DNA from: Fodinibius salsisoli
GTDB lineage: Bacteria > Bacteroidota > Rhodothermia > Balneolales > Balneolaceae
Length of the DNA stretch: 64,000 bases
Direction of reading: 5' to 3'
Assembly: GCF_026229185.1 (NCBI RefSeq)
Contig: NZ_JAGGJA010000008.1
Location: 62,001-126,000 of the forward strand
The translations under genes were made by a program, and so were the position numbers. This document shows positions 1-64,000 of the stretch, one piece after another. Under the pieces are notes generated by a model, which worked only from the letters and a program-made list of their open reading frames with translations, was not told the origin of the DNA and ran no database searches. Every line of letters starts with the position of its first letter. Within the stretch, counting starts at the first letter, position 1.

Positions 1-1042
1 CCTCGCTTGTATATACAAATTGCTCTCCGTTATCCAGAAACTTCAAATCGTCGTTTACATCAATCCAGGCATCACTTTTTTCGGTCTTAATGACCTCTGT
101 TTCCCCCGTACTGGTGTTAGCCAACATCAAATCCTGCTTGTTTTGCAATCGATTCATACGCCGTATGGCAAGCGTAGATGAAGTGGCCGTCCAATTAAGT
201 CGCGGAATATATTGTTCTTCGTCAGCCCCAATATTCATCCAGGTGGTTTTATCCTCTTGCAGGTCATACACTCCGATTTTAACGGTCGAATTTGTTTCTC
301 CGGCTTTGGGATATTTAAAGCGGGTTTGTCCCGGATACAGGTGCCCCCACTCGGTCATAAAAAATTCTTTCACATCAGATTCATCAAAGCGATAAAATGC
401 TATCTTTTCTCCCTGCGGTGACCAGTACCAGGCTTTGGCAAAGCCGAATTCTTCTTCATATACCCAATCCGTGGCCCCGTTAATAATTTTATTATGCTCT
501 CCATCGGTGGTAATAGCGGTCTCTTCCCCCGTTTTTAAGTCCACCCAGTATAAGTTATTATCCTGCACAAAGGCCGCTTTTTCTCCAGATGGAGAAAGTT
601 GGGCATACTGCTGCTTTTTTTCTGACTGAGTTAACTTCTGTGTCTTTCCCGTCTTAAAGTTGTAGATAAAGTAATTTTCCCGGGTACTCCTGCGCCATAT
701 TGCCTCAATGTCGGTTTCAATCAGCAGCTTACTTTCATCCGCTGAAAATTGATAATCCTGTATAATAATCGGCTTATCACGACCTTTTACCTTTAAATCT
801 GATGTGGAAAGCAACACATCATAGTCCCCGCTAAGGATGTCATATTTGCGAATCTCAATATCACCATTGACCCGTTTCAAGGTGGTATAATACCGCCCAT
901 CTTTCATCCAATTTACGTTACGGATACCCTCTGGACTAAACGTATCATTAAATATGTGGCTGTAGGTGAGCGTTTTCTTTTGAGCCTGAATGGGCTGTAC
1001 AAGCCATCCAATAACGATAAAGAGGAAAAAAAGTCGTTTCAT
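1..1042 (-). CDS. S9 family dipeptidyl peptidase IV-like protein (N-terminal part, cut by window edge)
   Basis: This is the first 347 codons of an exported serine peptidase; the C-terminal hydrolase domain lies outside the window. It starts with ATG at 1042 and residues 1-20 form a signal peptide ending in PIQA before Gln21. The rest is beta-propeller sequence with repeated SADES/SPSGEK/SPQGEK-type blade motifs. Residues about 192-200 read DWVYEEEFG; this double-Glu motif is the signature by which DPP IV family enzymes hold the substrate amino terminus. DPP IV enzymes remove X-Pro or X-Ala dipeptides in the periplasm or at the cell surface. The catalytic Ser-Asp-His cannot be checked here. 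It is divergent from no neighbour and appears to be transcribed alone. Confidence 0.85.
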   Translation of the reverse strand, partial: MKRLFFLFIVIGWLVQPIQAQKKTLTYSHIFNDTFSPEGIRNVNWMKDGRYYTTLKRVNGDIEIRKYDILSGDYDVLLSTSDLKVKGRDKPIIIQDYQFSADESKLLIETDIEAIWRRSTRENYFIYNFKTGKTQKLTQSEKKQQYAQLSPSGEKAAFVQDNNLYWVDLKTGEETAITTDGEHNKIINGATDWVYEEEFGFAKAWYWSPQGEKIAFYRFDESDVKEFFMTEWGHLYPGQTRFKYPKAGETNSTVKIGVYDLQEDKTTWMNIGADEEQYIPRLNWTATSSTLAIRRMNRLQNKQDLMLANTSTGETEVIKTEKSDAWIDVNDDLKFLDNGEQFVYTSE

Positions 1043-1155
1043 AGTTGCTAACGTGGTTAAAAATTAGATCAGCTAATCCGCTTATACAAAAGGAGTACAT
1101 GCTAAACGTATTAGCCGTACGAGCATTGCAAAAAAATCAGGGCTTCACTCTACAA

Positions 1156-2007
1156 CTATTCTTCAAACTTGTGAAGCAGTATTTTCAGCAACTTAGTTAA
1201 TTCACTTTTCAGCTCATTACGAGGGGTAATAAAATCTAAAAAACCATGCTCAAGCAGGTATTCTGAGCGTTGAAATCCTTCAGGAAGGTCTCGCCCTATC
1301 GTCTGACGTATAACCCGTGGACCTGCAAAGCCTATCAAAGCTTCAGGTTCGGCAATATTAAAATCACCCAGCATCGCAAAACTGGCTGTCACACCACCTG
1401 TGGTGGGATTGGTCATCAATGAAATATAGGGCACGCCCGCTTCTTCCAGCTGTGCCAGTTTGGCCGAGGTCTTGGCCATCTGCATCAGGCTGAGCACGCT
1501 TTCCATCATCCGAGCGCCGCCGGACTGAGAAATAATAATCAGCGGTTTTTCCTGCTCCCGGGCATGATCAATAGCCATGCCAATGCGTTCACCCACAACG
1601 GATCCCATACTGCCTCCGATAAAATCGAAATCCATGCAGGCTATGACAATATCCAGCTCATTCATACTTCCAAGCCCTACGCGGACGGCATCAGAATGGC
1701 CGGTCTTTTCCTGGTACTCTTCCAATCGATCGCTATATTTTTTGCGATCTTCGAATTCGAGCGGATCGGTAGGCTTAATTTCCTCACCAATTTCTTCAAA
1801 TTCCCCATCGTCAAACAGGAAAGAAAAATACTCATCGCTGCCAATGCGAAAATGGTATCCGCTTAATGGATCCACCCACAGATTATCTTCTAATTCCCTG
1901 CGATGAACGGTTTCACCCGTCTTAGGAACTTTTACCCAGACGCCTTCCGGCATCTCTTTACGCTGATCGGTTTGTATATTCTTATCTTTTCGCTGAAACC
2001 AAGCCAT
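1156..2007 (-). CDS. accD: Acetyl-CoA carboxylase carboxyltransferase subunit beta, without zinc-finger cysteines
   Basis: AccD pairs with AccA to move the carboxyl group from biotin on BCCP to acetyl-CoA, giving malonyl-CoA for fatty-acid synthesis. The 283-residue protein aligns with E. coli AccD from the PEGVW segment through GGSMGSVVG, SGGARM, MQMAKTSA, FAMLGD and IGFAGPRVI to the end, so the crotonase-type core is intact. The N-terminal zinc ribbon is odd: the positions matching Cys27, Cys30, Cys46 and Cys49 of the E. coli enzyme are Val27, Thr30, Asp46 and Ser49, so zinc cannot be bound there in the usual way, although the surrounding fold residues (RRELE.NL, HFRI) are kept. accA is not adjacent. 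The gene appears monocistronic. Confidence 0.95.
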   Translation of the reverse strand: MAWFQRKDKNIQTDQRKEMPEGVWVKVPKTGETVHRRELEDNLWVDPLSGYHFRIGSDEYFSFLFDDGEFEEIGEEIKPTDPLEFEDRKKYSDRLEEYQEKTGHSDAVRVGLGSMNELDIVIACMDFDFIGGSMGSVVGERIGMAIDHAREQEKPLIIISQSGGARMMESVLSLMQMAKTSAKLAQLEEAGVPYISLMTNPTTGGVTASFAMLGDFNIAEPEALIGFAGPRVIRQTIGRDLPEGFQRSEYLLEHGFLDFITPRNELKSELTKLLKILLHKFEE

Positions 2008-2227
2008 GCTAAATCATTTAATTTAAATGGAACCCAAAAATAATGAATCTCTACCGAAGCTAAAATCTTTTATTTCCTATCGAATAGAAGTTAAATTGCA
2101 TCTGTAATTGTTTAATGACCTCTCATGAGCAAGGGAGAACCTTGCCTGCCAATAGACTTATCTTTAGACACTTTGTTATATTATTGATGATCGTCACCAT
2201 AACTAATTTAGAAATAGGTCTTTTAGG

Positions 2228-3097
2228 ATGTCAGAGCAACGCTCTCTTATCAAACCCCATTTTTTAAATCTTTCGACCACAAAGAACTCCTTACATGGGT
2301 TAATTGCGGAGCGCAATATTGAACAACCTAAGGAAGAATATCGCGACTTATCGATTGAGCCTGACAAACACATCCTGGTTCTTCATAACAATCACCAAAA
2401 TGAATTAGAATGGAAAATCAATGGAAATAGAAAAAAGGAACGTTTCCGGCTTAGCGATCTAATTATCAATCCCGCAGGATTAAACGCCAACCCCCACTGG
2501 GAGACAGATGTTGAACTGCTCGTGCTGGCTATTAATCCAACATTCATCCAATTTGTTGCCGAAGAAATGAATTGTCCGGCCCGTGTTGGCCTTTTTCCAC
2601 GCTTCAAATTTCGGGATAAATTTCTTGACCTGATGACCCGAAAATTGGTGAATGAATTTGAGCATAAACCCAAACCTGATCTTGTTTATGCCGAATCGCT
2701 AACCTATGCTTTGGTATCCCATCTGATCAGAAAATATTCCCGGGATGGCAACCATAAACAGCCAATCCAGAAAAATGGGTTGCCGCCCGTCCAACTATCT
2801 CGGATTATTGATTATATCAATGAGCATATTGGCAAAAATCTTACTCTTGAAGGGCTTGCACAGATAGCAGACTTTAGTCCCTCCCATTTTATCACCCTAT
2901 TTAAGAATGCAACCGGTATAACACCTCATCAATACATTCTTAAACGGAAGATAGCCTTTGCCAAAGATCAATTAATCAATACGGATCATTCAATTTCAGC
3001 TGTGGCATTAAATACCGGGTTTGCAGACCAAAGCCATCTCACAAGGACGATGCGCAAGCACACAGGATTGACACCGGGAGAGATCCGTAATTCCTGA
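2228..3097 (+). CDS. AraC family transcriptional regulator
   Basis: A 289-residue regulator. The C-terminal hundred residues (about 188-288) are a typical AraC/XylS double helix-turn-helix, with the first helix pair around LTLEGLAQIADFSPSHFITLFK and the second around ISAVALNTGFADQSHLTRTMRKHTG ending in TPGEIR. The N-terminal 180 residues fit a cupin-like sensing domain but carry no motif that names the ligand. It lies 112 bases upstream of and in the same direction as a short-chain dehydrogenase, which it may control; that link is only by position. No clear Shine-Dalgarno sequence is seen before the start. Confidence 0.9.
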   Translation: MSEQRSLIKPHFLNLSTTKNSLHGLIAERNIEQPKEEYRDLSIEPDKHILVLHNNHQNELEWKINGNRKKERFRLSDLIINPAGLNANPHWETDVELLVLAINPTFIQFVAEEMNCPARVGLFPRFKFRDKFLDLMTRKLVNEFEHKPKPDLVYAESLTYALVSHLIRKYSRDGNHKQPIQKNGLPPVQLSRIIDYINEHIGKNLTLEGLAQIADFSPSHFITLFKNATGITPHQYILKRKIAFAKDQLINTDHSISAVALNTGFADQSHLTRTMRKHTGLTPGEIRNS

Positions 3098-3209
3098 GGA
3101 CATATCAAAAATCTTCAATCTGTCATCATTTTCTTCAAGACTCTCCTTTCTGTTACACTTATATAGGCTAGACATCATTAATCTAAATGAATCAAAAATA
3201 AAACATAGT

Positions 3210-3965
3210 ATGTCTAATCGTACATTAAAAGATAAGGTTATAGTAGTAGGAGCAGGAGCCAAAAACCTTGGCGGACTCATCAGCCGAACATTTGCCCAAG
3301 AAGGTGCTAACATTGCAGTCCATTACCATAGCGATTCTACCCAGGAAGCTGCACAGAAGACCGTTGCTGCCGTGAAAGAAACGGGCAGCGATGCCTTTAT
3401 GATTCAGGGAGATCTCACCAAGCCTGAAGAAATTGCGAAGTTGTTTGATGCAGCAATTGACCGATTTGGAAAGATTGATATCGCCATCAATACCGTTGGG
3501 AAGGTTCTCAAAAAGCCCTATGTGGATACCACTGAAGAGGAATTCGACAGCATGTTCGATATCAACGCCAAAGCGGCCTATTTCTTTATTCAGGAGGCCG
3601 GCAAGCGCATCGATGGCGAAGGAAGTATCATCACGATCGTTACTTCGTTGCTTGCTGCCTTTACAGGTCTCTATTCTACATACGCCGGTGGGAAAGCACC
3701 CGTAGAACACTTTGCCCGGGCAGCAGCCAAAGAATTCGGTTCCAAAGGGATATCGGTAGCCAATGTAGCTCCGGGTCCAATGGATACGCCGTTCTTTTAT
3801 CCGGCAGAATCGGAAGAAGCTATAGAGTTTCATAAATCACAAAGCATGAACGGCAAACTCACTAACATTGAGGATATCGTACCTATTATAAAATTTCTGG
3901 CCACCGACGGCTGGTGGATTACCGGACAAACAATCTTTGCCAACGGCGGATATACCACCCGCTAA
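3210..3965 (+). CDS. Short-chain dehydrogenase/reductase (SDR)
   Basis: A 251-residue classical SDR with the Rossmann nucleotide site near the start (VVGAGAKNLGG, residues 12-22), DLT after beta-3 at 68-70, an INTVG motif at 93-97 (NNAG equivalent), Asn119 and the catalytic Tyr158-X3-Lys162 (YAGGK), with Ser146 in the catalytic-serine region. It ends with the usual ITGQTIFANGG segment. The nucleotide motif is slightly unusual (GAGAKNLGG instead of TGxxxGIG). It probably reduces or oxidises a carbonyl/alcohol with NAD(P)H; the substrate cannot be told. It follows the AraC regulator and is followed by a strong hairpin at 3977-4006. Confidence 0.9.
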   Translation: MSNRTLKDKVIVVGAGAKNLGGLISRTFAQEGANIAVHYHSDSTQEAAQKTVAAVKETGSDAFMIQGDLTKPEEIAKLFDAAIDRFGKIDIAINTVGKVLKKPYVDTTEEEFDSMFDINAKAAYFFIQEAGKRIDGEGSIITIVTSLLAAFTGLYSTYAGGKAPVEHFARAAAKEFGSKGISVANVAPGPMDTPFFYPAESEEAIEFHKSQSMNGKLTNIEDIVPIIKFLATDGWWITGQTIFANGGYTTR

Positions 3966-3976
3966 ACAATCATACA

Positions 3977-4006
3977 AGAGATCGAGGGCGGAGCACCTCG
4001 ATCTCT
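3977..4006 (+). terminator. Hairpin after the SDR gene
   Basis: A perfect 11-bp inverted repeat (AGAGATCGAGG / CCTCGATCTCT) with an 8-base loop begins 12 bases after the SDR stop codon. It lacks a strong run of T afterwards (ATCAATTCC), so it may be a weak intrinsic terminator or an RNA-stabilising stem. Its presence argues that the channel gene does not start upstream of it. Confidence 0.6.
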
Positions 4007-4146
4007 ATCAATTCCTTAGGAAAACAAATCGTACTGGAATTTGTTACAACCCACTGCTAATTTCATACGGAAGCAATGATTTTGGCCTCTGGTATAGGGA
4101 AGTCGTTTCATCGAGACACAATATCATACAACTTTATTTGGGATAC

Positions 4147-4839
4147 ATGAGACTACCGACACTCGGCATTCTTCAAAGAAGAAAATATGAAATACTGCTA
4201 ATCGCTCTTGTTGCTCACCTTTTTATAGGGATCTTCCTGCGAGATCTCACCTTCTATGCTCGTGTTATTTGGCCCATCAACATGTTAATCCTGGGACTCG
4301 CCTGTGTGGGTATTTTCCAGGAAAAGGGGTACTGGCGAAATATGATTAAGAATATTCTCCTGCTCATCGTCTTCGCCCTGCCGCTCGGCCTTCCCTTTGT
4401 AACCCATGTGCCTTTTGCCATGCAGGTTCTGAGCCTGCTGTATGTAATTTTCTTTGCCTACATATTTTTCGAGATCATGCGGTTTTTAATACGGCCGGGC
4501 TATATTAACGTGGATATTATCTCAGCCTCTGCATGCGGATATTTTTTACTCATCGAAATAAGCGTTTTTCTGCTGCAGTTCTTCTTTTATCGCAATCCGG
4601 AATCATTCGTAAATATTAGTACTTCCAGTATTGCAGCCACTTACATGGACCTGGTTTATTTCTCCAGCATCATATTCACGACCATCGGATTTGGAGATGT
4701 TACCCCCACCGTCTACTACACCGAACTTATTGTATCATTGTTAGGTATTATCGGACACTTCTATACGGTGGTGTTGGTCGGTATCATGATAAGCAAATTC
4801 AGCAGCGAAACGGACACCGGCTTTCATATACCGGATTAA
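4147..4839 (+). CDS. Potassium channel-like membrane protein (two-pore-helix ion channel family)
   Basis: A 230-residue protein with several hydrophobic segments and, near the C terminus, a pore loop ending in the K+ selectivity filter TTIGFGDVTP (TIGFGD at residues 179-184), followed by a last membrane helix and a short cytosolic tail without an RCK domain. That filter is the hallmark of K+ channels of the Ion_trans_2 type. I chose ATG 4147 (MRLPTLG): the frame stays open back to 3937, but those extra 70 residues would overlap the SDR gene and run through the hairpin at 3977-4006, and they look non-coding. Neighbours are a small membrane protein and an LtrA protein on the same strand. Gating ligand unknown. 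Confidence 0.75.
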   Translation: MRLPTLGILQRRKYEILLIALVAHLFIGIFLRDLTFYARVIWPINMLILGLACVGIFQEKGYWRNMIKNILLLIVFALPLGLPFVTHVPFAMQVLSLLYVIFFAYIFFEIMRFLIRPGYINVDIISASACGYFLLIEISVFLLQFFFYRNPESFVNISTSSIAATYMDLVYFSSIIFTTIGFGDVTPTVYYTELIVSLLGIIGHFYTVVLVGIMISKFSSETDTGFHIPD

Positions 4840-4901
4840 GACAACCGTAATGGTCCACACCAAACAACAAATACTATTAACATTAATTTGGAGATGAACT
4901 T

Positions 4902-5264
4902 ATGACACGAACATCTACGATCTTTAAGATAATTAGCGGCATTCTAATCCTAATTACACTTTATATGGGGATAAAACAGGGGTGGCCAATGATTACCGGA
5001 GGTGCCGACATGCTGAATATGCTTAGCCAATGGGGAATAGGCGCTACCGTTGCCCAGATACTTGGTATTATGACGCTGGGAGCCGCTATCTTAATACTAT
5101 TTCCCCCAACATTTACCCCCGGAAACATTATTACCTGTATCGTTATTATTTATATCATCGTTTCTCAGCTTTTGCATAGCGATGTAAGAAGCGCCTTCAT
5201 AGAGTTACCTTTTTTGATTATGCCGCTGGTATTGCTCTATTTGGGCCACCCCCTTTCCGATTAA
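4902..5264 (+). CDS. Small four-helix membrane protein, function unknown
   Basis: A 120-residue, very hydrophobic protein with about four membrane segments (roughly residues 7-25, 45-65, 72-92 and 100-117). A GGAG sequence lies about 9 bases before the ATG, one of the better ribosome sites in this window. The size and spacing resemble small DoxX-like or SdpI-like membrane proteins, but no diagnostic motif was recognised, so no function is claimed. It sits between the K+-channel-like gene and the LtrA-family gene on the same strand and may be cotranscribed with them. Confidence 0.6.
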   Translation: MTRTSTIFKIISGILILITLYMGIKQGWPMITGGADMLNMLSQWGIGATVAQILGIMTLGAAILILFPPTFTPGNIITCIVIIYIIVSQLLHSDVRSAFIELPFLIMPLVLLYLGHPLSD

Positions 5265-5301
5265 CATCAATCGTTAACTATCAATCCGACCTAATTCTGC
5301 T

Positions 5302-6483
5302 ATGAATAGATTACTTTCCTGGTTTGCTCCCAAAGCAGCTCTTCGTCAAACTAAAGATGGTGAGACGCCTCCTGTCACCAATATGGAACTATTTTTTGAT
5401 CTGGTTTACGTTTTCACCATCATTCAGCTTTCTCACTACCTGCTTGCCCATCAGACACTGGCAGGAGTTGCACAGGTTGCCACCCTGTTTTTAGCTGTAT
5501 GGTGGGCCTGGAATTATACCTCCTGGGCCACCAATTGGATCAATCCCCACCATACCTCCGGGCGTTTACTAATGGTGTGCTTAATGGGCTGTGCCTTAAC
5601 AATGGCCGTTGCCATACCTACGGCCTATACGGAAACAGCTGCTCTATTTGTAGGCGCTTATATAGCTATGGGGCTCATAAGAGGCATCTACATGGCTTTG
5701 GTATTCCGTGGAGAGACCATGGGTAAAAACTATGCCCAACTCACGGCCTGGAGTGGTATTGCAGGTCTTTTTTGGATCGCCGGGGCCGTCTATGCTGAAT
5801 TTCGCCTGTTTTTTTGGGTGATAGCAGTATTTGTTGACTACATGTCCCCTTTGATCGGCTTTTGGTTACCTAAAATAGGGAGCACCCCTATGAGCAGCTG
5901 GCCTCTTTCCGGCTTGCACCTGGTAGAGCGCAACCAGCTAATATTTATTATTGCATTAGGGGAGTCTATACTCCTATTAGGCGGAACACTTTTGGATACA
6001 AATCTCAATTTCCATAGCACATTAGCAGCTATTGTAGGCTTCTTGATTATCGTATCGGTTTGGTGGCTCTACTTTATTGAAACCGCTGAAAAAGGAGAAC
6101 GGATATTTTCGCATATAGAAAACCACGCCGAAGTCGGACGTTCAGGCCTAACGTATGCCCATGGTGTTATGGTGGGTGGAGCTATCATCATAGCGGTAGC
6201 TGTAGAAAAGATCATTGCTCATCCTGATACCGCTGTTCATCTGCCCAGTATCCTTATTACCATCTTTGGCCCCATTATCTACCTGTTGGGAAGCCTTATG
6301 TTTTATAAATCTATCTCTGCAGGTATCCCCACCAATTTTATAATAAGCATTGGGGCCTTACTGGTCGTTGGCTTTATTGCCCATTTATTACATTTCTCGG
6401 GCCTAATACTTGGAGCCTTGGTTTTATTCATAATTATCGTATTAGTCATAACGACCCATAACCATGATTTTGATACTTCCTAA
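5302..6483 (+). CDS. Low temperature requirement A (LtrA) family membrane protein
   Basis: A 393-residue polytopic membrane protein. The N-terminal PPVTNMELFFDLVYVFTI segment, the paired aromatic/charged membrane stretches and the LVERNQLIFIIALGES motif are characteristic of the LtrA family, first linked to growth of Listeria at low temperature; the biochemical activity of the family is not established. The length is normal for the family. The gene stands 37 bases after the small membrane protein and converges with tsaB, leaving only 15 bases between the stop codons, with no clear terminator hairpin in the gap. Confidence 0.88.
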   Translation: MNRLLSWFAPKAALRQTKDGETPPVTNMELFFDLVYVFTIIQLSHYLLAHQTLAGVAQVATLFLAVWWAWNYTSWATNWINPHHTSGRLLMVCLMGCALTMAVAIPTAYTETAALFVGAYIAMGLIRGIYMALVFRGETMGKNYAQLTAWSGIAGLFWIAGAVYAEFRLFFWVIAVFVDYMSPLIGFWLPKIGSTPMSSWPLSGLHLVERNQLIFIIALGESILLLGGTLLDTNLNFHSTLAAIVGFLIIVSVWWLYFIETAEKGERIFSHIENHAEVGRSGLTYAHGVMVGGAIIIAVAVEKIIAHPDTAVHLPSILITIFGPIIYLLGSLMFYKSISAGIPTNFIISIGALLVVGFIAHLLHFSGLILGALVLFIIIVLVITTHNHDFDTS

Positions 6484-6498
6484 ACATCAAATAGCAGC

Positions 6499-7167
6499 TC
6501 AACTTACTTGGTTCGAGGTGTAGTAGCGGGGGGCAAAGGATTCCGGGTCATCTTTCTGATAAAACGCTCGTAACCCATTCTTATAGAGCCCCCCTTTATA
6601 TAAATAAATTAATGACTTTGCCGTGATGGCTTCCGCCCCATACGTAATCGCCTTTTTTTGAACCTCTTCATCCAGGCGCTCCAGCCCCGTCCCAATGATT
6701 ACATCATAGCGCTGTACCCTTTTTTCGAGCTCTTTAATGGGGGTAACCGAAACCTCATCATCAGATTCCAAAGGAGTGGCTGTAAAATGCTGATGATAAA
6801 CATGCACCCGCCTCGCATCAATAATACTGTGAATGTTCTCCGCCGCCGGATGTTCGCGCATCGCCTGCATCGCAAAAGAAGCCAATGTGTTGACGCCAAA
6901 TAAGGGCACATCCGTCTGAAAAAGTAATCCCTTAACCGCACTGGCACTGATACGCAAACCGGTGTATGAGCCCGGCCCCTGACTGACCAGCACGGCATCC
7001 AGGTCATCAATGGAAAAGCCATGCTCACTCTGCAGCTCTTCGATAAAAAGAAACAATTTCTCGGAATGAGAACCTCGCTGCTCTTCACGGAGTTCGTGGA
7101 TCGTTCCGTTTTCATCGCAAAAAGCAACGGAGCAGACATTCGTCGCGGTTTCGAGTGCTAAAATCAT
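6499..7167 (-). CDS. tsaB: tRNA threonylcarbamoyladenosine biosynthesis protein TsaB
   Basis: A 222-residue ASKHA-fold protein starting MILALETATNVCSVA, with the SQGPGSYTGLRI motif at about 63-74 and LFGVNTLASFA after it, which are the TsaB signatures. TsaB has no active ATPase site; it is the scaffold partner of TsaD (with TsaE) in making the universal t6A37 modification on ANN-decoding tRNAs in the cytoplasm. tsaD and tsaE are not in this window. The gene is preceded by a repeat-rich, gene-free region. Confidence 0.93.
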   Translation of the reverse strand: MILALETATNVCSVAFCDENGTIHELREEQRGSHSEKLFLFIEELQSEHGFSIDDLDAVLVSQGPGSYTGLRISASAVKGLLFQTDVPLFGVNTLASFAMQAMREHPAAENIHSIIDARRVHVYHQHFTATPLESDDEVSVTPIKELEKRVQRYDVIIGTGLERLDEEVQKKAITYGAEAITAKSLIYLYKGGLYKNGLRAFYQKDDPESFAPRYYTSNQVS

Positions 7168-7630
7168 GTATTACGTACTTTTTTAATGTCGATATTGCTA
7201 ACAAGAACTGAGAGAAAATTCGTTTACCAGAGGCTTTGCAAAACCTCCTACCAGTTAAAGTTCTTCTAAGTTATAAGTGATATTTGTTCAATCCTCCTGT
7301 CCTCCTTCTCCAAGGAGGAACTCATTTTCAATACTCGGAGATAGTTCACAACATGTAGAGGAAACTACACACAAAGTCCCTCCCCGATCGTGGTCGGGAC
7401 AAGCTTTGGAGAAGAGGGATTCAGGGAGATTGACTTATTCTAATAGTTAATTAACCGTTACCTCAACAGGTAAACGCGTTAAAATAAAAATTTTATCTAT
7501 AGCGCGGAAAGTAATTCCCCCGCCAGTGAACTAATGCCTCCAATCCAAAATATACGCTCTTTTCTGGTAACTCTGATAAATTGGATCCAAACGATATTAT
7601 CTCAATATACGCATCCAAATTATCGATAGC
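7168..7630. other. Gene-free intergenic stretch with small palindromes
   Basis: No credible reading frame, tRNA or other RNA gene was recognised in these 463 bases. The stretch holds a perfect CCTCCTT/AAGGAGG hairpin (7301-7318) and, at about 7376-7432, a second CTCC-rich segment with an imperfect CCCGATC/GGTCGGG stem. Similar short stems recur in the other long intergenic stretches of this window. Confidence 0.6.
7301..7318. repeat. CTCCTT-AAGGAG family hairpin, copy 1
   Basis: Perfect 7-bp arms CCTCCTT and AAGGAGG around the loop CTCC. Related stems occur at 11425-11444, 13168-13185 (imperfect), 16021-16038 and 17702-17722, all outside genes. Confidence 0.65.
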
Positions 7631-9661
7631 TTACCGACGAATCAGCCACGTACTGTTGCTGAGCTGAACCCATCGGTTGTAGAGGTCCAGAAGCCGGGGA
7701 TATCGGTCAGGAGCAAATTTATTTTGTGAAATGTCAATCCGGAAATCATACTGCAGCGTGTTAGCTGTAGAATTATACCGCTCCTCAAATCGTGCGCCCG
7801 GCAGCCCGATATTTTTATCCAGAAGCTGCTCCCCCACCGTAAATCCGCGGGGCAGTCGGATAGAATAGGAGACATCCAAATGCTCTGGTGCATCCAGGGT
7901 GACCGGCAAATCCCGCTGCTTATCTTCAAAGGGGTTCTGCCGGAGGTAGCCCACCACCATGGGGTTAAACTCTAAGCCATCGGTAAAACTGGTGGCATAA
8001 TTTTCAATTGCAAAGGTGGCCCGGATCTCAACGGGACGCGCATAGTTTTGCAAATTTCTAATGCGCAGGCTATCCGCCGTGACCTGGCTGTAACCGTCAA
8101 ACAAGGTTTGCTTAAAAATGTCAAGGTCCGAGGCTCCATCGGCTTTCTTCTGGCGGATAAGCTGGCCCGGGTAGCCATCCTGATACGAAATCACTCTTCC
8201 ACTAAGCGTGCCATTGGGCTGGAGCTGTGCATCAACTTCCACCCGGATATCAAAGGAACTCTTATCCGCCTGCATGGATACCCATGAAAAAGAATCCTCT
8301 TTCATGATCAAGCCCCGTCCGCTGCTCATTTCTGTGGGAATAAGGTTCGGCTGACTGTACGGAAAGCTTGCGTCCATCATATATTTCTGTCCTTCAACTT
8401 CGCTCTGTATTGCCAGCGCATTAAACTGGTAGAAGGACGGAAAATCCTTACTGATTGTGCCAAAAGAACGGGTGGACGTCAGTACCGGATAGGCCGTGAT
8501 ACCAGCTCCACGCAACATAGCCAGCAATGTCTGGTTGATGGCTGCCTGTCCCATCGCCTGGGCTGCAAGCACGGCCGAGTCAGACTCGGTACTGTAGGGT
8601 GCGTATGCTTCGGAAAAATTCATGCGATCGTTTACATACCGATAAATAGAATCCTGCAGGGCCAAACGGCTAATGCCCTGTAACGACCGGGCCAACGAAT
8701 CTCCGATGGAACGCGCATAGCTGTATCTCTTAATCGCTTCCAGTGGATTTGTATTGCGGCGCAGCTTGGCCACGACGACTTCCCAACTGGTATCCAGCTG
8801 TTGACGTGGAAGCCCAAAGGCACTGAGGATAAACTTAATCTGCCCGCGATAATCATCCAGTGAAGAGATGAAAACCTCTTGTTCTACCGCCGGGATTTCG
8901 GAAGCAACCCAACGCTCGGTAACTACAGGGTCGGGCCGGGGAAGCGTAAAAATCTTGGGCACCGAACTGGTATCCACGTAAGCAAAGTCATGTTGCACCT
9001 GGCTATCATAGTTTTCGATCACCCCCTCGTAACGTAAGTACTGGGGGTAGGTAATCTCAACCTTGGCATGGCTCGTGGGCACTTTCTGTGACAGGTAAAA
9101 ATCCGGGAGCTCTTCGATATAACGGCGCTGCACCACATAGCTGTATTCTACCACGGCCCCATCTTCTACGTTGGGCATCGTAAATTCCTTTACGTTGTAG
9201 CGGCTGTTGATGTTGATCGTCCTGATGGCCCCTTCATCCAACCTATGCCGCTCTCCATTCGGCAGGTAAGTTATTCCCTGGATGTCCGAGAGCTGTTCCA
9301 TGTTATCCTCAAAGTAATAGGGAATCGTTACTACCGAAGCTTCGCGCGCCGATGCATCAAATATCTTAAGGCGGGTATGGTGCTTAAGCACGGCCATGAT
9401 GCCGCCGCCCGATTCCTGGAAAGAGACATCCATCTCTTTATTAGTGACGATATAAGGGTAGGTCTGGCTGTTCGAGGGAGCTGTAATGTTGAAAAGGGAA
9501 TCCGGGATAACACCAAATTCTGCGTCCACGCTTCCATCCTGGGCATCCGCCAAGCTGAAACTCACACAACAAATAAGGACCAAAGAAACTAAATACCGCA
9601 ACAAAAAAGTATACCTGAAATTAATATTTAGAATATCATAACGCGCAAACAGCACATTCAT
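7631..9661 (-). CDS. Exported DUF3857 / transglutaminase-like domain protein
   Basis: A 676-residue protein with an N-terminal hydrophobic signal (about residues 19-40, ending SLADAQ). Residues about 60-230 match the DUF3857 domain by sequence style (VVEYSYVVQRR, conserved LPNGERH), and the centre (about 310-420) resembles the transglutaminase-like core that usually follows it, although the region before AGITAYPVL does not show an obvious catalytic Cys in the expected place. Proteins of this architecture are common and often duplicated in Bacteroidota-like bacteria; their function is unknown, presumably periplasmic. The true start could be a few codons further in. It stands alone between repeat regions. 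Confidence 0.8.
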   Translation of the reverse strand: MNVLFARYDILNINFRYTFLLRYLVSLVLICCVSFSLADAQDGSVDAEFGVIPDSLFNITAPSNSQTYPYIVTNKEMDVSFQESGGGIMAVLKHHTRLKIFDASAREASVVTIPYYFEDNMEQLSDIQGITYLPNGERHRLDEGAIRTININSRYNVKEFTMPNVEDGAVVEYSYVVQRRYIEELPDFYLSQKVPTSHAKVEITYPQYLRYEGVIENYDSQVQHDFAYVDTSSVPKIFTLPRPDPVVTERWVASEIPAVEQEVFISSLDDYRGQIKFILSAFGLPRQQLDTSWEVVVAKLRRNTNPLEAIKRYSYARSIGDSLARSLQGISRLALQDSIYRYVNDRMNFSEAYAPYSTESDSAVLAAQAMGQAAINQTLLAMLRGAGITAYPVLTSTRSFGTISKDFPSFYQFNALAIQSEVEGQKYMMDASFPYSQPNLIPTEMSSGRGLIMKEDSFSWVSMQADKSSFDIRVEVDAQLQPNGTLSGRVISYQDGYPGQLIRQKKADGASDLDIFKQTLFDGYSQVTADSLRIRNLQNYARPVEIRATFAIENYATSFTDGLEFNPMVVGYLRQNPFEDKQRDLPVTLDAPEHLDVSYSIRLPRGFTVGEQLLDKNIGLPGARFEERYNSTANTLQYDFRIDISQNKFAPDRYPRLLDLYNRWVQLSNSTWLIRR

Positions 9662-9762
9662 TCTGTGAGAAATTCAAAAGGACTCTTATCATCCTGAATC
9701 GTATCATGAACTTGTTTCACTTATTATTCAGGATCTCCTTTAGAGGCTTATAGCCATACGAG

Positions 9763-9783
9763 ATGCTGAAACGAGTTCAGCAT
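9763..9783. repeat. ATGCTGAA-TTCAGCAT palindrome between two genes
   Basis: An 8-bp inverted repeat (ATGCTGAA, loop ACGAG, TTCAGCAT) inside the 149-base gap between pyrC and the DUF3857 gene. A degenerate, inverted relative (ATCCTGAATCGTATCATGAAC) lies about 75 bases to the left, from 9690. It could act as a terminator for pyrC or be a dispersed repeat. Confidence 0.5.
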
Positions 9784-9810
9784 GACAAGTAGTTAGGTTC
9801 AATTTTCCAA

Positions 9811-11106
9811 CTAAACCTCATTCACAACAAACTGTCCGTTGTTGTAAATTGCTTCTGCTCGCCCGGTCATCTCATTGCCCAGGTACGGTGAATTATTAGA
9901 TTTAGATTTAACAACCGACTCTGCAAACGTCCACTTTTCATCCGTATTGAACAACGTAAGGTTAGCCTCAGCCCCTTCCTTAATTTGCGGAACGTCCAAA
10001 TTCAAAATTTCTCGCGGATATTTAACAAACTTATCTAACAGGTCTGTCAGCTCTAGGACTCCGGGTTCCAGTAACTGACGTACGCTAACACTCCATGCCG
10101 TCTCCAGACCGATAATTCCATTCGGCGCATAGATGAATTCCACTTCCTTTTCTTCAATAGCATGCGGGGCATGGTCAGTACAGATGGCATCAATCGTACC
10201 ATCGGCGAGTCCCTCGATCATGGCATCCACATCTTCCTGGGTGCGAAGCGGCGGGTGCATCTTGACGTTGGTATCAAAATCGCGGCGCTCGATCTCTTCG
10301 TCGGTCAGATCAAAATGGTGGGGACAAACTTCTGTCGTCACGTTGATGCCGTCGGCTTTGGCCCGGCGGACCAGCTCCACGGCCTTGGCCGTACTGATAT
10401 GTGCCACGTGAATATGTCCGCCGGTAAACTCTGCCAGCAGGATATCCCGCGCAATCATCGTCTCTTCGGCAATGCCGGGTGTGCCGTCGATTCCCAGCCG
10501 TGCAGAAACCCGGCCTTCGTGCATGTGTCCCGGACGCGAGAGCTTTAAATCTTCTTCATGATTGATGATCGGCATCTCCAGCATAGAAGAATACTCCAGT
10601 GCTACACGCATAAGTTGTGCATTATACACCGGATCTCCATCATCACTGAAAGCTACGGCCCCGCCTTCTTTCATATCGGACATCTCAGCAATGGCTTTGC
10701 CGGCCCGCTCTTTGGATACACAACCTATGGGGTGCACATTGACCGGCAGCTCCTCTGCCCTCTTGGTGATAAATTCAACGACATCACGCGAGTCGATAGC
10801 CGGATTGGTATTTGGCATGCAGGCCACCTCGGTAAATCCACCGAAAGCTGCAGCGGCACAGCCGGTTTTGATAGTCTCTTTGTGTTCATAGCCCGGCTCG
10901 CGCAAGTGGACATGCATATCCATCCACCCTCCGGAAAGATAAGCCCCTTCGGCATCAAAGGTTTCTTCGGAATCTCCTGCTTCCAGCTCCGTGCCAATTT
11001 CCACAATTGTGCCGTCGGCGATACGAATGTCAACCTGTTTTGATCCATCGAAGTCCGCACCAACAGGCTTTACATTTTTCAGTAATAAATTAGGTCTGTA
11101 ACTCAT
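9811..11106 (-). CDS. pyrC: Dihydroorotase
   Basis: A 431-residue class I dihydroorotase. It closes carbamoyl-aspartate to dihydroorotate, step three of pyrimidine synthesis, in the cytoplasm. The metal-binding motif DMHVHLREPG starts at residue 63 (His65, His67, Arg69), followed by MPNTNP, FSDDGDP, VAHIST and the ICTDHAPH motif with the catalytic Asp, then a C-terminal urease-like beta-sandwich segment (GAEANLTLF). All expected residues are present and the length is normal. No other pyrimidine-synthesis gene is next to it. A palindrome follows the stop codon. Confidence 0.95.
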   Translation of the reverse strand: MSYRPNLLLKNVKPVGADFDGSKQVDIRIADGTIVEIGTELEAGDSEETFDAEGAYLSGGWMDMHVHLREPGYEHKETIKTGCAAAAFGGFTEVACMPNTNPAIDSRDVVEFITKRAEELPVNVHPIGCVSKERAGKAIAEMSDMKEGGAVAFSDDGDPVYNAQLMRVALEYSSMLEMPIINHEEDLKLSRPGHMHEGRVSARLGIDGTPGIAEETMIARDILLAEFTGGHIHVAHISTAKAVELVRRAKADGINVTTEVCPHHFDLTDEEIERRDFDTNVKMHPPLRTQEDVDAMIEGLADGTIDAICTDHAPHAIEEKEVEFIYAPNGIIGLETAWSVSVRQLLEPGVLELTDLLDKFVKYPREILNLDVPQIKEGAEANLTLFNTDEKWTFAESVVKSKSNNSPYLGNEMTGRAEAIYNNGQFVVNEV

Positions 11107-11319
11107 AAAAATGTTCGGTTATTTTTGATGGTGAATATACGTGTTTTCAACAGAATTCAATAATGGATGAATAGAACACGGATAATACAGATTAGGCTGA
11201 TAATCACAGATTTTTCTGTGAGAACTCGTATTAACTGTTTTACCTTTAATTAAACTCAGAACTAATTGCTCGTCAGACAGACATTCTACCTGGAAACAGC
11301 GGTTATAGGTCTCTTTCCT

Positions 11320-11344
11320 TGTCACAAGTTGCAAACTTGCGACA
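11320..11344. repeat. REP-like palindrome, copy 1
   Basis: TGTCACAAGTT - GCA - AACTTGCGACA forms an imperfect palindrome in which a single A/C mismatch sits four bases in. The copy at 15795-15821 has the mismatch at the corresponding place, which suggests one repeat family. Confidence 0.6.
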
Positions 11345-11424
11345 GTTGGCGTACCGAAAAACCCTCATTCCAATTGATATTGTCGGGAAAGCTTCCCTAC
11401 ATACACATTCAATCCTAACGCTCC

Positions 11425-11444
11425 CTTCCCTGCTCGGAGGGAAG
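11425..11444. repeat. CTCCTT-AAGGAG family hairpin, copy 2
   Basis: CTTCCCT and AGGGAAG arms around GCTCGG, followed by a G-rich tail (TTGGGGATGGGG). Confidence 0.5.
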
Positions 11445-11464
11445 AGTTGGGGATGGGGCAAAAG

Positions 11465-11530
11465 CTCATCCGATGAGTGGACAGCCTATTTTCCACTTGA
11501 GACTCCTCGTCGCTCGTTCCTCGGAGTGAC
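11465..11530. repeat. Composite repeat: CTCATCCGATGAG palindrome plus GAGACTCCTCG...GTGAC tail, copy 1
   Basis: A perfect 6-bp-arm palindrome (CTCATC C GATGAG, 11465-11477) is followed about 20 bases later by GAGACTCCTCG and then GGAGTGAC (11499-11530). The same order and spacing occur at 17791-17853. Confidence 0.6.
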
Positions 11531-11639
11531 AAGGCTAATGGCACCTCTTTTAGCTTATATTCTAAATTCTGATTTCTTCAACAACCCGGCCTTATAAATT
11601 CTGCTGGGATAAGTGACCGAAGCCGAAGCGTAAAAAGTC

Positions 11640-11760
11640 ATTCCCTGTTTGAGGAGCTATTAACGACGAGTTAAATGATTTTTAGCGCAGGCGAAGCGAA
11701 CGGCAGCAGTAATTTATTCAGCCGGTGAGTTTTTGGGTCACTTTTTTGCTTGACTGAAAA
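11640..11760. repeat. Degenerate dispersed segment related to 16105-16230
   Basis: Both segments share, in order, ACG..TTA.ATGAT.TTAGC.CAG, then GCGAA, then TTTA.T.AGCCGGTG followed by a T-run and GG(G/C).CAC. The match is patchy, which suggests an old duplication of a non-coding repeat. Confidence 0.4.
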
Positions 11761-11924
11761 AATGGAACAAGAAACTAAGAATCCTACATTTTCAACGAGC
11801 AAAATACCGCCGCTCCCCATTCTGTATTTAAGTATTTACTCCTTATTTTAGGAAAAGACATGCTGAAAATGCCCGGCTACTAAGAACTAAACTGATAACT
11901 GAATCCGTTAACTGATCCCTGTCC

Positions 11925-13121
11925 ATGTCACAACCTGATTTATTTACGCCCTCCAAGCTTTCCGTCTCTGAACTCACCCAGGACATCAAAGCGCTGCTGG
12001 AAGGTAACTTCCTGGATATCAAAGTAGAGGGCGAAGTCAGTAATGCCTCCACCAGTCGCAGTGGGCATACTTATTTTACGCTCAAAGATGAAGAAGCACA
12101 GCTTTCATGCGTCATCTGGCGGGGCATTAACCGGCGATTGGACATTGAGCTGGCCGACGGACAACAGATTGTGGCCGGAGGGGACATCCAGGTATACCCG
12201 CCGCACGGTAAATACCAGCTCATCGTTCGGTCCGTGGAACAGGCCGGGATCGGGGCCCTTCAGAAAGCATTTGAAAAGCTTAAAGCACAACTCAAGGAAG
12301 AAGGCCTGTTTGAGGAGAAGCATAAAAAAGCCCTGCCCGCTTTTCCATTTAAAATCGGGGTTATCACCTCGGCCACCGGGGCTGCCTTTCATGACATCAC
12401 TGATACCCTCGAGCGGCGCTGGCCCATGGCGGAAGTGCTGCTGCATCATGCCAGCGTACAGGGCACCAATGCCGCACCGGAGCTGGTGAAAGCCATCAAC
12501 TGGTTTTCCGATGCCCAAAATGTGGACCTTCTGATTGTGGGGCGTGGCGGCGGCTCGCTGGAAGACCTTTGGCCCTTCAACGAAGAAGCGGTGGCCCGCG
12601 CGCTCTTCAACTGCAAAATTCCGACCATCAGTGCTGTGGGACACGAAGTTGACTTTAGTATCTCCGATTTCGTAGCGGATGCACGGGCCGCTACTCCTAC
12701 CCAGGCGGCCATCCTGGCAACCCCCGACGTGAACGAAATTCGCATGTATGCTGATGATCTCGATACCCGGCTGCATACGGCCATGGAGGACCTTATCCAA
12801 AATCATAAAGATCGGGTTACACAGTTAGTGGACTCACACGCCCTGCAAGCCGTGCAGCAGAAGGTTTCCAGCCTGGCCGAACGTATTCACGGACTGGATG
12901 AACGCCTGCACCACCGACAGGAAGTCTCACTGATGAAAAAACATAATAAGCTTAACGCTCTGCAGCATCGTCTGGAACTGCAAAATCCCAATACGCCCCT
13001 CGAGCAGGGATACTCCCGTATCTGGCAGGATGATGAGTGGATCCGCTCTGCCGAAGACTATGATACCCAGAAACCCTCGACTATTGAATGGGATGATGGA
13101 AAGGCAACCGTTGAAGGTTGA
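11925..13121 (+). CDS. xseA: Exodeoxyribonuclease VII large subunit
   Basis: A 398-residue XseA with the N-terminal OB-fold (about 8-105: VSNASTSRSGHTYFTLKD...CVIWRG), the catalytic core motif GVITSATGAAFHDI at about 145-158, GRGGGSLEDLW at 206-216, AVGHEVD and ATPTQAA, and then a shortened coiled coil and C-terminal segment (LEQGYSRIW). With XseB it degrades single-stranded DNA without metal. It is shorter than the E. coli enzyme (about 456 residues), mainly in the coiled coil where XseB binds. No xseB frame is found in the 266 bases downstream, where the small subunit often lies. Confidence 0.94.
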   Translation: MSQPDLFTPSKLSVSELTQDIKALLEGNFLDIKVEGEVSNASTSRSGHTYFTLKDEEAQLSCVIWRGINRRLDIELADGQQIVAGGDIQVYPPHGKYQLIVRSVEQAGIGALQKAFEKLKAQLKEEGLFEEKHKKALPAFPFKIGVITSATGAAFHDITDTLERRWPMAEVLLHHASVQGTNAAPELVKAINWFSDAQNVDLLIVGRGGGSLEDLWPFNEEAVARALFNCKIPTISAVGHEVDFSISDFVADARAATPTQAAILATPDVNEIRMYADDLDTRLHTAMEDLIQNHKDRVTQLVDSHALQAVQQKVSSLAERIHGLDERLHHRQEVSLMKKHNKLNALQHRLELQNPNTPLEQGYSRIWQDDEWIRSAEDYDTQKPSTIEWDDGKATVEG

Positions 13122-13387
13122 AAAGTTAGATGTTAGAAGTTTGAGGCAGGGCCAGGATCTGGAAAATCTCTCTTAGAAAAGGGAGTCCCGCGGAGCGGGG
13201 AGGGTTGTCCTTTCAAAATATATAAAGCCCAAAGTGTTAAGTTTTAAGCCTAATTGAATTGTTGAATATTAAAAATTCAAGACAGGCTAAAACCTTTGCA
13301 ACTTATAATTCCTAATTTTTAATTATCCTTCTATCTATTAAGTTACCAGAGCATCACCGTACCTTGCCATAATTTCATTCAAGCCCT
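13122..13387. other. Intergenic stretch after xseA with repeat-like stems
   Basis: No xseB or other gene is seen. It contains a CTCTCTT/AAGGGAG imperfect stem (13168-13185) next to a CCCGC-GGA-GCGGG hairpin (about 13187-13199), and degenerate AGGTTGAAAAGTTAG-type heptamers just after the xseA stop codon. Confidence 0.5.
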
Positions 13388-13828
13388 ATGCTGACCCAAT
13401 ACCGCATCGAGATCCACGACAGTGACCGTAAAAATCATCATCTTTGGAACGCCCTGCTGGCGCTGGCGACGGGCATCCTGACGCTGATCTATCCCAACTT
13501 CCTCTATCTTATCGCCGGTGGCTACCTGATTGCCCTCGGTGCGCTGTTTATTCCTTTTCGTATTCCCACGCCCCTGGCCATTATTCCCATCATCGCAGGG
13601 ATTATCATCCTTATTTTTCCGGAACTGATCCCCATCACTTTTGCGACCTTCCTGGGACTGTTCGGATTGCTGCTCTTACTTAGCTTCGGTTTTGCCTTTA
13701 TCGGCGGACTCACCCTCATCATCGCCCTGCTGATCATTATCAATCCCGATTCGGTGGGCTACCTCGCCGCCACCTTCCTGCTGCTATACGGCGTATCGAA
13801 TTTGATTCGATTATATCGGAGCTCATAG
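13388..13828 (+). CDS. DUF308/HdeD-like small membrane protein
   Basis: A 146-residue protein built almost entirely of short hydrophobic helices in pairs (about six segments from residue 18 to 140), with repeated LIYPN, LIFPE and IINPD turns spaced about 45 residues apart. That internal repeat of a helix pair ending in (Y/F/N)P is typical of the DUF308/HdeD membrane family, in which some members are linked to acid resistance in enterobacteria. The role here is not known. It is a single gene with no partner on either side. Confidence 0.65.
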   Translation: MLTQYRIEIHDSDRKNHHLWNALLALATGILTLIYPNFLYLIAGGYLIALGALFIPFRIPTPLAIIPIIAGIIILIFPELIPITFATFLGLFGLLLLLSFGFAFIGGLTLIIALLIIINPDSVGYLAATFLLLYGVSNLIRLYRSS

Positions 13829-14215
13829 AACCTGTCATATGAGACCTTTGACATTCTATTTCTTTGACCTCCCAGCCCCCTCCTAACGACTTAAAAGGGA
13901 TTTATGAGGAAATATTTCAAAGGTATATGTATAAATAGTTTCACTATTAATTCACAATAGCAACTTTTATGTCACCTCAAACAGAGCACACCGGAACTCT
14001 GATGTAAGAGTACAAATGTGAGAAATCTCAAATCCGAAACAAACAGTATCTTACTGAAGTTAAGAGGCCATAACTTGTCGTTCTTATTTTTGCATTTATT
14101 TCAAAAGATCTTTGGGTATTGTTATAATTTGAAAACTATGAGTTTCCCCTTTATTGTTTCTCAATTTAGCCGCATTTTTGAGGCCATAAAATAATTTCAA
14201 TAAAACGACTTTGAT
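13829..14215. other. Gap upstream of the malic enzyme gene
   Basis: No gene or strong repeat was found in these 387 bases. TATTTTTG at 14085-14092 fits the Bacteroidota-type -7 box (TAnnTTTG), but there is no good TTTG at the -33 distance, so a promoter for the malic enzyme gene is only possible. Confidence 0.35.
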
Positions 14216-15646
14216 ATGAGTGAGATCCAGCCAAGCGTCAGTTATAGCTTTACCATGCGCCTGTATATCGAAAACAAGCCCGGTATGCTGGCTAAAGTGC
14301 TGGAGGCTATCGCCGAACAAAAAGCCGATCCCGGTGCAGTGGATGTGGTAAAGGTGGAGGGTAAATACAAAGTGCGCGACCTTACTGTCAGTGCCCGCAA
14401 TGAAGAGCACTCAAAGGCGATCGTCAAAGCCGTTAAAAAAATTGACGGCATCAAGGTGCGCAACGTATCTGATCGGGTTTTCCTGCTCCACCTGGGAGGT
14501 AAAATCCGTATCAAAAACAAGGTGCCTGTCAATACCCGCGACTCCCTTTCCATGGCTTATACACCGGGAGTGGGACGTGTATGCGAGGCCATCGCTGAGA
14601 AACCAGAAAAGGCTCACACGCTTACCATCAAACAGAATTCCGTAGCTGTAGTCAGTGATGGCTCGGCCGTGCTTGGGCTTGGCAATATCGGTCCGGAAGC
14701 GGCCATGCCGGTGATGGAGGGAAAGGCCATGCTCTTCAAAGAGTTTGCGGATATCGATGCCTACCCTATCTGCCTGGATACCCAGGATGTGGATGAAATT
14801 ATTTCTGCCGTAAAATGGATGTCGCCCGGATTCGGCGGCGTTAACCTCGAAGATATCGGGGCGCCGCGCTGTTTCGAAATTGAAGAACGACTAAAGGAAA
14901 TCCTGGATGTCCCCGTCTTCCATGACGATCAGCACGGTACCGCAGTGGTGACGCTGGCCGCGACGATCAATGCCCTTAAAGTCACCGACAAAAATATGGA
15001 AGACCTGCGCATCGTTATTGTAGGGGCAGGAGCAGCGGGTATTGCCATTACTCGTATTCTCTTGGAGGCCGGAGCTGAGGAAGTGTTAGTCTGTGACCGT
15101 GAAGGCATTATCAATAGAGATCGTATTGACGATTATGACGCCAGCAAAGTCTGGCTGGCTGAAAATACCAATCCGAATAATGAAACGGGCTCCCTGATGG
15201 ATGCTACGGAAGGGTCTGACCTGCTCATCGGTGTTAGCGGTCCGGGCATCGTGCCTCGGAAGGCGGTGGAGCATATGGCGGATGACCCCATTATCTTTGC
15301 GCTGGCCAACCCGGTCCCTGAGATACAACCGGAAGAAATCCACTCTATTGCTCGTATTATTGCTACCGGACGCAGTGACTATCCGAACCAAATTAATAAT
15401 GTGCTGGCTTTTCCCGGCCTGTTCCGCGGTGCGCTTGATGCCCGGGCCAAGGATATCAATGAAGAGATGAAGCTGGCTGCCGCCCACGCCATTGCCAACA
15501 GCATTGATGATAATGATATTAGTGAATCTTATATCGTGCCCAGCGTCTTTAACAAAAAGGTTGTACCCAAAGTGGCAAAAGCGGTGAAAGAAGCAGCCTA
15601 TAAAAGCGGTGTAGCCGATCGACCACGGCCCCTGAATGGTGATTAG
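14216..15646 (+). CDS. NAD(P)-dependent malic enzyme with N-terminal ACT domain
   Basis: The enzyme decarboxylates malate to pyruvate while reducing NAD(P). Residues about 10-88 form an ACT domain ([21 protein letters not shown]), a small-molecule-binding regulatory fold that most malic enzymes lack. The catalytic part follows: SMAYTPGVG with Tyr115, [16 protein letters not shown] with Lys170, metal ligands Glu212/Asp213 (LEDI) and DDQHGT at 237-242, then a Rossmann domain beginning [12 protein letters not shown] near residue 265. The length of 476 residues is normal for the ACT-containing prokaryotic form. NAD or NADP preference cannot be decided. Amino-acid feedback through the ACT domain is an inference. 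It is a single gene bordered by long non-coding gaps. Confidence 0.93.
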
Positions 15647-15794
15647 TGTTTAGTTATTAGGTTTATTAGTAGCTATAACACATAAATTATTATTTAAAGC
15701 TTTTCTCATTACGGGTTCAAGTTTGCAACTTAGACCAGTTCTTAGTTCTTAAAGATAATCCGATTCCAAAATAACAAAACACGCAGTCTTCCTA

Positions 15795-15821
15795 CTGGCA
15801 CAAGTTATAACCTTGCGCCAG
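15795..15821. repeat. REP-like palindrome, copy 2
   Basis: CTGGCACAAG - TTATAAC - CTTGCGCCAG: arms pair except for one A/C mismatch in the same position as in the copy at 11320-11344. A half copy (CAAGTTTGCAACTT) is at 15718-15731. Confidence 0.6.
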
Positions 15822-15877
15822 CAAGGGGTGGGCTCCACAAAGAACCTTATTATTTTGGGCCTCATATTATAATCTGT

Positions 15878-15900
15878 AGAGACGCATTGCATGCGTCTCT
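15878..15900. repeat. AGAGACGCAT-TGC-ATGCGTCTCT palindrome
   Basis: Perfect 10-bp arms with a 3-base loop. From general knowledge, palindromes of the GTAGAGACGC...GCGTCTCT kind are scattered in many bacterial genomes, notably cyanobacteria; the function is not known. Confidence 0.7.
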
Positions 15901-16020
15901 TGGACACCCAAGGCAGTGGTGATAATATAGAGGCAGATTCTATCTGTCTCTGCCCTGTCTATTAATGTGAATATCTATTTATACCGGCAGATCCAGACAT
16001 CCCTCCCACCTTCGGCGGTA

Positions 16021-16038
16021 CTCCCTTTAATAAGGGAG
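16021..16038. repeat. CTCCTT-AAGGAG family hairpin, copy 4
   Basis: Perfect 7-bp arms CTCCCTT and AAGGGAG around the loop TAAT. Confidence 0.6.
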
Positions 16039-16277
16039 ATTTTATCTGCCTTGCATGTATTGTTCAATTCCGACCTTGAATGGGGAAATCACCGTGTCAA
16101 TGGACCGCACGAACGTGAGCGTCAACTCCCAAGCATTCAGGGCCTGTTGCCCCCTGACACGTTACATGATCTTAGCACAGCTGAGGTGAGCACAGCGAAT
16201 ATTTACTAAGCCGGTGTTTTTTGGCCACCAAAAAATGTAAGAAAGCGGTAGTAAAATTAAGCCTTACTAACAACTAC

Positions 16278-17429
16278 TCACTCATCACCATTCCCGACCT
16301 GTGCGGGATACGACCCTAAAATCTTCAGTGAACTTGCCTTCCGCTCCAGCTCTTCAAGGGCTACCCGCGTATCAGGATGGGCGATATTGCCTTCGATATC
16401 CAGGTAAAACTGGTACTTCCAGGGCTCATTGGGTTTGGGGCGTGACTCCAGTTTGGTCATCCGGATATCATGCTCGCCCAACACATTCAGGCAGCTGATG
16501 AGTGCTCCTTTATCGTGACTGGTCACCATGAGCAAAGACGTTTTACAGGGAATCTGTGGATCCACTTCTACGGGATCGGTGCTAACCACCACAAAACGCG
16601 TAAAATTTTCGGATTGATTGGCCAGATCACGCTTCAAAATAGCAAGGTCATAGATCTCTGCCGCGTGGGCCCCGGCAATGGCCGCTTGGGAAAGGTCTCC
16701 ATCTTCCAGCACTTTCTTGGCCGACATGGCCGTATCGATATACGACTCTACTTTGCAACGGTGCTGCTTTGCTAAGAAGTTACTGCACTGTGCAATAGCC
16801 TGTGGGTGTGACAGGATCCGACGAATTTTATCGATGGGCACATTATCAATAGCCAGCAGGCAATGGATGATCCGCAGGGCTTCTTCTCCAACGATATGTA
16901 ACCTGCCATCGCCCAGAATATCATAGGTATCGTTAATAGATCCCGCCGTTGTATTTTCGATCGGCAGGATGGCATAATCCACTTCCCCCTCTTCTACAGC
17001 CTGTGCTGCCTGACGAAAGGTATCATAACCGACAGAATGAACCTCTGTATATCGTTCTTCGAAATGACGCATCGCTGCTTGGTCACTGTAAGCGCCTTCC
17101 GTTCCCTGGTAGGCTACGCGTACATATTCCGCATTATTCTTTACATTTTGGTGATCCACCAGTGTATGCGTCTGAAACCGAACGGAGTGGTCAATAATAT
17201 CTTTAAACAACTGCTCAGCAAAATAACGATCCAACCCTGCTTCGCGTGCAAGATCCGTTATCTTATCCAACAGTTGCTCTTCACGTTCATAGTCCCTGAT
17301 GTTCTTGGCTTCATCAATTTTAAAGGAAGAGACATCACGTACAAGCTGCTGACGCTTAGCCAACGCTTTAATAATGGTTCGGTCTGTTTCGTCGAGGAGT
17401 TTGCGTATTTTATCTAATTTGTCCGACAT
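16278..17429 (-). CDS. pheA: Bifunctional chorismate mutase / prephenate dehydratase (P-protein)
   Basis: One cytoplasmic polypeptide carries the last two committed steps of phenylalanine synthesis, chorismate to prephenate to phenylpyruvate. Residues 1-85 are an AroQ-type chorismate mutase (LDETDRTIIKALAKRQQLV). The dehydratase domain spans about 103-280 with NTTAGSIN at 159-166 and TRF at 277-279, whose Thr is essential in the family. The ACT domain (about 295-375) keeps the GAL(I)S and ESRP (328-331) motifs used for Phe feedback, so the enzyme should be inhibited by phenylalanine. The 383-residue length is standard. No aromatic-pathway gene adjoins it. Confidence 0.96.
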   Translation of the reverse strand: MSDKLDKIRKLLDETDRTIIKALAKRQQLVRDVSSFKIDEAKNIRDYEREEQLLDKITDLAREAGLDRYFAEQLFKDIIDHSVRFQTHTLVDHQNVKNNAEYVRVAYQGTEGAYSDQAAMRHFEERYTEVHSVGYDTFRQAAQAVEEGEVDYAILPIENTTAGSINDTYDILGDGRLHIVGEEALRIIHCLLAIDNVPIDKIRRILSHPQAIAQCSNFLAKQHRCKVESYIDTAMSAKKVLEDGDLSQAAIAGAHAAEIYDLAILKRDLANQSENFTRFVVVSTDPVEVDPQIPCKTSLLMVTSHDKGALISCLNVLGEHDIRMTKLESRPKPNEPWKYQFYLDIEGNIAHPDTRVALEELERKASSLKILGSYPAQVGNGDE

Positions 17430-17701
17430 ATCCGGTGGTTCTGTTGCTCTGAGTAAAACGGATAGAATATCAGAATAATCACTCTAATGAAAGTTTAATT
17501 AGGAATTTATTTAGCTGCAAATTACGGAAGCCATTTCTACAACTAAATATGGATTTTGTAATCATCGCTCTCTGCCAGCGGTAGTACGCAAAATAGAGGC
17601 CATATTAGCTTAGGAGAAGTCTCTTCTCCTAATATTTAAGGGAAAAATAAGTTTAGCCTCCCATTATTTTTCCGCCTCGTATGTTGAAACAGCCAGGTGT
17701 C

Positions 17702-17722
17702 CTCCTTTCCTGTTTAAAGGAG
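17702..17722. repeat. CTCCTT-AAGGAG family hairpin, copy 5
   Basis: CTCCTTT and AAAGGAG arms around CCTGTTT. The left arm with its flank reads CCTCCTTTCCT, close to the 3' end of 16S rRNA, and the right arm is a Shine-Dalgarno-like sequence. Confidence 0.6.
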
Positions 17723-17742
17723 AGGAGGCTGAGGCCCGAAAA

Positions 17743-17759
17743 TACTCATCGGATGAGTA
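17743..17759. repeat. CTCATC palindrome without tail
   Basis: TACTCATC G GATGAGTA has perfect 8-bp arms and a single central base. The central base is G where the other two copies have C, so it is in the opposite orientation. Confidence 0.6.
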
Positions 17760-17790
17760 CCAGGAGAAATGGAAACATATTGAGCAACAT

Positions 17791-17853
17791 CACTCATCCG
17801 ATGAGTGATTAGCTTATTTCTCTTTTGAGACTCCTCGCTGGGCTCGAAGTGAC
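17791..17853. repeat. Composite repeat: CACTCATCCGATGAGTG plus GAGACTCCTCG...GTGAC tail, copy 2
   Basis: CACTCATC C GATGAGTG has perfect 8-bp arms (17791-17807). The tail GAGACTCCTCGCTGGGCTCG then AAGTGAC starts 20 bases later, as in the copy at 11465-11530. Confidence 0.6.
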
Positions 17854-17953
17854 AAATACTATAAGAGCTATTTAAAATAGAGCATTGGCTTCTCTCCACT
17901 AATTTAAGAACCTTGTCCAACTTCGGGGCGGATCAAACCCCAAAAAATATAAC

Positions 17954-19075
17954 TTACCCCGTTGATTTTCGGTATCGAAAGATGGCAGCCGGCAGAATGA
18001 TGACGACCATCAGGGTGAGGATGCCAACGAGGTGCTGCACTTCCGCCCATCCGGCTCCCTTTAGCAAGACCATCCGCATAATCTTAATGAAATGCGCGAC
18101 CGGGTTAAAGAGGGTTAAATCTTGTGCCCATCCCGGCATACTTTCGATCGGCGTAAACAATCCGCCCATCAGGATAAAAACAACCATCAGAAACCAGGCA
18201 ATAAACATTGCCTGCTGCTGGGTAGAGGTAATAGTAGAAATGAAGAGCCCGATGCCTTCTACTACCAGCAGGTATATTCCGGCAATAGCCAATAGCAGTA
18301 ATACACTGCCTACAAAAGGGATATTAAAACCAAGGCGGGCGATCAGCAATCCAACGACCAGCTCAAAAAGACCGATAATCCAAAATGGCAGCAACTTACC
18401 GGCGATAAACTGGTATCGTTTGATGGGCGTCACGTTCAGCTGCTCAATGGTACCAATTTCACGCTCCCGTACGATGTTCATGCCCGACAAAAACATCCCG
18501 ATCATCGAAACCAATACCACTAAAATGCCGGGCACCATATATTTGATGTAGTCGAGGTTGGGATTGTACCAGTTGGCAGGAATAATATTGATACCGGCTC
18601 GTCTTCTCTGCTGTTGAATCTGCTTTATTTGAGGCTGTACTTCGACACTAAAATCCTGAATAATCGATCGTCCGTATCCCTGGATCAGTCCGGCCGTGGA
18701 TCCATCGACCGCATCAATATTTAGTTGTACGGAAGTAGGGCTTCCCGACGTAACATCCCGCTCAAAATGCTGGGGAATCACCAATGCAAGCTGAATATCG
18801 TTGCTGCGCATCATCCGGATGCCGTCATCTACATCCTGGGAATGGCTTTGAATATTAAAGTAGCCCGTCGCCTGCATCTTGGTGACCAAGGCTCGGGAAG
18901 TAGCCGACCGATCAAAATCCACCAGGTGCACATCTACTTCTTTAAGTTCAAAAGTAGCCGCAAACGAGAGCACCACCAACTGGATCATCGGCATCAGGAA
19001 GATAATAGGAAGCATGCCTTTATTCCTGAAAATTTGTAAAAACTCTTTCTGAAGGAGAAATTTAATAGTTCGCAT
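17954..19075 (-). CDS. ABC-2 type transporter permease (YbhR/YbhS-like), second of pair
   Basis: A 373-residue ABC-2 permease: one N-terminal helix (about 22-45), a large periplasmic domain (about 46-175) and five C-terminal helices, with the family motif REREIGTIEQLNVTP at about 212-226. It would form the membrane channel of the exporter with the permease encoded just upstream. It is the last gene of the eight-gene minus-strand efflux operon. A 144-base gap separates it from the previous gene; this contains degenerate CTAACTG-type heptamers but no terminator. Substrates of the related E. coli YbhFSR pump include cations and some antibiotics; the substrate here is unknown. Confidence 0.9.
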   Translation of the reverse strand: MRTIKFLLQKEFLQIFRNKGMLPIIFLMPMIQLVVLSFAATFELKEVDVHLVDFDRSATSRALVTKMQATGYFNIQSHSQDVDDGIRMMRSNDIQLALVIPQHFERDVTSGSPTSVQLNIDAVDGSTAGLIQGYGRSIIQDFSVEVQPQIKQIQQQRRRAGINIIPANWYNPNLDYIKYMVPGILVVLVSMIGMFLSGMNIVREREIGTIEQLNVTPIKRYQFIAGKLLPFWIIGLFELVVGLLIARLGFNIPFVGSVLLLLAIAGIYLLVVEGIGLFISTITSTQQQAMFIAWFLMVVFILMGGLFTPIESMPGWAQDLTLFNPVAHFIKIMRMVLLKGAGWAEVQHLVGILTLMVVIILPAAIFRYRKSTG

Positions 19076-19219
19076 GACGTACTTGTTAATCCATTGATTG
19101 ATTCATTTAATAAATTCGGCACTAGTTAGTAGTGCTGGGCATTTCTGAGCTTGGTGTCAAAGATTAATTTTGAGATTTTATTTGATACTTCTCACTGCCT
19201 ACCGCCAACTGCTAACTGA

Positions 19220-20329
19220 TCACTCTAACCTCACCTTAAAGCTTCGGATGCTGAGCGCGATAAATCCAAGGGTCATCGCCAGCAGGATGAGCGTTTCTTT
19301 CCAGATAAACAGCAGTCCCGAATCTTTGAGCATGATACTGCGGACGATCACCAGGAACCAGCGCGCCGGAATCAGGTTGCTAATCCATTGTAACACCATC
19401 GGCATACTTGAAATGGGAAAGATAAATCCCGATAACAGCACCGTCGGCAGCAGCAATCCGGCCAGCGATACCATCATGGCGGTCTGTTGATCCTCGGCTT
19501 TGGTAGAAATCAGGACACCCAGCGCCAGGGCCATGAAAATAAACAGGACCGACTCCAGCAAAAATAATCCATAGGATCCCTGGAAAGGCACGCCGAAGGC
19601 CCATTGCGCCAAGGCCAGAATGGTTAACACATTCACAAAAGAAAGCACCAGGTATGGTAACACTTTACCAATAATGATCTGCATGGGCCTGAGCGGAGAA
19701 ACGAGCAGAATCTCCATATTTCCCATCTCTTTTTCCCGTGTTATAGATATGGACGTCATCAGTGAGGAAATAAGCATCAGGATAACTGCAATAAGTCCGG
19801 GTACAAAGAGATTTACACTCTCCAACTGGGGATTAAACAGCATATTGGCATGCGTTGAAATACCTCCCGGACCGGTCCCCCCATTTGCGGACCATTGTTG
19901 CTGGAAGTCGATGATAATGGACGATGAATACTGCTGGATAAGCTGGGCCAGGTTAGGATTGGAAGCATCCGTAATAACGTTTACAGCCGGCTGTCCACCC
20001 CGCTTCAACTTACGGGCAAAGTCAGCTTCAAAGATGAGCACTTCATCAACAGAACCCTGCTGAAATAATGTTTCTATTTCATCATAGCGCTGAATGCTGC
20101 CTTCCACCGAAAAATAGTTGGAAGCGTCAATCTTGCTAATCAGCTGACGCGTCACTTCGTCTTGAGAAGCATCCAGAACGACTACCTGGGCATTTTCCAC
20201 CTCGTTGCGGATAGCATATCCGAAAAGGATCATCATAATCATCGGCATCCCGAAGAGTACGACTAATGTTCGCTTATCCCGGTAAATCTGCTTGAATTCT
20301 TTGATTACAAATGCTCTGAAGGAGCTCAT
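19220..20329 (-). CDS. ABC-2 type transporter permease (YbhR/YbhS-like), first of pair
   Basis: A 369-residue ABC-2 permease with the same layout as its neighbour: N-terminal helix, periplasmic domain of about 130 residues and a five-helix membrane end, with TREKEMGNMEILLVSPLRP in the cytosolic loop. The two permeases are clearly diverged paralogues and presumably form a heterodimer. It starts 23 bases after the ATPase gene stop. The leader directly before its ATG contains two clean TTANNGG heptamers (20332-20345, + strand reading) and no Shine-Dalgarno sequence. Confidence 0.9.
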   Translation of the reverse strand: MSSFRAFVIKEFKQIYRDKRTLVVLFGMPMIMMILFGYAIRNEVENAQVVVLDASQDEVTRQLISKIDASNYFSVEGSIQRYDEIETLFQQGSVDEVLIFEADFARKLKRGGQPAVNVITDASNPNLAQLIQQYSSSIIIDFQQQWSANGGTGPGGISTHANMLFNPQLESVNLFVPGLIAVILMLISSLMTSISITREKEMGNMEILLVSPLRPMQIIIGKVLPYLVLSFVNVLTILALAQWAFGVPFQGSYGLFLLESVLFIFMALALGVLISTKAEDQQTAMMVSLAGLLLPTVLLSGFIFPISSMPMVLQWISNLIPARWFLVIVRSIMLKDSGLLFIWKETLILLAMTLGFIALSIRSFKVRLE

Positions 20330-20331
20330 AG

Positions 20332-20352
20332 TTATTGGTTAATGGTTGTTAG
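20332..20352 (-). repeat. TTANNGG heptamers at the start codon of the permease gene
   Basis: On the + strand TTATTGG (20332-20338) and TTAATGG (20339-20345), then a degenerate TTGTTAG, begin 3 bases from the ATG at 20329. The motif phase and position match the leaders of the AAA+ gene and of the 162-residue coiled-coil gene. Confidence 0.45.
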
Positions 20353-21096
20353 TTACTCAGCCCGATCAGCTCCACGGGCCAGTTCGATGAACACATCTTC
20401 GATATCATCCGCCTGGTACGCTTGCCTTAATCCTGCGGGTGTATCTAAGGCCTCTATTTTTCCATCCACCATTATCGATACGCGATCGCAGTATTCGGCC
20501 TCATCCATATAGTGAGTCGTCACGAAAACGGTGGTTCCCTCTTCGGCTGCCTGGTAGATCTGTTCCCAAAATTGCCGGCGGGTAATGGGGTCGACGCCCC
20601 CGGTGGGTTCATCCAGGAAGACAATATCCGGCTCATGCAGCATAGCAACCGAAAATGCCAGCTTTTGCTTCCATCCCAGGGGTAATGAGCCAATTCTTTT
20701 ATCGCGTACACTTTCCAGCTGAAGACTGCTCAATAACTCCTCCGCTTTGGCTTTAATGTTATCTTCGGAAAGACCATAAATGCCGCCATAGAGCCGAATA
20801 TTTTCCCAGACCGTCAGATCGGTATAAAGCGAAAACTTCTGGCTCATGTAACCAATCTTTCGTTTGATGGCTTCTGCCTGCGTATAAACATCGAATCCTG
20901 CGACGGATGCCTTGCCCGAAGTCGGGGCCAACAGCCCAATAAGCATGCGGATAGCGGTTGTTTTTCCCGCCCCGTTGGCTCCCAGGAATCCAAATATTTC
21001 ACCCTGGCTTACTTCGAAGCTGATCTGATCCACCGCGGCGAAATCCCCGAATTTTCGGGTTAGGTCGTTGGCTTGTATGGCTAATTCTTCGTTCAT
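20353..21096 (-). CDS. ABC transporter ATP-binding protein (YbhF C-terminal-half type)
   Basis: A 247-residue ATPase with Walker A GANGAGKT at 39-46, Q-loop in YMSQKFSLY, Walker B VFLDEPTGGVDP, and H-loop TTHYMDEAEYCD. The ABC signature is LPLGWKQ instead of LSGGQ; the same kind of substitution is found in the C-terminal ATPase half of E. coli YbhF, so this gene corresponds to that half. It powers export through the two permeases downstream and pairs with the other ATPase encoded 70 bases upstream. Start at ATG 21096. Confidence 0.93.
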   Translation of the reverse strand: MNEELAIQANDLTRKFGDFAAVDQISFEVSQGEIFGFLGANGAGKTTAIRMLIGLLAPTSGKASVAGFDVYTQAEAIKRKIGYMSQKFSLYTDLTVWENIRLYGGIYGLSEDNIKAKAEELLSSLQLESVRDKRIGSLPLGWKQKLAFSVAMLHEPDIVFLDEPTGGVDPITRRQFWEQIYQAAEEGTTVFVTTHYMDEAEYCDRVSIMVDGKIEALDTPAGLRQAYQADDIEDVFIELARGADRAE

Positions 21097-21166
21097 TAAT
21101 TAATTTATTGGGCCTCAGATTTAAACAAATAATTCCTGTATCTATCTGTATAGATCTGTGGCTAAA

Positions 21167-22087
21167 TTATGTCACTTCTTTTTGCATTAGATTCATAAAA
21201 CTATCCTCGATATCCGGTTCTATGGATTTTATTTCCACCTCAGACAGTCCACATTGCTCGGTTAGGTATAATTCAAGCTTACTTATATCTGGTTCTTCCC
21301 GTTTATCGGTGTAGTGAACATACTCCCCAAACGGTTGTACCGAATCTGCCCACTCGTACGAGCGCAACTTTTTTATGAGTTCGTAAATACTTGAGGCTTT
21401 AATCGCCAACAGTGGCTGATCAAAGTTACGAGCCACCTGCTCGGGCGTATCGATATTAAGGATATGTCCATTGTCAATGAGGGCCACCCGGTCGCACTGC
21501 TCGGCTTCATCCATATAAGGGGTAGAAGCAATAATGGTAATGCCCTGTGATTTCAGCTGCTGAAGCATCTGCCAAAACTCCTGCCGCGAAACGGCATCCA
21601 CGCCCGTAGTGGGTTCATCCAGCACCAACAGTTCGGGCTTATGGATGAGCGCGCAGCTCAGGGCCAGCTTTTGCTTCATCCCCCCGGAGAGTGCACCGGC
21701 CAGCCGATCTTCAAAACGTTCAAGCTGACTGTAAATGGGGGCGACTAAATCGTAATTAGCCTCGAGCGTCGTTCCAAAAACCGAGGCAAAGAAATCCATA
21801 TTCTCGCGCACACTCAGGTCTTCGTATAAAGCAAACTGCCCGGGCATGTAACCAAGCTTGGTGCGAATGGTCCGGTAATCATCAACCACATCCAGGCCCA
21901 GCACCGATGCCTCCCCGGAATCCGGTTTGAGCAGCGTTGTCAAAATCCTGAACAACGACGTTTTACCCGCTCCATCAGGACCGATGAAGCCAAAGAGTTC
22001 GTTGGGCTCCACCTCAACGGAGATATCTGCCAGAGCCTCAACGCCTCCGTACGATTTGTTTAAATTTTGAACACTAATTGGATTCAT
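21167..22087 (-). CDS. ABC transporter ATP-binding protein (YbhF N-terminal-half type)
   Basis: A 306-residue ATPase. Walker A is GPDGAGKT at 36-43; Asp in place of the usual Asn is typical of the N-terminal ATPase half of YbhF-like fusions. LSGGMKQKLALSCALIHKP provides the signature motif and LVLDEPTTGVD the Walker B. A C-terminal extension of about 75 residues (from about 230) follows the ATPase core. Together with the next gene it replaces the single fused YbhF chain, so the pump here is a split form. It lies 56 bases after the adaptor gene in the same operon. Confidence 0.93.
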   Translation of the reverse strand: MNPISVQNLNKSYGGVEALADISVEVEPNELFGFIGPDGAGKTSLFRILTTLLKPDSGEASVLGLDVVDDYRTIRTKLGYMPGQFALYEDLSVRENMDFFASVFGTTLEANYDLVAPIYSQLERFEDRLAGALSGGMKQKLALSCALIHKPELLVLDEPTTGVDAVSRQEFWQMLQQLKSQGITIIASTPYMDEAEQCDRVALIDNGHILNIDTPEQVARNFDQPLLAIKASSIYELIKKLRSYEWADSVQPFGEYVHYTDKREEPDISKLELYLTEQCGLSEVEIKSIEPDIEDSFMNLMQKEVT

Positions 22088-22143
22088 GGGTTAGTTATTT
22101 GTCATTTCTTATTAGTTAACAGGTCGTGCCTAGCAACCATTAA

Positions 22144-23091
22144 CTAATTTTCTGCCCTGAAATTAACTTCTCCGGGCATACCAATCTTTAGCACACCATT
22201 TGGATTAGGTACCCGAACCTTCATGGCATATACCTGGGTAACCCGTTCTTCTTTGGTCTGTATCATTTTGGGGGTAAACTCGGCCTCCGATGCAATCCAA
22301 CTGACCCTTCCACTTAACTGCTGGTTCCTTTCTGCCGTCGAATCTACAAGCACCTGCACCGCCTGGCCAATTTTTATGGACGGGAGTTGGGCCCCGCTGA
22401 CATAGACTTTCAGTTCCAGCGTATCCAGACTTGCAATCTGATAGAGCGGCTGCCCCTGCTGAACAAGTTCATAGGGTTCTACGTAAGAGGTGAGCACCGT
22501 CCCGGCAACTGGATTGATAATACGGGTATCCTGCAGCTGATCCTGCACCTGTTCAATACGGGCCTGGGTAGCACTAATTTCTGCTCGTATAGATTGTTTC
22601 TGGGTTTGCAGGGCGCTTATCTGCTTTCGGATGGTCTCCACTTTGGAACGAACATTATCCAACTGTTGAGCCGTGGCTGCCTTATCTTCTCGCATTGCTT
22701 GCGTCCGCTTCAGGTTCATCCCGGCCAAAGTAAGCTCTTCTTGCCGCACCTCAACTTCAGCATTGATATTTACTATTTGAGACCGAATGGATTCCACTTT
22801 GGCTTCCAATTCTTTTTTCTGCAAAATAAGCCGGGTCGTATCTACCAAACCTACTGTCTGGTCCTTTTCAAGCCTGTCCCCTTCCGCTACATTGTATGCA
22901 AGGAGTTTACCCCCAATTTCTGTCGAAATAGTGGTCTCTATTGCTTCAAACTGTCCATATGCATCGGACTTTTCTTCACTATTGCAGCCTGTAACGACTA
23001 TTAATATGCCGATTAGCAACAAAAACAAAGAGGACGTTCGACTGCTTTCTAATCTCATCGACTTGACGTTTAAATGATTTGGTTTTGACAT
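22144..23091 (-). CDS. HlyD-family efflux adaptor lipoprotein (YbhG-like)
   Basis: A 315-residue membrane fusion protein that bridges inner-membrane pump and TolC. After an N-terminal hydrophobic stretch, VVTGC gives a lipobox with Cys36, so it is probably lipid-anchored. A beta/lipoyl half motif (LAYNVAEGDRLEKDQTVGLVDT) is followed by a long coiled-coil hairpin (about 85-175) and the second lipoyl half (INPVAGTVLTSYVEPYELVQQGQPLYQIA), then a beta-barrel region. The start might be the second Met (position 12) because the first eleven residues are dispensable. It is encoded 24 bases after the hydrolase gene and before the ATPases. Confidence 0.92.
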   Translation of the reverse strand: MSKPNHLNVKSMRLESSRTSSLFLLLIGILIVVTGCNSEEKSDAYGQFEAIETTISTEIGGKLLAYNVAEGDRLEKDQTVGLVDTTRLILQKKELEAKVESIRSQIVNINAEVEVRQEELTLAGMNLKRTQAMREDKAATAQQLDNVRSKVETIRKQISALQTQKQSIRAEISATQARIEQVQDQLQDTRIINPVAGTVLTSYVEPYELVQQGQPLYQIASLDTLELKVYVSGAQLPSIKIGQAVQVLVDSTAERNQQLSGRVSWIASEAEFTPKMIQTKEERVTQVYAMKVRVPNPNGVLKIGMPGEVNFRAEN

Positions 23092-23115
23092 TTTGTTCTA
23101 CTGATATCGTTGATG

Positions 23116-23985
23116 TTATTGGTCACTCGTTTTGATGAGCTTATTCTCTGGGGGATCTCCTGATGTAAGAAAACGATCGAATACGTTTCGCAGACCCGGT
23201 AATAGCTTATAGGAACGCGGATACTGTTTACCATCCAGGATATTACTCATGCACTCAAACACTACCTTCGAATCCCAGTACCCGGTGTGAGTATGAACAA
23301 TATTGCTGCAGTCTATTAGCGTAAGCTGCTGAAAATAGGACAGCAGCTTTTCATATTTTTCAAGACCTGAATAGCCGATGGCTTCTTCCCACTCTACCAG
23401 CCTGAACCAGTATCTCAACACATCATCCCGCTTGGTATAAAACAGATAAAGATTTTGAACCTTCTCCATCATGTTTGCGGTAATCCGCTCTACCAGGTAC
23501 GATTGGGAGACCGCTGCTCCGAGTGAAAAAACGTTTCTGATATTTATTGTTTGGGATGATTGAAGAGCGTTATATCCCACAATCGTAGCCATACTGTGCC
23601 CCATTACATCGATGGTGCACCCTGCCTGAGTAAATTGGTGCAGCCAATCTCTTAGGTAAGTCCCTGCCTGCTTTGCATTTTCTTTGGATTGGAAATAGCT
23701 GAATTCCGACTCCCCGCTGGGCCAAACAAAGCCAATAGTAGCATGGTAGCTGTCGCTAAAAAATGTATTACACTGGTCATCCAAATGTTCATATAAGGAT
23801 AAGATATCGTCCATCGAGTTATTAAATCCATGGATGATTAACAGGATATTTTTACCGCCAATAGCCGACCGTAAATCGCTTTGCTCCACTGCTTCCATCT
23901 GTTGGCTATTGTAGCTGTTTATTTGCTCAAATTTTGAAAATGTGTTGCCTTCACTACCTTCTGACCGCAAGTTGATCAAATACAT
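23116..23985 (-). CDS. Alpha/beta hydrolase, DUF900-like, inside the efflux operon
   Basis: A 289-residue alpha/beta-hydrolase with an oxyanion-type HGFN motif at 52-55, FVWPSG at 87-92 and a nucleophile elbow GHSMA with Ser131. These fit the DUF900 type of lipase-like hydrolases. There is no signal peptide, so it should act in the cytoplasm. Substrate and role are unknown. Position is the clue: it lies 12 bases after tolC and 24 bases before the adaptor gene, in the middle of the pump operon, so it may modify the exported compound, or inactivate a toxic ester, before export. The E. coli ybh operon has no such gene. Confidence 0.75.
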   Translation of the reverse strand: MYLINLRSEGSEGNTFSKFEQINSYNSQQMEAVEQSDLRSAIGGKNILLIIHGFNNSMDDILSLYEHLDDQCNTFFSDSYHATIGFVWPSGESEFSYFQSKENAKQAGTYLRDWLHQFTQAGCTIDVMGHSMATIVGYNALQSSQTINIRNVFSLGAAVSQSYLVERITANMMEKVQNLYLFYTKRDDVLRYWFRLVEWEEAIGYSGLEKYEKLLSYFQQLTLIDCSNIVHTHTGYWDSKVVFECMSNILDGKQYPRSYKLLPGLRNVFDRFLTSGDPPENKLIKTSDQ

Positions 23986-23997
23986 AACATTGCTCCT

Positions 23998-25266
23998 TTA
24001 TTGGATTGGAACTCCTAAGGTTGTCAAATAATCGGATTGCGCCTGTGCCAGCCGTACACGATTGATATACAGCGAAAGCCTGGCCTGATGAGCCCGGTTT
24101 AATTCTGTCACATATTGGCTGGCCGTTATGGCCCCATTATTCAGCTGACTGACATTTTCTTCGACAATTTTCTTCCGCAGGGCTATTGCTTTCTTATCCC
24201 GCTCTATGTTTTCCTCAATTGCTCTCATACGCTCCTGGATACGATTAAGCGAAGCATGCAACTGCCGGGTAAAAGAGCGACGATTCTGTTCAACCTGCTG
24301 CTGCCGGAGCTGTAGCATTTGTTGCTTTTCTCCGGCATTGTATGAAGCCCAAAAATTCCACCGTACCTTCAACCCGACCGTGTAATACTCATGAAAATCA
24401 TCGTTCAGGAAATTCAGCCCCGGGCGACCGTAAGCAGCTGTACCAAAAGCGGATAAAGACGGCCATTTTTGGCTCCCAGCTAACCTCTTCTGTTGCTCTA
24501 TCGTTTCTTCTGTACTTTCAAAGAGATCGTATTCAGATCGATGTGGTTGTAACGATTGGTGATCAATATTTTGTTGCGGCAGCTGGAGTTTAGTACCGGT
24601 TGCCACCTTCTCTCCAATAAGTTCGCCAAGTACCCGGTAACCGGCTACTACATTGGAGTGGCTATTAACCGAATCCTGTCTTGCTTTAATCAGCTCGGCC
24701 TCCAAAATATGCTGCTGACTGGCCAACAGTACGCCATTATCTACCTTTGAACGTACCGTGGAAAGCTGTTCTTCAAGATTTGCAATAAGTAATCCAATAG
24801 TCTTAGACTGCTGTTGAGAAAGCAGGATACCAAAATAAACCTGGTCTATTTGTGAGCGAATCTGGTGTAGCTCTACTTCAGTCGAATAGATCTCCTGTTT
24901 ACCCTTTGCTTTTTCCAGCTCTTTTTGGATCCCTACTGCGCCCCCGTTAAATATTGTCTGCGTTACATCCACCGAGGCTTGGTACTGATCCTTACTTATA
25001 GCGGGCGGGCCTCCTCCACCGGGCAACGAAAAATCCGTAACCTCCGATTGGTAGCTGGCCCTCCCATTGATACTGACATCTGGATAATGTCCGGTATTCG
25101 CTATCTGGATATTTAATTCCGTGATTTTTTTCTGAAACTCAATATTCTGAACTTTTGGATAATTTTCATAGGCCTGTTGATAACAATAGTCCAAGGTGAT
25201 GGAATCAGCAGGAGCTCCTCCAGAAAAAGTAGTAAAGACAAATGTTAAGGCTATAAAGAACATCAT
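23998..25266 (-). CDS. TolC family outer-membrane efflux protein
   Basis: A 422-residue outer-membrane channel subunit with a signal peptide (about 1-20, cleavage near GGAPAD), then the two TolC half-repeats: the first from LDYCYQQAYENYP and the second around 215-420, each with long amphipathic helices (NNGAITASQYVTELNRAHQARLS motif near the end). It trimerises to give the exit duct for the ABC/HlyD pump. Its start codon overlaps the stop of the TetR gene by four bases (ATGA), so the two are translationally coupled. Confidence 0.92.
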   Translation of the reverse strand: MMFFIALTFVFTTFSGGAPADSITLDYCYQQAYENYPKVQNIEFQKKITELNIQIANTGHYPDVSINGRASYQSEVTDFSLPGGGGPPAISKDQYQASVDVTQTIFNGGAVGIQKELEKAKGKQEIYSTEVELHQIRSQIDQVYFGILLSQQQSKTIGLLIANLEEQLSTVRSKVDNGVLLASQQHILEAELIKARQDSVNSHSNVVAGYRVLGELIGEKVATGTKLQLPQQNIDHQSLQPHRSEYDLFESTEETIEQQKRLAGSQKWPSLSAFGTAAYGRPGLNFLNDDFHEYYTVGLKVRWNFWASYNAGEKQQMLQLRQQQVEQNRRSFTRQLHASLNRIQERMRAIEENIERDKKAIALRKKIVEENVSQLNNGAITASQYVTELNRAHQARLSLYINRVRLAQAQSDYLTTLGVPIQ

Positions 25267-25880
25267 GGTCGCTTATAGTTTATGCCGTTAAGAATAAACT
25301 CTGTCAAAAAGGCTTTACGCTTTTTCAGAAATGCCCCGAAGTCCTGTTCATCAAACTCAAAAAGGGCCTCAACCATTGTCTGGGCAATAAATGGGAATAG
25401 GATAATCCCTACAATACTGACCAACAGTTGCCGGGGTTCTACCTCATCCATTCGTCCAGCCTGTACTTCTTCTTTGATTTGCTTTTCAAAAGCCTTGGGG
25501 GGATGGATATCCTTCTCCTTGATGAACTTCCGAAACCGATCCGGATTTTGGTTCATCTCATAAATGATAAACTGCGCAATCCGGGGATTGTCATCCAGAA
25601 AGGAATAGTAGGTGTCAATAAGTTGTTCAATTTTTTCATCAAAAGAAGCTTCGGCACCTAAAACGCTAAAAATTACCGGGAAGAAACGACTCACTTCACG
25701 CTGATATACCTTCTGGAACAGCTTGTCCTTGCTTCGAAAGTAATAGTGAAGCATCGATTTGTTAATCTCTGCCTCATCGGCAATCTCTTGCATCCGGGCA
25801 CCGGCATACCCTTTCTGCTGGAATACCCGGCTGGCCGCTTCAAAAATCTGCTCTTCGGTTTCCTGGTTATTATCTGACAT
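25263..25880 (-). CDS. TetR/AcrR family repressor of the efflux operon (CecR-like position)
   Basis: A 205-residue TetR regulator. Residues about 9-55 are the DNA-binding domain (IFEAASRVFQQKGYAGARMQEIADEAEINKSMLHYYFRSKDKLF); the C-terminal 150 residues form the helical ligand-binding and dimer domain. It is the first gene of the operon tetR-tolC-hydrolase-hlyD-ABC-ABC-permease-permease. The same first-gene position is held by CecR (YbiH) in E. coli. A 38-bp perfect palindrome lies 48-85 bases upstream of its start and is the obvious operator, so self-repression relieved by a pump substrate is likely; this is an inference. Confidence 0.92.
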   Translation of the reverse strand: MSDNNQETEEQIFEAASRVFQQKGYAGARMQEIADEAEINKSMLHYYFRSKDKLFQKVYQREVSRFFPVIFSVLGAEASFDEKIEQLIDTYYSFLDDNPRIAQFIIYEMNQNPDRFRKFIKEKDIHPPKAFEKQIKEEVQAGRMDEVEPRQLLVSIVGIILFPFIAQTMVEALFEFDEQDFGAFLKKRKAFLTEFILNGINYKRP

Positions 25881-25927
25881 GATCTGTTGATTATTTTTTC
25901 TCAGTTCAATAGTAAACTAAAACATTC

Positions 25928-25965
25928 AACTATAAAATTCAACTATTTGGTTGAATTTTATAGTT
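25928..25965 (-). promoter_or_regulatory. Palindromic operator of the TetR-efflux operon
   Basis: Left arm AACTATAAAATTCAAC (25928-25943), spacer TATTTG, right arm GTTGAATTTTATAGTT (25950-25965): perfect 16-bp arms. Within it ATTCAACTA occurs twice as a direct repeat (starting at 25924 and 25937). It lies 48 bases upstream of the TetR start codon and contains a TATAAAAT sequence that could serve as promoter -10, so bound repressor would block RNA polymerase. There is no T-run and no gene ends here, so it is not a terminator. Confidence 0.85.
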
Positions 25966-25995
25966 AGCACGTCTTCTATCTATTCATCTAAATAA

Positions 25996-26030
25996 AAAAG
26001 GCCTTCCAGAATAATTCTGGAAGGCCTTTT
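25996..26030 (-). terminator. Rho-independent terminator of the AAA+ ATPase gene
   Basis: Perfect 17-bp arms (AAAAGGCCTTCCAGAAT / ATTCTGGAAGGCCTTTT) around a single base, followed on the minus strand by TTATTT. It starts 25 bases after the AAA+ stop codon and separates that gene from the efflux operon. Confidence 0.92.
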
Positions 26031-26054
26031 AAATAATTATTAGAATTTTAATAG

Positions 26055-27767
26055 CTATCCGATGCGAAATTTTAGTTCATCAATTTTGGATAAAATTTCT
26101 CCCCTGTCCATTTCGCGATAGCGTTCGGGGAGTAATTCTTTGGAGGTACATTCAATGACAGCACTTAAGGTCTGCAGCTCAATTTCTTCGGGATAAGTGG
26201 GGGGCAAAAAGTCATTTAAAGCTATATCCAGTATTTCCGGCGTCACTCTCTCTTGATCTTGCGCTGCCGCCCGAAACTTAGCTCTTGTCAATGCTGCTTC
26301 CATATCTGCACCAGAAAATGATTTTAATCCCTGTTCAATTACCTTGGGTACATATTCTTCTGTAAGATCCAGCCCCGTTTTCTTTTTCATGGCTTCAAAG
26401 AGCTCAATTCTTTCTTCCTTTGTGTGGGGAGCAAACAAGGCCAGGTGCTCTTCTGCTCTTCCCTGCCGCTTAAGATCTACCGGCATAAGGTCAGGGCGCG
26501 CCGTCATCAGGAACCAGAGAATACGTCCACGATTCTGCGTGTCACTCATAAACGTAGCAATTTGTGAAAACACTCTGCTTGAGACGCCGCTGTCTCCGCC
26601 GGCATCCCGATCGCCCAGGTAAGCATCGGCTTCGTCAATCATGACGGCTACCGGGGCCATCGCTTTGAGGAGGCTCAAAATCTTTTCCAGGTTTCCTTCG
26701 GTGACGCCCTGCCACTGGCTTCGAAAATTCTTCAGCTTCACCATAGGGATACCCACTTCATTCGAAAAACAGGTTACCAGAAATGTTTTACCCGTCCCCA
26801 CAGGACCGCAAACCAGATACCCCATGGGCAAAACATCACGCCGGCCATTTTTAAGTGCCTGTACCGCCTGACGCAAATGCTGTTTTACCTTCGTATGGCC
26901 CGCTACATTATCCAGGGTATAGTCGGTATCTACGAATTCTAACAAGCCATATGCTTCTGATTCAATGAGCTCTTTTTTGGCCTCTGATAGCCTGCGATGT
27001 GTTATTTTTTCTTTATTCTCTCGGGCATTCGATAATACGCTACGGATGTTAATAAAATTAAGTCCCGCAGTTTGTTGGGCGACTACTTTTTTGCTGACTT
27101 CCGACAACGCCTGAAACTGCTCTTCTTTCAATTCATTACTAACGAACTGTGCCCGTTGCTGCTGATTGGGAATATTAATCCGAATACTATCAGTATATGG
27201 ATTTTGGACGACGGTCTTATTCAAGTCCGCCAGGTTCTCTGTAATAAGTACGGTAGTAAAATCGGCCGCTAAAAACATAGGATCATGAGCCCAGCGCGAT
27301 AGATAAACCATGGAGGTGCGATCTTCGGAACCGGTTGAACCCGCTTCATTCATCGGAATGATGGTTTCGGCATAATCGACAATCAGGGCAATACTTTTAT
27401 TACTGTCAATGCGAACGCGGAAGTATTGCTCGAGTAGCGAAAAGACACGAACCGGATCTTTGGGAAGCTTATCCGCATATTCCGTTCCGAGTAAAGAATC
27501 ACGTCCCGCTAACGCCTGGTTGAAATCCTTTCGGCTTTCCTGATCCCGAAAATAGATGCCCGAAGAGCGATCGTAAAAAATGACATAATCTCGTGCACCA
27601 AAAAACTCCTCAGAAAGAAAAGATTTGAGACGTACAAATTCAGTTGTGGATTCTCGTTTTAAAGGAACCAGGTCATGGACATTTCCATGTAAGATGAACT
27701 GGTTAATCGTACGACTCAAATATTTACGGGCAAATTCCCCGGCCCAATCTGGATAATGATTAAACAT
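26055..27767 (-). CDS. AAA+ ATPase with a degenerate first and an active second module, linked to the PspA locus
   Basis: A 570-residue cytoplasmic protein. Residues 20-40 carry a INQFILHGNVHDLVPL motif and the first module (about 100-210) keeps Walker-B-like (ALIVDYAET, 127-135) and sensor-1-like (TTVLITENL) strands but has no Walker A, so it should not hydrolyse ATP. The second module (about 285-500) is complete: GPVGTGKT at 321-328, Walker B VMIDEAD with Asp378/Glu379, sensor-1 strand FLMTARP and an arginine-finger segment RQGRAEEH (434-441). That layout suggests a hexameric remodelling machine. It is the last gene on the strand of the PspA cluster, after the CNNM gene, and its leader is a tract of eleven 7-bp repeats. 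Its target is unknown; PspA-type assemblies are my inference. Confidence 0.85.
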   Translation of the reverse strand: MFNHYPDWAGEFARKYLSRTINQFILHGNVHDLVPLKRESTTEFVRLKSFLSEEFFGARDYVIFYDRSSGIYFRDQESRKDFNQALAGRDSLLGTEYADKLPKDPVRVFSLLEQYFRVRIDSNKSIALIVDYAETIIPMNEAGSTGSEDRTSMVYLSRWAHDPMFLAADFTTVLITENLADLNKTVVQNPYTDSIRINIPNQQQRAQFVSNELKEEQFQALSEVSKKVVAQQTAGLNFINIRSVLSNARENKEKITHRRLSEAKKELIESEAYGLLEFVDTDYTLDNVAGHTKVKQHLRQAVQALKNGRRDVLPMGYLVCGPVGTGKTFLVTCFSNEVGIPMVKLKNFRSQWQGVTEGNLEKILSLLKAMAPVAVMIDEADAYLGDRDAGGDSGVSSRVFSQIATFMSDTQNRGRILWFLMTARPDLMPVDLKRQGRAEEHLALFAPHTKEERIELFEAMKKKTGLDLTEEYVPKVIEQGLKSFSGADMEAALTRAKFRAAAQDQERVTPEILDIALNDFLPPTYPEEIELQTLSAVIECTSKELLPERYREMDRGEILSKIDELKFRIG

Positions 27768-27771
27768 TCAC

Positions 27772-27848
27772 TTAGCGGTTAGCGGTTAGCGGTTAGCGGT
27801 TAGCGGTTAGCGGTTAGCGGTTAGCGGTTAGCGGTTAGCGGTTAGCGG
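27772..27848. repeat. Eleven perfect tandem TTAGCGG heptamers abutting the AAA+ start codon
   Basis: Eleven identical 7-bp units (77 bases) end 4 bases upstream of the ATG at 27767. On the coding strand the tract reads CCGCTAA repeated, then GTGA and ATG. A TGA codon lies directly before the ATG in frame, so repeat-number change cannot alter the protein; it would alter the distance between promoter and start and the leader. No Shine-Dalgarno sequence is present. A perfect tract of this length is expected to slip during replication. Confidence 0.95.
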
Positions 27849-27987
27849 AGGGTGATGATTTTCAATCTCCCTGTCAAGGATTATTTCTAGTTTCCAATTT
27901 CCAGCATCCAACCTTTAAACTCCAGCTTCCACCTGCCAAACTTAAAACTTTACACTTCTTGCTTCTCACTTTTTATACTTTACTTTC
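27849..27987. other. Pyrimidine-rich gap between the repeat tract and the CNNM gene
   Basis: The 139 bases are made of degenerate short units (TTTCCAATTTCCAGC, CATCCAACCTTTAAACTCC, CTTAAAACTTTACACTTCTT). They contain no gene and no terminator, so read-through from the CNNM gene into the AAA+ gene is possible, and a promoter for the AAA+ gene would have to lie here. Confidence 0.5.
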
Positions 27988-29262
27988 TTAGTCCAGTGTT
28001 ACCAGTTTAATGGTCTCAATTCGGCTGCTTGTGGCCTTGCTGATGATTATTTTATTGCCATCAATGAACAACTCTTCATTTACTTTCGGAATACGTCCCA
28101 GTGAGTTGATGACATAACCGGCTACGGTTTCAAATTCTCCTGATTTATCGGACAATTCAATTTCAGGAAACTTCTCCATCAGGTCTTCCATCTCAATTCC
28201 ACCACTCAGAATGTAGGTGTTGGTGGAAATCTTTTTCATAAACTGATCCTCGGTATCATATTCATCCTGAATATCTCCCACTACTTCTTCCAGGAGATCT
28301 TCGATGGTAACCATTCCAGCGGTACCTCCGTATTCATCAATCACAACGGCTACAGAAATATTCGACTTTCTAAACTCGGTAAGCAAATCCTTGGATCGCT
28401 GTGTTGCCGGCACAAGCTTAACGGGACGCATAATCTCAATTAAATTCTCGGGATGGCTGAACAGATCGTATGCAAAGATAACCCCAATGATGTCATCAAT
28501 GGATTCCTGATATACCAGCAGCTTGGAGAAGCCCGAAGTAATGAAAAGCTTTAAGGTTTCGTCAATGCTCGTTCCTTTCTCTACGGCTACAATATCTGTT
28601 CGGGGAATCATTGATTCCTTAACCCGCATATTGGATAGCTCCAATACGTTGTGCAAAATTTCGGAATCCTCTTTATCCAAATCCTGTCCCCCGGTATCGC
28701 GGAGTTCCTTGAAGATCATCTCCACGTCTTCACGGCTAAATATCTGGTCTTTTGAAACAGAATTGGGCTGTACTAATTTGATTACCATTTTGGAAGCTGC
28801 GTTGGCAATCACAATAAAGGGCTTAAACAAATAATAGCATATTTGCTGGGGAACCGCGATAATTTTCATCCACCAATCCGCGTGGATCCGAAAAAGTGCT
28901 TTGGGTAAGATCTCCCCGAAAAGCATAATAACTACGGAAGCAATAATGGTCTGAAGAATAAGGATGGTCACTTCAGAGGGAAGCGCTCCCACCCAGTTTT
29001 GATAGAGAGTGGTAATTGGAGATACTAAAAAAATCGCCATTAAGGTTGCATACACCACATTCACGATATTATTTCCAACCAGGGTAGTGGTAAGGAATGT
29101 CTCCGGGTTCCGGACAAAATTATTGACCATTCGTCCGGTCCATGAGTCCTTGCGCGATTCAATTTCCAGCTTTAGCCGGTTGGCGCTCACAAAGGCCATC
29201 TCTGATCCAGAGAAGAATCCGCTAAGGAAAATGGTTAAAACTATAAGAAAAAATTCCGTCAT
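27988..29262 (-). CDS. CNNM/CorC (HlyC/CorC) family membrane protein with CBS pair
   Basis: A 424-residue protein with an N-terminal DUF21/CNNM transmembrane domain (about 1-185, beginning FFLIVLTIFLSGFFSGSEMAF), two CBS domains (about 205-330; SMIPRTDIVAVEKG and GTAGMVTIEDLLEEVVGDIQDEYD) and a C-terminal CorC_HlyC domain (about 345-424). Members are implicated in Mg2+ or Co2+ efflux and in envelope integrity; the name hemolysin is historical. It belongs to the PspA-AAA+ gene string on the minus strand, between the enoyl-CoA hydratase gene and the AAA+ gene. Confidence 0.93.
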   Translation of the reverse strand: MTEFFLIVLTIFLSGFFSGSEMAFVSANRLKLEIESRKDSWTGRMVNNFVRNPETFLTTTLVGNNIVNVVYATLMAIFLVSPITTLYQNWVGALPSEVTILILQTIIASVVIMLFGEILPKALFRIHADWWMKIIAVPQQICYYLFKPFIVIANAASKMVIKLVQPNSVSKDQIFSREDVEMIFKELRDTGGQDLDKEDSEILHNVLELSNMRVKESMIPRTDIVAVEKGTSIDETLKLFITSGFSKLLVYQESIDDIIGVIFAYDLFSHPENLIEIMRPVKLVPATQRSKDLLTEFRKSNISVAVVIDEYGGTAGMVTIEDLLEEVVGDIQDEYDTEDQFMKKISTNTYILSGGIEMEDLMEKFPEIELSDKSGEFETVAGYVINSLGRIPKVNEELFIDGNKIIISKATSSRIETIKLVTLD

Positions 29263-29336
29263 TTTGATATTGGCTATAAGGAATACAGGTATAAGGATAT
29301 AAGGTCAAAGTGTTTTGAATTCCCAAATACCTTGAC

Positions 29337-29474
29337 CTATGATTTATTTTTCTGCTCTTTCACATATCCGATGTAACCGTTTAACGTAATTTTTGCATCT
29401 TCAATCAGTTTCGTTCCTTCTTTAAATTGGGTTTTATCTATAAAGTTAAAGTCCAAACAACTAATGTAACAATG
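29337..29474 (-). pseudogene. C-terminal remnant of a four-helix-bundle (23S rRNA intervening-sequence type) protein
   Basis: Forty-five codons and a stop read LDFNFIDKTQF and then KLIEDAKITLNGYIGYVKEQ, the last two helices typical of the small four-helix-bundle proteins related to 23S rRNA intervening-sequence proteins. The frame has no start and is closed upstream by TAA, and the first half of the gene cannot be found in any frame. It is therefore a decayed fragment in the gap between the enoyl-CoA hydratase and CNNM genes. Family assignment is from memory of the pattern. Confidence 0.55.
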
Positions 29475-29553
29475 TTATCTTCAGAGCTAACATTATATAT
29501 TTTATCCCTATCGGTATTGCATTCCTCATTCCCCTTATTTCTCATAAATCCAA

Positions 29554-30333
29554 TCACTTACCCTTGAAATCCGGTTTTCGTTTTTCCAGAAAAGCGGACG
29601 TCCCTTCAACGAAATCTTCGGTTTCACACAGACTGCCAAACAGTTCAGCTTCTTTCTCAAAGCCAGCTTCCTTACCAGACTGGTAAACGGCTTCTATGGC
29701 ATATCTAACAGCAATGGGACCATTTTCTAATATCTTATGGATGAGCGAACGGGCAGCTTCTTCCAGATCCTCTTCAGCAATGCGGTTGACTAAACCCCAT
29801 TGGTATGCTTTTTCTGCTTTAATCTGCTTTGTTGTCAGAATCAACTCGAGAGCACGAGCCTGGCCAATAATATGCCGTAACCGCTGCGTGCCTCCGTATC
29901 CCGGAATGAGTCCCAGTCCTACTTCCGGTAATCCAAAGACCGCATTGGTTCCCGCAACGCGCAAATGGCATGCCATGGCCAATTCAGCTCCTCCTCCCAG
30001 TGCGTATCCATTAACGGCTGCTACCACCGGCTTGCGAAGATCCTCAAGCTGCTGAAAAACCTGTTGCCCTTTTCGCGACTTTTCTTTGCCGGATGGGCTA
30101 TCCAATGCCCGCAGTTCCTTAATATCAGCCCCGGCAACAAATGCTTTATCGCCCGTGCCGGTAACAATGACGGCTAAGACGCTCTCATCATTCTGGATGG
30201 TTGTAAAAACATCAGACAATTCCTCCAGAACTTGAGTATTTAAGGCATTTAATTTTTTGGGGCGATTGATGGTAACGGTAGCAATTCCCTGATCATCGGT
30301 ATCAAGGATAATCGTTTCATACGGTTGACTCAT
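29554..30333 (-). CDS. Enoyl-CoA hydratase/isomerase family protein
   Basis: A 259-residue crotonase. Both catalytic glutamates of true enoyl-CoA hydratases are present, Glu117 in GGGAELAMAC and Glu137 in LPEVGLGLIPGYGGTQRL, and the oxyanion strands AFVAGADIKEL and NGYALGGG are intact, so it should add water to trans-2-enoyl-CoA in fatty-acid or amino-acid breakdown. It starts only 5 bases before the stop... on the coding strand it follows the 296-residue membrane coiled-coil gene by 5 bases, so it is cotranscribed with the PspA cluster although its chemistry has no obvious link to membrane stress. Confidence 0.93.
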   Translation of the reverse strand: MSQPYETIILDTDDQGIATVTINRPKKLNALNTQVLEELSDVFTTIQNDESVLAVIVTGTGDKAFVAGADIKELRALDSPSGKEKSRKGQQVFQQLEDLRKPVVAAVNGYALGGGAELAMACHLRVAGTNAVFGLPEVGLGLIPGYGGTQRLRHIIGQARALELILTTKQIKAEKAYQWGLVNRIAEEDLEEAARSLIHKILENGPIAVRYAIEAVYQSGKEAGFEKEAELFGSLCETEDFVEGTSAFLEKRKPDFKGK

Positions 30334-30338
30334 AAAGC

Positions 30339-31229
30339 TTATTCTTTGACACGATTTGAAGGATTTCCACTGGATTCTGAACCGGTTTGTTGCTGTTTTT
30401 CCATCTCCAGGAACTCTGCATCCAGATCTAAATCATTAAAACTTGAGTTGAAAGGTAAGATTTCCCGATCCATATCGTCAATCAGTTGCGATGTTTCTTC
30501 TACCTCTTCAAGCAGGTTATCTAGCTGAAAACCGATCTCTTCGGGCTTACTCATCGTCATCGACTGCTCATAGATATATTGAATAGCATCCTCAATAGTC
30601 TCGAGATGAGTCTCACAGATAAGATATTTTTCTTTGGCAATCTCGAATTTCTTGAGTCGCTTCTTAAGTATACCAACCCGACGATTGGTGGTTCGCTTCA
30701 GACGCTCGGATTGCATATTCTCCATTTTCCGCTCCTCTTTTTGCACCTCCACCTTCAGGCTTTCCTCTACCGATGTATTCATATACAGCTGATAGCGCTT
30801 ATGAAGATCCAACAACGTAAGATAGTTGGAAACCAGCTCCTGTATTTTTTGCCTGATATTTTCCAACAGACCCTGAGAGCTGTAAGGAAGCTTATCAAAA
30901 TTTTCTTTGACCAGCTTAGTCAATCGCTTCAACGTTAAGAATCGCTTCTGGCTTTGAGCATCCAGTTCCTGAAAGGTCGATCGCTCATTATCCATTGCAT
31001 TCTGCTCATGCAACTTCTGATACTTTACCCGTTTCCGATAGCGGGGCAGTCGAGGAAGAATACCCAAATACATCAGCTCCGTTCCAAAAGCCATGGTCAA
31101 AATAAGACTGGATAACATACCCACATCACTCAATACAAAGGCTGATATGGTTGCAATCAGTAACATTCCCAAATTGACGGGATGTAAGAAAGCCTCACGC
31201 GTAAAATTTATGGCTTGCTCTTCACTCAT
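30339..31229 (-). CDS. Membrane-anchored coiled-coil protein of the PspA cluster, function unknown
   Basis: A 296-residue protein with two adjacent hydrophobic helices (about 17-57) that form a hairpin membrane anchor, then a basic PRLPRYRKRVKY segment and a long, highly charged alpha-helical region (about 70-265) predicted by eye to be coiled coil, and a Ser/Asn-rich tail. I recognise no family. Its start codon overlaps the stop of the next upstream gene by 4 bases (ATGA), so it is made together with the 162-residue coiled-coil protein. Topology suggests a cytosolic coiled coil held at the inner membrane, a plausible docking partner for PspA. Confidence 0.7.
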   Translation of the reverse strand: MSEEQAINFTREAFLHPVNLGMLLIATISAFVLSDVGMLSSLILTMAFGTELMYLGILPRLPRYRKRVKYQKLHEQNAMDNERSTFQELDAQSQKRFLTLKRLTKLVKENFDKLPYSSQGLLENIRQKIQELVSNYLTLLDLHKRYQLYMNTSVEESLKVEVQKEERKMENMQSERLKRTTNRRVGILKKRLKKFEIAKEKYLICETHLETIEDAIQYIYEQSMTMSKPEEIGFQLDNLLEEVEETSQLIDDMDREILPFNSSFNDLDLDAEFLEMEKQQQTGSESSGNPSNRVKE

Positions 31230-31714
31230 TGTTTCTGCGATTGATTATTAGCACTATTCTTATTGGACTCAGGACTTGTTTTTTCTTCCGAGCTTGTTGT
31301 ATCCGGCCCTATTGTCTTCTTCACCTGGATGGTATCAGCCTGCTGTTCAATTTCTTTATAAAGCACCCCCATTTCCATCTTCAGCTGTTTAAGGGTTTCT
31401 TTAGCTTTAGCCCGGTTCATCTGTTCATCCAGTTCCTGTTTCTCCACATCCGGAGATGGGCCTTCCCCTGACAAGTCATCCATAGCCACATCCAGCCGCG
31501 CTTCAACAGACGCCAACTTATGCTTGACAGAGTGCAAAAAGCTGTCAAACGATTCCAGCATCTGCGTCTTGTCCATATCTTTGAGAGCCTTCGAAATATT
31601 ATGAGTTTTCTTAGCCCTTGACAGCCGCTCCTTAGCCTCCCGCATTTTTCGGTAATGCGCTTTGTACTCCTCTTTGAGACGTTTACGTTCGTTGCGGCTT
31701 TCTTCGCTCATCAT
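31226..31714 (-). CDS. Small soluble coiled-coil protein of the PspA cluster, function unknown
   Basis: A 162-residue protein, almost all charged alpha helix up to residue 130 (RNERKRLKEEYKAHYRKM; ETLKQLKMEMGVLYKEIEQQ), then a flexible Ser/Thr/Asn-rich tail. No membrane segment and no known motif. It begins with two Met codons, either of which could be used. The leader consists of TTANNGG heptamers (31720-31740) with no Shine-Dalgarno sequence. It lies between pspA and the membrane coiled-coil gene and overlaps the latter by 4 bases. Confidence 0.7.
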   Translation of the reverse strand: MMSEESRNERKRLKEEYKAHYRKMREAKERLSRAKKTHNISKALKDMDKTQMLESFDSFLHSVKHKLASVEARLDVAMDDLSGEGPSPDVEKQELDEQMNRAKAKETLKQLKMEMGVLYKEIEQQADTIQVKKTIGPDTTSSEEKTSPESNKNSANNQSQKQ

Positions 31715-31719
31715 TCAGG

Positions 31720-31740
31720 TTACAGGTTAAAGGTTAAAGG
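31720..31740 (-). repeat. Three TTANNGG heptamers at the start codon of the small coiled-coil gene
   Basis: TTACAGG, TTAAAGG, TTAAAGG on the + strand, in register with an ATTCAGG unit next to the ATG at 31714. The motif and its place match the expanded TTAGCGG tract before the AAA+ gene. Confidence 0.55.
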
Positions 31741-31819
31741 ACGCTGACGAATCTTCATTATCATGTCAAAAGGTAATTTTAACCTTCCAGCTTCTCACGT
31801 CTGTCGGATCGCTTCTCAC

Positions 31820-32605
31820 TTAAGACTGCGACCGTTCCTTATTTCCAATCGTTTTTCCTTGCTCTTTTTCGGTAGATTCTTCATCAATTTCAATTTCTCC
31901 TCCTTCGGAAGAGCCGACGCTTTTTTCTTTTTCTGTCGTCTCTTCCTTACCCATCTCTGATTTAAACTGTTTGACCAGCTCACTGGCCCGCAGTTTCTCG
32001 GCATTGGCTTCAATTTCCATTGCTTCCGTATCTACGCTATCCAATGCCAATTCCATACGTGCTTCGTTTTTAGCCGTTTCTTCATTCAGCCGATTGACCA
32101 TTTCATCGTGTGTTTGGTCAAGCCCACCTGTTTCAAATTGCTCCAGTGCATCGGCGACCTTTCCCTGCCACTCGGCTCGTTCACTGGCCCGTAAGGCTTC
32201 TTTGGCCTCCTGAATTTTGCGGTCTTTTTCACGAATAAATGCTTTTTTAACTTTCAGCGCTTTCTCATAGGCCTGTTCTGCAAATTTCATCTGCTCTCTA
32301 GAAGTGGAAAGGTTTTCTTTCGCCTTTTCCAGCTGCAGCGCATAGCCTTCGGCAATATCATCGCGATCGGCATTAATAGCCGACTTAATTTTAGAGGTAA
32401 GATTCTCAATTCGGTTTTCGTATTTCTTCACTTCTTTCTGAAGCATGATCATATTGGCCTTCACTGTGGCAATATTTTCATTCATCTGGGGAATTTGGTC
32501 ATTCAAATCCCTAATATTTTGCTCCAAAATAAGCTTGGGATCTTCCATTGAACTTACGAATCCACCGAATAGCGACTTGATAGCACGAATAAAGCGTTTA
32601 AACAT
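31820..32605 (-). CDS. pspA: PspA/IM30 (Vipp1) family protein, ESCRT-III-like
   Basis: A 261-residue PspA homologue. Residues 1-22 (MFKRFIRAIKSLFGGFVSSM) form the amphipathic membrane-binding helix, followed by EDPKLILEQNIRDLNDQI and the long coiled-coil hairpin (about 25-215) typical of the family, then a 45-residue acidic tail rich in Glu and Ser that classical PspA lacks. PspA/Vipp1 proteins polymerise into rods and rings that protect and remodel the inner membrane and share the ESCRT-III fold. No pspBC, pspF or sigma-54 site is seen; instead it heads a string with two coiled-coil proteins and, further on, an AAA+ ATPase. Confidence 0.92.
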   Translation of the reverse strand: MFKRFIRAIKSLFGGFVSSMEDPKLILEQNIRDLNDQIPQMNENIATVKANMIMLQKEVKKYENRIENLTSKIKSAINADRDDIAEGYALQLEKAKENLSTSREQMKFAEQAYEKALKVKKAFIREKDRKIQEAKEALRASERAEWQGKVADALEQFETGGLDQTHDEMVNRLNEETAKNEARMELALDSVDTEAMEIEANAEKLRASELVKQFKSEMGKEETTEKEKSVGSSEGGEIEIDEESTEKEQGKTIGNKERSQS

Positions 32606-32944
32606 AATGTATATTGATTTTATTGGTTTTTGCCCTTGCCCATTTTTAAGAGTTAACCACTGTATATATGGTTATATTGTTTTCACTTGATTAATAACAT
32701 TTAAAGTGGCTGCCCTAAATTCAGGTCTACAGTCGTAATACAAAGTAAAGCTATATGACGTTCATTGGCAATATAATTGAAATAACTGTTAAAACCATCT
32801 TTATAGCCTTTACGAAAAGTATTCTGAAATGTTATACCAATTTCCACTTTTTGTTTTATGGTCCTAAAAAACGACACCCAGTTGTTATGCAGCTCACCAT
32901 CTTAGTTTCTTCTTCTCATGATCCCATTTACCGCTCCCCCCAGC
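32606..32944. other. Intergenic stretch between deoA-like gene and pspA
   Basis: In these 339 bases I see no gene, hairpin or recognisable repeat. The pspA promoter should be here on the minus strand; no clear consensus was identified. Confidence 0.4.
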
Positions 32945-34294
32945 CTAACCAATGGGATGCAGTCCACCCCGATCTACTCGATGCGTAACCATTTTAATAG
33001 GATCTGGCTTTTTGCTTTCAATTGTAAAGGCATCCTTTAATTCCTTTTGAGAAGCATCAATAAATGCTTCCTTGCTTGTGTATCCGGTTACCAGGATATC
33101 TCCCTCGCTGACTTTGTCCCCTACCTTATGATGTAGTTCCAGTCCAGCCACCGGATCGACAGCATCTTCTTTCTTTTTGCGTCCCGCCCCCAACTCCAGG
33201 GAAGCAAGGCCAGTTTTGTAAGCATCAATAGCAGAGACATAACCCGACGAAGGCGCCTTAAATGTAAAGCTATGTTTGGGATCAGGATATAAGTTCAAGT
33301 CTCTCAGGATTGCAGGATCACCGCCCTGCTCTTTGGTCAACCCCAGCCATTTTTCAAAAGCCTGTCCATTAGCCACCGCTTCTTTACTCATTTCAATACC
33401 CTGTTGCACGGTTTCCGCCTTGTCTCCCTGCATAATCATTGTACCCGCCAGCCAGTGTGTCACTTCCATCACATCTTGCGGCCCTTGGCCCTGCAAGGCC
33501 TCCATTGCTTCTTCTACCTCCAGCCAGTTGCCAATCTTGTATCCCAGCGGCTGATTCATATTTGTGAGGTAAGCGATTGTTTCCTTACCAAAGTCTTCGC
33601 CTATGGCAACCAGTGTCTCGGCCAGCTTCTGCGCATCCTCCTCTGCTTCCATAAAGGCCCCGGATCCAAATTTTACATCCAGCACCAGGGCGTCGATGCC
33701 TTCGGCCAGTTTCTTACTCATGATGCTGCTGGCAATCAGTGGAATCGACTCTACTGTGGCCGTCACATCGCGCAAGGCGTATAACCGCTTATCCGCGGGA
33801 GCGACCTCTTCGGTTTGGCCCGCCATCACCATCCCACACTTTGATAAAATCTGTTCATAGCGGTCAAGACTCATATCCACAGTAAAGCCCGTAATGGATT
33901 CCAGTTTATCCAGCGTGCCGCCGGTATGGCCCAACCCTCGCCCGGAAATCATCGGTACCGGGATGCCATAACTTGCTACAATAGGCGCCAGGATGAGCGA
34001 CAGCTTATCCCCAACGCCACCGGTCGAATGCTTATCTACTTTCTTTCCTGGAATATGACTTAAATCCAATACCTTACCCGAATGCAGCATCGCATGAGTA
34101 AGCGAAGAAGCTTCCCCATCATTCAATCCTTTTAAAAAAGCGGCCATCAGAAAAGCGCTCATCTGGTAATCCGGTAACAGATCATTCGTATATTGCTCAA
34201 TCAGATAGGTTATTTCCTGCTGACCAAGGGCCTCGCCATCCCGTTTTTTTCTAATGAGTGAAACAGTGTTGTAGTTGTTTGTAGCCATAGGCAA
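32945..34294 (-). CDS. Thymidine / pyrimidine-nucleoside phosphorylase
   Basis: A 449-residue enzyme that splits thymidine (or uridine) with phosphate to base and (deoxy)ribose-1-phosphate. The signature KHSTGGVGDK is at 88-97, followed by GRGLGHTGGTLDKLE, SIPLIASSIMSKKLAEG and a C-terminal PYNP domain (about 350-430). The family includes DeoA (thymidine-specific) and Pdp (broad); the sequence alone does not decide. The start could be the second Met (residue 3). It diverges from pdxB with 66 bases between the start codons. Confidence 0.93.
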   Translation of the reverse strand: MPMATNNYNTVSLIRKKRDGEALGQQEITYLIEQYTNDLLPDYQMSAFLMAAFLKGLNDGEASSLTHAMLHSGKVLDLSHIPGKKVDKHSTGGVGDKLSLILAPIVASYGIPVPMISGRGLGHTGGTLDKLESITGFTVDMSLDRYEQILSKCGMVMAGQTEEVAPADKRLYALRDVTATVESIPLIASSIMSKKLAEGIDALVLDVKFGSGAFMEAEEDAQKLAETLVAIGEDFGKETIAYLTNMNQPLGYKIGNWLEVEEAMEALQGQGPQDVMEVTHWLAGTMIMQGDKAETVQQGIEMSKEAVANGQAFEKWLGLTKEQGGDPAILRDLNLYPDPKHSFTFKAPSSGYVSAIDAYKTGLASLELGAGRKKKEDAVDPVAGLELHHKVGDKVSEGDILVTGYTSKEAFIDASQKELKDAFTIESKKPDPIKMVTHRVDRGGLHPIG

Positions 34295-34360
34295 AAGACA
34301 TTACTTTCTCATTGACTTTGCAATAACGTATTTTTACCCAAAAATTAACAGCACGAACCG

Positions 34361-35497
34361 ATGATTACCGTATTTGCAGATCAGTATCTGTATGAAATTG
34401 ATTCCTTTCTTCCCGAATCGGTTGATTTACGACTTTACGATCCCGCTCAGGGACTTCCAAAAAACCTGCATAAAGCCCACGCCCTGTTAATCCGCACCGT
34501 AAATGCTATTACTCCACAAACACTGCCGGAAATTCCAGAAAAGCTTACGTTCATCGGAACGGGTTCGGCAGGTACTGATCACGTGGACCAAAGTTACCTG
34601 AAAGAACAGGGTATCACTTTTGCAAATGCAGCTGGATGTAATGCTCGATCAGTAGCTGAATACGTAATCACCAGCCTCTTGCTTTGGGCAGAAAAAGAGA
34701 CCGAATCATTACAAGACCTATCGGTGGGTATTATCGGTGTGGGTGAAGTCGGTACTCAGGTTGAACAACAGCTTGAGAAGCTGCAAATGTCAACTATTTG
34801 CTACGATCCTCCTCGCGAAGAACGGGAATCCCCCTTTAGGTCGTCGTCTTTAGAAGAGGTGCTTTCTGCTGATATTCTGACCTTCCACACTCCCCTTGTT
34901 TCGGATGGCAACTGGCCAACTTATCATTGGCTCAATGAAAAAAAACTTTCTTCCCGACAATTTAGGCTTATCATCAATACGGCCCGGGGAGGAGTCATTG
35001 ATGAACAGTCACTTTTACAAAGCCACCAAAATAAAAACGTGAGCAATTTTATTCTGGATGTGTGGGAAGACGAACCTGACCTGCGTCCTTCAACAGCAGA
35101 AGAAGCATTTTTTAAGACGCCCCATATCGCCGGCTATTCTATCCAGGCCAAACAGAATGCCTCTAAATTTATCGCTGACCCACTGATTGAACACTTTGAT
35201 TTGTCCACTGCTCCATCCAAAGGGCAAACAGAAGGACAAACAATCGAAGGAACCGTTGATAACTTTGGTAGCTTGGGTGAGTTATTGCATCAACTCCATC
35301 CACTTAAAAAATATGAAGCACGGCTTCAGCATATTCTGAACAATCATAGAGATCAACGCGGGGAACTCTTTAATAAGTTACGCGCTGAATTTCCATTACG
35401 GAACGAGTTCAGCCATATCCAGCTCCCGGCAAGCTACTTTGATCGTTTTCCGGTGCTTACTGATTTGGGCTTTGGTCTAATCGGCCAGTCCGAATAG
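34361..35497 (+). CDS. pdxB: 4-Phosphoerythronate dehydrogenase
   Basis: PdxB oxidises 4-phosphoerythronate in the DXP-dependent route to pyridoxal phosphate. The 378-residue protein has the D-2-hydroxyacid dehydrogenase fold with VGIIGVGEVGTQV at about 122-134 for NAD and the catalytic triad Arg209 (NTARGG), Glu238 (VWEDEP) and His255 (TPHIAGYS), each one position from the E. coli PdxB residues. The C-terminal PdxB-specific dimerisation domain (about 290-378) is present, which separates it from SerA-type enzymes. Its end overlaps the convergent tatD-family gene by 21 bases. Confidence 0.94.
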   Translation: MITVFADQYLYEIDSFLPESVDLRLYDPAQGLPKNLHKAHALLIRTVNAITPQTLPEIPEKLTFIGTGSAGTDHVDQSYLKEQGITFANAAGCNARSVAEYVITSLLLWAEKETESLQDLSVGIIGVGEVGTQVEQQLEKLQMSTICYDPPREERESPFRSSSLEEVLSADILTFHTPLVSDGNWPTYHWLNEKKLSSRQFRLIINTARGGVIDEQSLLQSHQNKNVSNFILDVWEDEPDLRPSTAEEAFFKTPHIAGYSIQAKQNASKFIADPLIEHFDLSTAPSKGQTEGQTIEGTVDNFGSLGELLHQLHPLKKYEARLQHILNNHRDQRGELFNKLRAEFPLRNEFSHIQLPASYFDRFPVLTDLGFGLIGQSE

Positions 35498-36241
35498 TTT
35501 TCGAGCTATTTGGTTCGTCTTGCGCTCAACTTCATCCACTGGTAGCCCCTTAACTTCGGCCAGTCGTTTTGCCGTATGTACGATGAAGGCCGGCTCGTTT
35601 CGTTTTCCCCGTTTAGGAGCAGGAGCCAGATAGGGTGCATCCGTCTCAAGCATCATTTTATCCAGGGGCAGTTGAGCAACCGTTTTATCAACGCCGGCAT
35701 TCTTAAAAGTGAAAATGCCGCCAATTCCCAAGTGCAGGCCCAAGTCGATAGTCCGTTTCCCTTCTTCCTCCGAACCGTTAAAACAGTGCCATATACCCGA
35801 CAGAGAACCATCCTGCTCTTCTTCAATAATTTTCAATAGATCTTCGGTACTCGATCTGTTATGTAAAATAATCGGTTTCTGGACGGCTTTGGCTACCCTG
35901 CAATGGATACGCAGACTCTCTTGCTGTTCAGCTTTAAAATCATCGCTCCAGTAATAATCCAAGCCCGTCTCCCCTACGCCTATGATATCAGCTTGTTTGC
36001 AATATTCATAGAGGGTTTCCTCGGTAGCCTGCTTACCGTCGTTAACGGACGTTGGATGGATACCAGCCATTTTATGGAAATCTATATCCGGATGAGACAG
36101 CTGGTCCATCTTGGGCAGAGAATCAAAGGTAATGGCCGGCATCAGGATATCCGAGAGGCCCGCCTGAGCTGCACGGCTCAATACCTTATCGATATCTTTC
36201 TCAAACTGCTCTAAATAGAGATGGCAGTGGGTGTCAATCAC
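35477..36241 (-). CDS. TatD family metal-dependent deoxyribonuclease
   Basis: A 254-residue TIM-barrel hydrolase starting MIDTHCHLYLEQFEKD with the N-terminal His-X-His metal pair, GETGLDYYW, a mid-barrel HCRVA/ILHNR pair of histidines, WHCFNGS and LETDAPYLAP near the end. All metal ligands of the TatD family are visible. These enzymes act as 3'-5' exonucleases and in D-aminoacyl-tRNA or DNA-repair roles in the cytoplasm. It overlaps the end of pdxB tail to tail and follows the kinase gene by 5 bases. Confidence 0.92.
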   Translation of the reverse strand: MIDTHCHLYLEQFEKDIDKVLSRAAQAGLSDILMPAITFDSLPKMDQLSHPDIDFHKMAGIHPTSVNDGKQATEETLYEYCKQADIIGVGETGLDYYWSDDFKAEQQESLRIHCRVAKAVQKPIILHNRSSTEDLLKIIEEEQDGSLSGIWHCFNGSEEEGKRTIDLGLHLGIGGIFTFKNAGVDKTVAQLPLDKMMLETDAPYLAPAPKRGKRNEPAFIVHTAKRLAEVKGLPVDEVERKTNQIARKLFGLAD

Positions 36242-36246
36242 AATGA

Positions 36247-37098
36247 CTAATGGACTTCTATCGAATGATATTCAACGAGTCGCTTCATGGGCTTACTAAT
36301 ATACTGCCCCGCTTTCATGCCGTGCTCGTTCAATATTCCATTAATCATCTCCTGATGTCCGTGCGCTACAGATCCAATAAAACGGACTTCATATTTGAGA
36401 GCATCCGTATATTTCATTACGATACGTGTGATGAAATTTTCGAAACCTTCGTGAAGCATCTTCTTAACGAATGGATGATCATCATGCTTCCCTAAAAAAG
36501 ACGCATAGGAAGCGATAAATCGACTTTTTTGTGACCCGTCATACAGTCCTTCATTAATATGTTCGAGAGACATATCATAATTCTCTTCTAAATCTTTCTT
36601 CAGCTCATCCGGAAGCTCAAAGCGGTAATATTTATTGATCAACTGCTTGCCAAAGTAACCGGCACTGCCTTCATCGCCTAATATAAAGGCCAGGGAAGGA
36701 ATGTGTTCCACAATCTTTGTTCCATCATACAGGCAGGAATTGGAACCGGTGCCGAGAATACAGGCAATCCCTGGCTTATCAAAGAAGCAAGCCCGGGCCG
36801 CACCCAACAAATCATGAAAAAGATGGATGGTTGCATCTGGGAAGCTGGCATTCAGTGCCGTATTGACAACCTCCTTTTTCTCTTCACTATCACAACCAGC
36901 TCCATAGAAATAGATATCCGATATATCGGCTTTATCTTCCAGCTGTTTCGAGAGTCCTTGATCTAACACCCTCTCGATACTTTCAGTGGTATGATAATAG
37001 GGGTTGAGCCCTTCGGTTTTGATAATTTTTTGCTCGTCTGCCGACTTTAAACACCATTCTGTCTTGGTTGCGCCGCTGTCGGCGATTAAAATACTCAT
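36247..37098 (-). CDS. BadF/BadG-type ATPase, N-acetylglucosamine kinase-like
   Basis: A 283-residue ASKHA-fold kinase with the phosphate-1 motif DSGATKTEW at 7-15, phosphate-2 motif ILGTGSNSCLYDG at about 114-126 and ILGDEGSAGYFGKQL. These match the eukaryote-like N-acetylglucosamine kinase branch of the BcrAD/BadFG family, common in Bacteroidota, probably salvaging amino sugars from cell-wall turnover. The exact sugar is uncertain. It is cotranscribed with the tatD-like gene (5-base gap) and divergent from the tryptophan dioxygenase gene. Confidence 0.85.
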   Translation of the reverse strand: MSILIADSGATKTEWCLKSADEQKIIKTEGLNPYYHTTESIERVLDQGLSKQLEDKADISDIYFYGAGCDSEEKKEVVNTALNASFPDATIHLFHDLLGAARACFFDKPGIACILGTGSNSCLYDGTKIVEHIPSLAFILGDEGSAGYFGKQLINKYYRFELPDELKKDLEENYDMSLEHINEGLYDGSQKSRFIASYASFLGKHDDHPFVKKMLHEGFENFITRIVMKYTDALKYEVRFIGSVAHGHQEMINGILNEHGMKAGQYISKPMKRLVEYHSIEVH

Positions 37099-37236
37099 AG
37101 AAACATTTTATTTATAATTTGCGTGCAAATCTAAGAATTTTTCTTCACATCTTGAAAAATTACTGCTCTAAAATAGAGACTCGCCAGAATTCTACCTATC
37201 ATTCAGGATCAAATTCAAGCAGAAACCAAACATCCG

Positions 37237-38019
37237 ATGAAACTGACGTACAATAGCTATCTTAAAATTGAGGAATTACTCGATCTTCAGCAACTACAAT
37301 CTGAGCCAAAAGAACATGATGAAATGCTATTCATCATCATCCATCAGACCTATGAACTTTGGTTTAAACAAATCCTACATGAAACGACAAAGTTACGAAA
37401 TAATTTAACCGGAACCCAGACTTGGGGGGCCGTCAAGACGATGAAACGCATTCTGACAATCCTCAAAACAATGGTTGCCCAAATTGATATTCTGGAAACC
37501 ATGACGCCCCTGGAGTTCGAAAGCTTCCGTGGCTTCCTGGATGAGTCCAGCGGCTTTCAGTCAGTACAATTTCGGGAAGTTGAAATTCTGTGCGGGCACC
37601 GGTCACCGCGGATGCTCAAAACGCATGAGGATACCCCTCAATATGTGCAGCGCCTTAAAGAACGAATGGAAGAGCCAACAATATGGGAATGTTTTTGCAC
37701 ATACCTGCAAAAAAGTGGATATGATATCCATACCCCAGAGCGTAAAAATGACCGAGGCTTGCTATATGACCCCTCGTCTCACAACCAGAACGTACTGCTC
37801 CACATTATGAATAACGATCCGGAGAAAACCATGCTCTGTGAGCTGCTGGTGGATTTTGACGAGGGACTGCAGGAATGGCGTTACCGCCACGTTAAAATGG
37901 TGGAACGGACGATCGGTAACAAAATGGGGACGGGCGGCTCCAGTGGGGTAGAGTACCTTCGACGTACACTGCACCGACGTATCTTCCCGGATTTATGGGA
38001 AATCAGATCTGAGATATAA
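37237..38019 (+). CDS. kynA: Tryptophan 2,3-dioxygenase
   Basis: A 260-residue haem enzyme that opens the indole ring of tryptophan to N-formylkynurenine. IIIHQTYELWFKQILHE contains the active-site His36, and RHVKMVERTIGNKMGTGGSSG contains the proximal haem ligand His218 and the GTGGSSG substrate loop, so all key residues are present. It lies 17 bases before a kynureninase-like gene, giving a two-gene kynurenine unit. No formamidase or kynurenine monooxygenase gene is in the window. Confidence 0.95.
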   Translation: MKLTYNSYLKIEELLDLQQLQSEPKEHDEMLFIIIHQTYELWFKQILHETTKLRNNLTGTQTWGAVKTMKRILTILKTMVAQIDILETMTPLEFESFRGFLDESSGFQSVQFREVEILCGHRSPRMLKTHEDTPQYVQRLKERMEEPTIWECFCTYLQKSGYDIHTPERKNDRGLLYDPSSHNQNVLLHIMNNDPEKTMLCELLVDFDEGLQEWRYRHVKMVERTIGNKMGTGGSSGVEYLRRTLHRRIFPDLWEIRSEI

Positions 38020-38036
38020 TCCAGTAAATAATTATT

Positions 38037-39224
38037 ATGAATGATATTGACCAACTGGCCAGCCAGTTACAGCCCCATTATGCACATTTTAACGTAGCCA
38101 ACCGACTGCTTTTTACCGGCCATTCGCATCAGGCCTGGCCGGATGTAGCCCTCAAAGGAGTAGAAGAATCTTTCCAGGTGGCTGCGGGCCAAGTAGATAA
38201 TAAGTGGGAAACAGCCTTCAAAAAAACTGAGATCCTCCGCGACTATCTGCGCGGCTATTATGATGACCCCGATGGATTGTACTGCCAGGGAGAAAATACG
38301 CATCAACTTTTGGTTTCCTGGCTCTCCAGCTTTGACCTCAATGAGAAGCCTAAAATCATTACTACCGACAGTGAGTTTCATTCTATGTATCGGCAGCTGC
38401 ATCGATTGGAAGAGGAAGGACTGGAAATTTGCTATACAGAAGGGCATTCCGATGCCCTCGCTTCAGACATAGAGCAACTCATTGATTCCAAGACCGCGGC
38501 CATCATGTTGTCGCGCGTCTTTTTTGAAAGCGGACTCATTAATCAGCATTTATCAGATATTGCTGAAATTGCCCGGAAAAATAACGTTCCTTTGCTCGTT
38601 GATGACTACCACGGAACCAATGTAGTGCCTCTCTCCCTTCGGGATGCCGAACTTGAAGACTGTTATTTCCTGGTCGGTGGATACAAATACTTGCAATGGG
38701 GAGAAGGAAACTGCTTTCTGCGCTTCCCTGAAGGTTGTGCTCTTAGGCCCGCCATTACCGGCTGGTTTGCTTCTTTTAGCACACTGGATGATCCCCGCTC
38801 TCCGGGAAAAATTGAATATGATGACGGGAATCAGCGGTTTGCAACTGGCACTTATGATCCCACGGCCCAGTTCCGTGCTGCCAAGGTCGTTGCATTTTTT
38901 GAAGAGCAGGATCTCTCCCCTTCCGTATTGCGCCAACAGTATCTGAGACAGCTTAAACTTCTCAGAAAACAATTCCTGGCCCAAGACTTTAATGCCAAAC
39001 TCATAAAATTATATCATCGCCAGCCGCTGGAACAAAATGGAGGCTTTTTAGCCCTGCGATCTCCCTATGCTCGAACGATTCGTGCAGAGCTAATGGAAAA
39101 AAACATCTATACTGATGCCCGTGGCGATGTCCTGCGACTGGGACCTGCCCCCTATGTTACCTCTGAACAGATCAAAACCGTCATCACTGAGCTGTCAAAA
39201 GTCGTAAACCGCCTCCAGCCATAA
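38037..39224 (+). CDS. Kynureninase-like PLP-dependent enzyme (class V aminotransferase fold)
   Basis: A 395-residue fold-type I PLP enzyme. LLVDDYHGTNVVPL (Asp at 189-190, His192) is the cofactor-pyridine segment and GGYKYLQWGEG holds the presumed PLP lysine, Lys217. The lysine context K-Y-(L)-x-x-G-x-G and its pairing with tryptophan dioxygenase support kynureninase, which splits kynurenine to anthranilate and alanine. The DDYHG segment differs from the DLAHAxGN of well-studied kynureninases, and the chain is slightly short, so a related activity cannot be excluded. Confidence 0.78.
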   Translation: MNDIDQLASQLQPHYAHFNVANRLLFTGHSHQAWPDVALKGVEESFQVAAGQVDNKWETAFKKTEILRDYLRGYYDDPDGLYCQGENTHQLLVSWLSSFDLNEKPKIITTDSEFHSMYRQLHRLEEEGLEICYTEGHSDALASDIEQLIDSKTAAIMLSRVFFESGLINQHLSDIAEIARKNNVPLLVDDYHGTNVVPLSLRDAELEDCYFLVGGYKYLQWGEGNCFLRFPEGCALRPAITGWFASFSTLDDPRSPGKIEYDDGNQRFATGTYDPTAQFRAAKVVAFFEEQDLSPSVLRQQYLRQLKLLRKQFLAQDFNAKLIKLYHRQPLEQNGGFLALRSPYARTIRAELMEKNIYTDARGDVLRLGPAPYVTSEQIKTVITELSKVVNRLQP

Positions 39225-39361
39225 AAAAATCTGTAAGGATTTGGCTTTTAAAGGTACTTACTTATAAAGACTCAGTGTATCTCTGTGACTTCTTTGAGTT
39301 ACTCAGTGTAATATTTCACAGAGCACCACAGTGTCAAACACCGAGCTACACGGAGGAATTT

Positions 39362-39733
39362 ATGAAACTTAATGATATAACACATAATGTTATAAAAGCT
39401 GCTATTGAGGTACACAAACAACTTGGGCCAGGCCTTTTAGAATCAGCATATCAACAATGTCTTGCATACGAGATTAATGAGTCAGGTCTGTTGGTCGAAG
39501 AGCAGGTCCCCGTTCCTGTTATCTACAAAAAAATTCATTTAGAACATGGGTATCGATTAGATTTACTTATTGACAAAAAAGTTGTTGTAGAACTAAAGAC
39601 TGTAGAAACATTAACTGATGTGCATACAGCTCAGCTATTAACCTACTTGAGACTTGGAAATTATAAAGTTGGTCTGTTAATAAATTTCGACGTGAATCTA
39701 TTAAAGAATGGATTAAAACGATTTATCAACTGA
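39362..39733 (+). CDS. GxxExxY protein (PD-(D/E)XK nuclease-like)
   Basis: A 123-residue protein with the name-giving motif G24-L-L-E27-S-A-Y30 and a nuclease-like core Asp67...Glu77-X-Lys79 (YRLDLLIDKKVVVELK), the PD-(D/E)XK arrangement. Function is unknown. ATG 39362 is chosen because ACGGAGGA lies just before it, one of the few strong Shine-Dalgarno sequences here, although the frame is open from 39275. The preceding 90 bases (CTCAGTGTATCTCTGTGAC..., ACAGAGCACCACAGTG) are of a type often found before this gene family and the gene lies alone between kynU-like and recA, which suggests it moves as a unit with its leader. Confidence 0.85.
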   Translation: MKLNDITHNVIKAAIEVHKQLGPGLLESAYQQCLAYEINESGLLVEEQVPVPVIYKKIHLEHGYRLDLLIDKKVVVELKTVETLTDVHTAQLLTYLRLGNYKVGLLINFDVNLLKNGLKRFIN

Positions 39734-39748
39734 TTTTTTTTAATTGCG

Positions 39749-39766
39749 CTGACACTATGTTGTCAG
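39749..39766 (+). promoter_or_regulatory. Inverted repeat upstream of recA (possible SOS operator or terminator)
   Basis: CTGACA-CTATGT-TGTCAG lies 57-74 bases before the recA ATG and is followed by TTTTATTT. It could be the operator of an SOS repressor, or a weak terminator for the GxxExxY gene. No other SOS gene is available in the window for comparison. Confidence 0.35.
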
Positions 39767-39822
39767 TTTTATTTGATATATTAACCAGTGAAAAAATTTA
39801 AAGCTAATTTAGAAACTACATT

Positions 39823-40875
39823 ATGTCTGATAACAAAGATCGCGACAAGGCACTGGATATGGCCATCGGTCAAATTGAAAAACAGCATGGTAAAGGCACC
39901 ATCATGCGGTTGGGTGATGAGGCCGTAAAAAACGTTCCCAGCATTTCAACGGGCTCACTTATGATTGACCATGCGCTCGGTGTGGGCGGAGTGCCACGTG
40001 GACGTATTACCGAAATTTACGGTCCGGAAGGTAGTGGTAAAACAACCTTGGCTATGCATATAGTAGCAGAAGCACAGAAAGCAGGCGGCTATGCTGCTTT
40101 TGTGGATGCTGAGCACGCTTTTGATCCGCGGTACGCAAAAAACCTGGGCATTAACACCGATGAGCTGTTGGTCTCTCAACCTGACAGTGGAGAACAGGCA
40201 CTAGAAATTACGGAAACGCTCATCCGTTCTGCCGCCTTAGATGTTATTGTTGTGGATTCGGTTGCCGCTCTCGTACCCCGGGCTGAATTGGAAGGCGAGA
40301 TGGGCGATTCTCACATGGGCTTACAGGCTCGTCTCATGTCGCAGGCGATGCGTAAAATAACCGGTATCATTAATAAAACGCGAACATCGGTAATCTTCAT
40401 TAACCAGATTCGTGAAAAAATCGGGGTCATGTTTGGCAACCCGGAGACAACTTCAGGTGGACGTGCCCTGAAATTTTACTCCTCGGTCCGGATGGATATC
40501 CGTCGAATCGGATCTCTTAAGAATGGCAGCGATGTAGTCGGTAACCGAACCAAAGTGAAGGTGGTTAAAAATAAAGTTGCTCCTCCTTTTAAGGTTGTGG
40601 AATTCAACATCATGTATGGTAAAGGAATTTCACGGCTGGCCGAGGTACTGGATATGGCCGTCGAATATGATATTATTGAAAAACGCGGCAGCTGGTATCG
40701 ATATGGTGGAGAACCCATTGGTCAAGGAACCGATAATGCGATTGAATTTCTTAAGTCAGATCCGGAGCTGGCGGAAAATATCGAACAGATGGTCCGTGAT
40801 GAAATGAATCCAGAACCCGAGACCGAAGCCCAAAATGGTGAGGATGGCTCTGACGAGGAAAAAAGTGACGATTAG
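39823..40875 (+). CDS. recA: Recombinase RecA
   Basis: A 350-residue RecA with Walker A GPEGSGKT at 67-74, DAEHAFDP, Walker [16 protein letters not shown], loop L1 [21 protein letters not shown], loop L2 [24 protein letters not shown] and an acidic C-terminal tail. It forms filaments on single-stranded DNA for strand exchange and drives SOS cleavage. It is followed after 2 bases by recX, as in many bacteria. Confidence 0.98.
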
Positions 40876-40877
40876 GA

Positions 40878-41546
40878 ATGAGCAATGCACAGGAGCATCA
40901 GCTACCAGGAACAATCACCTCCATCGCCGTACAGAAAAACAATAAAGAACGGTACTCTATCTTTGTTGATGAACAATTCCTGATCGGCGTCAGCGAAGAG
41001 ACACTTATTAAATTCAGTTTACGTAAAGGCGCTGAGGTGACGCCTTTGCTTTTTAAAAAGATACAGCGAGAAGAGGGACGGTTTGCTGTAAAAGCGTATT
41101 TACTTAAGCGTCTGGGTAGTCGCAACCATTCAAGGAAAGAACTACTTAACAAAGCTCTCCGGAAGGATTACACCCAAGAGGTCATTCTCTCTGTTCTGGA
41201 TGAGCTTGAAGAAAAGGGCTATATCGATGATCCCAGCTTTGCCCGAATGTATGCTTCCAACAAGAAACGGCTTAATAACTGGGGGCCATCTAAAATAAAG
41301 GCTCACCTTATGCAAAAAGGGATAGGTCGGAATATCGCAGAGAAATGCGCCACAGAAGTATTTAAAAATGAAGATTTAACAGAAACTTTTATACATTTAA
41401 TTACTAAAAGGAAGCGACATTTTCGTCGAGAACAAAACCTGTTGAAACGCAAGAAGAAAGTAATTGCTTATCTTGCTCGCAAGGGATATCGATCATCAAG
41501 CATTTATTCTTGCATCGATAAGCTTATGGCGGTTATTGAAGAATGA
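40878..41546 (+). CDS. recX: Regulatory protein RecX
   Basis: A 222-residue helical-repeat protein that caps and limits RecA filaments. The RecX repeat pattern is visible around LLKRLGSRNHSRKELLNKALRKD, VLDELEEKGYIDDPSFARMYASNKKR and INWGPSKIKAHLMQKGI, with a third, weaker repeat to the end. The location 2 bases after recA is the classic arrangement. Its stop codon overlaps the start of the AI-2E permease gene by 4 bases. Confidence 0.93.
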   Translation: MSNAQEHQLPGTITSIAVQKNNKERYSIFVDEQFLIGVSEETLIKFSLRKGAEVTPLLFKKIQREEGRFAVKAYLLKRLGSRNHSRKELLNKALRKDYTQEVILSVLDELEEKGYIDDPSFARMYASNKKRLNNWGPSKIKAHLMQKGIGRNIAEKCATEVFKNEDLTETFIHLITKRKRHFRREQNLLKRKKKVIAYLARKGYRSSSIYSCIDKLMAVIEE

Positions 41547-42619
41547 ACAACATTACCCTCGAACGACTTATAAAATCAGCACTGGCACTTGCAGCAATAG
41601 TGCTGCTATTCTACCTGCTCTATTATTTTGGCACGCTCGTGGGCTATGCCATCGTCGCCATTATGATTAGCTATATCCTTGATCCGGTAGTCAACCGTAT
41701 TCAATCAGCCGGTATCAACCGCACCTTTGCTATTGTGCTTACCCTTAGTGCGCTCATCCTGATACTCGTCTGGATATCAACCAACATTTTCCCTGTCATT
41801 GCCAACCAGATGGTAGAATTGGCCGGGCAGCTTAACATTCAGACCATCCAGGATATTACCCGGCAGGTGGAAGAACGCCTTACAAAAAACTTCACCTTCT
41901 TGCCGGAACAGTTCTTGAGTACAAATATTACCGGGATGCTGCAAGAAGTATTTAACATCGGTCAACTACCAACAGCCTTAAGCAACCTTATTGGCCTGTT
42001 TACAAATATTTTCTGGGCTTCCCTGGTCATTCCCTTTGCAACGTTTTTCTTTTTGAAAGATGGCTCTAAAATTCGTCGAGACATTCTTCAACTTGTCCCC
42101 AACAAGTATTTTGAGACAACCCTCAGCCTAATCGATAAAATTGAGACGCGCCTGGGCATCTATTTCCGAAGTGTGATGCTGCAGAGTCTTATTGTTGCTT
42201 TAACCTCATGGTTGGGTCTTTCCATTGTTGGACTCAATAACGCACTTTCTGTAGGTATTGCCGTTGGGCTGGCCAATACCATCCCCTATTTTGGCCCTGC
42301 AATTGGATATCTCCTCTCTATAACCGTCTCCATTATCGAAGTAGGAAATTTTTCGCTGGTACTGCCCTGCATCATAGCCATCCTGATGGTACAACTGCTC
42401 GATAATATCATTCTCCAACCGTTCATCTTTTCACGGTCGGCAGAAATTCATCCCGTCGCTATTCTATTTATTATCATGATTGGCGCCGAAATAGCGGGTA
42501 TTTTGGGCATGCTTGTAGCTATCCCTATTGCTACGGTTATCAAAATTACGATCAACCAAATTCGCTGGAGCCTTAATAATTATTATGTTTTTCGGTCTGT
42601 TGGCTCTCCTGACACCTAA
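41543..42619 (+). CDS. AI-2E family (PerM/YdiK) membrane transporter
   Basis: A 358-residue protein with about seven membrane helices: two at the N terminus, a soluble middle segment (about 85-140), then helices including the family motif ANTIPYFGPAIGYLLS and DNIILQPFIFSRSAEIHP. The family exports small molecules (autoinducer-2 was proposed for E. coli TqsA) or ions; the substrate here is unknown. It is translationally coupled to recX by an ATGA overlap, an unusual partner for a DNA-repair pair. Confidence 0.9.
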   Translation: MNNITLERLIKSALALAAIVLLFYLLYYFGTLVGYAIVAIMISYILDPVVNRIQSAGINRTFAIVLTLSALILILVWISTNIFPVIANQMVELAGQLNIQTIQDITRQVEERLTKNFTFLPEQFLSTNITGMLQEVFNIGQLPTALSNLIGLFTNIFWASLVIPFATFFFLKDGSKIRRDILQLVPNKYFETTLSLIDKIETRLGIYFRSVMLQSLIVALTSWLGLSIVGLNNALSVGIAVGLANTIPYFGPAIGYLLSITVSIIEVGNFSLVLPCIIAILMVQLLDNIILQPFIFSRSAEIHPVAILFIIMIGAEIAGILGMLVAIPIATVIKITINQIRWSLNNYYVFRSVGSPDT

Positions 42620-42714
42620 CGGGAAAGGCATTTTATTGATTTGGTCCTTAATATCTAATCTTTTTTACTTATCTTTGCGAACGAACTGACAGCAACCTCT
42701 ATCGTCATTCTCCA

Positions 42715-43317
42715 TTGCTAAATATCGTTGTATTCGCATCCGGTTCCGGAACCAATTTTCAATCTATCATTGATGCAGCCGAAGACGGTCAAATTAAGGG
42801 CCAAATTCGGGGCTTAATAACAAATAAGAACGGTATCCAGTCTATTGATCGGGCCCAGAAGCATAACATTGATCATGTTACGATTACCCCTACTGACTTC
42901 GCTGGCACCTCGGCTTTTGCAGAAGCCCTTCTCGAACAGCTGGAACAATGGAAAACAGACCTTATCGTACTCGCCGGCTATATGATTAAAGTTCCGGCCC
43001 CTGTCATCCAGGAATACGAAGGAAGAATTCTCAACATCCATCCATCCTTACTACCTAAATACGGGGGCAAAGGATTCTATGGACATCGGGTGCACCAGGC
43101 CGTCATTGATAATGACGAAACAGAATCCGGTTGTACGGTACACCTGGTGACGGAAATCTATGATGATGGCCCCATCCTGGGGCAGCGAAAAGTTCCCGTT
43201 TACGAATCGGATGACGCCTCAACACTGGCCGCTCGTGTACTCGAACAGGAACATATTCTATTTCCAGAAGTTATTGCTAAACTTGCTAACGAACTAAATT
43301 CTAAAACCAACTCATAA
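42715..43317 (+). CDS. purN: Phosphoribosylglycinamide formyltransferase 1 (TTG start)
   Basis: PurN formylates GAR with 10-formyl-tetrahydrofolate, step three of purine synthesis. The 200-residue protein begins LNIVVFASGSGTNFQSI and has the catalytic Asn107 and His109 (LNIHPSLLP) and an Asp in YDDGP near 150. No ATG is available at the N terminus; the conserved beginning of the family fixes TTG 42715 as start. It is followed after 2 bases by purH, so the pair is an operon. Confidence 0.94.
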   Translation: MLNIVVFASGSGTNFQSIIDAAEDGQIKGQIRGLITNKNGIQSIDRAQKHNIDHVTITPTDFAGTSAFAEALLEQLEQWKTDLIVLAGYMIKVPAPVIQEYEGRILNIHPSLLPKYGGKGFYGHRVHQAVIDNDETESGCTVHLVTEIYDDGPILGQRKVPVYESDDASTLAARVLEQEHILFPEVIAKLANELNSKTNS

Positions 43318-43319
43318 CT

Positions 43320-44900
43320 GTGTCTTTACAACCTCTCGACGAACTTCCTCAGCATTCACTTCCCATAAAACGCGCCCTGCTTTCGGTCTCAGATAAAACA
43401 AATATCATTCCGTTAGCTAAAGCTTTACACGATGCAGATGTAGAGCTTATTTCCACGGGCGGCACAGCCCGTACTATTCGGGAGGCCGATATCCCGGTAA
43501 CTGATGTAAGCGACATTACCGGTTTCGAGGAATGCCTTGACGGACGGGTAAAAACCTTGCATCCACTTATCCACGGCGCGCTGTTGGGCCGAACCAGCCA
43601 CCAAGCGGATGTTGATGAAATGAAACGGTTGAGCATTGCTCCCATCGAGTTGGTCGTTGTAAACCTCTACCCTTTCCAAGAGGCTACTGCTGACCCCAAC
43701 TGCACACCGGCTATTGCCACTGAAAACATTGACATCGGTGGTCCCACTATGATTCGAGCCTCAGCGAAAAACTTTGCGCATGTGTGTACCCTAACGGCTC
43801 CGGAACAGTATCAGGAGTTTATTGATGAATTTAAAAATGAAGGCAAAATCACCTTTGAAAAACGTCGGCAGTGGGCTAAAGAAGCCTTTAATCATACAGC
43901 ACACTATGATGCCCACATTGCCAACTATTTCAATGAATTGACGGCAGAAGAAGACGATCAGCCCGAACAACTGAATATCTCACTGCCCAAGTCGCAGGGA
44001 CTACGGTACGGCGAAAACCCGCATCAAAAAGCGGCGGTCTATGGCTATCAGGATGAATTTATTGACTGCTTCCACGGTAAACAGTTGAGCTATAATAACT
44101 TCCTGGATGTGGATGGAGCCCTGCGACTGATTGCCGATTTTCAGCAGGCTGATCCGACTTGCGCCATCTTCAAACATACAGTACCCTGCGGTATTGCTAC
44201 GGATAAAAACCTCCATAAAGCCTGGGATAAAGCCTTCCAGACAGATACCAAATCTCCATTCGGAGGCATTGTGGTAGTAAACAGGGAGCTGGACCTTGCA
44301 ACCGCCGAATCCATTGACGAAATTTTTACTGAAATCATCATTGCTCCTTCATACTCCGATGATGCTCTGGACTTGCTCAAGCAAAAGAAGAACCGGCGCC
44401 TCATCCTCCATAAGAAACAGCTCAGCAGCAAAGCCGAAAAACAGTTTCGCTCTATCTTTGGGGGAGCGTTAAGCCAAGACGCCGACTTTGAGGTGACCAC
44501 AGAAGATGATTTAAAAGTTGTAACTCAGCGCGAACCGACCGAAAAAGAAATCCAGGATATGCTGTTTGCCTGGCAGGTCGTTAAGCATGTAAAATCGAAT
44601 GCTATTGTGTATGCCAAAGATCAGCAGACCATAGGTATTGGCACCGGACAAACAAGCCGGGTGGAAGCTTCACAAATAGCTATTGCCAAAGCAGAGGAAG
44701 AAGGGTTAGCGCTCGACGGCACGGCCATTGCCTCCGATGCATTCTTTCCTTTCCCCGATGGTGTTGAAGCTGCCGCTGAAGCTGGCGCAACCGCTGTCAT
44801 CCAACCGGGAGGAAGCATTCGCGACGAACAAGTTATAGAAGCCGCCAACAAGCTTGATTTAACAATGGTATTCACCGGAAAACGACTGTTTAGACACTAA
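43320..44900 (+). CDS. purH: Bifunctional AICAR transformylase / IMP cyclohydrolase (GTG start)
   Basis: The last two steps of IMP synthesis in one 526-residue cytoplasmic protein. The N-terminal MGS-like cyclohydrolase domain (about 17-160) has [28 protein letters not shown] and [12 protein letters not shown]; the transformylase domain has [12 protein letters not shown] and IFKHTVPCG, with the catalytic Lys-His pair. It starts at GTG 43320, two bases after the purN stop, which suggests translational coupling. No terminator is visible behind it. Confidence 0.96.
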
Positions 44901-45032
44901 TTTCGGCCCAGATTTTCATTTTCACTTTTATTCTTATTTATTCGCAAATAGACGGACAAAATTGTATTTTCACTTTGATATTTTTATCAGGACATAATTC
45001 GATTACTGTCAGCTCATCTACATTCTTAACAC

Positions 45033-46085
45033 ATGGATAAAAACGCACAAAAAACAAAAAGGAGAAAAAACAAAAAAGGCTGGTTTGATTGGCTCTATAC
45101 CGATATTGCCATTGACTTAGGCACAGCCAACACACTTATCTATGCCCGAGGAGAAGGGATCGTATTAAACGAACCTTCAATTGTAGCACTCAACATGCAA
45201 AACGAGCCAGTTGCCACGGGCCATGAGGCTCGGCTGATGCACGAGAAAACTCATAAGAATATTCGTACCGTTCGCCCTTTGCGCGACGGCGTCATTGCCG
45301 ACTTTGAAGTGGCCGAGCAGATGATTCGCGGCATGATCGATAAAGTGAAAATGAAATGGTATTCCAGCACGCGTCAAATGGTCGTTTGTGTGCCCAGCGG
45401 CATTACCGAGGTTGAGCGACGAGCCGTGCGCGACAGCGCTGAACATGCTGGTGCCAAATCAGTCCACTTGGTTGATGAGCCGATGGCCGCTGCAATTGGA
45501 ATTGGCCTAAACGTTCATGAACCCATCGGAAATATGATTGTCGATGTGGGAGGTGGAACGACTGAAATTGCCGTTATTGCTCTTTCGGGTATTGTTTTTG
45601 CACAATCTGTCCGGCTGGGTGGCGACGAAATGAACGAAGATATCATCAACTATTTCCGCCGTAATCATAACCTGTTGATTGGTGAACGAACCGCTGAAAA
45701 AATTAAGTGTGAGATCGGTTCTGCTGCTCCGCTTGATGAAGAGTTAGAAATGGATACGAAAGGGCGGGATCTGGTCAACGGGGTGCCCCGGACACGCCAC
45801 GTAACCTCCAAAGATGTTCGAGAAGCCATCTCAGAATCGGTAAATACCATTGTTGAATCTATTACAAAATCGCTCGAACAGACTCCTCCCGAGCTTTCAG
45901 CTGATATCCTGGATCGCGGGATTTTGTTAACCGGTGGAGGCGCCAAACTTAAAAACCTGGATAAGCTCATCAGGGAAACAACAGAGCTACCGGTTCACAT
46001 AGCCGAAGAACCTCTAACGGCTGTTGTACGTGGTACAGGATCCATCCTTGAAGATCTGGAACACTATCGAACAGTAATTACATAA
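45033..46085 (+). CDS. mreB: Rod-shape-determining actin homologue MreB
   Basis: A 350-residue bacterial actin with phosphate-1 IDLGTANTLIY (about 28-38), EPSIVAL, VCVPSGITEVERRAV, phosphate-2 VDVGGGTTEIAVI and LLTGGGAKLKNLD. It polymerises on the inner membrane and guides the elongation machinery. The N terminus has an extra lysine/arginine-rich stretch (KNAQKTKRRKNKKGWFDWLY) which may serve in membrane contact. First gene of the operon mreB-mreC-mreD-pbp2-rodA. Confidence 0.97.
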   Translation: MDKNAQKTKRRKNKKGWFDWLYTDIAIDLGTANTLIYARGEGIVLNEPSIVALNMQNEPVATGHEARLMHEKTHKNIRTVRPLRDGVIADFEVAEQMIRGMIDKVKMKWYSSTRQMVVCVPSGITEVERRAVRDSAEHAGAKSVHLVDEPMAAAIGIGLNVHEPIGNMIVDVGGGTTEIAVIALSGIVFAQSVRLGGDEMNEDIINYFRRNHNLLIGERTAEKIKCEIGSAAPLDEELEMDTKGRDLVNGVPRTRHVTSKDVREAISESVNTIVESITKSLEQTPPELSADILDRGILLTGGGAKLKNLDKLIRETTELPVHIAEEPLTAVVRGTGSILEDLEHYRTVIT

Positions 46086-46100
46086 GCCACATCAGAGTGA

Positions 46101-46943
46101 ATGCAACTACCTTTTCCCGGCATAGCTCATTTAAAAGATCACATTCTTACAGCGATTATTTTGGTCGCTGCTATTGCGCTTATGATGGGTCGGCATCAAG
46201 GAGGGCTCGATAACCTTCGAAAAGCATCTGTTACTGTATTTAGTTATCTGGAAGAACCACTCTCCAGTATCCGAATTTACCGACAGGCTCTTAAAACCAA
46301 TACCTATCTGCGAAAACAGAATGTTCTGCTACTGGATGAACTTAGCCGCCTTCGAGCGGCAGACCAGGAAAACAAGCGGTTACGACAGCTGTTGGAATTT
46401 GGCCGGGAAAGTAACCTAAGCCTCTACCCTGTTCAAGTAGTTGCCAAAGAGTTAAAAGAAACTTCCAACTTTTTTACCATTGATGCCGGTACAAATCAAG
46501 GTATAGAAAAAGGGATGCCGGTGGTCTCCTCCGAGGGCTTAGCCGGCAAAGTTGTTCTCACAAATAAGAACTATTCCCAGGTTATGCCCTTTTTGAACAG
46601 CCTTTTTAGAGTTAGTGCTAAACTACAACAGTCTAATGCCTATGGCATTGTTTCCACGAACCCTCAAACTATTGATGAGTTACAACTTGATTATATTCCA
46701 CAGACTGTGGCTGTAGATACGGGTGAAACGGTTATTACCTCCGGTTATAGCAACCAATTTCCACCGGATATTCCTATTGGAAAGGTTATACGGGCAGAAC
46801 CTCAAAAAGGAAAAGATACCCAAAATATTTTTCTAAAACCCTTGGTTAACCTGTATCAAATGGACGCTGGCTTTGTGATAAAGTTTACTCCTGATACTTC
46901 CATACAAGACCTCCGGGAACAGTATAAAGAAGTATTAGAATGA
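46101..46943 (+). CDS. mreC: Rod-shape-determining protein MreC
   Basis: A 280-residue inner-membrane protein with one N-terminal helix (about 15-32), a coiled coil (about 68-100, LDELSRLRAADQENKRLRQLL) and the periplasmic beta domain (FTIDAGTNQGIEKGMPVVSSEGLAGKV). MreC activates the PBP2-RodA synthase. It starts 15 bases after mreB and its end overlaps mreD by 4 bases. Confidence 0.94.
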   Translation: MQLPFPGIAHLKDHILTAIILVAAIALMMGRHQGGLDNLRKASVTVFSYLEEPLSSIRIYRQALKTNTYLRKQNVLLLDELSRLRAADQENKRLRQLLEFGRESNLSLYPVQVVAKELKETSNFFTIDAGTNQGIEKGMPVVSSEGLAGKVVLTNKNYSQVMPFLNSLFRVSAKLQQSNAYGIVSTNPQTIDELQLDYIPQTVAVDTGETVITSGYSNQFPPDIPIGKVIRAEPQKGKDTQNIFLKPLVNLYQMDAGFVIKFTPDTSIQDLREQYKEVLE

Positions 46944-47413
46944 GTAAAAAACAGCTAACACATTTAGGCATAGGGCTTGTTTTTCTACTTCTACAAGTTG
47001 TTTTATTTAGGCATTTAACTGTTTTTCATGCACAACCGGATCTGGTACTCATTTTTCTGGTGTGGTACATGAGCAGGCAAAACAGAACAGCCGCCTTATT
47101 GATGGCAGCACTTCTGGGTTTCTTTCAGGACTTCTTACTGGATCTTTGGGGCTTGCACATGTTTACCAAAACCCTATTAGTTTATATAAGCCATCGCTTC
47201 ATCCCAAAGACACGAGCCATAACCTTATCGATAGGCCCGGTAGGCTTAACCGTACTATTAGCTGCTTTTTTACAAAACCTCATTTTTTTAGGACTCAATA
47301 TGTTCATCCAGAACTATTCTGCAGAATTACTGTTTTGGAATCATTTAATTGGGAGTAGCTTATACTCGGCAGTTATCGCAAGCGTTATATACCTGTTTAG
47401 GAATAAAAGTTAA
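46940..47413 (+). CDS. mreD: Rod-shape-determining protein MreD
   Basis: A 157-residue protein with about five membrane helices and the PDLVLIFLVW and GFFQDFLLDLWGLHMF motifs typical of MreD. It links the MreC-PBP2-RodA complex in the inner membrane. The start overlaps the mreC stop (ATGA). Confidence 0.9.
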   Translation: MSKKQLTHLGIGLVFLLLQVVLFRHLTVFHAQPDLVLIFLVWYMSRQNRTAALLMAALLGFFQDFLLDLWGLHMFTKTLLVYISHRFIPKTRAITLSIGPVGLTVLLAAFLQNLIFLGLNMFIQNYSAELLFWNHLIGSSLYSAVIASVIYLFRNKS

Positions 47414-47423
47414 CAGCAACTAA

Positions 47424-49250
47424 ATGGCACAACGCAAAAAGAAACGTACCCAAATTTCGATTCGCGTTTTACAGGCAATCATCATTCTGCTTGGGTTGGT
47501 GATCTTGGGCCGGTTATTCCAGCTGCAAATTCTGGACTATAAAACCTACGAGCCCCTTAGTCGTCAAAATGCACTGCGTCAGCAAAATGTAAACCCGGCA
47601 CGTGGACTTATCTATGATCGGCATGGTAAGCTTATGGTTGATAATAAGCCAATTTATTCTATCACCATAATGCCGGCCAGTTACGACTCGACTAAAACCC
47701 CTCTATTGGCGGAATTGCTCAACGTGCCGGTTAAAGAGGTACGAAATAAAATTGAGGAGGCCCGCTCGTATTCCCGGTACCGAACGTCCCGCCTCTTCAC
47801 AGAAATTGATTTCAAAACTTTCTCAATGATCCAGGAAAATATTTGGCAGCTTCCCGGGATAGGCCATCAGATTGAAAGTAAACGCGACTATCCTATTGAT
47901 AGCCTGCAGGCCTCCCATGTATTTGGCTACCTGCGCGAAGTATCCAAAGAAGAATATCTACAGCAGAAAAATTATCATCTGGGAGATAAGATAGGAAAGA
48001 CCGGACTTGAAAAGACCTACGAACCTCAGCTTAAAGGGGAATATGGTACCGAATACGTTCTGGTAAATGCCATGGGGCAGAACCTGGGATCATACCAAGA
48101 TGGGGCTATTGATGAAGCTCCGGTCAAAGGTGCTGACCTGCGTACAACCATTGATGCTGACCTTCAACTTTTGGCCGAGGATCTTATGGACGGCAAACGA
48201 GGGGCTGTTGTAGCAATGAATCCCCAAACAGGGGGTATCCTGAGTATGGTGAGCGCCCCTCAGTACGATATTCGCCGGCTCTCAGGCCGTATTGATGGAG
48301 ACTATTGGAAAAATATTAATACCGATCCCGAAAACCCGCTTTTTAACAGGGCCAGCTCCAGCAAACAACCGCCCGGCTCTACTTTTAAGCCGTTAATGGG
48401 ACTCATGGGGCTCGAAATGGACCTTATAACTCCCCGGAAAACTATTTACAATCCTGGTTATTACTCCCGTGGGCGCCGTTATAACGACCTTGCGGATCCC
48501 GGACAGTATAACATTGGAAAGGCGCTACAGGAATCAAGCAATACTTTCTTCTTTTGGTTGATGGATAAGATGGTGCATACCTACAGTATTGACCGATGGT
48601 ATGAGCTTGCCTCTACATTTGGCCTCGGTCAACCTACTGGAATTGATCTGCCCAACGAAACGGCCGGCATTTTACCGGACAGTACCTACCTGAATGATGT
48701 TTTAGGCGAAGGAACATGGGGAATTGGTGATCAGCTTAGCTTGGGAATTGGCCAGGGATTTATGGCTGCCTCCCCACTACAAATGGCAACGGTTGCTTCA
48801 CAAATTGCCAACGGAGGTTATGCTGTTAAACCCCATCTCGTTCACTCCATTGCCCAAAGTAATGGCACAGTCAATCTTGTAAATCCGGATACCATCAAAA
48901 TTAGCTGGATTGGACAACAAGAAATCGAGACTGTTAAGGCTGGTATGCGTCGGGTGGTAACCACAGGAAGTGGACGTTACTATGCCGACCTGGATAGCGT
49001 AAAGGTTGCTGGCAAAACAGGAACGGCCCAAAACCCACATGGCGAAGACCACGGTTGGTTTATCTGTTTTGCCCCGTTGGATAATCCGCAGATAGCCGTT
49101 GCGGTTCTTATCGAAAATGGAGGCTATGGCTCACAATCTGCCTCACCTATTGCATCCCTGTTAGTAGAAAGGTATCTCACCGGTAAAATTGACCGGCCTT
49201 ATGTTTATGAGCGAGTAAAAGAATTTAAATATCAAACAGAAGATAGCTAA
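47424..49250 (+). CDS. mrdA: Penicillin-binding protein 2 (elongasome transpeptidase)
   Basis: A 608-residue class B PBP. One N-terminal membrane helix (about 15-35) is followed by the pedestal domain (RGLIYDRHGKLM near 60) and the transpeptidase domain with active-site Ser319-X-X-Lys322 (STFK), SSN at 371-373 and KTG at 531-533. It crosslinks side-wall peptidoglycan in the periplasm and is the target of mecillinam-type beta-lactams. It begins 10 bases after mreD and is followed after 4 bases by rodA. Confidence 0.96.
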   Translation: MAQRKKKRTQISIRVLQAIIILLGLVILGRLFQLQILDYKTYEPLSRQNALRQQNVNPARGLIYDRHGKLMVDNKPIYSITIMPASYDSTKTPLLAELLNVPVKEVRNKIEEARSYSRYRTSRLFTEIDFKTFSMIQENIWQLPGIGHQIESKRDYPIDSLQASHVFGYLREVSKEEYLQQKNYHLGDKIGKTGLEKTYEPQLKGEYGTEYVLVNAMGQNLGSYQDGAIDEAPVKGADLRTTIDADLQLLAEDLMDGKRGAVVAMNPQTGGILSMVSAPQYDIRRLSGRIDGDYWKNINTDPENPLFNRASSSKQPPGSTFKPLMGLMGLEMDLITPRKTIYNPGYYSRGRRYNDLADPGQYNIGKALQESSNTFFFWLMDKMVHTYSIDRWYELASTFGLGQPTGIDLPNETAGILPDSTYLNDVLGEGTWGIGDQLSLGIGQGFMAASPLQMATVASQIANGGYAVKPHLVHSIAQSNGTVNLVNPDTIKISWIGQQEIETVKAGMRRVVTTGSGRYYADLDSVKVAGKTGTAQNPHGEDHGWFICFAPLDNPQIAVAVLIENGGYGSQSASPIASLLVERYLTGKIDRPYVYERVKEFKYQTEDS

Positions 49251-49254
49251 AAGA

Positions 49255-50502
49255 ATGAATATCAGTGAATACAACTGGTCGCTTACCACACTGTGGGTTG
49301 GGTTGGTTACAGTGGGATTGATTGCTATCTATAGCGCAACCCAGGGACCTGTAGCCCAGTTTCTACCTTCTTATATCCAGGTAAACTTTTATAAGCAACT
49401 TATCTCTTTTGGTATTGCGCTTTTTCTTCTGGTGGCGTTGCAATACGTTCCGCCCCGTACTTTTCAAGAGGGCTCCTATGTTTTCTATATTGTGGGCTTA
49501 CTACTTATGGTACTCACCCTTCTTGTTGGCCGAGAAGTGAACGGTGCTAAAAGCTGGCTTGCCCTTGGTTCGTTTAACCTGCAAACCAGCGAACTTATGA
49601 AAATAGCCACCATCCTGGCCGTGGCGAATTACCTAACCAGTCGTCGTGATATATCCGCAGAAAACCTGAAAACGGCGCTCATCACAGTTGCCCTTATTTT
49701 GGTACCCACTCTTTTGGTCTTCTTACAAAATGACTCCGGTACCGCTATCGTCTTTTTATCTTTAATCCCCGTTGTTCTCTTTTGGTCGGGTCTGCCCTAC
49801 GGCATCTCCCTTTTCATTATTTCCCCGGCTGTTATCGGATATATGAGTATCATAGGCTGGTACTGGGGACTTATTGCTGCTATTCTACTTACCTTGCTTG
49901 TGTTCATCCTGCAGCGAAGTACCTGGCTTACATTTACCTCTTTCGCAACGGGCCTGTTACTGGTCATTGGGGTACAGGTCGCCTTATTCCAGATATTACA
50001 GCCGCATCAGCGTGCCCGCATCGAAGCATTTACTAATCCCTCTTTTGATCCACAGGGTGCCGGCTGGAATGTCATCCAAGCCAAGACAGCCATTGGTTCG
50101 GGAGGGCTCTATGGCAAGGGATATATGGAGGGTACGCAGACCCAGCTTCGCTTTTTGCCAGAGCAATGGACAGATTTTATCTTCTGCGTTATCGGTGAAG
50201 AGTTTGGATTTATCGGTGCCGGCCTGGTTATTCTATTGCTCCTTGGCTTTACCCTGACACTATTACGAACGGCCTTCAATCACCGACATCCTTTTGCCCA
50301 GCTGGTGATTGTAAGTGTTGCTACCATCTTTTTCATCCACTTTTTCATCAATGTGGGTTCTGCTACCGCCCTTATTCCCGTCATTGGAGTGCCCCTGCCT
50401 TTTATTAGTTATGGTGGATCAGCGCTCCTTACCAATACCTTAATGTTGGGTATTTGCCTAAACCTTGACTTTCACAAACGACAGTTTAGTATCTACCGAT
50501 AA
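49255..50502 (+). CDS. rodA: Peptidoglycan glycosyltransferase RodA (SEDS)
   Basis: A 415-residue SEDS protein with about ten membrane helices. GREVNGAKSWLALG, the WNVIQAKTAIGSGGLYGKG loop, PEQWTDFIFCVIGEEFGFIGA and the end motif PVIGVPLPFISYGGSALLTN are all SEDS signatures; the conserved catalytic Asp falls in the TDFIF segment or the nearby loop. It polymerises lipid II together with PBP2. Last gene of the elongasome operon; rnhB converges 28 bases later. Confidence 0.95.
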   Translation: MNISEYNWSLTTLWVGLVTVGLIAIYSATQGPVAQFLPSYIQVNFYKQLISFGIALFLLVALQYVPPRTFQEGSYVFYIVGLLLMVLTLLVGREVNGAKSWLALGSFNLQTSELMKIATILAVANYLTSRRDISAENLKTALITVALILVPTLLVFLQNDSGTAIVFLSLIPVVLFWSGLPYGISLFIISPAVIGYMSIIGWYWGLIAAILLTLLVFILQRSTWLTFTSFATGLLLVIGVQVALFQILQPHQRARIEAFTNPSFDPQGAGWNVIQAKTAIGSGGLYGKGYMEGTQTQLRFLPEQWTDFIFCVIGEEFGFIGAGLVILLLLGFTLTLLRTAFNHRHPFAQLVIVSVATIFFIHFFINVGSATALIPVIGVPLPFISYGGSALLTNTLMLGICLNLDFHKRQFSIYR

Positions 50503-50530
50503 GTTTGCTTCCGCAATAGTTTCTTCTTGG

Positions 50531-51178
50531 TTACGAATCATCAATCATTTTATCCGTACGCAGCTTAAAACTCTGCCGATGATATTTGGTATACCCATAT
50601 TCTTGCAGGCCTTCGTAGTGTTGAGCCGTAGGATACCCCACATTCGTATCCCAGCTGTAGTGCGGATATTCTTCATGCAATCGAATCATCCACTCATCCC
50701 GATACACTTTGGCAATAATCGAAGCTGCTGCAATGCTCATCGAACGATCATCGCCCTTAACCAAGCATTTATGCGGGCATAAACCTCCGCTAAACCGGTT
50801 GCCATCCACCAACAAATAATCGGGTTCTGCCTGCTCGGCCTCGCTGCATTTGGTCATTGCCTTGATAGATGCGTGCAAAATATTGAGCTCATCAATTTTT
50901 GTGGGCATGCACCATTGGATAGTCCAAAACGCTGCCATCTCCTTGATTTTTTCTGTCAGGTCCTGGCGTTCATTTAGAGAGAGAGATTTACTATCCCTGA
51001 TTTCCTCCACAAAAGTTCCGGGTTCAAAGATAACTCCACCGGCCACTACTGGTCCTGCCAGACAACCACGCCCCACTTCGTCAAGCCCCATAATCCGCTC
51101 AAACCCTTCATCCCAAAGCTGTTTCTCAAAGCGAATTCGATCTTTCAATTCATTGGATGAGGTGGCTGATTTTTTCAT
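50531..51178 (-). CDS. rnhB: Ribonuclease HII
   Basis: A 215-residue RNase HII with MGLDEVGRGCLAGPVV holding the metal ligands Asp33 and Glu34, LLVDGN for the third acid, and KGDDRSMSIAAASIIAKVYRD. It cuts RNA in RNA-DNA hybrids and at single ribonucleotides in DNA. An N-terminal 25-residue extension is slightly longer than the minimal family. Convergent with rodA and divergent from the VWA gene. Confidence 0.95.
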   Translation of the reverse strand: MKKSATSSNELKDRIRFEKQLWDEGFERIMGLDEVGRGCLAGPVVAGGVIFEPGTFVEEIRDSKSLSLNERQDLTEKIKEMAAFWTIQWCMPTKIDELNILHASIKAMTKCSEAEQAEPDYLLVDGNRFSGGLCPHKCLVKGDDRSMSIAAASIIAKVYRDEWMIRLHEEYPHYSWDTNVGYPTAQHYEGLQEYGYTKYHRQSFKLRTDKMIDDS

Positions 51179-51243
51179 TGATGTGAATTAATTTGCGGTT
51201 TGCAGTGTTACAATAGACTCCTGCTAAAGTCAATGTTTTTATT

Positions 51244-52353
51244 ATGCATTTCAAGTATCAAGAATGGGACCCGCGATTTGCTAAAGGAGCTCAGCAATCT
51301 CCTTTTGACACGCTCATGGATCTTTTCGAAGAACTCCTTACCATTGCCAGCGGCGATGTTTCTCAAGCCTTGCGCTGGCTCACCGAACTTGATGACCAAT
51401 ATAGCATCACCGACCAGTTTGATGATTTTGGCATCGGTGACTTTGTGGATGAACTGAAAGAACGAGGGTATATTGAGCAGGATCGTGAACAAAATATGCT
51501 GGTTATAACTCGTAAGGCTGAGCGTAGCCTGCGAAAGCGTTCACTCGAAGAAATTTTTAAGAACCTCGAAAAAGGCTCCGTTGGGGGGCATCAGACTAAC
51601 CATACGGGTCGTGGTCTCGAGCGACAACCAGAAACTCGTGCCTGGCAACAGGGTGATGACATCGCTAACATCGATAGCGTTGGCACGATGGTGAACATGC
51701 TCAAACACAGCAACATTGATCAGATGAGGCTGCACGAAGATGATATCCGTGTGCATGACACCGATCATTATACTTCTGTAGCAACCGTGCTGCTGATCGA
51801 CCTCAGCCACTCAATGATCCTCTATGGTGAAGACCGCATTACGCCCGCTAAGAAAGTTGCTATGGCACTGTCAGAGCTTATCCTTAACAACTATGCCAAG
51901 GATTCACTGGATATTGTAGCCTTCGGGAATGAAGCGTGGAAAGTTGACATCGAAGACCTGCCCTATCTTAAAGTGGGCCCGTACCACACCAACACCCAAC
52001 AAGCACTGCAGCTGGCACGACATACGCTACATCGGCGCAAATATGCCAATAAACAGATTTTTATGATCACCGATGGCAAACCCTCCTGTATTATTGAAAA
52101 CGGGCGCATGTACAAAAACAGCTTTGGACTGGATCGAAAGATTGTCAACAAGGTGCTTGATGAGGCTGTGAAATGCCGGCGAGACAATATCGATATTACT
52201 ACCTTTATGATTGCTCGCGATCCCTACCTGCAAGATTTTGTTCGGGAGCTTTCGGAAGCCAACAAAGGTCGGGCCTATTTTGCTTCACTGGATAATTTAG
52301 GCGGATATATCTTCGAGGATTATATCCGCAATCGCAAACGAAGGGTTCAATAA
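51244..52353 (+). CDS. VWA domain protein with complete MIDAS, orphan
   Basis: A 369-residue cytoplasmic protein. The N-terminal 160 residues are helical with no known motif (FDTLMDLFEELLTIASGD; possible coiled coil about 95-110). Residues about 178-365 are a von Willebrand A domain with a full metal site: DLSHS at 186-190 (DxSxS), a Thr in GPYHTNT and an Asp in MITDGKP. Proteins of this layout often work with a MoxR-type AAA+ ATPase, like Mg-chelatase subunits, but no such gene adjoins it. Function unknown. No signal peptide is present. Confidence 0.85.
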   Translation: MHFKYQEWDPRFAKGAQQSPFDTLMDLFEELLTIASGDVSQALRWLTELDDQYSITDQFDDFGIGDFVDELKERGYIEQDREQNMLVITRKAERSLRKRSLEEIFKNLEKGSVGGHQTNHTGRGLERQPETRAWQQGDDIANIDSVGTMVNMLKHSNIDQMRLHEDDIRVHDTDHYTSVATVLLIDLSHSMILYGEDRITPAKKVAMALSELILNNYAKDSLDIVAFGNEAWKVDIEDLPYLKVGPYHTNTQQALQLARHTLHRRKYANKQIFMITDGKPSCIIENGRMYKNSFGLDRKIVNKVLDEAVKCRRDNIDITTFMIARDPYLQDFVRELSEANKGRAYFASLDNLGGYIFEDYIRNRKRRVQ

Positions 52354-52388
52354 AAAAGAGCAGCTTACCGAAGTAAACTGCTCTTTTT
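52352..52388. terminator. Bidirectional terminator between the VWA gene and skp
   Basis: AAAAAAGAGCAG-TTAC / GTAA-CTGCTCTTTTT stem, with A-run on the left and T-run on the right, starting inside the VWA stop codon region and shared by the convergent skp gene that ends at 52420. Confidence 0.9.
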
Positions 52389-52419
52389 ATAAGATCAAGA
52401 TTGGTTATGCTGCTTATAT

Positions 52420-52968
52420 TTACATATCCAGCTCGGTCATAACCTGATCCGTAATATCATATTTTTGCTGTGCTTCGTCTGAGGCATAAAGGATAATAAC
52501 ATCGCCCTGGCTCGTTGTGGTATTAAGCACATAGGTCAGATCCATATTATCTGCTACCGTACTGATGGCGGTATTAATCTGATCTAACAGTGGGCCTACC
52601 AGTTCTTGCTGCTTCTGTTGAACTTCCTGTTGAAGCTGAGCCTGGAACTGCTGCAATTCCGACCCCAATTGGCCCAGTCGCTCTTCTTCTTTCTGCTTAG
52701 CGCTTTCAGAGATAACTGATTCCTTTTGCTGATATTCAGTTACCTGTGTCTGATAATCCTCACGTTTGGTAGCCAGTTCCTGCTGCTTCTTCTCCATAAA
52801 ATTCTGGAGACGCTGTTGAACCGCTTTCATTTCCGGCATCTTGCTTAGAATAGCCTGGGGGTCAACATAACCGATTTTAAGATCTTGCTGAACCTGCGCA
52901 GATGCAGTTCCTGCAAATCCTATGAATAATAAAAAGAGTAGAGATGTTGATAGTAGTCGTTTTAACAT
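52420..52968 (-). CDS. Skp/OmpH family periplasmic chaperone, paralogue 1
   Basis: A 182-residue protein with signal peptide (1-24, TASA before Gln25), then KIGYVDPQAILSKMPEM and two long charged helices rich in Gln and Glu (coiled coil about 50-140), then a short beta segment LTYVLNTTTSQGDVI. This is the Skp pattern: a trimer that holds outer-membrane proteins on their way to BamA. It is the third and last of three tandem skp-like genes after bamA, 43 bases after its neighbour. Confidence 0.9.
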   Translation of the reverse strand: MLKRLLSTSLLFLLFIGFAGTASAQVQQDLKIGYVDPQAILSKMPEMKAVQQRLQNFMEKKQQELATKREDYQTQVTEYQQKESVISESAKQKEEERLGQLGSELQQFQAQLQQEVQQKQQELVGPLLDQINTAISTVADNMDLTYVLNTTTSQGDVIILYASDEAQQKYDITDQVMTELDM

Positions 52969-53011
52969 AATACTTAGTCTATTTACGGTGTTAATTTTTT
53001 CGGGATTCTTT

Positions 53012-53551
53012 TTACTCAGAATCTGCCTTTACTTTATCAATGACCTGCTGTGTAATATTCAATTGCTGATCAGCAGAGTAGTAAACCACATTTTCTCCAT
53101 TGGTGGTGGCTTCATTCAGAACAAAATCCAGATCATTGCTTTCTGCCACATCTGCAATAGCCTGATCCATGGCATCATAAAGGGGTTGCAGGAGTTCGGC
53201 GCGCCGCTGTTGAATCTGCGATTGTAAACTTTGCTGGAACTTACGCATTTCCGCTTCCTGGTCGGCCAGTTGCTGCTCGCGTTGCTGTATTTCCTGTTCC
53301 GACATGTTGCTTTGATTCTGTTGGTAGGTGGCTACTTCGTCCTGAAAGTTAGCAATACGATCTTCCAGTTCTCCACGCTTGGAGCTGATAAAACTGTTCA
53401 GTTGCTGTTCAACTTCTGAGCGCTGGGGTAGCTCGCTCAACACCTCTTGGGTGTTCATATACCCCACCTTCAACTGTCCATATGCCGTTGCGCTGGTTAC
53501 AAAAAGCAACAGACAAGCCGCGCTTAATATCTTTTTAATCATTGATTCCAT
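53012..53551 (-). CDS. Skp/OmpH family periplasmic chaperone, paralogue 2
   Basis: A 179-residue Skp-like protein. The signal peptide probably starts at Met4 (MIKKIL), ending TAYG. KVGYMNTQEVLSELPQR is followed by a Gln-rich coiled coil and LDFVLNEATTNGENVVYYS. It is about as divergent from the other two copies as expected for an old duplication. Middle gene of the skp trio, 53 bases after paralogue 3. Confidence 0.9.
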   Translation of the reverse strand: MESMIKKILSAACLLLFVTSATAYGQLKVGYMNTQEVLSELPQRSEVEQQLNSFISSKRGELEDRIANFQDEVATYQQNQSNMSEQEIQQREQQLADQEAEMRKFQQSLQSQIQQRRAELLQPLYDAMDQAIADVAESNDLDFVLNEATTNGENVVYYSADQQLNITQQVIDKVKADSE

Positions 53552-53604
53552 CTGTTTTTAACATTGTATTTTGTTAAAGCCTGTGATAATACTAACAATT
53601 TTAG

Positions 53605-54153
53605 TCAATTGCTGGATTGATTTAACGTAATCCCCAACTGTTGTAGTATCTTTTCATTTAAATTAAATTCTTTTTTTCCGAATAACAGACCTGCATTTTG
53701 AGCTCGATCAAAAATAAAATCGAAGCCTTCTTGCTCTGCTATGGTGTTTATAGCCTCAAAAACGGATCGCTGGATCGGCTCCAATAACTCCTTCTGTTTT
53801 TGAAAATATTCGCCTTTGGCCCCAAACTTTTGCTCTAAATACTGTTCCCGCTGTTCTATAAGGGCCTGTATTTGCTGTTGCTGCTGTGCCCGTTGCTCAT
53901 CCGTGTAGAGCACTTTTTTTGACTGGAAATCCTCCTTCAACTGCTCAATCTCTTCATCCATTCTTTTGAGCTCGCTGTCCCAGTCAGAACTGACCGACCG
54001 AAGCTCTTGCTGGATATTTTGATACTCCGGCATTTGCGAAAGGATGACATCGGTATCCACATAGCCAACCTTTTGCTGCTGGGCGGTAACAGTACCGGTC
54101 AATGCCAGTACCAAAAATGCAGCAGCTACAATATGAGCATTCAGCTTGACCAT
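53605..54153 (-). CDS. Skp/OmpH family periplasmic chaperone, paralogue 3
   Basis: A 182-residue Skp-like protein with signal peptide (about 1-24, TVTA), KVGYVDTDVILSQMPEYQNI, charged coiled coil and FDFIFDRAQNAGLLFG. Its ATG shares one base with the bamA stop (TAATG), so translation is coupled to bamA. By position it is the likely ancestral Skp of the bamA operon; the other two copies follow. Confidence 0.91.
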   Translation of the reverse strand: MVKLNAHIVAAAFLVLALTGTVTAQQQKVGYVDTDVILSQMPEYQNIQQELRSVSSDWDSELKRMDEEIEQLKEDFQSKKVLYTDEQRAQQQQQIQALIEQREQYLEQKFGAKGEYFQKQKELLEPIQRSVFEAINTIAEQEGFDFIFDRAQNAGLLFGKKEFNLNEKILQQLGITLNQSSN

Positions 54154-56639
54154 TAGAATGGTGCACCGATATTAAAGAGAAACTGCCATTCCCCAGCGCG
54201 TACCCGCGTATTGGGGATGCCATCCAGTCGATAACCATAGCTGAGATCAACCAGGCCAAGTATGGGCAGATAAATACGTGTCCCAAGGCCTACGGATCGT
54301 TTTACATCAAAGGGCGCAAACTGGCTCGGATCTAAGTAGGCATTACCGGCATCCATAAAGGCGTATGGATAAACTTGTGCCTGTTGCTCGGTAATAGCAG
54401 GATAACGCAGCTCAAGGGAATACTTGGAATACAGACGACCACCCACAGCTTCACCATCCTCAAAAGGTGTAATAGAACCATTCTGTCCACCTGGGAAACC
54501 ACGGAGATCAATATTATCATCCAGGAATGACTGCCGCTGCTGCAGCTGAGTTCCCCCCAGCTTAAAGCGTTGAAAATTACTGCGCTTGCCACTTCCTAAA
54601 TATCCCAGGTACCCATATTCTATGGTGTTGGTAAGCACTAATTTACCGACAACAGCAGTATGGTTTTGATAGCTTGACTTCAACTTATAATACTGTGCAA
54701 AAGTCGGTAAGGGCGGTGCAAGCTCACCGGATAAACGCAACTTAGATCCTCGGGTTGGTGAAATCTTATTATCCGTAGAATTACGTTCCAAAATCTGTTT
54801 GATACTGAGGATGTTGGAAGCGCCTTCCGGTAAGAATGAAGCGCCACCAGCTACATCATACAGCTGGTAAGAAAGTACGCTCTGGTGCGAAAAGTAATCA
54901 TCCGGCCATTTAAGGCGACGTCCCAAAGAGACACTGCTTGAAAACAATTCGTTACGCTGGTCACTGCCCCTGTAACTAATTAAATCGTAACTCATATTTA
55001 CGCCCAGGGAAAGAGGTCTTCCAGATAACCAGGGCTCCTGGAACCCAATACTGTAACTTTGATAACCACTGCCGGTAACCTGTACTCCCAATGAGAGCTT
55101 CTGTCCATCACCCGATGGAATGGGGTTCCAGCCTTCACCCTTAATAGCCCGGCCCATGGAAAAGTTGTTGAAGTTCACCTTAGCTGATAAGATCAGCCCA
55201 ATACCACGCCCCCCAAAACCACCGGAAAACTCAAAGTTATCGGTACTCTGGGATTCATCAAGGGTATAGTTGACATCAACCGTATTGTTTTCGGGATCGG
55301 GTGCCAAGTTGGGCTCAATAGCCTGTTGACGAAAATAGCCTAACTGACCCAATTCCCGAATGGTCCGGATAATAGCCTGACGGCTGTATTTTTGCCCCGG
55401 TACAGTCCGTAATGATCGACGAACCACATCATCGTGGGTTTTGGTATTGCCTTCGAAGGACACCTTTTCTATGTATGCAATGTCATTTTCAACTAAATTG
55501 ATGTTCAGGTCTACCGAATCTTCAGCTACTACTTCAATATTCGGCTCTGCCCTGAAAAACAGGTACCCAATATCCTGGTATAAACTGGTTACATCGGGAC
55601 CACTCTGGTTGATCTCCAGCCGTGTCTTAAATTTTGTCTGATTAAAGACTTCCCCTTTCTCAAAGCCCAGGGTTTGTGTCAGCTGCTCATCGGTGTAAAC
55701 GGTATTTCCCTCCCAGTTAATATCGCGCACCTTATATTGGGGGCCCTCGTGGACCGACATATTCACTTTAATTCCACGGGCCGGAGTCTCAAGCACAAAC
55801 AGTCGGCGCTGGGTATAGGGAAAGGTATAAACGGTATCACTGGTTATGCGAAAATCAAGATAACCATGATCCCGGTAAAACTTGCGCAGGTTATTTTGGG
55901 CCTCTTCAAAATCTGCTTCCTTGTATAATTTCTTGGAGAAAAATTTCCACCAGCGATCTTCGCCTATGGTGCTAAGCGACTTCCGAAGTTCCTGATCACT
56001 AAATTGCTCATTATTATCAAACGAAATCTCTTTGACTTCAAGACGCTCTCCGGCATCAATATTAAAGGTTACCGTCACACGGTTTCGCACGGTATCCGTC
56101 CGTGACCGTTGAACATCCACCTTAGTATCCCAGTGACCTTCATTTTTGTAATACCGTTTAATGGTATTGGTAGCCTGCGCGATGGATGATTCGGTTACGG
56201 CATAACCTGGCACCATGGTTATTTTCTCTTCCAGGTCGCTTCGCTCAGAACGCTTAACCCCTTCAATTCGATATTCAGCGAGCCGTGGTTGCTCCTGAAC
56301 TTGAATTTTAAGATAGATGCCATCGCCTTCCTGCCTTGTTTTTAAAATTTTCACATTCGAAAACAGCCCAGTTTGATGCAGACTCCTAATGGCTTGTGCA
56401 ATATCCTCGCCGGGAATCTGTACACGCGATCCTACTTCCAGGCCGCTGGTACCAATAACAAACTCTTCGCGTGAAGTGGTCAGCCCTTCTACCTCGACCC
56501 CCAGCACTTCGAATCGCTGTGGCGTTACATTCAGGGGGTTCTCAATGTTGATAGAAGTACTATCGGATGTGGTATCCTGGGCAAACCCAGAAATTGAGAT
56601 AAAACAGAGTACAGAAAGTGTGAGTAATAATTTCTTCAC
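54153..56639 (-). CDS. bamA: Outer membrane protein assembly factor BamA
   Basis: An 828-residue outer-membrane insertase. After a signal peptide (1-20) come five POTRA domains (about 40-450; repeats such as VEGLTTSREEFVI, YRIEGVKRSERSDL, EISFDNNEQFSDQEL, NWEGNTVYTDEQL and VSFEGNTKTHDDVVRRSL) and a 16-strand barrel (about 470-828) ending with an aromatic residue (NIGAPF), the usual C-terminal signal. The barrel contains the ARYPAI/LRYPAI and DLSYGYR motifs. It follows uppS by 49 bases and is coupled to skp. Confidence 0.96.
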   Translation of the reverse strand: MKKLLLTLSVLCFISISGFAQDTTSDSTSINIENPLNVTPQRFEVLGVEVEGLTTSREEFVIGTSGLEVGSRVQIPGEDIAQAIRSLHQTGLFSNVKILKTRQEGDGIYLKIQVQEQPRLAEYRIEGVKRSERSDLEEKITMVPGYAVTESSIAQATNTIKRYYKNEGHWDTKVDVQRSRTDTVRNRVTVTFNIDAGERLEVKEISFDNNEQFSDQELRKSLSTIGEDRWWKFFSKKLYKEADFEEAQNNLRKFYRDHGYLDFRITSDTVYTFPYTQRRLFVLETPARGIKVNMSVHEGPQYKVRDINWEGNTVYTDEQLTQTLGFEKGEVFNQTKFKTRLEINQSGPDVTSLYQDIGYLFFRAEPNIEVVAEDSVDLNINLVENDIAYIEKVSFEGNTKTHDDVVRRSLRTVPGQKYSRQAIIRTIRELGQLGYFRQQAIEPNLAPDPENNTVDVNYTLDESQSTDNFEFSGGFGGRGIGLILSAKVNFNNFSMGRAIKGEGWNPIPSGDGQKLSLGVQVTGSGYQSYSIGFQEPWLSGRPLSLGVNMSYDLISYRGSDQRNELFSSSVSLGRRLKWPDDYFSHQSVLSYQLYDVAGGASFLPEGASNILSIKQILERNSTDNKISPTRGSKLRLSGELAPPLPTFAQYYKLKSSYQNHTAVVGKLVLTNTIEYGYLGYLGSGKRSNFQRFKLGGTQLQQRQSFLDDNIDLRGFPGGQNGSITPFEDGEAVGGRLYSKYSLELRYPAITEQQAQVYPYAFMDAGNAYLDPSQFAPFDVKRSVGLGTRIYLPILGLVDLSYGYRLDGIPNTRVRAGEWQFLFNIGAPF

Positions 56640-56688
56640 GTGAATAATTTCTTGAATAAGATTGAGCGTACGTTATTTATATGAAAGG

Positions 56689-57516
56689 TTATGTCGTCAA
56701 CTCTTGAACGTGCAGACCGGCCTGTTTCTTTTGTTCTTTTTTGGAAAGCTTACCAAATCTGCGTTCTCGTTCTTGAAAAGAATGGATGGCCTTGTATAAT
56801 TCATCACGCCGAAAGTCGGGCCAATAGGTTTCTGTGATGTACAGTTCGGAATATGCAAGCTGCCATAACAGGAAATTACTGATCCGGTATTCTCCGCTGG
56901 TACGGATAATTAAATCAGGATCAGGGATTTCAGCTGTTGACAAATGACTGCTTATCATATCGTCATTAATATCTTCCGGTTCAATTTCGCCATCCTGCAC
57001 GCGATGAGCCAGTTTCTTAACGGCTTCGGTGATATCCCAGCGGCCGGAATAACTGAGCGCCAGACACAAGTTCAGGCGGTCATTGTCTTTCGTGAGCTCA
57101 ATGGCTTCCGTCAATTCTTGCTTACAACGTTTTGGGAACCGATCAATCTGGCCTATAGTCTCCAGCCGGATGTTATTTTCATTCAGGTTTTCGGCCTCTT
57201 TACGAAGTGACCTTGCCAGCAACCGCATCAGTGCATTTACTTCTAACTTGGGACGCGACCAGTTCTCTGTCGAAAAAGCGTATAGCGTCAGGTACTTCAC
57301 ACCCAGCTGAGCACAAACTTCAGTAATATCACGCACCGACTCTACCCCGGCCTTATGTCCATAAGACCGCATATTGCCTTTACTTTTAGCCCAGCGGCCG
57401 TTGCCATCCATAATAATAGCAATATGCTCGGGTAACGTTCCCCGTTCTAAAAGACGGGCCTGCGACTGCTTATCGCTATCATTTTGTTCGGTATTTGTAA
57501 GCGAAATCGGTTTCAA
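56689..57516 (-). CDS. uppS: Isoprenyl (undecaprenyl diphosphate) synthase
   Basis: UppS builds the C55 lipid carrier for peptidoglycan. The 275-residue cis-prenyltransferase has IAIIMDGNGRWAKSKG with the catalytic Asp37, YLTLYAFSTENWSRP, LSYSGRWDI and DLIIRTSGEYRISNFLLWQLAYSELY. An N-terminal extension of about 30 residues precedes the core; a later start is possible. It lies upstream of bamA in the same direction, the uppS-bamA-skp order seen in related bacteria. Confidence 0.95.
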   Translation of the reverse strand: MKPISLTNTEQNDSDKQSQARLLERGTLPEHIAIIMDGNGRWAKSKGNMRSYGHKAGVESVRDITEVCAQLGVKYLTLYAFSTENWSRPKLEVNALMRLLARSLRKEAENLNENNIRLETIGQIDRFPKRCKQELTEAIELTKDNDRLNLCLALSYSGRWDITEAVKKLAHRVQDGEIEPEDINDDMISSHLSTAEIPDPDLIIRTSGEYRISNFLLWQLAYSELYITETYWPDFRRDELYKAIHSFQERERRFGKLSKKEQKKQAGLHVQELTT

Positions 57517-57586
57517 AAGCGTAAAACTGGTAATTATTAAGCTATCAATATTAGAGTTTTATACTCGTTATATCAAGCTTTTAACA

Positions 57587-58063
57587 TTATAAATAATCGA
57601 TCTGCCGGCTCAGGCTGATCATTTTTAGCAGGGCCAGTGCAGCTTCTGCTCCCTTATTCCCCTTCTCGCCCGAGAGTCCAGCCCGTTCCTGGGCTTGTTG
57701 GACGTTATCCGTAGTCAAAACACCGAATACCACTGGTTTATTGCCCTGTAAATTCAAATCAGTCACGCCTCGATTAACGCCTTCACATACATAATGAAAA
57801 TGAGGAGTATCTCCACGGATAACAGCTCCCAATGTAATGACCCCATCTACTTTGGGCAGCAGTTTTTTAGCTGTAAAAGGAATTTCATAGGCCCCCGGGC
57901 ATTCAGCGATAACAATATTTTCTTTTGAAATTCCCTTTTGTCGGAGAGCCTCCAGGGCACCATCGAGGAGTTCGTCAGTGATAAAAGAATTCCAATGGGC
58001 TACAGCAATACCTATCCTTACCTCAGACTCCTCGGTATTACCTTCAATCTTCTTGTACGCCAT
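57587..58063 (-). CDS. ribH: 6,7-Dimethyl-8-ribityllumazine synthase
   Basis: A 158-residue lumazine synthase, the penultimate step of riboflavin synthesis. Motifs are VAHWNSFITDELLDGA, CPGAYEIPF, ITLGAVIRGDTPHFHYV (catalytic His at about 88) and FGVLTTDNVQQAQER with AGLSGEKGNKGAEAA. It likely assembles into a capsid-like 60-mer or a pentamer. No other rib gene or FMN riboswitch is seen; it lies 3 bases after the PHP gene. Confidence 0.95.
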   Translation of the reverse strand: MAYKKIEGNTEESEVRIGIAVAHWNSFITDELLDGALEALRQKGISKENIVIAECPGAYEIPFTAKKLLPKVDGVITLGAVIRGDTPHFHYVCEGVNRGVTDLNLQGNKPVVFGVLTTDNVQQAQERAGLSGEKGNKGAEAALALLKMISLSRQIDYL

Positions 58064-58066
58064 AAA

Positions 58067-58909
58067 CTAAGCCATCATTTCTTTACGTTGATTTGTCAGC
58101 CTTACTAACCGGTGAACATATTTGGTGTTGATCGTTACCACACCAAAGTATCTTTTATATTTTTTATCACTTCCATGAAAGTCGCTGCCCCCGGTTTTTA
58201 ACAGATTGTGTTTATCGGCAAACGCCTCAACACGTTTTTGGGTTTGGTAATCATGGCTTGGATGCATTACCTCAATACCATCTACTCCGGCCTTCACAAG
58301 GTGTTCCAACTCCTCTTCAGAATAGAGCCGTCCCGGATGGGCAATGACTGTAGCCCCACCCGTTTTCTTAACTGTTTTAATAACCTTTTGATAGTCATAA
58401 TACTCATTGTAAATGGAACCCAATTGCTCATCACTAAGATAACGAATAAAAGCTTCTTTAAAAGAACCCACATATCCCTTGTCGAGGAGTACAGCGGCAA
58501 TGTGGGGGCGGCCAATATTTCCGCCGCGTGCTTCGGCTTTTACTTCGTCAATAGTAAGCTCGAGCCCTTCCTTAGCCAGTTCTTCAATAATCCAGTGCCC
58601 ACGATTTATTCTGGATCGGTAATGATCTAATACCAATTGACGAATTTCATGATGATCAGGATCAAAACAGTAAGCCAGCAAATGGCACTCACGACCATCA
58701 AAATCAGAAGTAATTTCGATACCCGGTAGCAACGTCAGCTCATCACTTCTTTCAGCGAGTTCCCGTGCCTGATCATATCCTTTCAGGGTATCATGATCCG
58801 TGATGGCAATAATTTCTAACTTATGCTTCTTCGCGCACTGTAGAATTCCCTCGGGACTCATTCGTCCGTCCGAAGCTTTGGTATGGATATGTAAATCTGC
58901 TTTTGCCAC
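58067..58909 (-). CDS. PHP domain phosphoesterase
   Basis: A 280-residue PHP-fold protein starting MAKADLHIHTKASDG with metal ligands His7, His9 and Asp14, then ITDHDTLKGYDQA, PGIEITSDFDGRECHLL, ATVIAHPGR and GSDFHGSD. The pattern matches the stand-alone PHP family related to E. coli RnaAM/YciV, a 5'-3' exonuclease and 3',5'-nucleotide bisphosphate phosphatase. The exact substrate is not certain. It lies 36 bases after the lytic transglycosylase gene and 3 bases before ribH. Confidence 0.9.
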   Translation of the reverse strand: MAKADLHIHTKASDGRMSPEGILQCAKKHKLEIIAITDHDTLKGYDQARELAERSDELTLLPGIEITSDFDGRECHLLAYCFDPDHHEIRQLVLDHYRSRINRGHWIIEELAKEGLELTIDEVKAEARGGNIGRPHIAAVLLDKGYVGSFKEAFIRYLSDEQLGSIYNEYYDYQKVIKTVKKTGGATVIAHPGRLYSEEELEHLVKAGVDGIEVMHPSHDYQTQKRVEAFADKHNLLKTGGSDFHGSDKKYKRYFGVVTINTKYVHRLVRLTNQRKEMMA

Positions 58910-58945
58910 CGCTTATATTTTTCTATACCCTATTGCCTCTGCAAT

Positions 58946-60967
58946 CTATTCAGGAGCACCTACTTTCAGCTTCTGCCCTACATAAATCCGAGATCCATTT
59001 AAGCCATTCAGTTGTTTAATTCGGCTTACCGAAATTCCATGAGAATTGGCAATATCAATCAGAGTGTCATTAGGTTGCACGGTATATTCCCCGGAAGCTT
59101 TTGAGGAAGAAGCCAAATAGGCTTTTTTAATTTCTTTACCCGCCTGCTGCTGTCGTTCTATCTGTTGCTTCTTACTGAACGACATTCCATCCACCTTCTG
59201 ATAGTATTCCTGCTCAGCTTTGGGAACGTAAATAGTCAAGTATTCACCGGGGCGAATAACATTGGAGGTATTATTCCATGACCGAATGCGTGATGAACTG
59301 CTATCAAACCATTCCGCAATGTGCCCCACGGTATCACCACTTTTAACCTGGTAACGAATGCGGGCTTTGTTAGAATTATTCGAAGACTTGTTCTTAGTAC
59401 TCTTCTTTGCGGTCGTTTTACTTTTGGATTGATTTGTGGGACGGTTTGCTGCAATCTCTTTCTTGCTACCCGGAGCCAGGGGCACTACAATTTTCTGCCC
59501 GGGATAAATAGTGCTCGATAAATTTTCGTTGGTCTCATAAAGAGCTCGCACCGATGTTCCGTATTTCCGTGCAATATGGCCAAGTGATTCTCCCCGATTG
59601 ACCGTATGCATAGCCACATTACGGCCGCGCTCATCCTTGGGAATATTTTCGTAATTGGATGCAAACCGTTCTTCGGTACCCAGCGGTAGTTTCAACGGAT
59701 ACTCATTTCCAGGAGGGGTAGCCCAGCGTAACAGTTCAGGATTATACTCCTTCAGCTTATCCAGCGTGATGCCCGCAGCCTCAGCCAGCCTATCCAGCGG
59801 CATAAGAGGAGCTACGCGGTACACATCATAATCATAATGGGCCGCTTGGTATTCCTTTTTAAATCCAAAAGATTCAGGATTCATCTCAATCATCGTAGCC
59901 GCAATAAAACCCGGCACATAATTCCGTGTTTCCCGTGGTAAATAAGGAGAGGCGGCCCAATAATCTTTTTGGCCACCAGCCCGACGTATGGCACTCTTTA
60001 ACCCCCGGGGACTTATATTATAACCGGCCATGGCCAGGTGCCAGTCTCCCCAAACCTCATACAAATCCTTCAAATGTTGAGCCGCCGCCCGCGTTGCTTT
60101 TTCTGGATCTTGCCGTTCATCAACCCACCAGTTCACTTCAAGTCCATACATTGAGGCTGTGGACCGAATAAACTGCCACATTCCCACCGCCGAAGCCCAG
60201 CTCTTAGCTGTGGGATTCAGGCCACTTTCGACCATGGAAAGATGGATCAATTCCTGGGGCACCCCTTCTTCTTCAAAAATTTCCTTCATCATGGGAAAGT
60301 ATTTTTCCGATCGCATCAGCCATTTCTCCATAACTTGTGGCCGTTTCATCGAAAAATACATTAAATGCTTGTTCACACTCTTATTTTGAACCAGTGGTAC
60401 TTCCGTGCGGTTGGTTGGAATATTTTCTGGCAGGTTGTAACTATCTTTCACCCAATCATTATCGTCAGAGTAGAGCTCTTTTTGGATAGCAAAAATCTCA
60501 CCCTCTACCTGACTCTCTGACCCTTTGACTCCATAAAATTTTCGGTATTCCGTCATTACCGAGCGATAGACTTCACTAAAACGCTGATCCGACTGCACCT
60601 CCGGATATTTGTCAAGCAGCTCCTGGAGTCCTCCCAGTGCATCTGTAATATATTCTTCTGCCTTCAGAGGATTATCATTCAGCTGTGCTTCAATAGCTTT
60701 CACATGGATACGATAGATACTTACGATCCGTGCCATCACATCTTTTTCAAAACCGCTTGGCTGTAACCCAGCCTGTTCCGAGCTGTCTGCAGCAGAAGGT
60801 ACCCCCTCACTTTCCAGTGGATTATTGTAGGATAAAAGTGTAGGAGATATGGGGACTCCCTTCAATTCAATATCAGGTGAAGAATCAGAGTTCTGTGCCG
60901 TCGCTAAGAAAGGAATTAACAGGACGGTTAAAACAACCAAGGATAACTTCTGTTGCATAAGTGTCAA
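58946..60967 (-). CDS. MltD-like lytic transglycosylase with three LysM domains
   Basis: A 673-residue periplasmic enzyme with signal peptide (1-24). After a helical region (about 70-200) comes the SLT catalytic domain (about 235-345): VESGLNPTAKSWASAVGMWQF with catalytic Glu247, and AMAGYN. Three LysM peptidoglycan-binding repeats lie at about 453-496 (HTVNRGESLGHIARKYGTS), 539-582 and 628-670 (YTVQPNDTLIDIANSHGIS), joined by a Lys/Asn/Ser-rich linker. It cleaves glycan strands to 1,6-anhydro ends. E. coli MltD has two LysM and a lipid anchor; no lipobox is seen here. Confidence 0.93.
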   Translation of the reverse strand: MTLMQQKLSLVVLTVLLIPFLATAQNSDSSPDIELKGVPISPTLLSYNNPLESEGVPSAADSSEQAGLQPSGFEKDVMARIVSIYRIHVKAIEAQLNDNPLKAEEYITDALGGLQELLDKYPEVQSDQRFSEVYRSVMTEYRKFYGVKGSESQVEGEIFAIQKELYSDDNDWVKDSYNLPENIPTNRTEVPLVQNKSVNKHLMYFSMKRPQVMEKWLMRSEKYFPMMKEIFEEEGVPQELIHLSMVESGLNPTAKSWASAVGMWQFIRSTASMYGLEVNWWVDERQDPEKATRAAAQHLKDLYEVWGDWHLAMAGYNISPRGLKSAIRRAGGQKDYWAASPYLPRETRNYVPGFIAATMIEMNPESFGFKKEYQAAHYDYDVYRVAPLMPLDRLAEAAGITLDKLKEYNPELLRWATPPGNEYPLKLPLGTEERFASNYENIPKDERGRNVAMHTVNRGESLGHIARKYGTSVRALYETNENLSSTIYPGQKIVVPLAPGSKKEIAANRPTNQSKSKTTAKKSTKNKSSNNSNKARIRYQVKSGDTVGHIAEWFDSSSSRIRSWNNTSNVIRPGEYLTIYVPKAEQEYYQKVDGMSFSKKQQIERQQQAGKEIKKAYLASSSKASGEYTVQPNDTLIDIANSHGISVSRIKQLNGLNGSRIYVGQKLKVGAPE

Positions 60968-61060
60968 ATAATGTTTTTTGAATTATACAATTGCTGTATA
61001 GTACTATTGCTGATCATCGATCTTGACCTGAAGCTGAACCCAAGTCAACTGCTGCCTAAG

Positions 61061-62737
61061 CTATTTCGATCTGTTTTTTGTCCACTGCTGAACGATCGGC
61101 CAGCGTCTGCCGGAACCAAAAGCTTTGGAACTCAGCTTTAGTACCGGTGCGGATTGAGCCCTTTTAAACTCCATTCGATCAACCAGGGATAAAATGCGAT
61201 TTACCATCTCCTTATCAAAACCAAGTGCTTCGATTTCTTCAACCGAACGCTGATCTTCAAGATATGCTTTTAACACAGCATCCAAGGTATCATAGTCCGG
61301 CAGCGAGTCCGAATCTTTTTGATCCGGGCGTAATTCTGCACTTGGTGGTTTCACTAAAATGTCCTTCGGAATTATTTCGCTCTTATAATAATCATTATTT
61401 AGCCAATGAGCCACCTCATAAACCTCTGTTTTATATAAATCTGCGATGACTCCCAATCCGCCGGCCATATCACCGTACAAGGTGCAATAACCGGTTGCCA
61501 GTTCCGATTTATTACCGGTATTAAGCAGCATATGCCCGAACTTATTCGAACAGGCCATCAGCAAGGTTCCCCGGATGCGGGGCTGCAGGTTTTCTTCTGC
61601 CAGCCCAAAAGAGGCATCACCAAATAGTGGATCAAGAGCATCATTAAATTCATCATACAGCCCCTCGATCGCTATTTCTTCAAAATCAATACCCAAATTT
61701 TTGGCCAGTTGCTCGGAGTCGCTAATGCTCCCTTCCGAGGAGAAGGCCGATGGCATGGTAATACCCAGCACATTATCCGGGCCGACGGCTTCCTTGGCAA
61801 TACAGGCTACAAGGGCCGAATCGATGCCCCCGCTCAATCCAACCAATACCTTGTCTGAAACAGCGGTTTTCTGCAGATAATCTCGCAAGCCGAGCCGGAG
61901 CCCCTTAAAAAATTGTTCAGGAAGAGCAGGGACCGGCGGCATGTCACCTGATAAAGATTGCAGGGATCTCCCTTCTTCCCATTCTACATCTATAATATCT
62001 TCTTCAAACATCGCGGCCCGATCAATAAGTCTCCCCTCCTGGTCGATAACACGAGAATCGCCATCCGAAATAAGTTCGGTATTCCCTCCCACCTGGTTGG
62101 CATATAAAATGGGAACGTTAAGCTCTTCCACATTCTTTTTGAGCATCTTTTCGCGGATGGCCGGCTTGTTTCGGGTGTATGGAGAGGCTGAAATATTGAG
62201 AATCATTTCCGCTCCCCGGTCCACTAATTGCCGGGCCGGCTGCAAATCGTACGTTAGATATTGCGGGTCACTGTAGTTGTACCAAATATCCTCACAAATA
62301 GTAATCCCTACTTTATGCCCATAGAGCTCCACACATTCAAATTGGGTGCCAGGTTCAAAATACCGCAATTCATCGTACACATCATAGTTTGGCAGTAATG
62401 CTTTATGAATTTCCGCTTTCACCCTACCCTTCTGAAGAACAAGCGCACTGTTATAGCACTTTCGTCCGACTCCGGATTCATTCTGCGTAACGGTCCCTAA
62501 AACAACCGCCAAATCGTTGACCTGAGAAATAACTCGCTGATTGATCTCGTAAATGCTCTCCAAAAAGGCATCGTACTCGAGCAAATCCATCGGTGGATAT
62601 CCGCAGGTAGCCATCTCCGGAAGCAGTAGCAGATCTATGCCATCAGCTTCAGCCGAAGATATAGCTTCACTAATCAGCTCAAAATTACCTTCCAAATCAC
62701 CTATTGTCGGATTGTGCTGCTGTATCCGTATGTTCAT
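61061..62737 (-). CDS. nadE: Glutamine-dependent NAD+ synthetase
   Basis: A 558-residue fusion of a nitrilase-type glutaminase (Glu41 in LLPEMATCG, Lys112 in HKALLPNYDVYDE, Cys148 in ICEDIW) and an ATP-pyrophosphatase synthetase domain with LSGGIDSAL near residue 296. It amidates deamido-NAD to NAD with ammonia from glutamine. The length is normal for the short prokaryotic glutamine-dependent form. It lies 93 bases before the lytic transglycosylase gene and 27 after the amidohydrolase gene. Confidence 0.95.
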   Translation of the reverse strand: MNIRIQQHNPTIGDLEGNFELISEAISSAEADGIDLLLLPEMATCGYPPMDLLEYDAFLESIYEINQRVISQVNDLAVVLGTVTQNESGVGRKCYNSALVLQKGRVKAEIHKALLPNYDVYDELRYFEPGTQFECVELYGHKVGITICEDIWYNYSDPQYLTYDLQPARQLVDRGAEMILNISASPYTRNKPAIREKMLKKNVEELNVPILYANQVGGNTELISDGDSRVIDQEGRLIDRAAMFEEDIIDVEWEEGRSLQSLSGDMPPVPALPEQFFKGLRLGLRDYLQKTAVSDKVLVGLSGGIDSALVACIAKEAVGPDNVLGITMPSAFSSEGSISDSEQLAKNLGIDFEEIAIEGLYDEFNDALDPLFGDASFGLAEENLQPRIRGTLLMACSNKFGHMLLNTGNKSELATGYCTLYGDMAGGLGVIADLYKTEVYEVAHWLNNDYYKSEIIPKDILVKPPSAELRPDQKDSDSLPDYDTLDAVLKAYLEDQRSVEEIEALGFDKEMVNRILSLVDRMEFKRAQSAPVLKLSSKAFGSGRRWPIVQQWTKNRSK

Positions 62738-62764
62738 AAACGCTTGTAACCTATATTGAAACTG

Positions 62765-64000
62765 TTAGTCTGTTGCTGAATACACTTTTTCCCCGGCAAC
62801 CCATGTTTCCAAAACTTTTGTTTGCCAGATTTGCTGGACCGGCACTTCAAACAGATCTCTATCCACCAGTATAAAATCAGCCCATTTTCCGGGTTCCAGA
62901 CTACCCAGCATCTCTTCCTGGTGGGCCGCATAGGCTGCACTAAGCGTAAAAGAGCGCAACGCCTGCTCGCGGTGCATCCGTTCCTCCGGGTACCAACCGC
63001 CTTCGGGATTCCCCTGCTGGGTTTGCCGGCTTACAGCAGAATACAAGCCATAAAAAGGATTCACATGCTCAACCGGAAAATCAGAGCCTGATACCACTAC
63101 CGTCCCCTGATCCAAGAAAGTCTGCCAGGCATAGCCGCCCTCCATTCGCTCCGGACCAATCCGATCTTCAGCCATATTTAAATCACTGGTAGCGTGCGTC
63201 GGCTGCATGGAGGCCAAAATATTGAGCGGTTTAAAGCGCGGGATATCTTCCGGGGCCACAATCTGGGCATGCTCGATGCGATGTCGCAACGACTGATTGC
63301 CCAGGCTATCTTTGACGTTGGCAAAGGCATCGAGCACAACCCGATTAGCCCGATCTCCGATAGCATGTACATTTGTTTGGTATCCGGCCGAAGCCGTTTT
63401 CAAGATCTTTTGGGTCATCTCCTGCTCCGAAGAAAACAGCAGCCCCCGATTATCGGGATCATCACTGTATGGTTTAATCATTGCAGCGCCCCGGCTTCCC
63501 AGCGCTCCATCGGCATACAACTTCACACTCCGAAGCGCCAGCATATCGTTCTGATATGACTCAACCGGTCCATTTTGCGACAACGAATCGAAGGTCTGCC
63601 CTGCTCCCGCAATCATGCCATAGATACGCGTAGTCAGAGAATCTTCATCAGCAAAATTTTTATACATTTTCCAAGCCTCAACACTTACCCCCGCATCATG
63701 AACACCGGTCAACCCATGGCTGCGCATTTGCTGGAGGGCTTTCAGTAAAGCAAGCTCTCGCTGTCTATCTGAGGGTTCAGGAATTTCGGAAGCAATCAAC
63801 TGCATGGCGGCATCTACAAATACGCCTGTCGGCTCCCCCTCTTCATTACGAATGATCTTTCCACCTTCGGGATCTTCCGTTTTGGAGGTGATGCCAGCCA
63901 GTTCCATGGCGCGAGAATTGGCCCAGCCCGCGTGTCCATCAATTCGACTCAGCCAAACCGGGCGCTCTTTAACAACCTGGTCGAGCTCCTGGGCCGTTGG
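62765..64000 (-). CDS. Amidohydrolase family protein (YtcJ-like), N-terminal part beyond the window
   Basis: At least 412 residues of an Amidohydro_3-type enzyme; the frame runs open to the window edge and the true start lies outside. Visible motifs are SRIDGHAGWANSRAM, GVHDAGVS, ADGALGSRGAAM, VHAIGDRANRVVLDAF, RIEHAQIVAP, SGSDFPVEHVNPFYGLYSAVSR and LEPGKWADFILVDRDLF, as in the YtcJ branch of metal-dependent amidohydrolases. The N-terminal metal motif (HxH) and any signal peptide are outside. Substrate unknown. It continues the minus-strand gene string toward nadE. Confidence 0.88.
   Translation of the reverse strand, partial: PTAQELDQVVKERPVWLSRIDGHAGWANSRAMELAGITSKTEDPEGGKIIRNEEGEPTGVFVDAAMQLIASEIPEPSDRQRELALLKALQQMRSHGLTGVHDAGVSVEAWKMYKNFADEDSLTTRIYGMIAGAGQTFDSLSQNGPVESYQNDMLALRSVKLYADGALGSRGAAMIKPYSDDPDNRGLLFSSEQEMTQKILKTASAGYQTNVHAIGDRANRVVLDAFANVKDSLGNQSLRHRIEHAQIVAPEDIPRFKPLNILASMQPTHATSDLNMAEDRIGPERMEGGYAWQTFLDQGTVVVSGSDFPVEHVNPFYGLYSAVSRQTQQGNPEGGWYPEERMHREQALRSFTLSAAYAAHQEEMLGSLEPGKWADFILVDRDLFEVPVQQIWQTKVLETWVAGEKVYSATD

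Follow-up and report, generated by a model that had tools for sequence, protein, structure and literature searches.

The heptamer tract ahead of an AAA+ gene in Fodinibius salsisoli is probably one arm of a dispersed intergenic repeat

A perfect seven-base tract stands directly before an AAA+ start codon in the window, the whole 64,000-nucleotide stretch of Fodinibius salsisoli DNA analysed here. On balance, we think that this tract is probably the expanded, slippage-prone right arm of a dispersed, replication-polar, non-coding intergenic repeat, with any effect on the AAA+ gene being incidental. The repeat consists of a conserved 38-bp sequence, the head, followed by a right arm with a 7-bp period; in the copies of two genomes a degenerate periodic left arm precedes the head. 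Its copies form a family of related heads with near-fixed spacing between head and array, a period of 7 with a locus-specific unit, frequent flush contact with coding sequence and placement on the G-rich strand. The original prediction, that gain or loss of units may switch the AAA+ gene, is partly supported: the tract and its instability over evolutionary time are supported, and a switch dedicated to this one gene is not. What is new here is the head, its spacing and its polarity. Heptamer arrays ahead of start codons, the TAACTGA and GGGNATC classes, were already known, and the roles discussed for such bacterial arrays in the available parts of the literature are those of gene switch, translation signal or G-quadruplex.

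The head and its heptamer arrays

The tract holds eleven identical TTAGCGG units, as originally described (Tandem Repeats Finder: 11.0 copies, 100% matches, score 154; the next-highest array in the window scores only 53). It spans 27772-27848; the range first given, 27768-27848, takes in the 4-base spacer as well (Table 1). On the minus strand, which is the mRNA strand of the AAA+ gene, it reads (CCGCTAA)11-G-TGA-ATG, and the ATG, 4 bases away as predicted, opens a 570-aa ORF. The TGA abuts the ATG and TAA is present in all frames throughout the array, which excludes an N-terminal extension of the protein, also as proposed. The reported lack of a Shine-Dalgarno sequence is real and uninformative, because such a sequence precedes no more than 49 of the 490 starts predicted in the stretches of this genome that were sampled, where shuffled sequence would give 25.

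Table 1 Features at the AAA+ locus and the second head in the window
Feature	Position	Strand	Basis and remarks
Right-arm heptamer array, (CCGCTAA)11	27772..27848	-	Direct reading; 11.0 perfect copies
Spacer GTGA between array and ATG, holding the in-frame TGA	27768..27771	-	Direct reading
Conserved head, AAATAATCCTTGACAGGGAGATTGAAAATCATCACCCT	27849..27886	-	Pattern match with 2 mismatches; profile match
Within the head: TTGACA, then 17 nt, then CACCCT	27877-27872 (TTGACA); 27854-27849 (CACCCT)	-	Direct reading
Left arm, degenerate 7-bp periodic (GGAAGCT, GGAGTTT, AAAGGTT, GGATGCT, GGAAATT, GGAAACT and further heptads)	27887..27963	-	Lag-7 identity
Downstream gene, 570-aa protein with C-terminal AAA domain (PF00004, residues 318-442)	26055..27767	-	ORF and domain search
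Upstream gene, CNNM/CBS/CorC_HlyC protein; top NCBIfam match GldE, below cut-off	27988..29262	-	Domain search
Second head of the family	19134..19169	-	About 60 nt ahead of a 373-aa ORF; without array in this genome

Two adjacent TTAGCGG units were found nowhere else in the 4.85-Mb genome, and perfect heptamer arrays of at least 4 copies were absent from 400 kb of it, sampled as 20 stretches placed arbitrarily, not randomly, none of which contains a listed head. A chance origin of the tract was rejected on its 100% repeat score and the lack of any comparable array in this sample. General 7-periodicity of intergenic DNA was rejected as the source too, since the sample showed only a slight excess (lag-7 ratio 1.15; 1.25 at lag 14 and 1.40 at lag 22). 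An assembly artefact is unlikely, given that the separate assembly of genome G004 has an array of comparable length (10.1 copies) at the same spot; shorter arrays are found there in G008 and G003. The gap of 220 bp between the CNNM/GldE-like gene and the AAA+ gene holds left arm, head, array and GTGA. The end of the CNNM/GldE-like gene is recognisable upstream of the AAA+ gene in many relatives' loci, and the N-terminal ~280 residues of the AAA+ protein are without a Pfam match. Rfam searches returned nothing in the window and just one 5S rRNA and one tRNA at ten head loci.

The head lies directly upstream of the array and has the consensus AATTAATCCTTGACACGGAGnTTAGAAATCGGCAGCCT in 22 copies. 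We searched 12 genomes of the genus with a pattern of 20 fixed bases, allowing up to 3 mismatches, and obtained 38 matches, versus 3 for the reversed pattern. Twenty-seven heads, at many different loci, were kept: all 11 matches in the genome of the window, 9 of 10 in G003, 6 of 8 in G004 and the single match in G009. The 11 that were dropped comprised eight weak matches (one each in G001, G008 and G010, two in G002 and three in G011), two located in ORFs (G003:C5 and G004:C4:332403) and one heptad-free match with 2 mismatches, G004:C4:340800. Also outside the 27 are four weak profile matches with heptad remnants behind them (three in G003, one in G004) and, within L282, another head with a TTCTGCC array. 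No head among the 27 lies inside a predicted ORF of at least 90 aa, and head positions +14 to +24 and +35 to +37, which the pattern left unconstrained, are mostly conserved too. A profile built on 22 of the 27 heads had matches at E <= 0.001 in only 4 of 92 family genomes, under strict filters that lose some weak matches; 5 further genomes had one or two weak matches (E 0.03 to 0.09). The window head, itself one of the 22 training sequences, matched the profile at E = 4.5e-7 (32.6 bits).

As in mobile repeats of the MITE/REP type, near-identical copies occur at different loci of one genome: a 35-nt head is identical letter for letter at L179 and L184, and L230 and the site near window position 19135 are 92.7% alike across 96 bp. 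Several copies, moreover, occupy the same orthologous locus in two or three species: the AAA+ locus, an ABC-permease locus (window 19135, G003 and G004) and L180/L240 (G000 and G003). This counts against the dispersed-repeat reading, as it is expected of a conserved regulatory element too. At the ABC-permease locus, the counterparts of the second window head in G003 and G004 bear arrays. The 12-genome comparison gave no exact empty site, the flanks being too diverged. Searches of the available literature on Fodinibius intergenic repeats returned no match, and those on mobile promoters nothing to the point among the entries listed. Elsewhere in the window, a PspA/IM30-like gene (31820-32605) adjoins ORFs 31226-31714 and 30339-31229, for neither of which Pfam or NCBIfam gave a match at E 0.001. 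G004 has a 154-aa ORF at roughly the corresponding position, followed by a match to the 296-aa ORF; the 154-aa ORF has its own head and a 16.9-copy array 3 nt from its start (L192:3031-3148).

A heptamer array follows at nearly fixed distance behind 17 of the 27 heads (right-arm lag-7 identity at least 0.79). At the remaining 10 this identity is 0.19 to 0.43 and, by eye, mostly one or two decayed units are left; in the genome of the window, at least 4 copies stand behind 6 of the 11 heads. The units are CTGCTAA, CCGCTAA, CTGATAA, CCGATAA, CTGATAG, ACCTGCA, TCCTGAC, CTAAATA and TTCTGCC, always with a period of 7. Most of them are alike (CTGNTAA-like), so a shared ancestral array accounts in part for the period being constant. 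TTGA[CT] ends 22-26 nt ahead of the array in 19 of 39 distinct arrays, versus 6 matches at all other positions of 70 nt, in a set that required more C than G on the strand used, from which CTGATAA arrays are absent and in which two entries are CTGATAG arrays taken from the wrong strand. Under the pattern rule, not every array has a head. We take arrays and heads to go together because the head-free 400-kb sample had no array of at least 4 copies.

The left arm is periodic in all 11 copies of the window's genome and all 6 of G004 (lag-7 identity 0.37 to 0.59; in the window copy 0.59, versus 0.28 after shuffling). In G003 it is mostly at the shuffled level and in G009 it is not periodic, a point against the dispersed-repeat reading. 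Four-fold TAACNNN, perfect or degenerate, was found in all 12 genomes of the genus. A second, degenerate class, in which TAAC is kept and the other three bases vary, was seen at L181, L182, L185-L187 and L190 (G000 contigs C7, C9, C38, C39 and C43), several of these with inverted GTTANNN heptads ahead, around a short loop. A second locus with conserved geometry is formed by L196, L197 and L159 (G006, G005 and a third genome of the genus), where similar ORF starts each lie behind a CCAGTAA array (13.7, 6.7 or 5.7 copies), with TTGAC or TTGAT 22-23 nt upstream and otherwise different sequence.

At their head-distal end, arrays often abut coding sequence. The median gap there was 5 nt at starts (21 rows) and 1.5 nt at convergent stops (20 rows), and on the head side 144 nt (41 rows), counted under a looser head rule by which some of the 41 rows are spurious matches. 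Two convergent genes were compared across the 12 genomes. In the genome of the window, the protein of one, which we take to be an acyl-CoA-dehydrogenase-like gene, has the C terminus RELKKEFWG, shared with relatives, and its stop codon is provided by the array. The last residues of the other vary between species, and in G004 the array starts directly past its stop. Arrays are thus flush at convergent stops as well and therefore do not single out start codons.

Orientation relative to replication and to genes

We measured GC skew on the head strand over 16 to 64 kb around the heads, in 23 regions. The skew was positive for 27 of 27 heads and in 23 of 23 regions, and that of the intergenic part was positive in each. 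Third positions of opposite-strand ORFs had positive skew in every region but L194, which has only 100 such positions, and third positions of co-oriented ORFs were slightly negative in one region, L296. Co-oriented ORFs make up 238 of 397 in the same regions, a background of 60%. Against this rate, 23 of 23 regions gives p = 8e-6, or 8e-5 with the dropped heptad-less match counted as an exception; these values overstate independence because the 27 heads are related copies and not independent trials. The downstream gene is co-oriented with 17 of the 27 heads (p = 0.85 against background), and the other 10 face the 3' end of an opposite-strand ORF. Element orientation therefore appears to follow the direction of DNA copying, not that of genes.

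Further matches served as comparisons. The eight chance-like weak matches in other species, an internal negative control, split 4:4 by skew strand, and the four weak profile matches with heptad remnants all lie on the positive-skew strand. So do all 7 further perfect arrays of the genus outside the 27 heads, the G008 array at the AAA+ locus among them, and 6 of 7 degenerate TAACNNN arrays tested. Along contig C1 of G004, head strand and skew reverse jointly between 619 kb and 1,074 kb. The C-rich array itself opposes the G>C bias of its own strand. Against replication polarity stands the 2-mismatch, heptad-less match G004:C4:340800, on the negative-skew strand.

We infer from GC skew that the G-rich strand is the leading strand, backed by ribosomal protein operons and one 5S rRNA gene. 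Third-position skew on the coding strand of the ribosomal protein operons was positive in 4 of 4 genomes of the genus and -0.017 in a control from another genus (G034), and on contig C5 the heads and the 5S rRNA gene have the same direction. Ribosomal protein operons were used instead of 16S rRNA, which was found in only two (G001 and G005) of six genomes.

In the reading that we favour, the array would expand and contract by strand slippage at replication and so homogenise itself, which would explain why unit and copy number differ between species. The head would be a DNA site with polarity that is tolerated, or gets copied, solely in the orientation of fork movement, and the C-rich array would thereby come to lie on the lagging-strand template. 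Copies may spread as a non-autonomous repeat or through gene conversion, as we propose because some heads are near-identical at different loci. The AAA+ gene would neighbour one such copy by position, and a change in unit number would at most lengthen an unstructured 5' leader. If the polarity holds in closed genomes, the question moves from the role of the repeat for the gene to how fork passage builds or keeps seven-base arrays; the genus offers named strains for testing, for example F. roseus and F. sediminis.

A more specific mechanism, which we regard as a long shot, would make the head a polar 7-nucleotide expansion site: fork passage in one direction would repeatedly re-copy seven bases at a fixed distance, whatever their sequence, and machinery at the head would build locus-specific heptamer arrays right up to the neighbouring gene. 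If true, this would explain the constant period with its varying unit, the fixed register and the co-orientation with replication in one step, and the head would then count as a genomic element able to generate tandem repeats itself.

Gene-centred explanations at the AAA+ locus

The strongest rival, which we nevertheless judge improbable, takes the head as a sigma-70-like promoter (TTGACA, 17 nt, CANNYT) and the array as its discriminator and first transcribed bases. Strong head-on promoters would then have been purged, leaving co-directional copies, and array length would tune the leaders of co-oriented genes. The spacing from TTGACA to CAGCCT is 17 nt, and CAGCCT retains A and T, the bases at the two positions where -10 boxes vary least. 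TTGA[CT] and array are likewise about 24 nt apart in other genera (G020, G042 and G078, which contribute part of the 39-array set) despite different intervening sequence, and there is an A-rich stretch upstream. TTGAC-N18-CANNYT occurred 5 times, versus 0.5 expected, in sampled upstream regions with the heads included. The persistence of the element at conserved loci keeps the promoter alive as an explanation, as a conserved regulator would show the same. However, CANNYT is neither TATAAT, the sigma-70 -10 consensus, nor TAnnTTTG, the housekeeping promoter motif of Bacteroidota at -7, which is absent from the head consensus. Also against a promoter, TATATTTGG lies downstream of the element in L180 and L240, and 10 of the 27 heads are without a facing co-oriented ORF, co-orientation being at background. 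The head as a general gene promoter was rejected because TTGAC alone is not enriched upstream of genes (54 versus 59 in shuffled sequence), in a test that is insensitive because TAnnTTTG is not clearly enriched either (40 versus 35).

The AAA+ locus was compared across 12 Fodinibius/Aliifodinibius genomes, one per species. Copy number at the orthologous spot is 11.0 in the genome of the window, 10.1 in G004, 6.7 in G008 (F. sediminis), 3.4 in G003 (F. roseus) and 2.0 in G009. The other seven genomes have fewer than 2 copies and keep the gene; two of these, G001 and G006, have an imperfect TAACTG-like pair there. Three units occur at the spot (CCGCTAA, CTGCTAA and CGATAAC), and the G003 array is without a head and that of G008 has a divergent one. 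The comparison supports the view that the array is unstable over evolutionary time, as the original prediction held. In the AAA+ gene tree, G000, G003 and G008 cluster (support 92/92), and G004, G009 and G005 are left unplaced, so the five array-bearing genomes may have inherited it from a common ancestor, or it may have moved between them.

Such slippage might vary the phase or dose of AAA+ expression, as proposed for hmw1A and hmw2A of Haemophilus influenzae. The perfect array 4 nt from the ATG, with a unit and unit number that vary between species, would suit a switch of this kind. We think it quite unlikely, as the AAA+ gene is conserved across Balneolaceae and beyond (its protein across records labelled Balneolaceae and Rhodothermales) and 7 of the 12 genomes keep the gene with the array missing. 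The same head and array also flank other genes and 3' ends at many loci, and their polarity follows inferred replication in 27 of 27 cases and the gene in only 17. Switching might at most arise as a by-product, with no specific support and at equally long odds. According to the available part of PMC2651432, heptanucleotide tracts in the hmw1A and hmw2A promoters, about 100 bp upstream, alter expression. Those tracts are like ours in being perfect heptamers upstream of a gene with a varying unit number (here between species); ours differs in being part of a dispersed element and in lying 4 nt from a conserved gene.

Neither the window element nor its RNA leader folded better than shuffled sequences (z +1.34 and +1.66), and the predicted unstructured AAA+ leader would suit the promoter as well as a translational role. 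After MacGregor, TAAC heptamers in the leader could recruit ribosomes or an RNA-binding protein where a Shine-Dalgarno sequence is lacking. The TAAC core has the same orientation and place here as in the accessible text of PMC4679880, and Shine-Dalgarno sequences are few in this genome. We consider this, too, quite unlikely: units without TAAC exist (CTGATAG, TCCTGAC, ACCTGCA, TTCTGCC and CTAAATA), many arrays face the stop codons of convergent ORFs, and heptamer arrays are rare whereas starts without Shine-Dalgarno sequences are common.

Known heptamer systems and arrays outside the genus

In the accessible text of MacGregor (2015; PMC4679880), TAACTGA arrays stand ahead of start codons in Beggiatoaceae, with arrays also in Cyanobacteria and five Bacteroidetes; translation control or rearrangement is suggested, and in a sample from M. 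aeruginosa the arrays between stop codons share one orientation. Like them, the window copy is an intergenic, forward tandem heptamer with a TAAC core, in a long array a few nt from a start without a canonical ribosome-binding site, though only 17 of the 27 heads in the family face a co-oriented ORF. Its unit is CCGCTAA and not TAACTGA, the TAAC core alone being shared; related loci carry CTGATAA, which equals TAACTGA. Unlike the arrays in that text, those described here have a unit that varies by locus, a conserved head at near-fixed spacing, a position facing gene ends as well as starts, and an orientation that follows replication. The accessible text does not mention 'leading strand', 'replichore' or 'GC skew', and our literature search, in the portions of the sources available, found neither a head-like partner sequence nor replication polarity for TAAC heptamers.

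The GGGNATC and GGGGA(C/T)T intergenic heptamers of Xanthomonas and Nostoc form G-quadruplexes in vitro, according to the accessible text of Rehm et al. (2015; PMC4692102). In that text the neighbouring ORF sits just 5' of the repeat as read on the G-rich strand, whichever its direction, the G-rich strand is antisense upstream of ORFs, and the xanthomonad heptamers are reported to have no preference for the leading or lagging strand. Our arrays likewise abut the ORF located 5' on the G-rich strand, in whichever orientation it runs. They differ from those of that text in that all 27 heads of the genus lie on one strand class and in the unit itself: judged from its sequence alone, TTAGCGG has no run of three G, and we rejected a G-quadruplex reading of the tract. 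In DNA folding, the array's G-rich strand did better than shuffled sequences (z -2.12; 5/200).

Four-fold TAACTGN was found in at least 22 of 394 genomes of the phylum. For skew we chose 26 regions outside the genus, from among the matches listed plus earlier searches. Their perfect TAAC arrays lay 21:5 on the positive-skew strand (p = 0.0025), a weaker polarity than in the genus, and the downstream ORF was co-oriented in 14 and opposite in 12. Counting against replication polarity, G119, of the same phylum, follows it in one of three arrays, and it is broken by G025, G042 and one of two G182 arrays.

On a 9.6-kb contig of G042 (L372, G042:C43:1-9582) we observed eight same-orientation copies of a different head, TTTGATCTTTCTGTTTAGAATAAAAAAATT, 0.7-1.6 kb apart and with heptads on one or both sides. 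Short ORFs separate them, among which are those for a PIN-domain protein, a DUF5615 protein and, with a match below cut-off, an MqsA-like protein; the whole looks like a cassette-like cluster. All eight are on the negative-skew strand of the contig, which is short and has its predicted ORFs mostly on the other strand. This arrangement would fit a cassette-type recombination site, attC-like or other, with the heptad arms as a hairpin, and in L179 the arms do pair (z -2.61). We give this explanation very little credence for the Fodinibius copies, which are dispersed; shuffled sequences fold at least as well as the window copy, and attC core sites were not noticed when we inspected by eye. With up to 2 mismatches allowed, the TTTGATCTTTCTGTTTAGAATAAAAAAATT head had no match in the remaining 91 family genomes; a ninth copy is present on contig C42 of G042.
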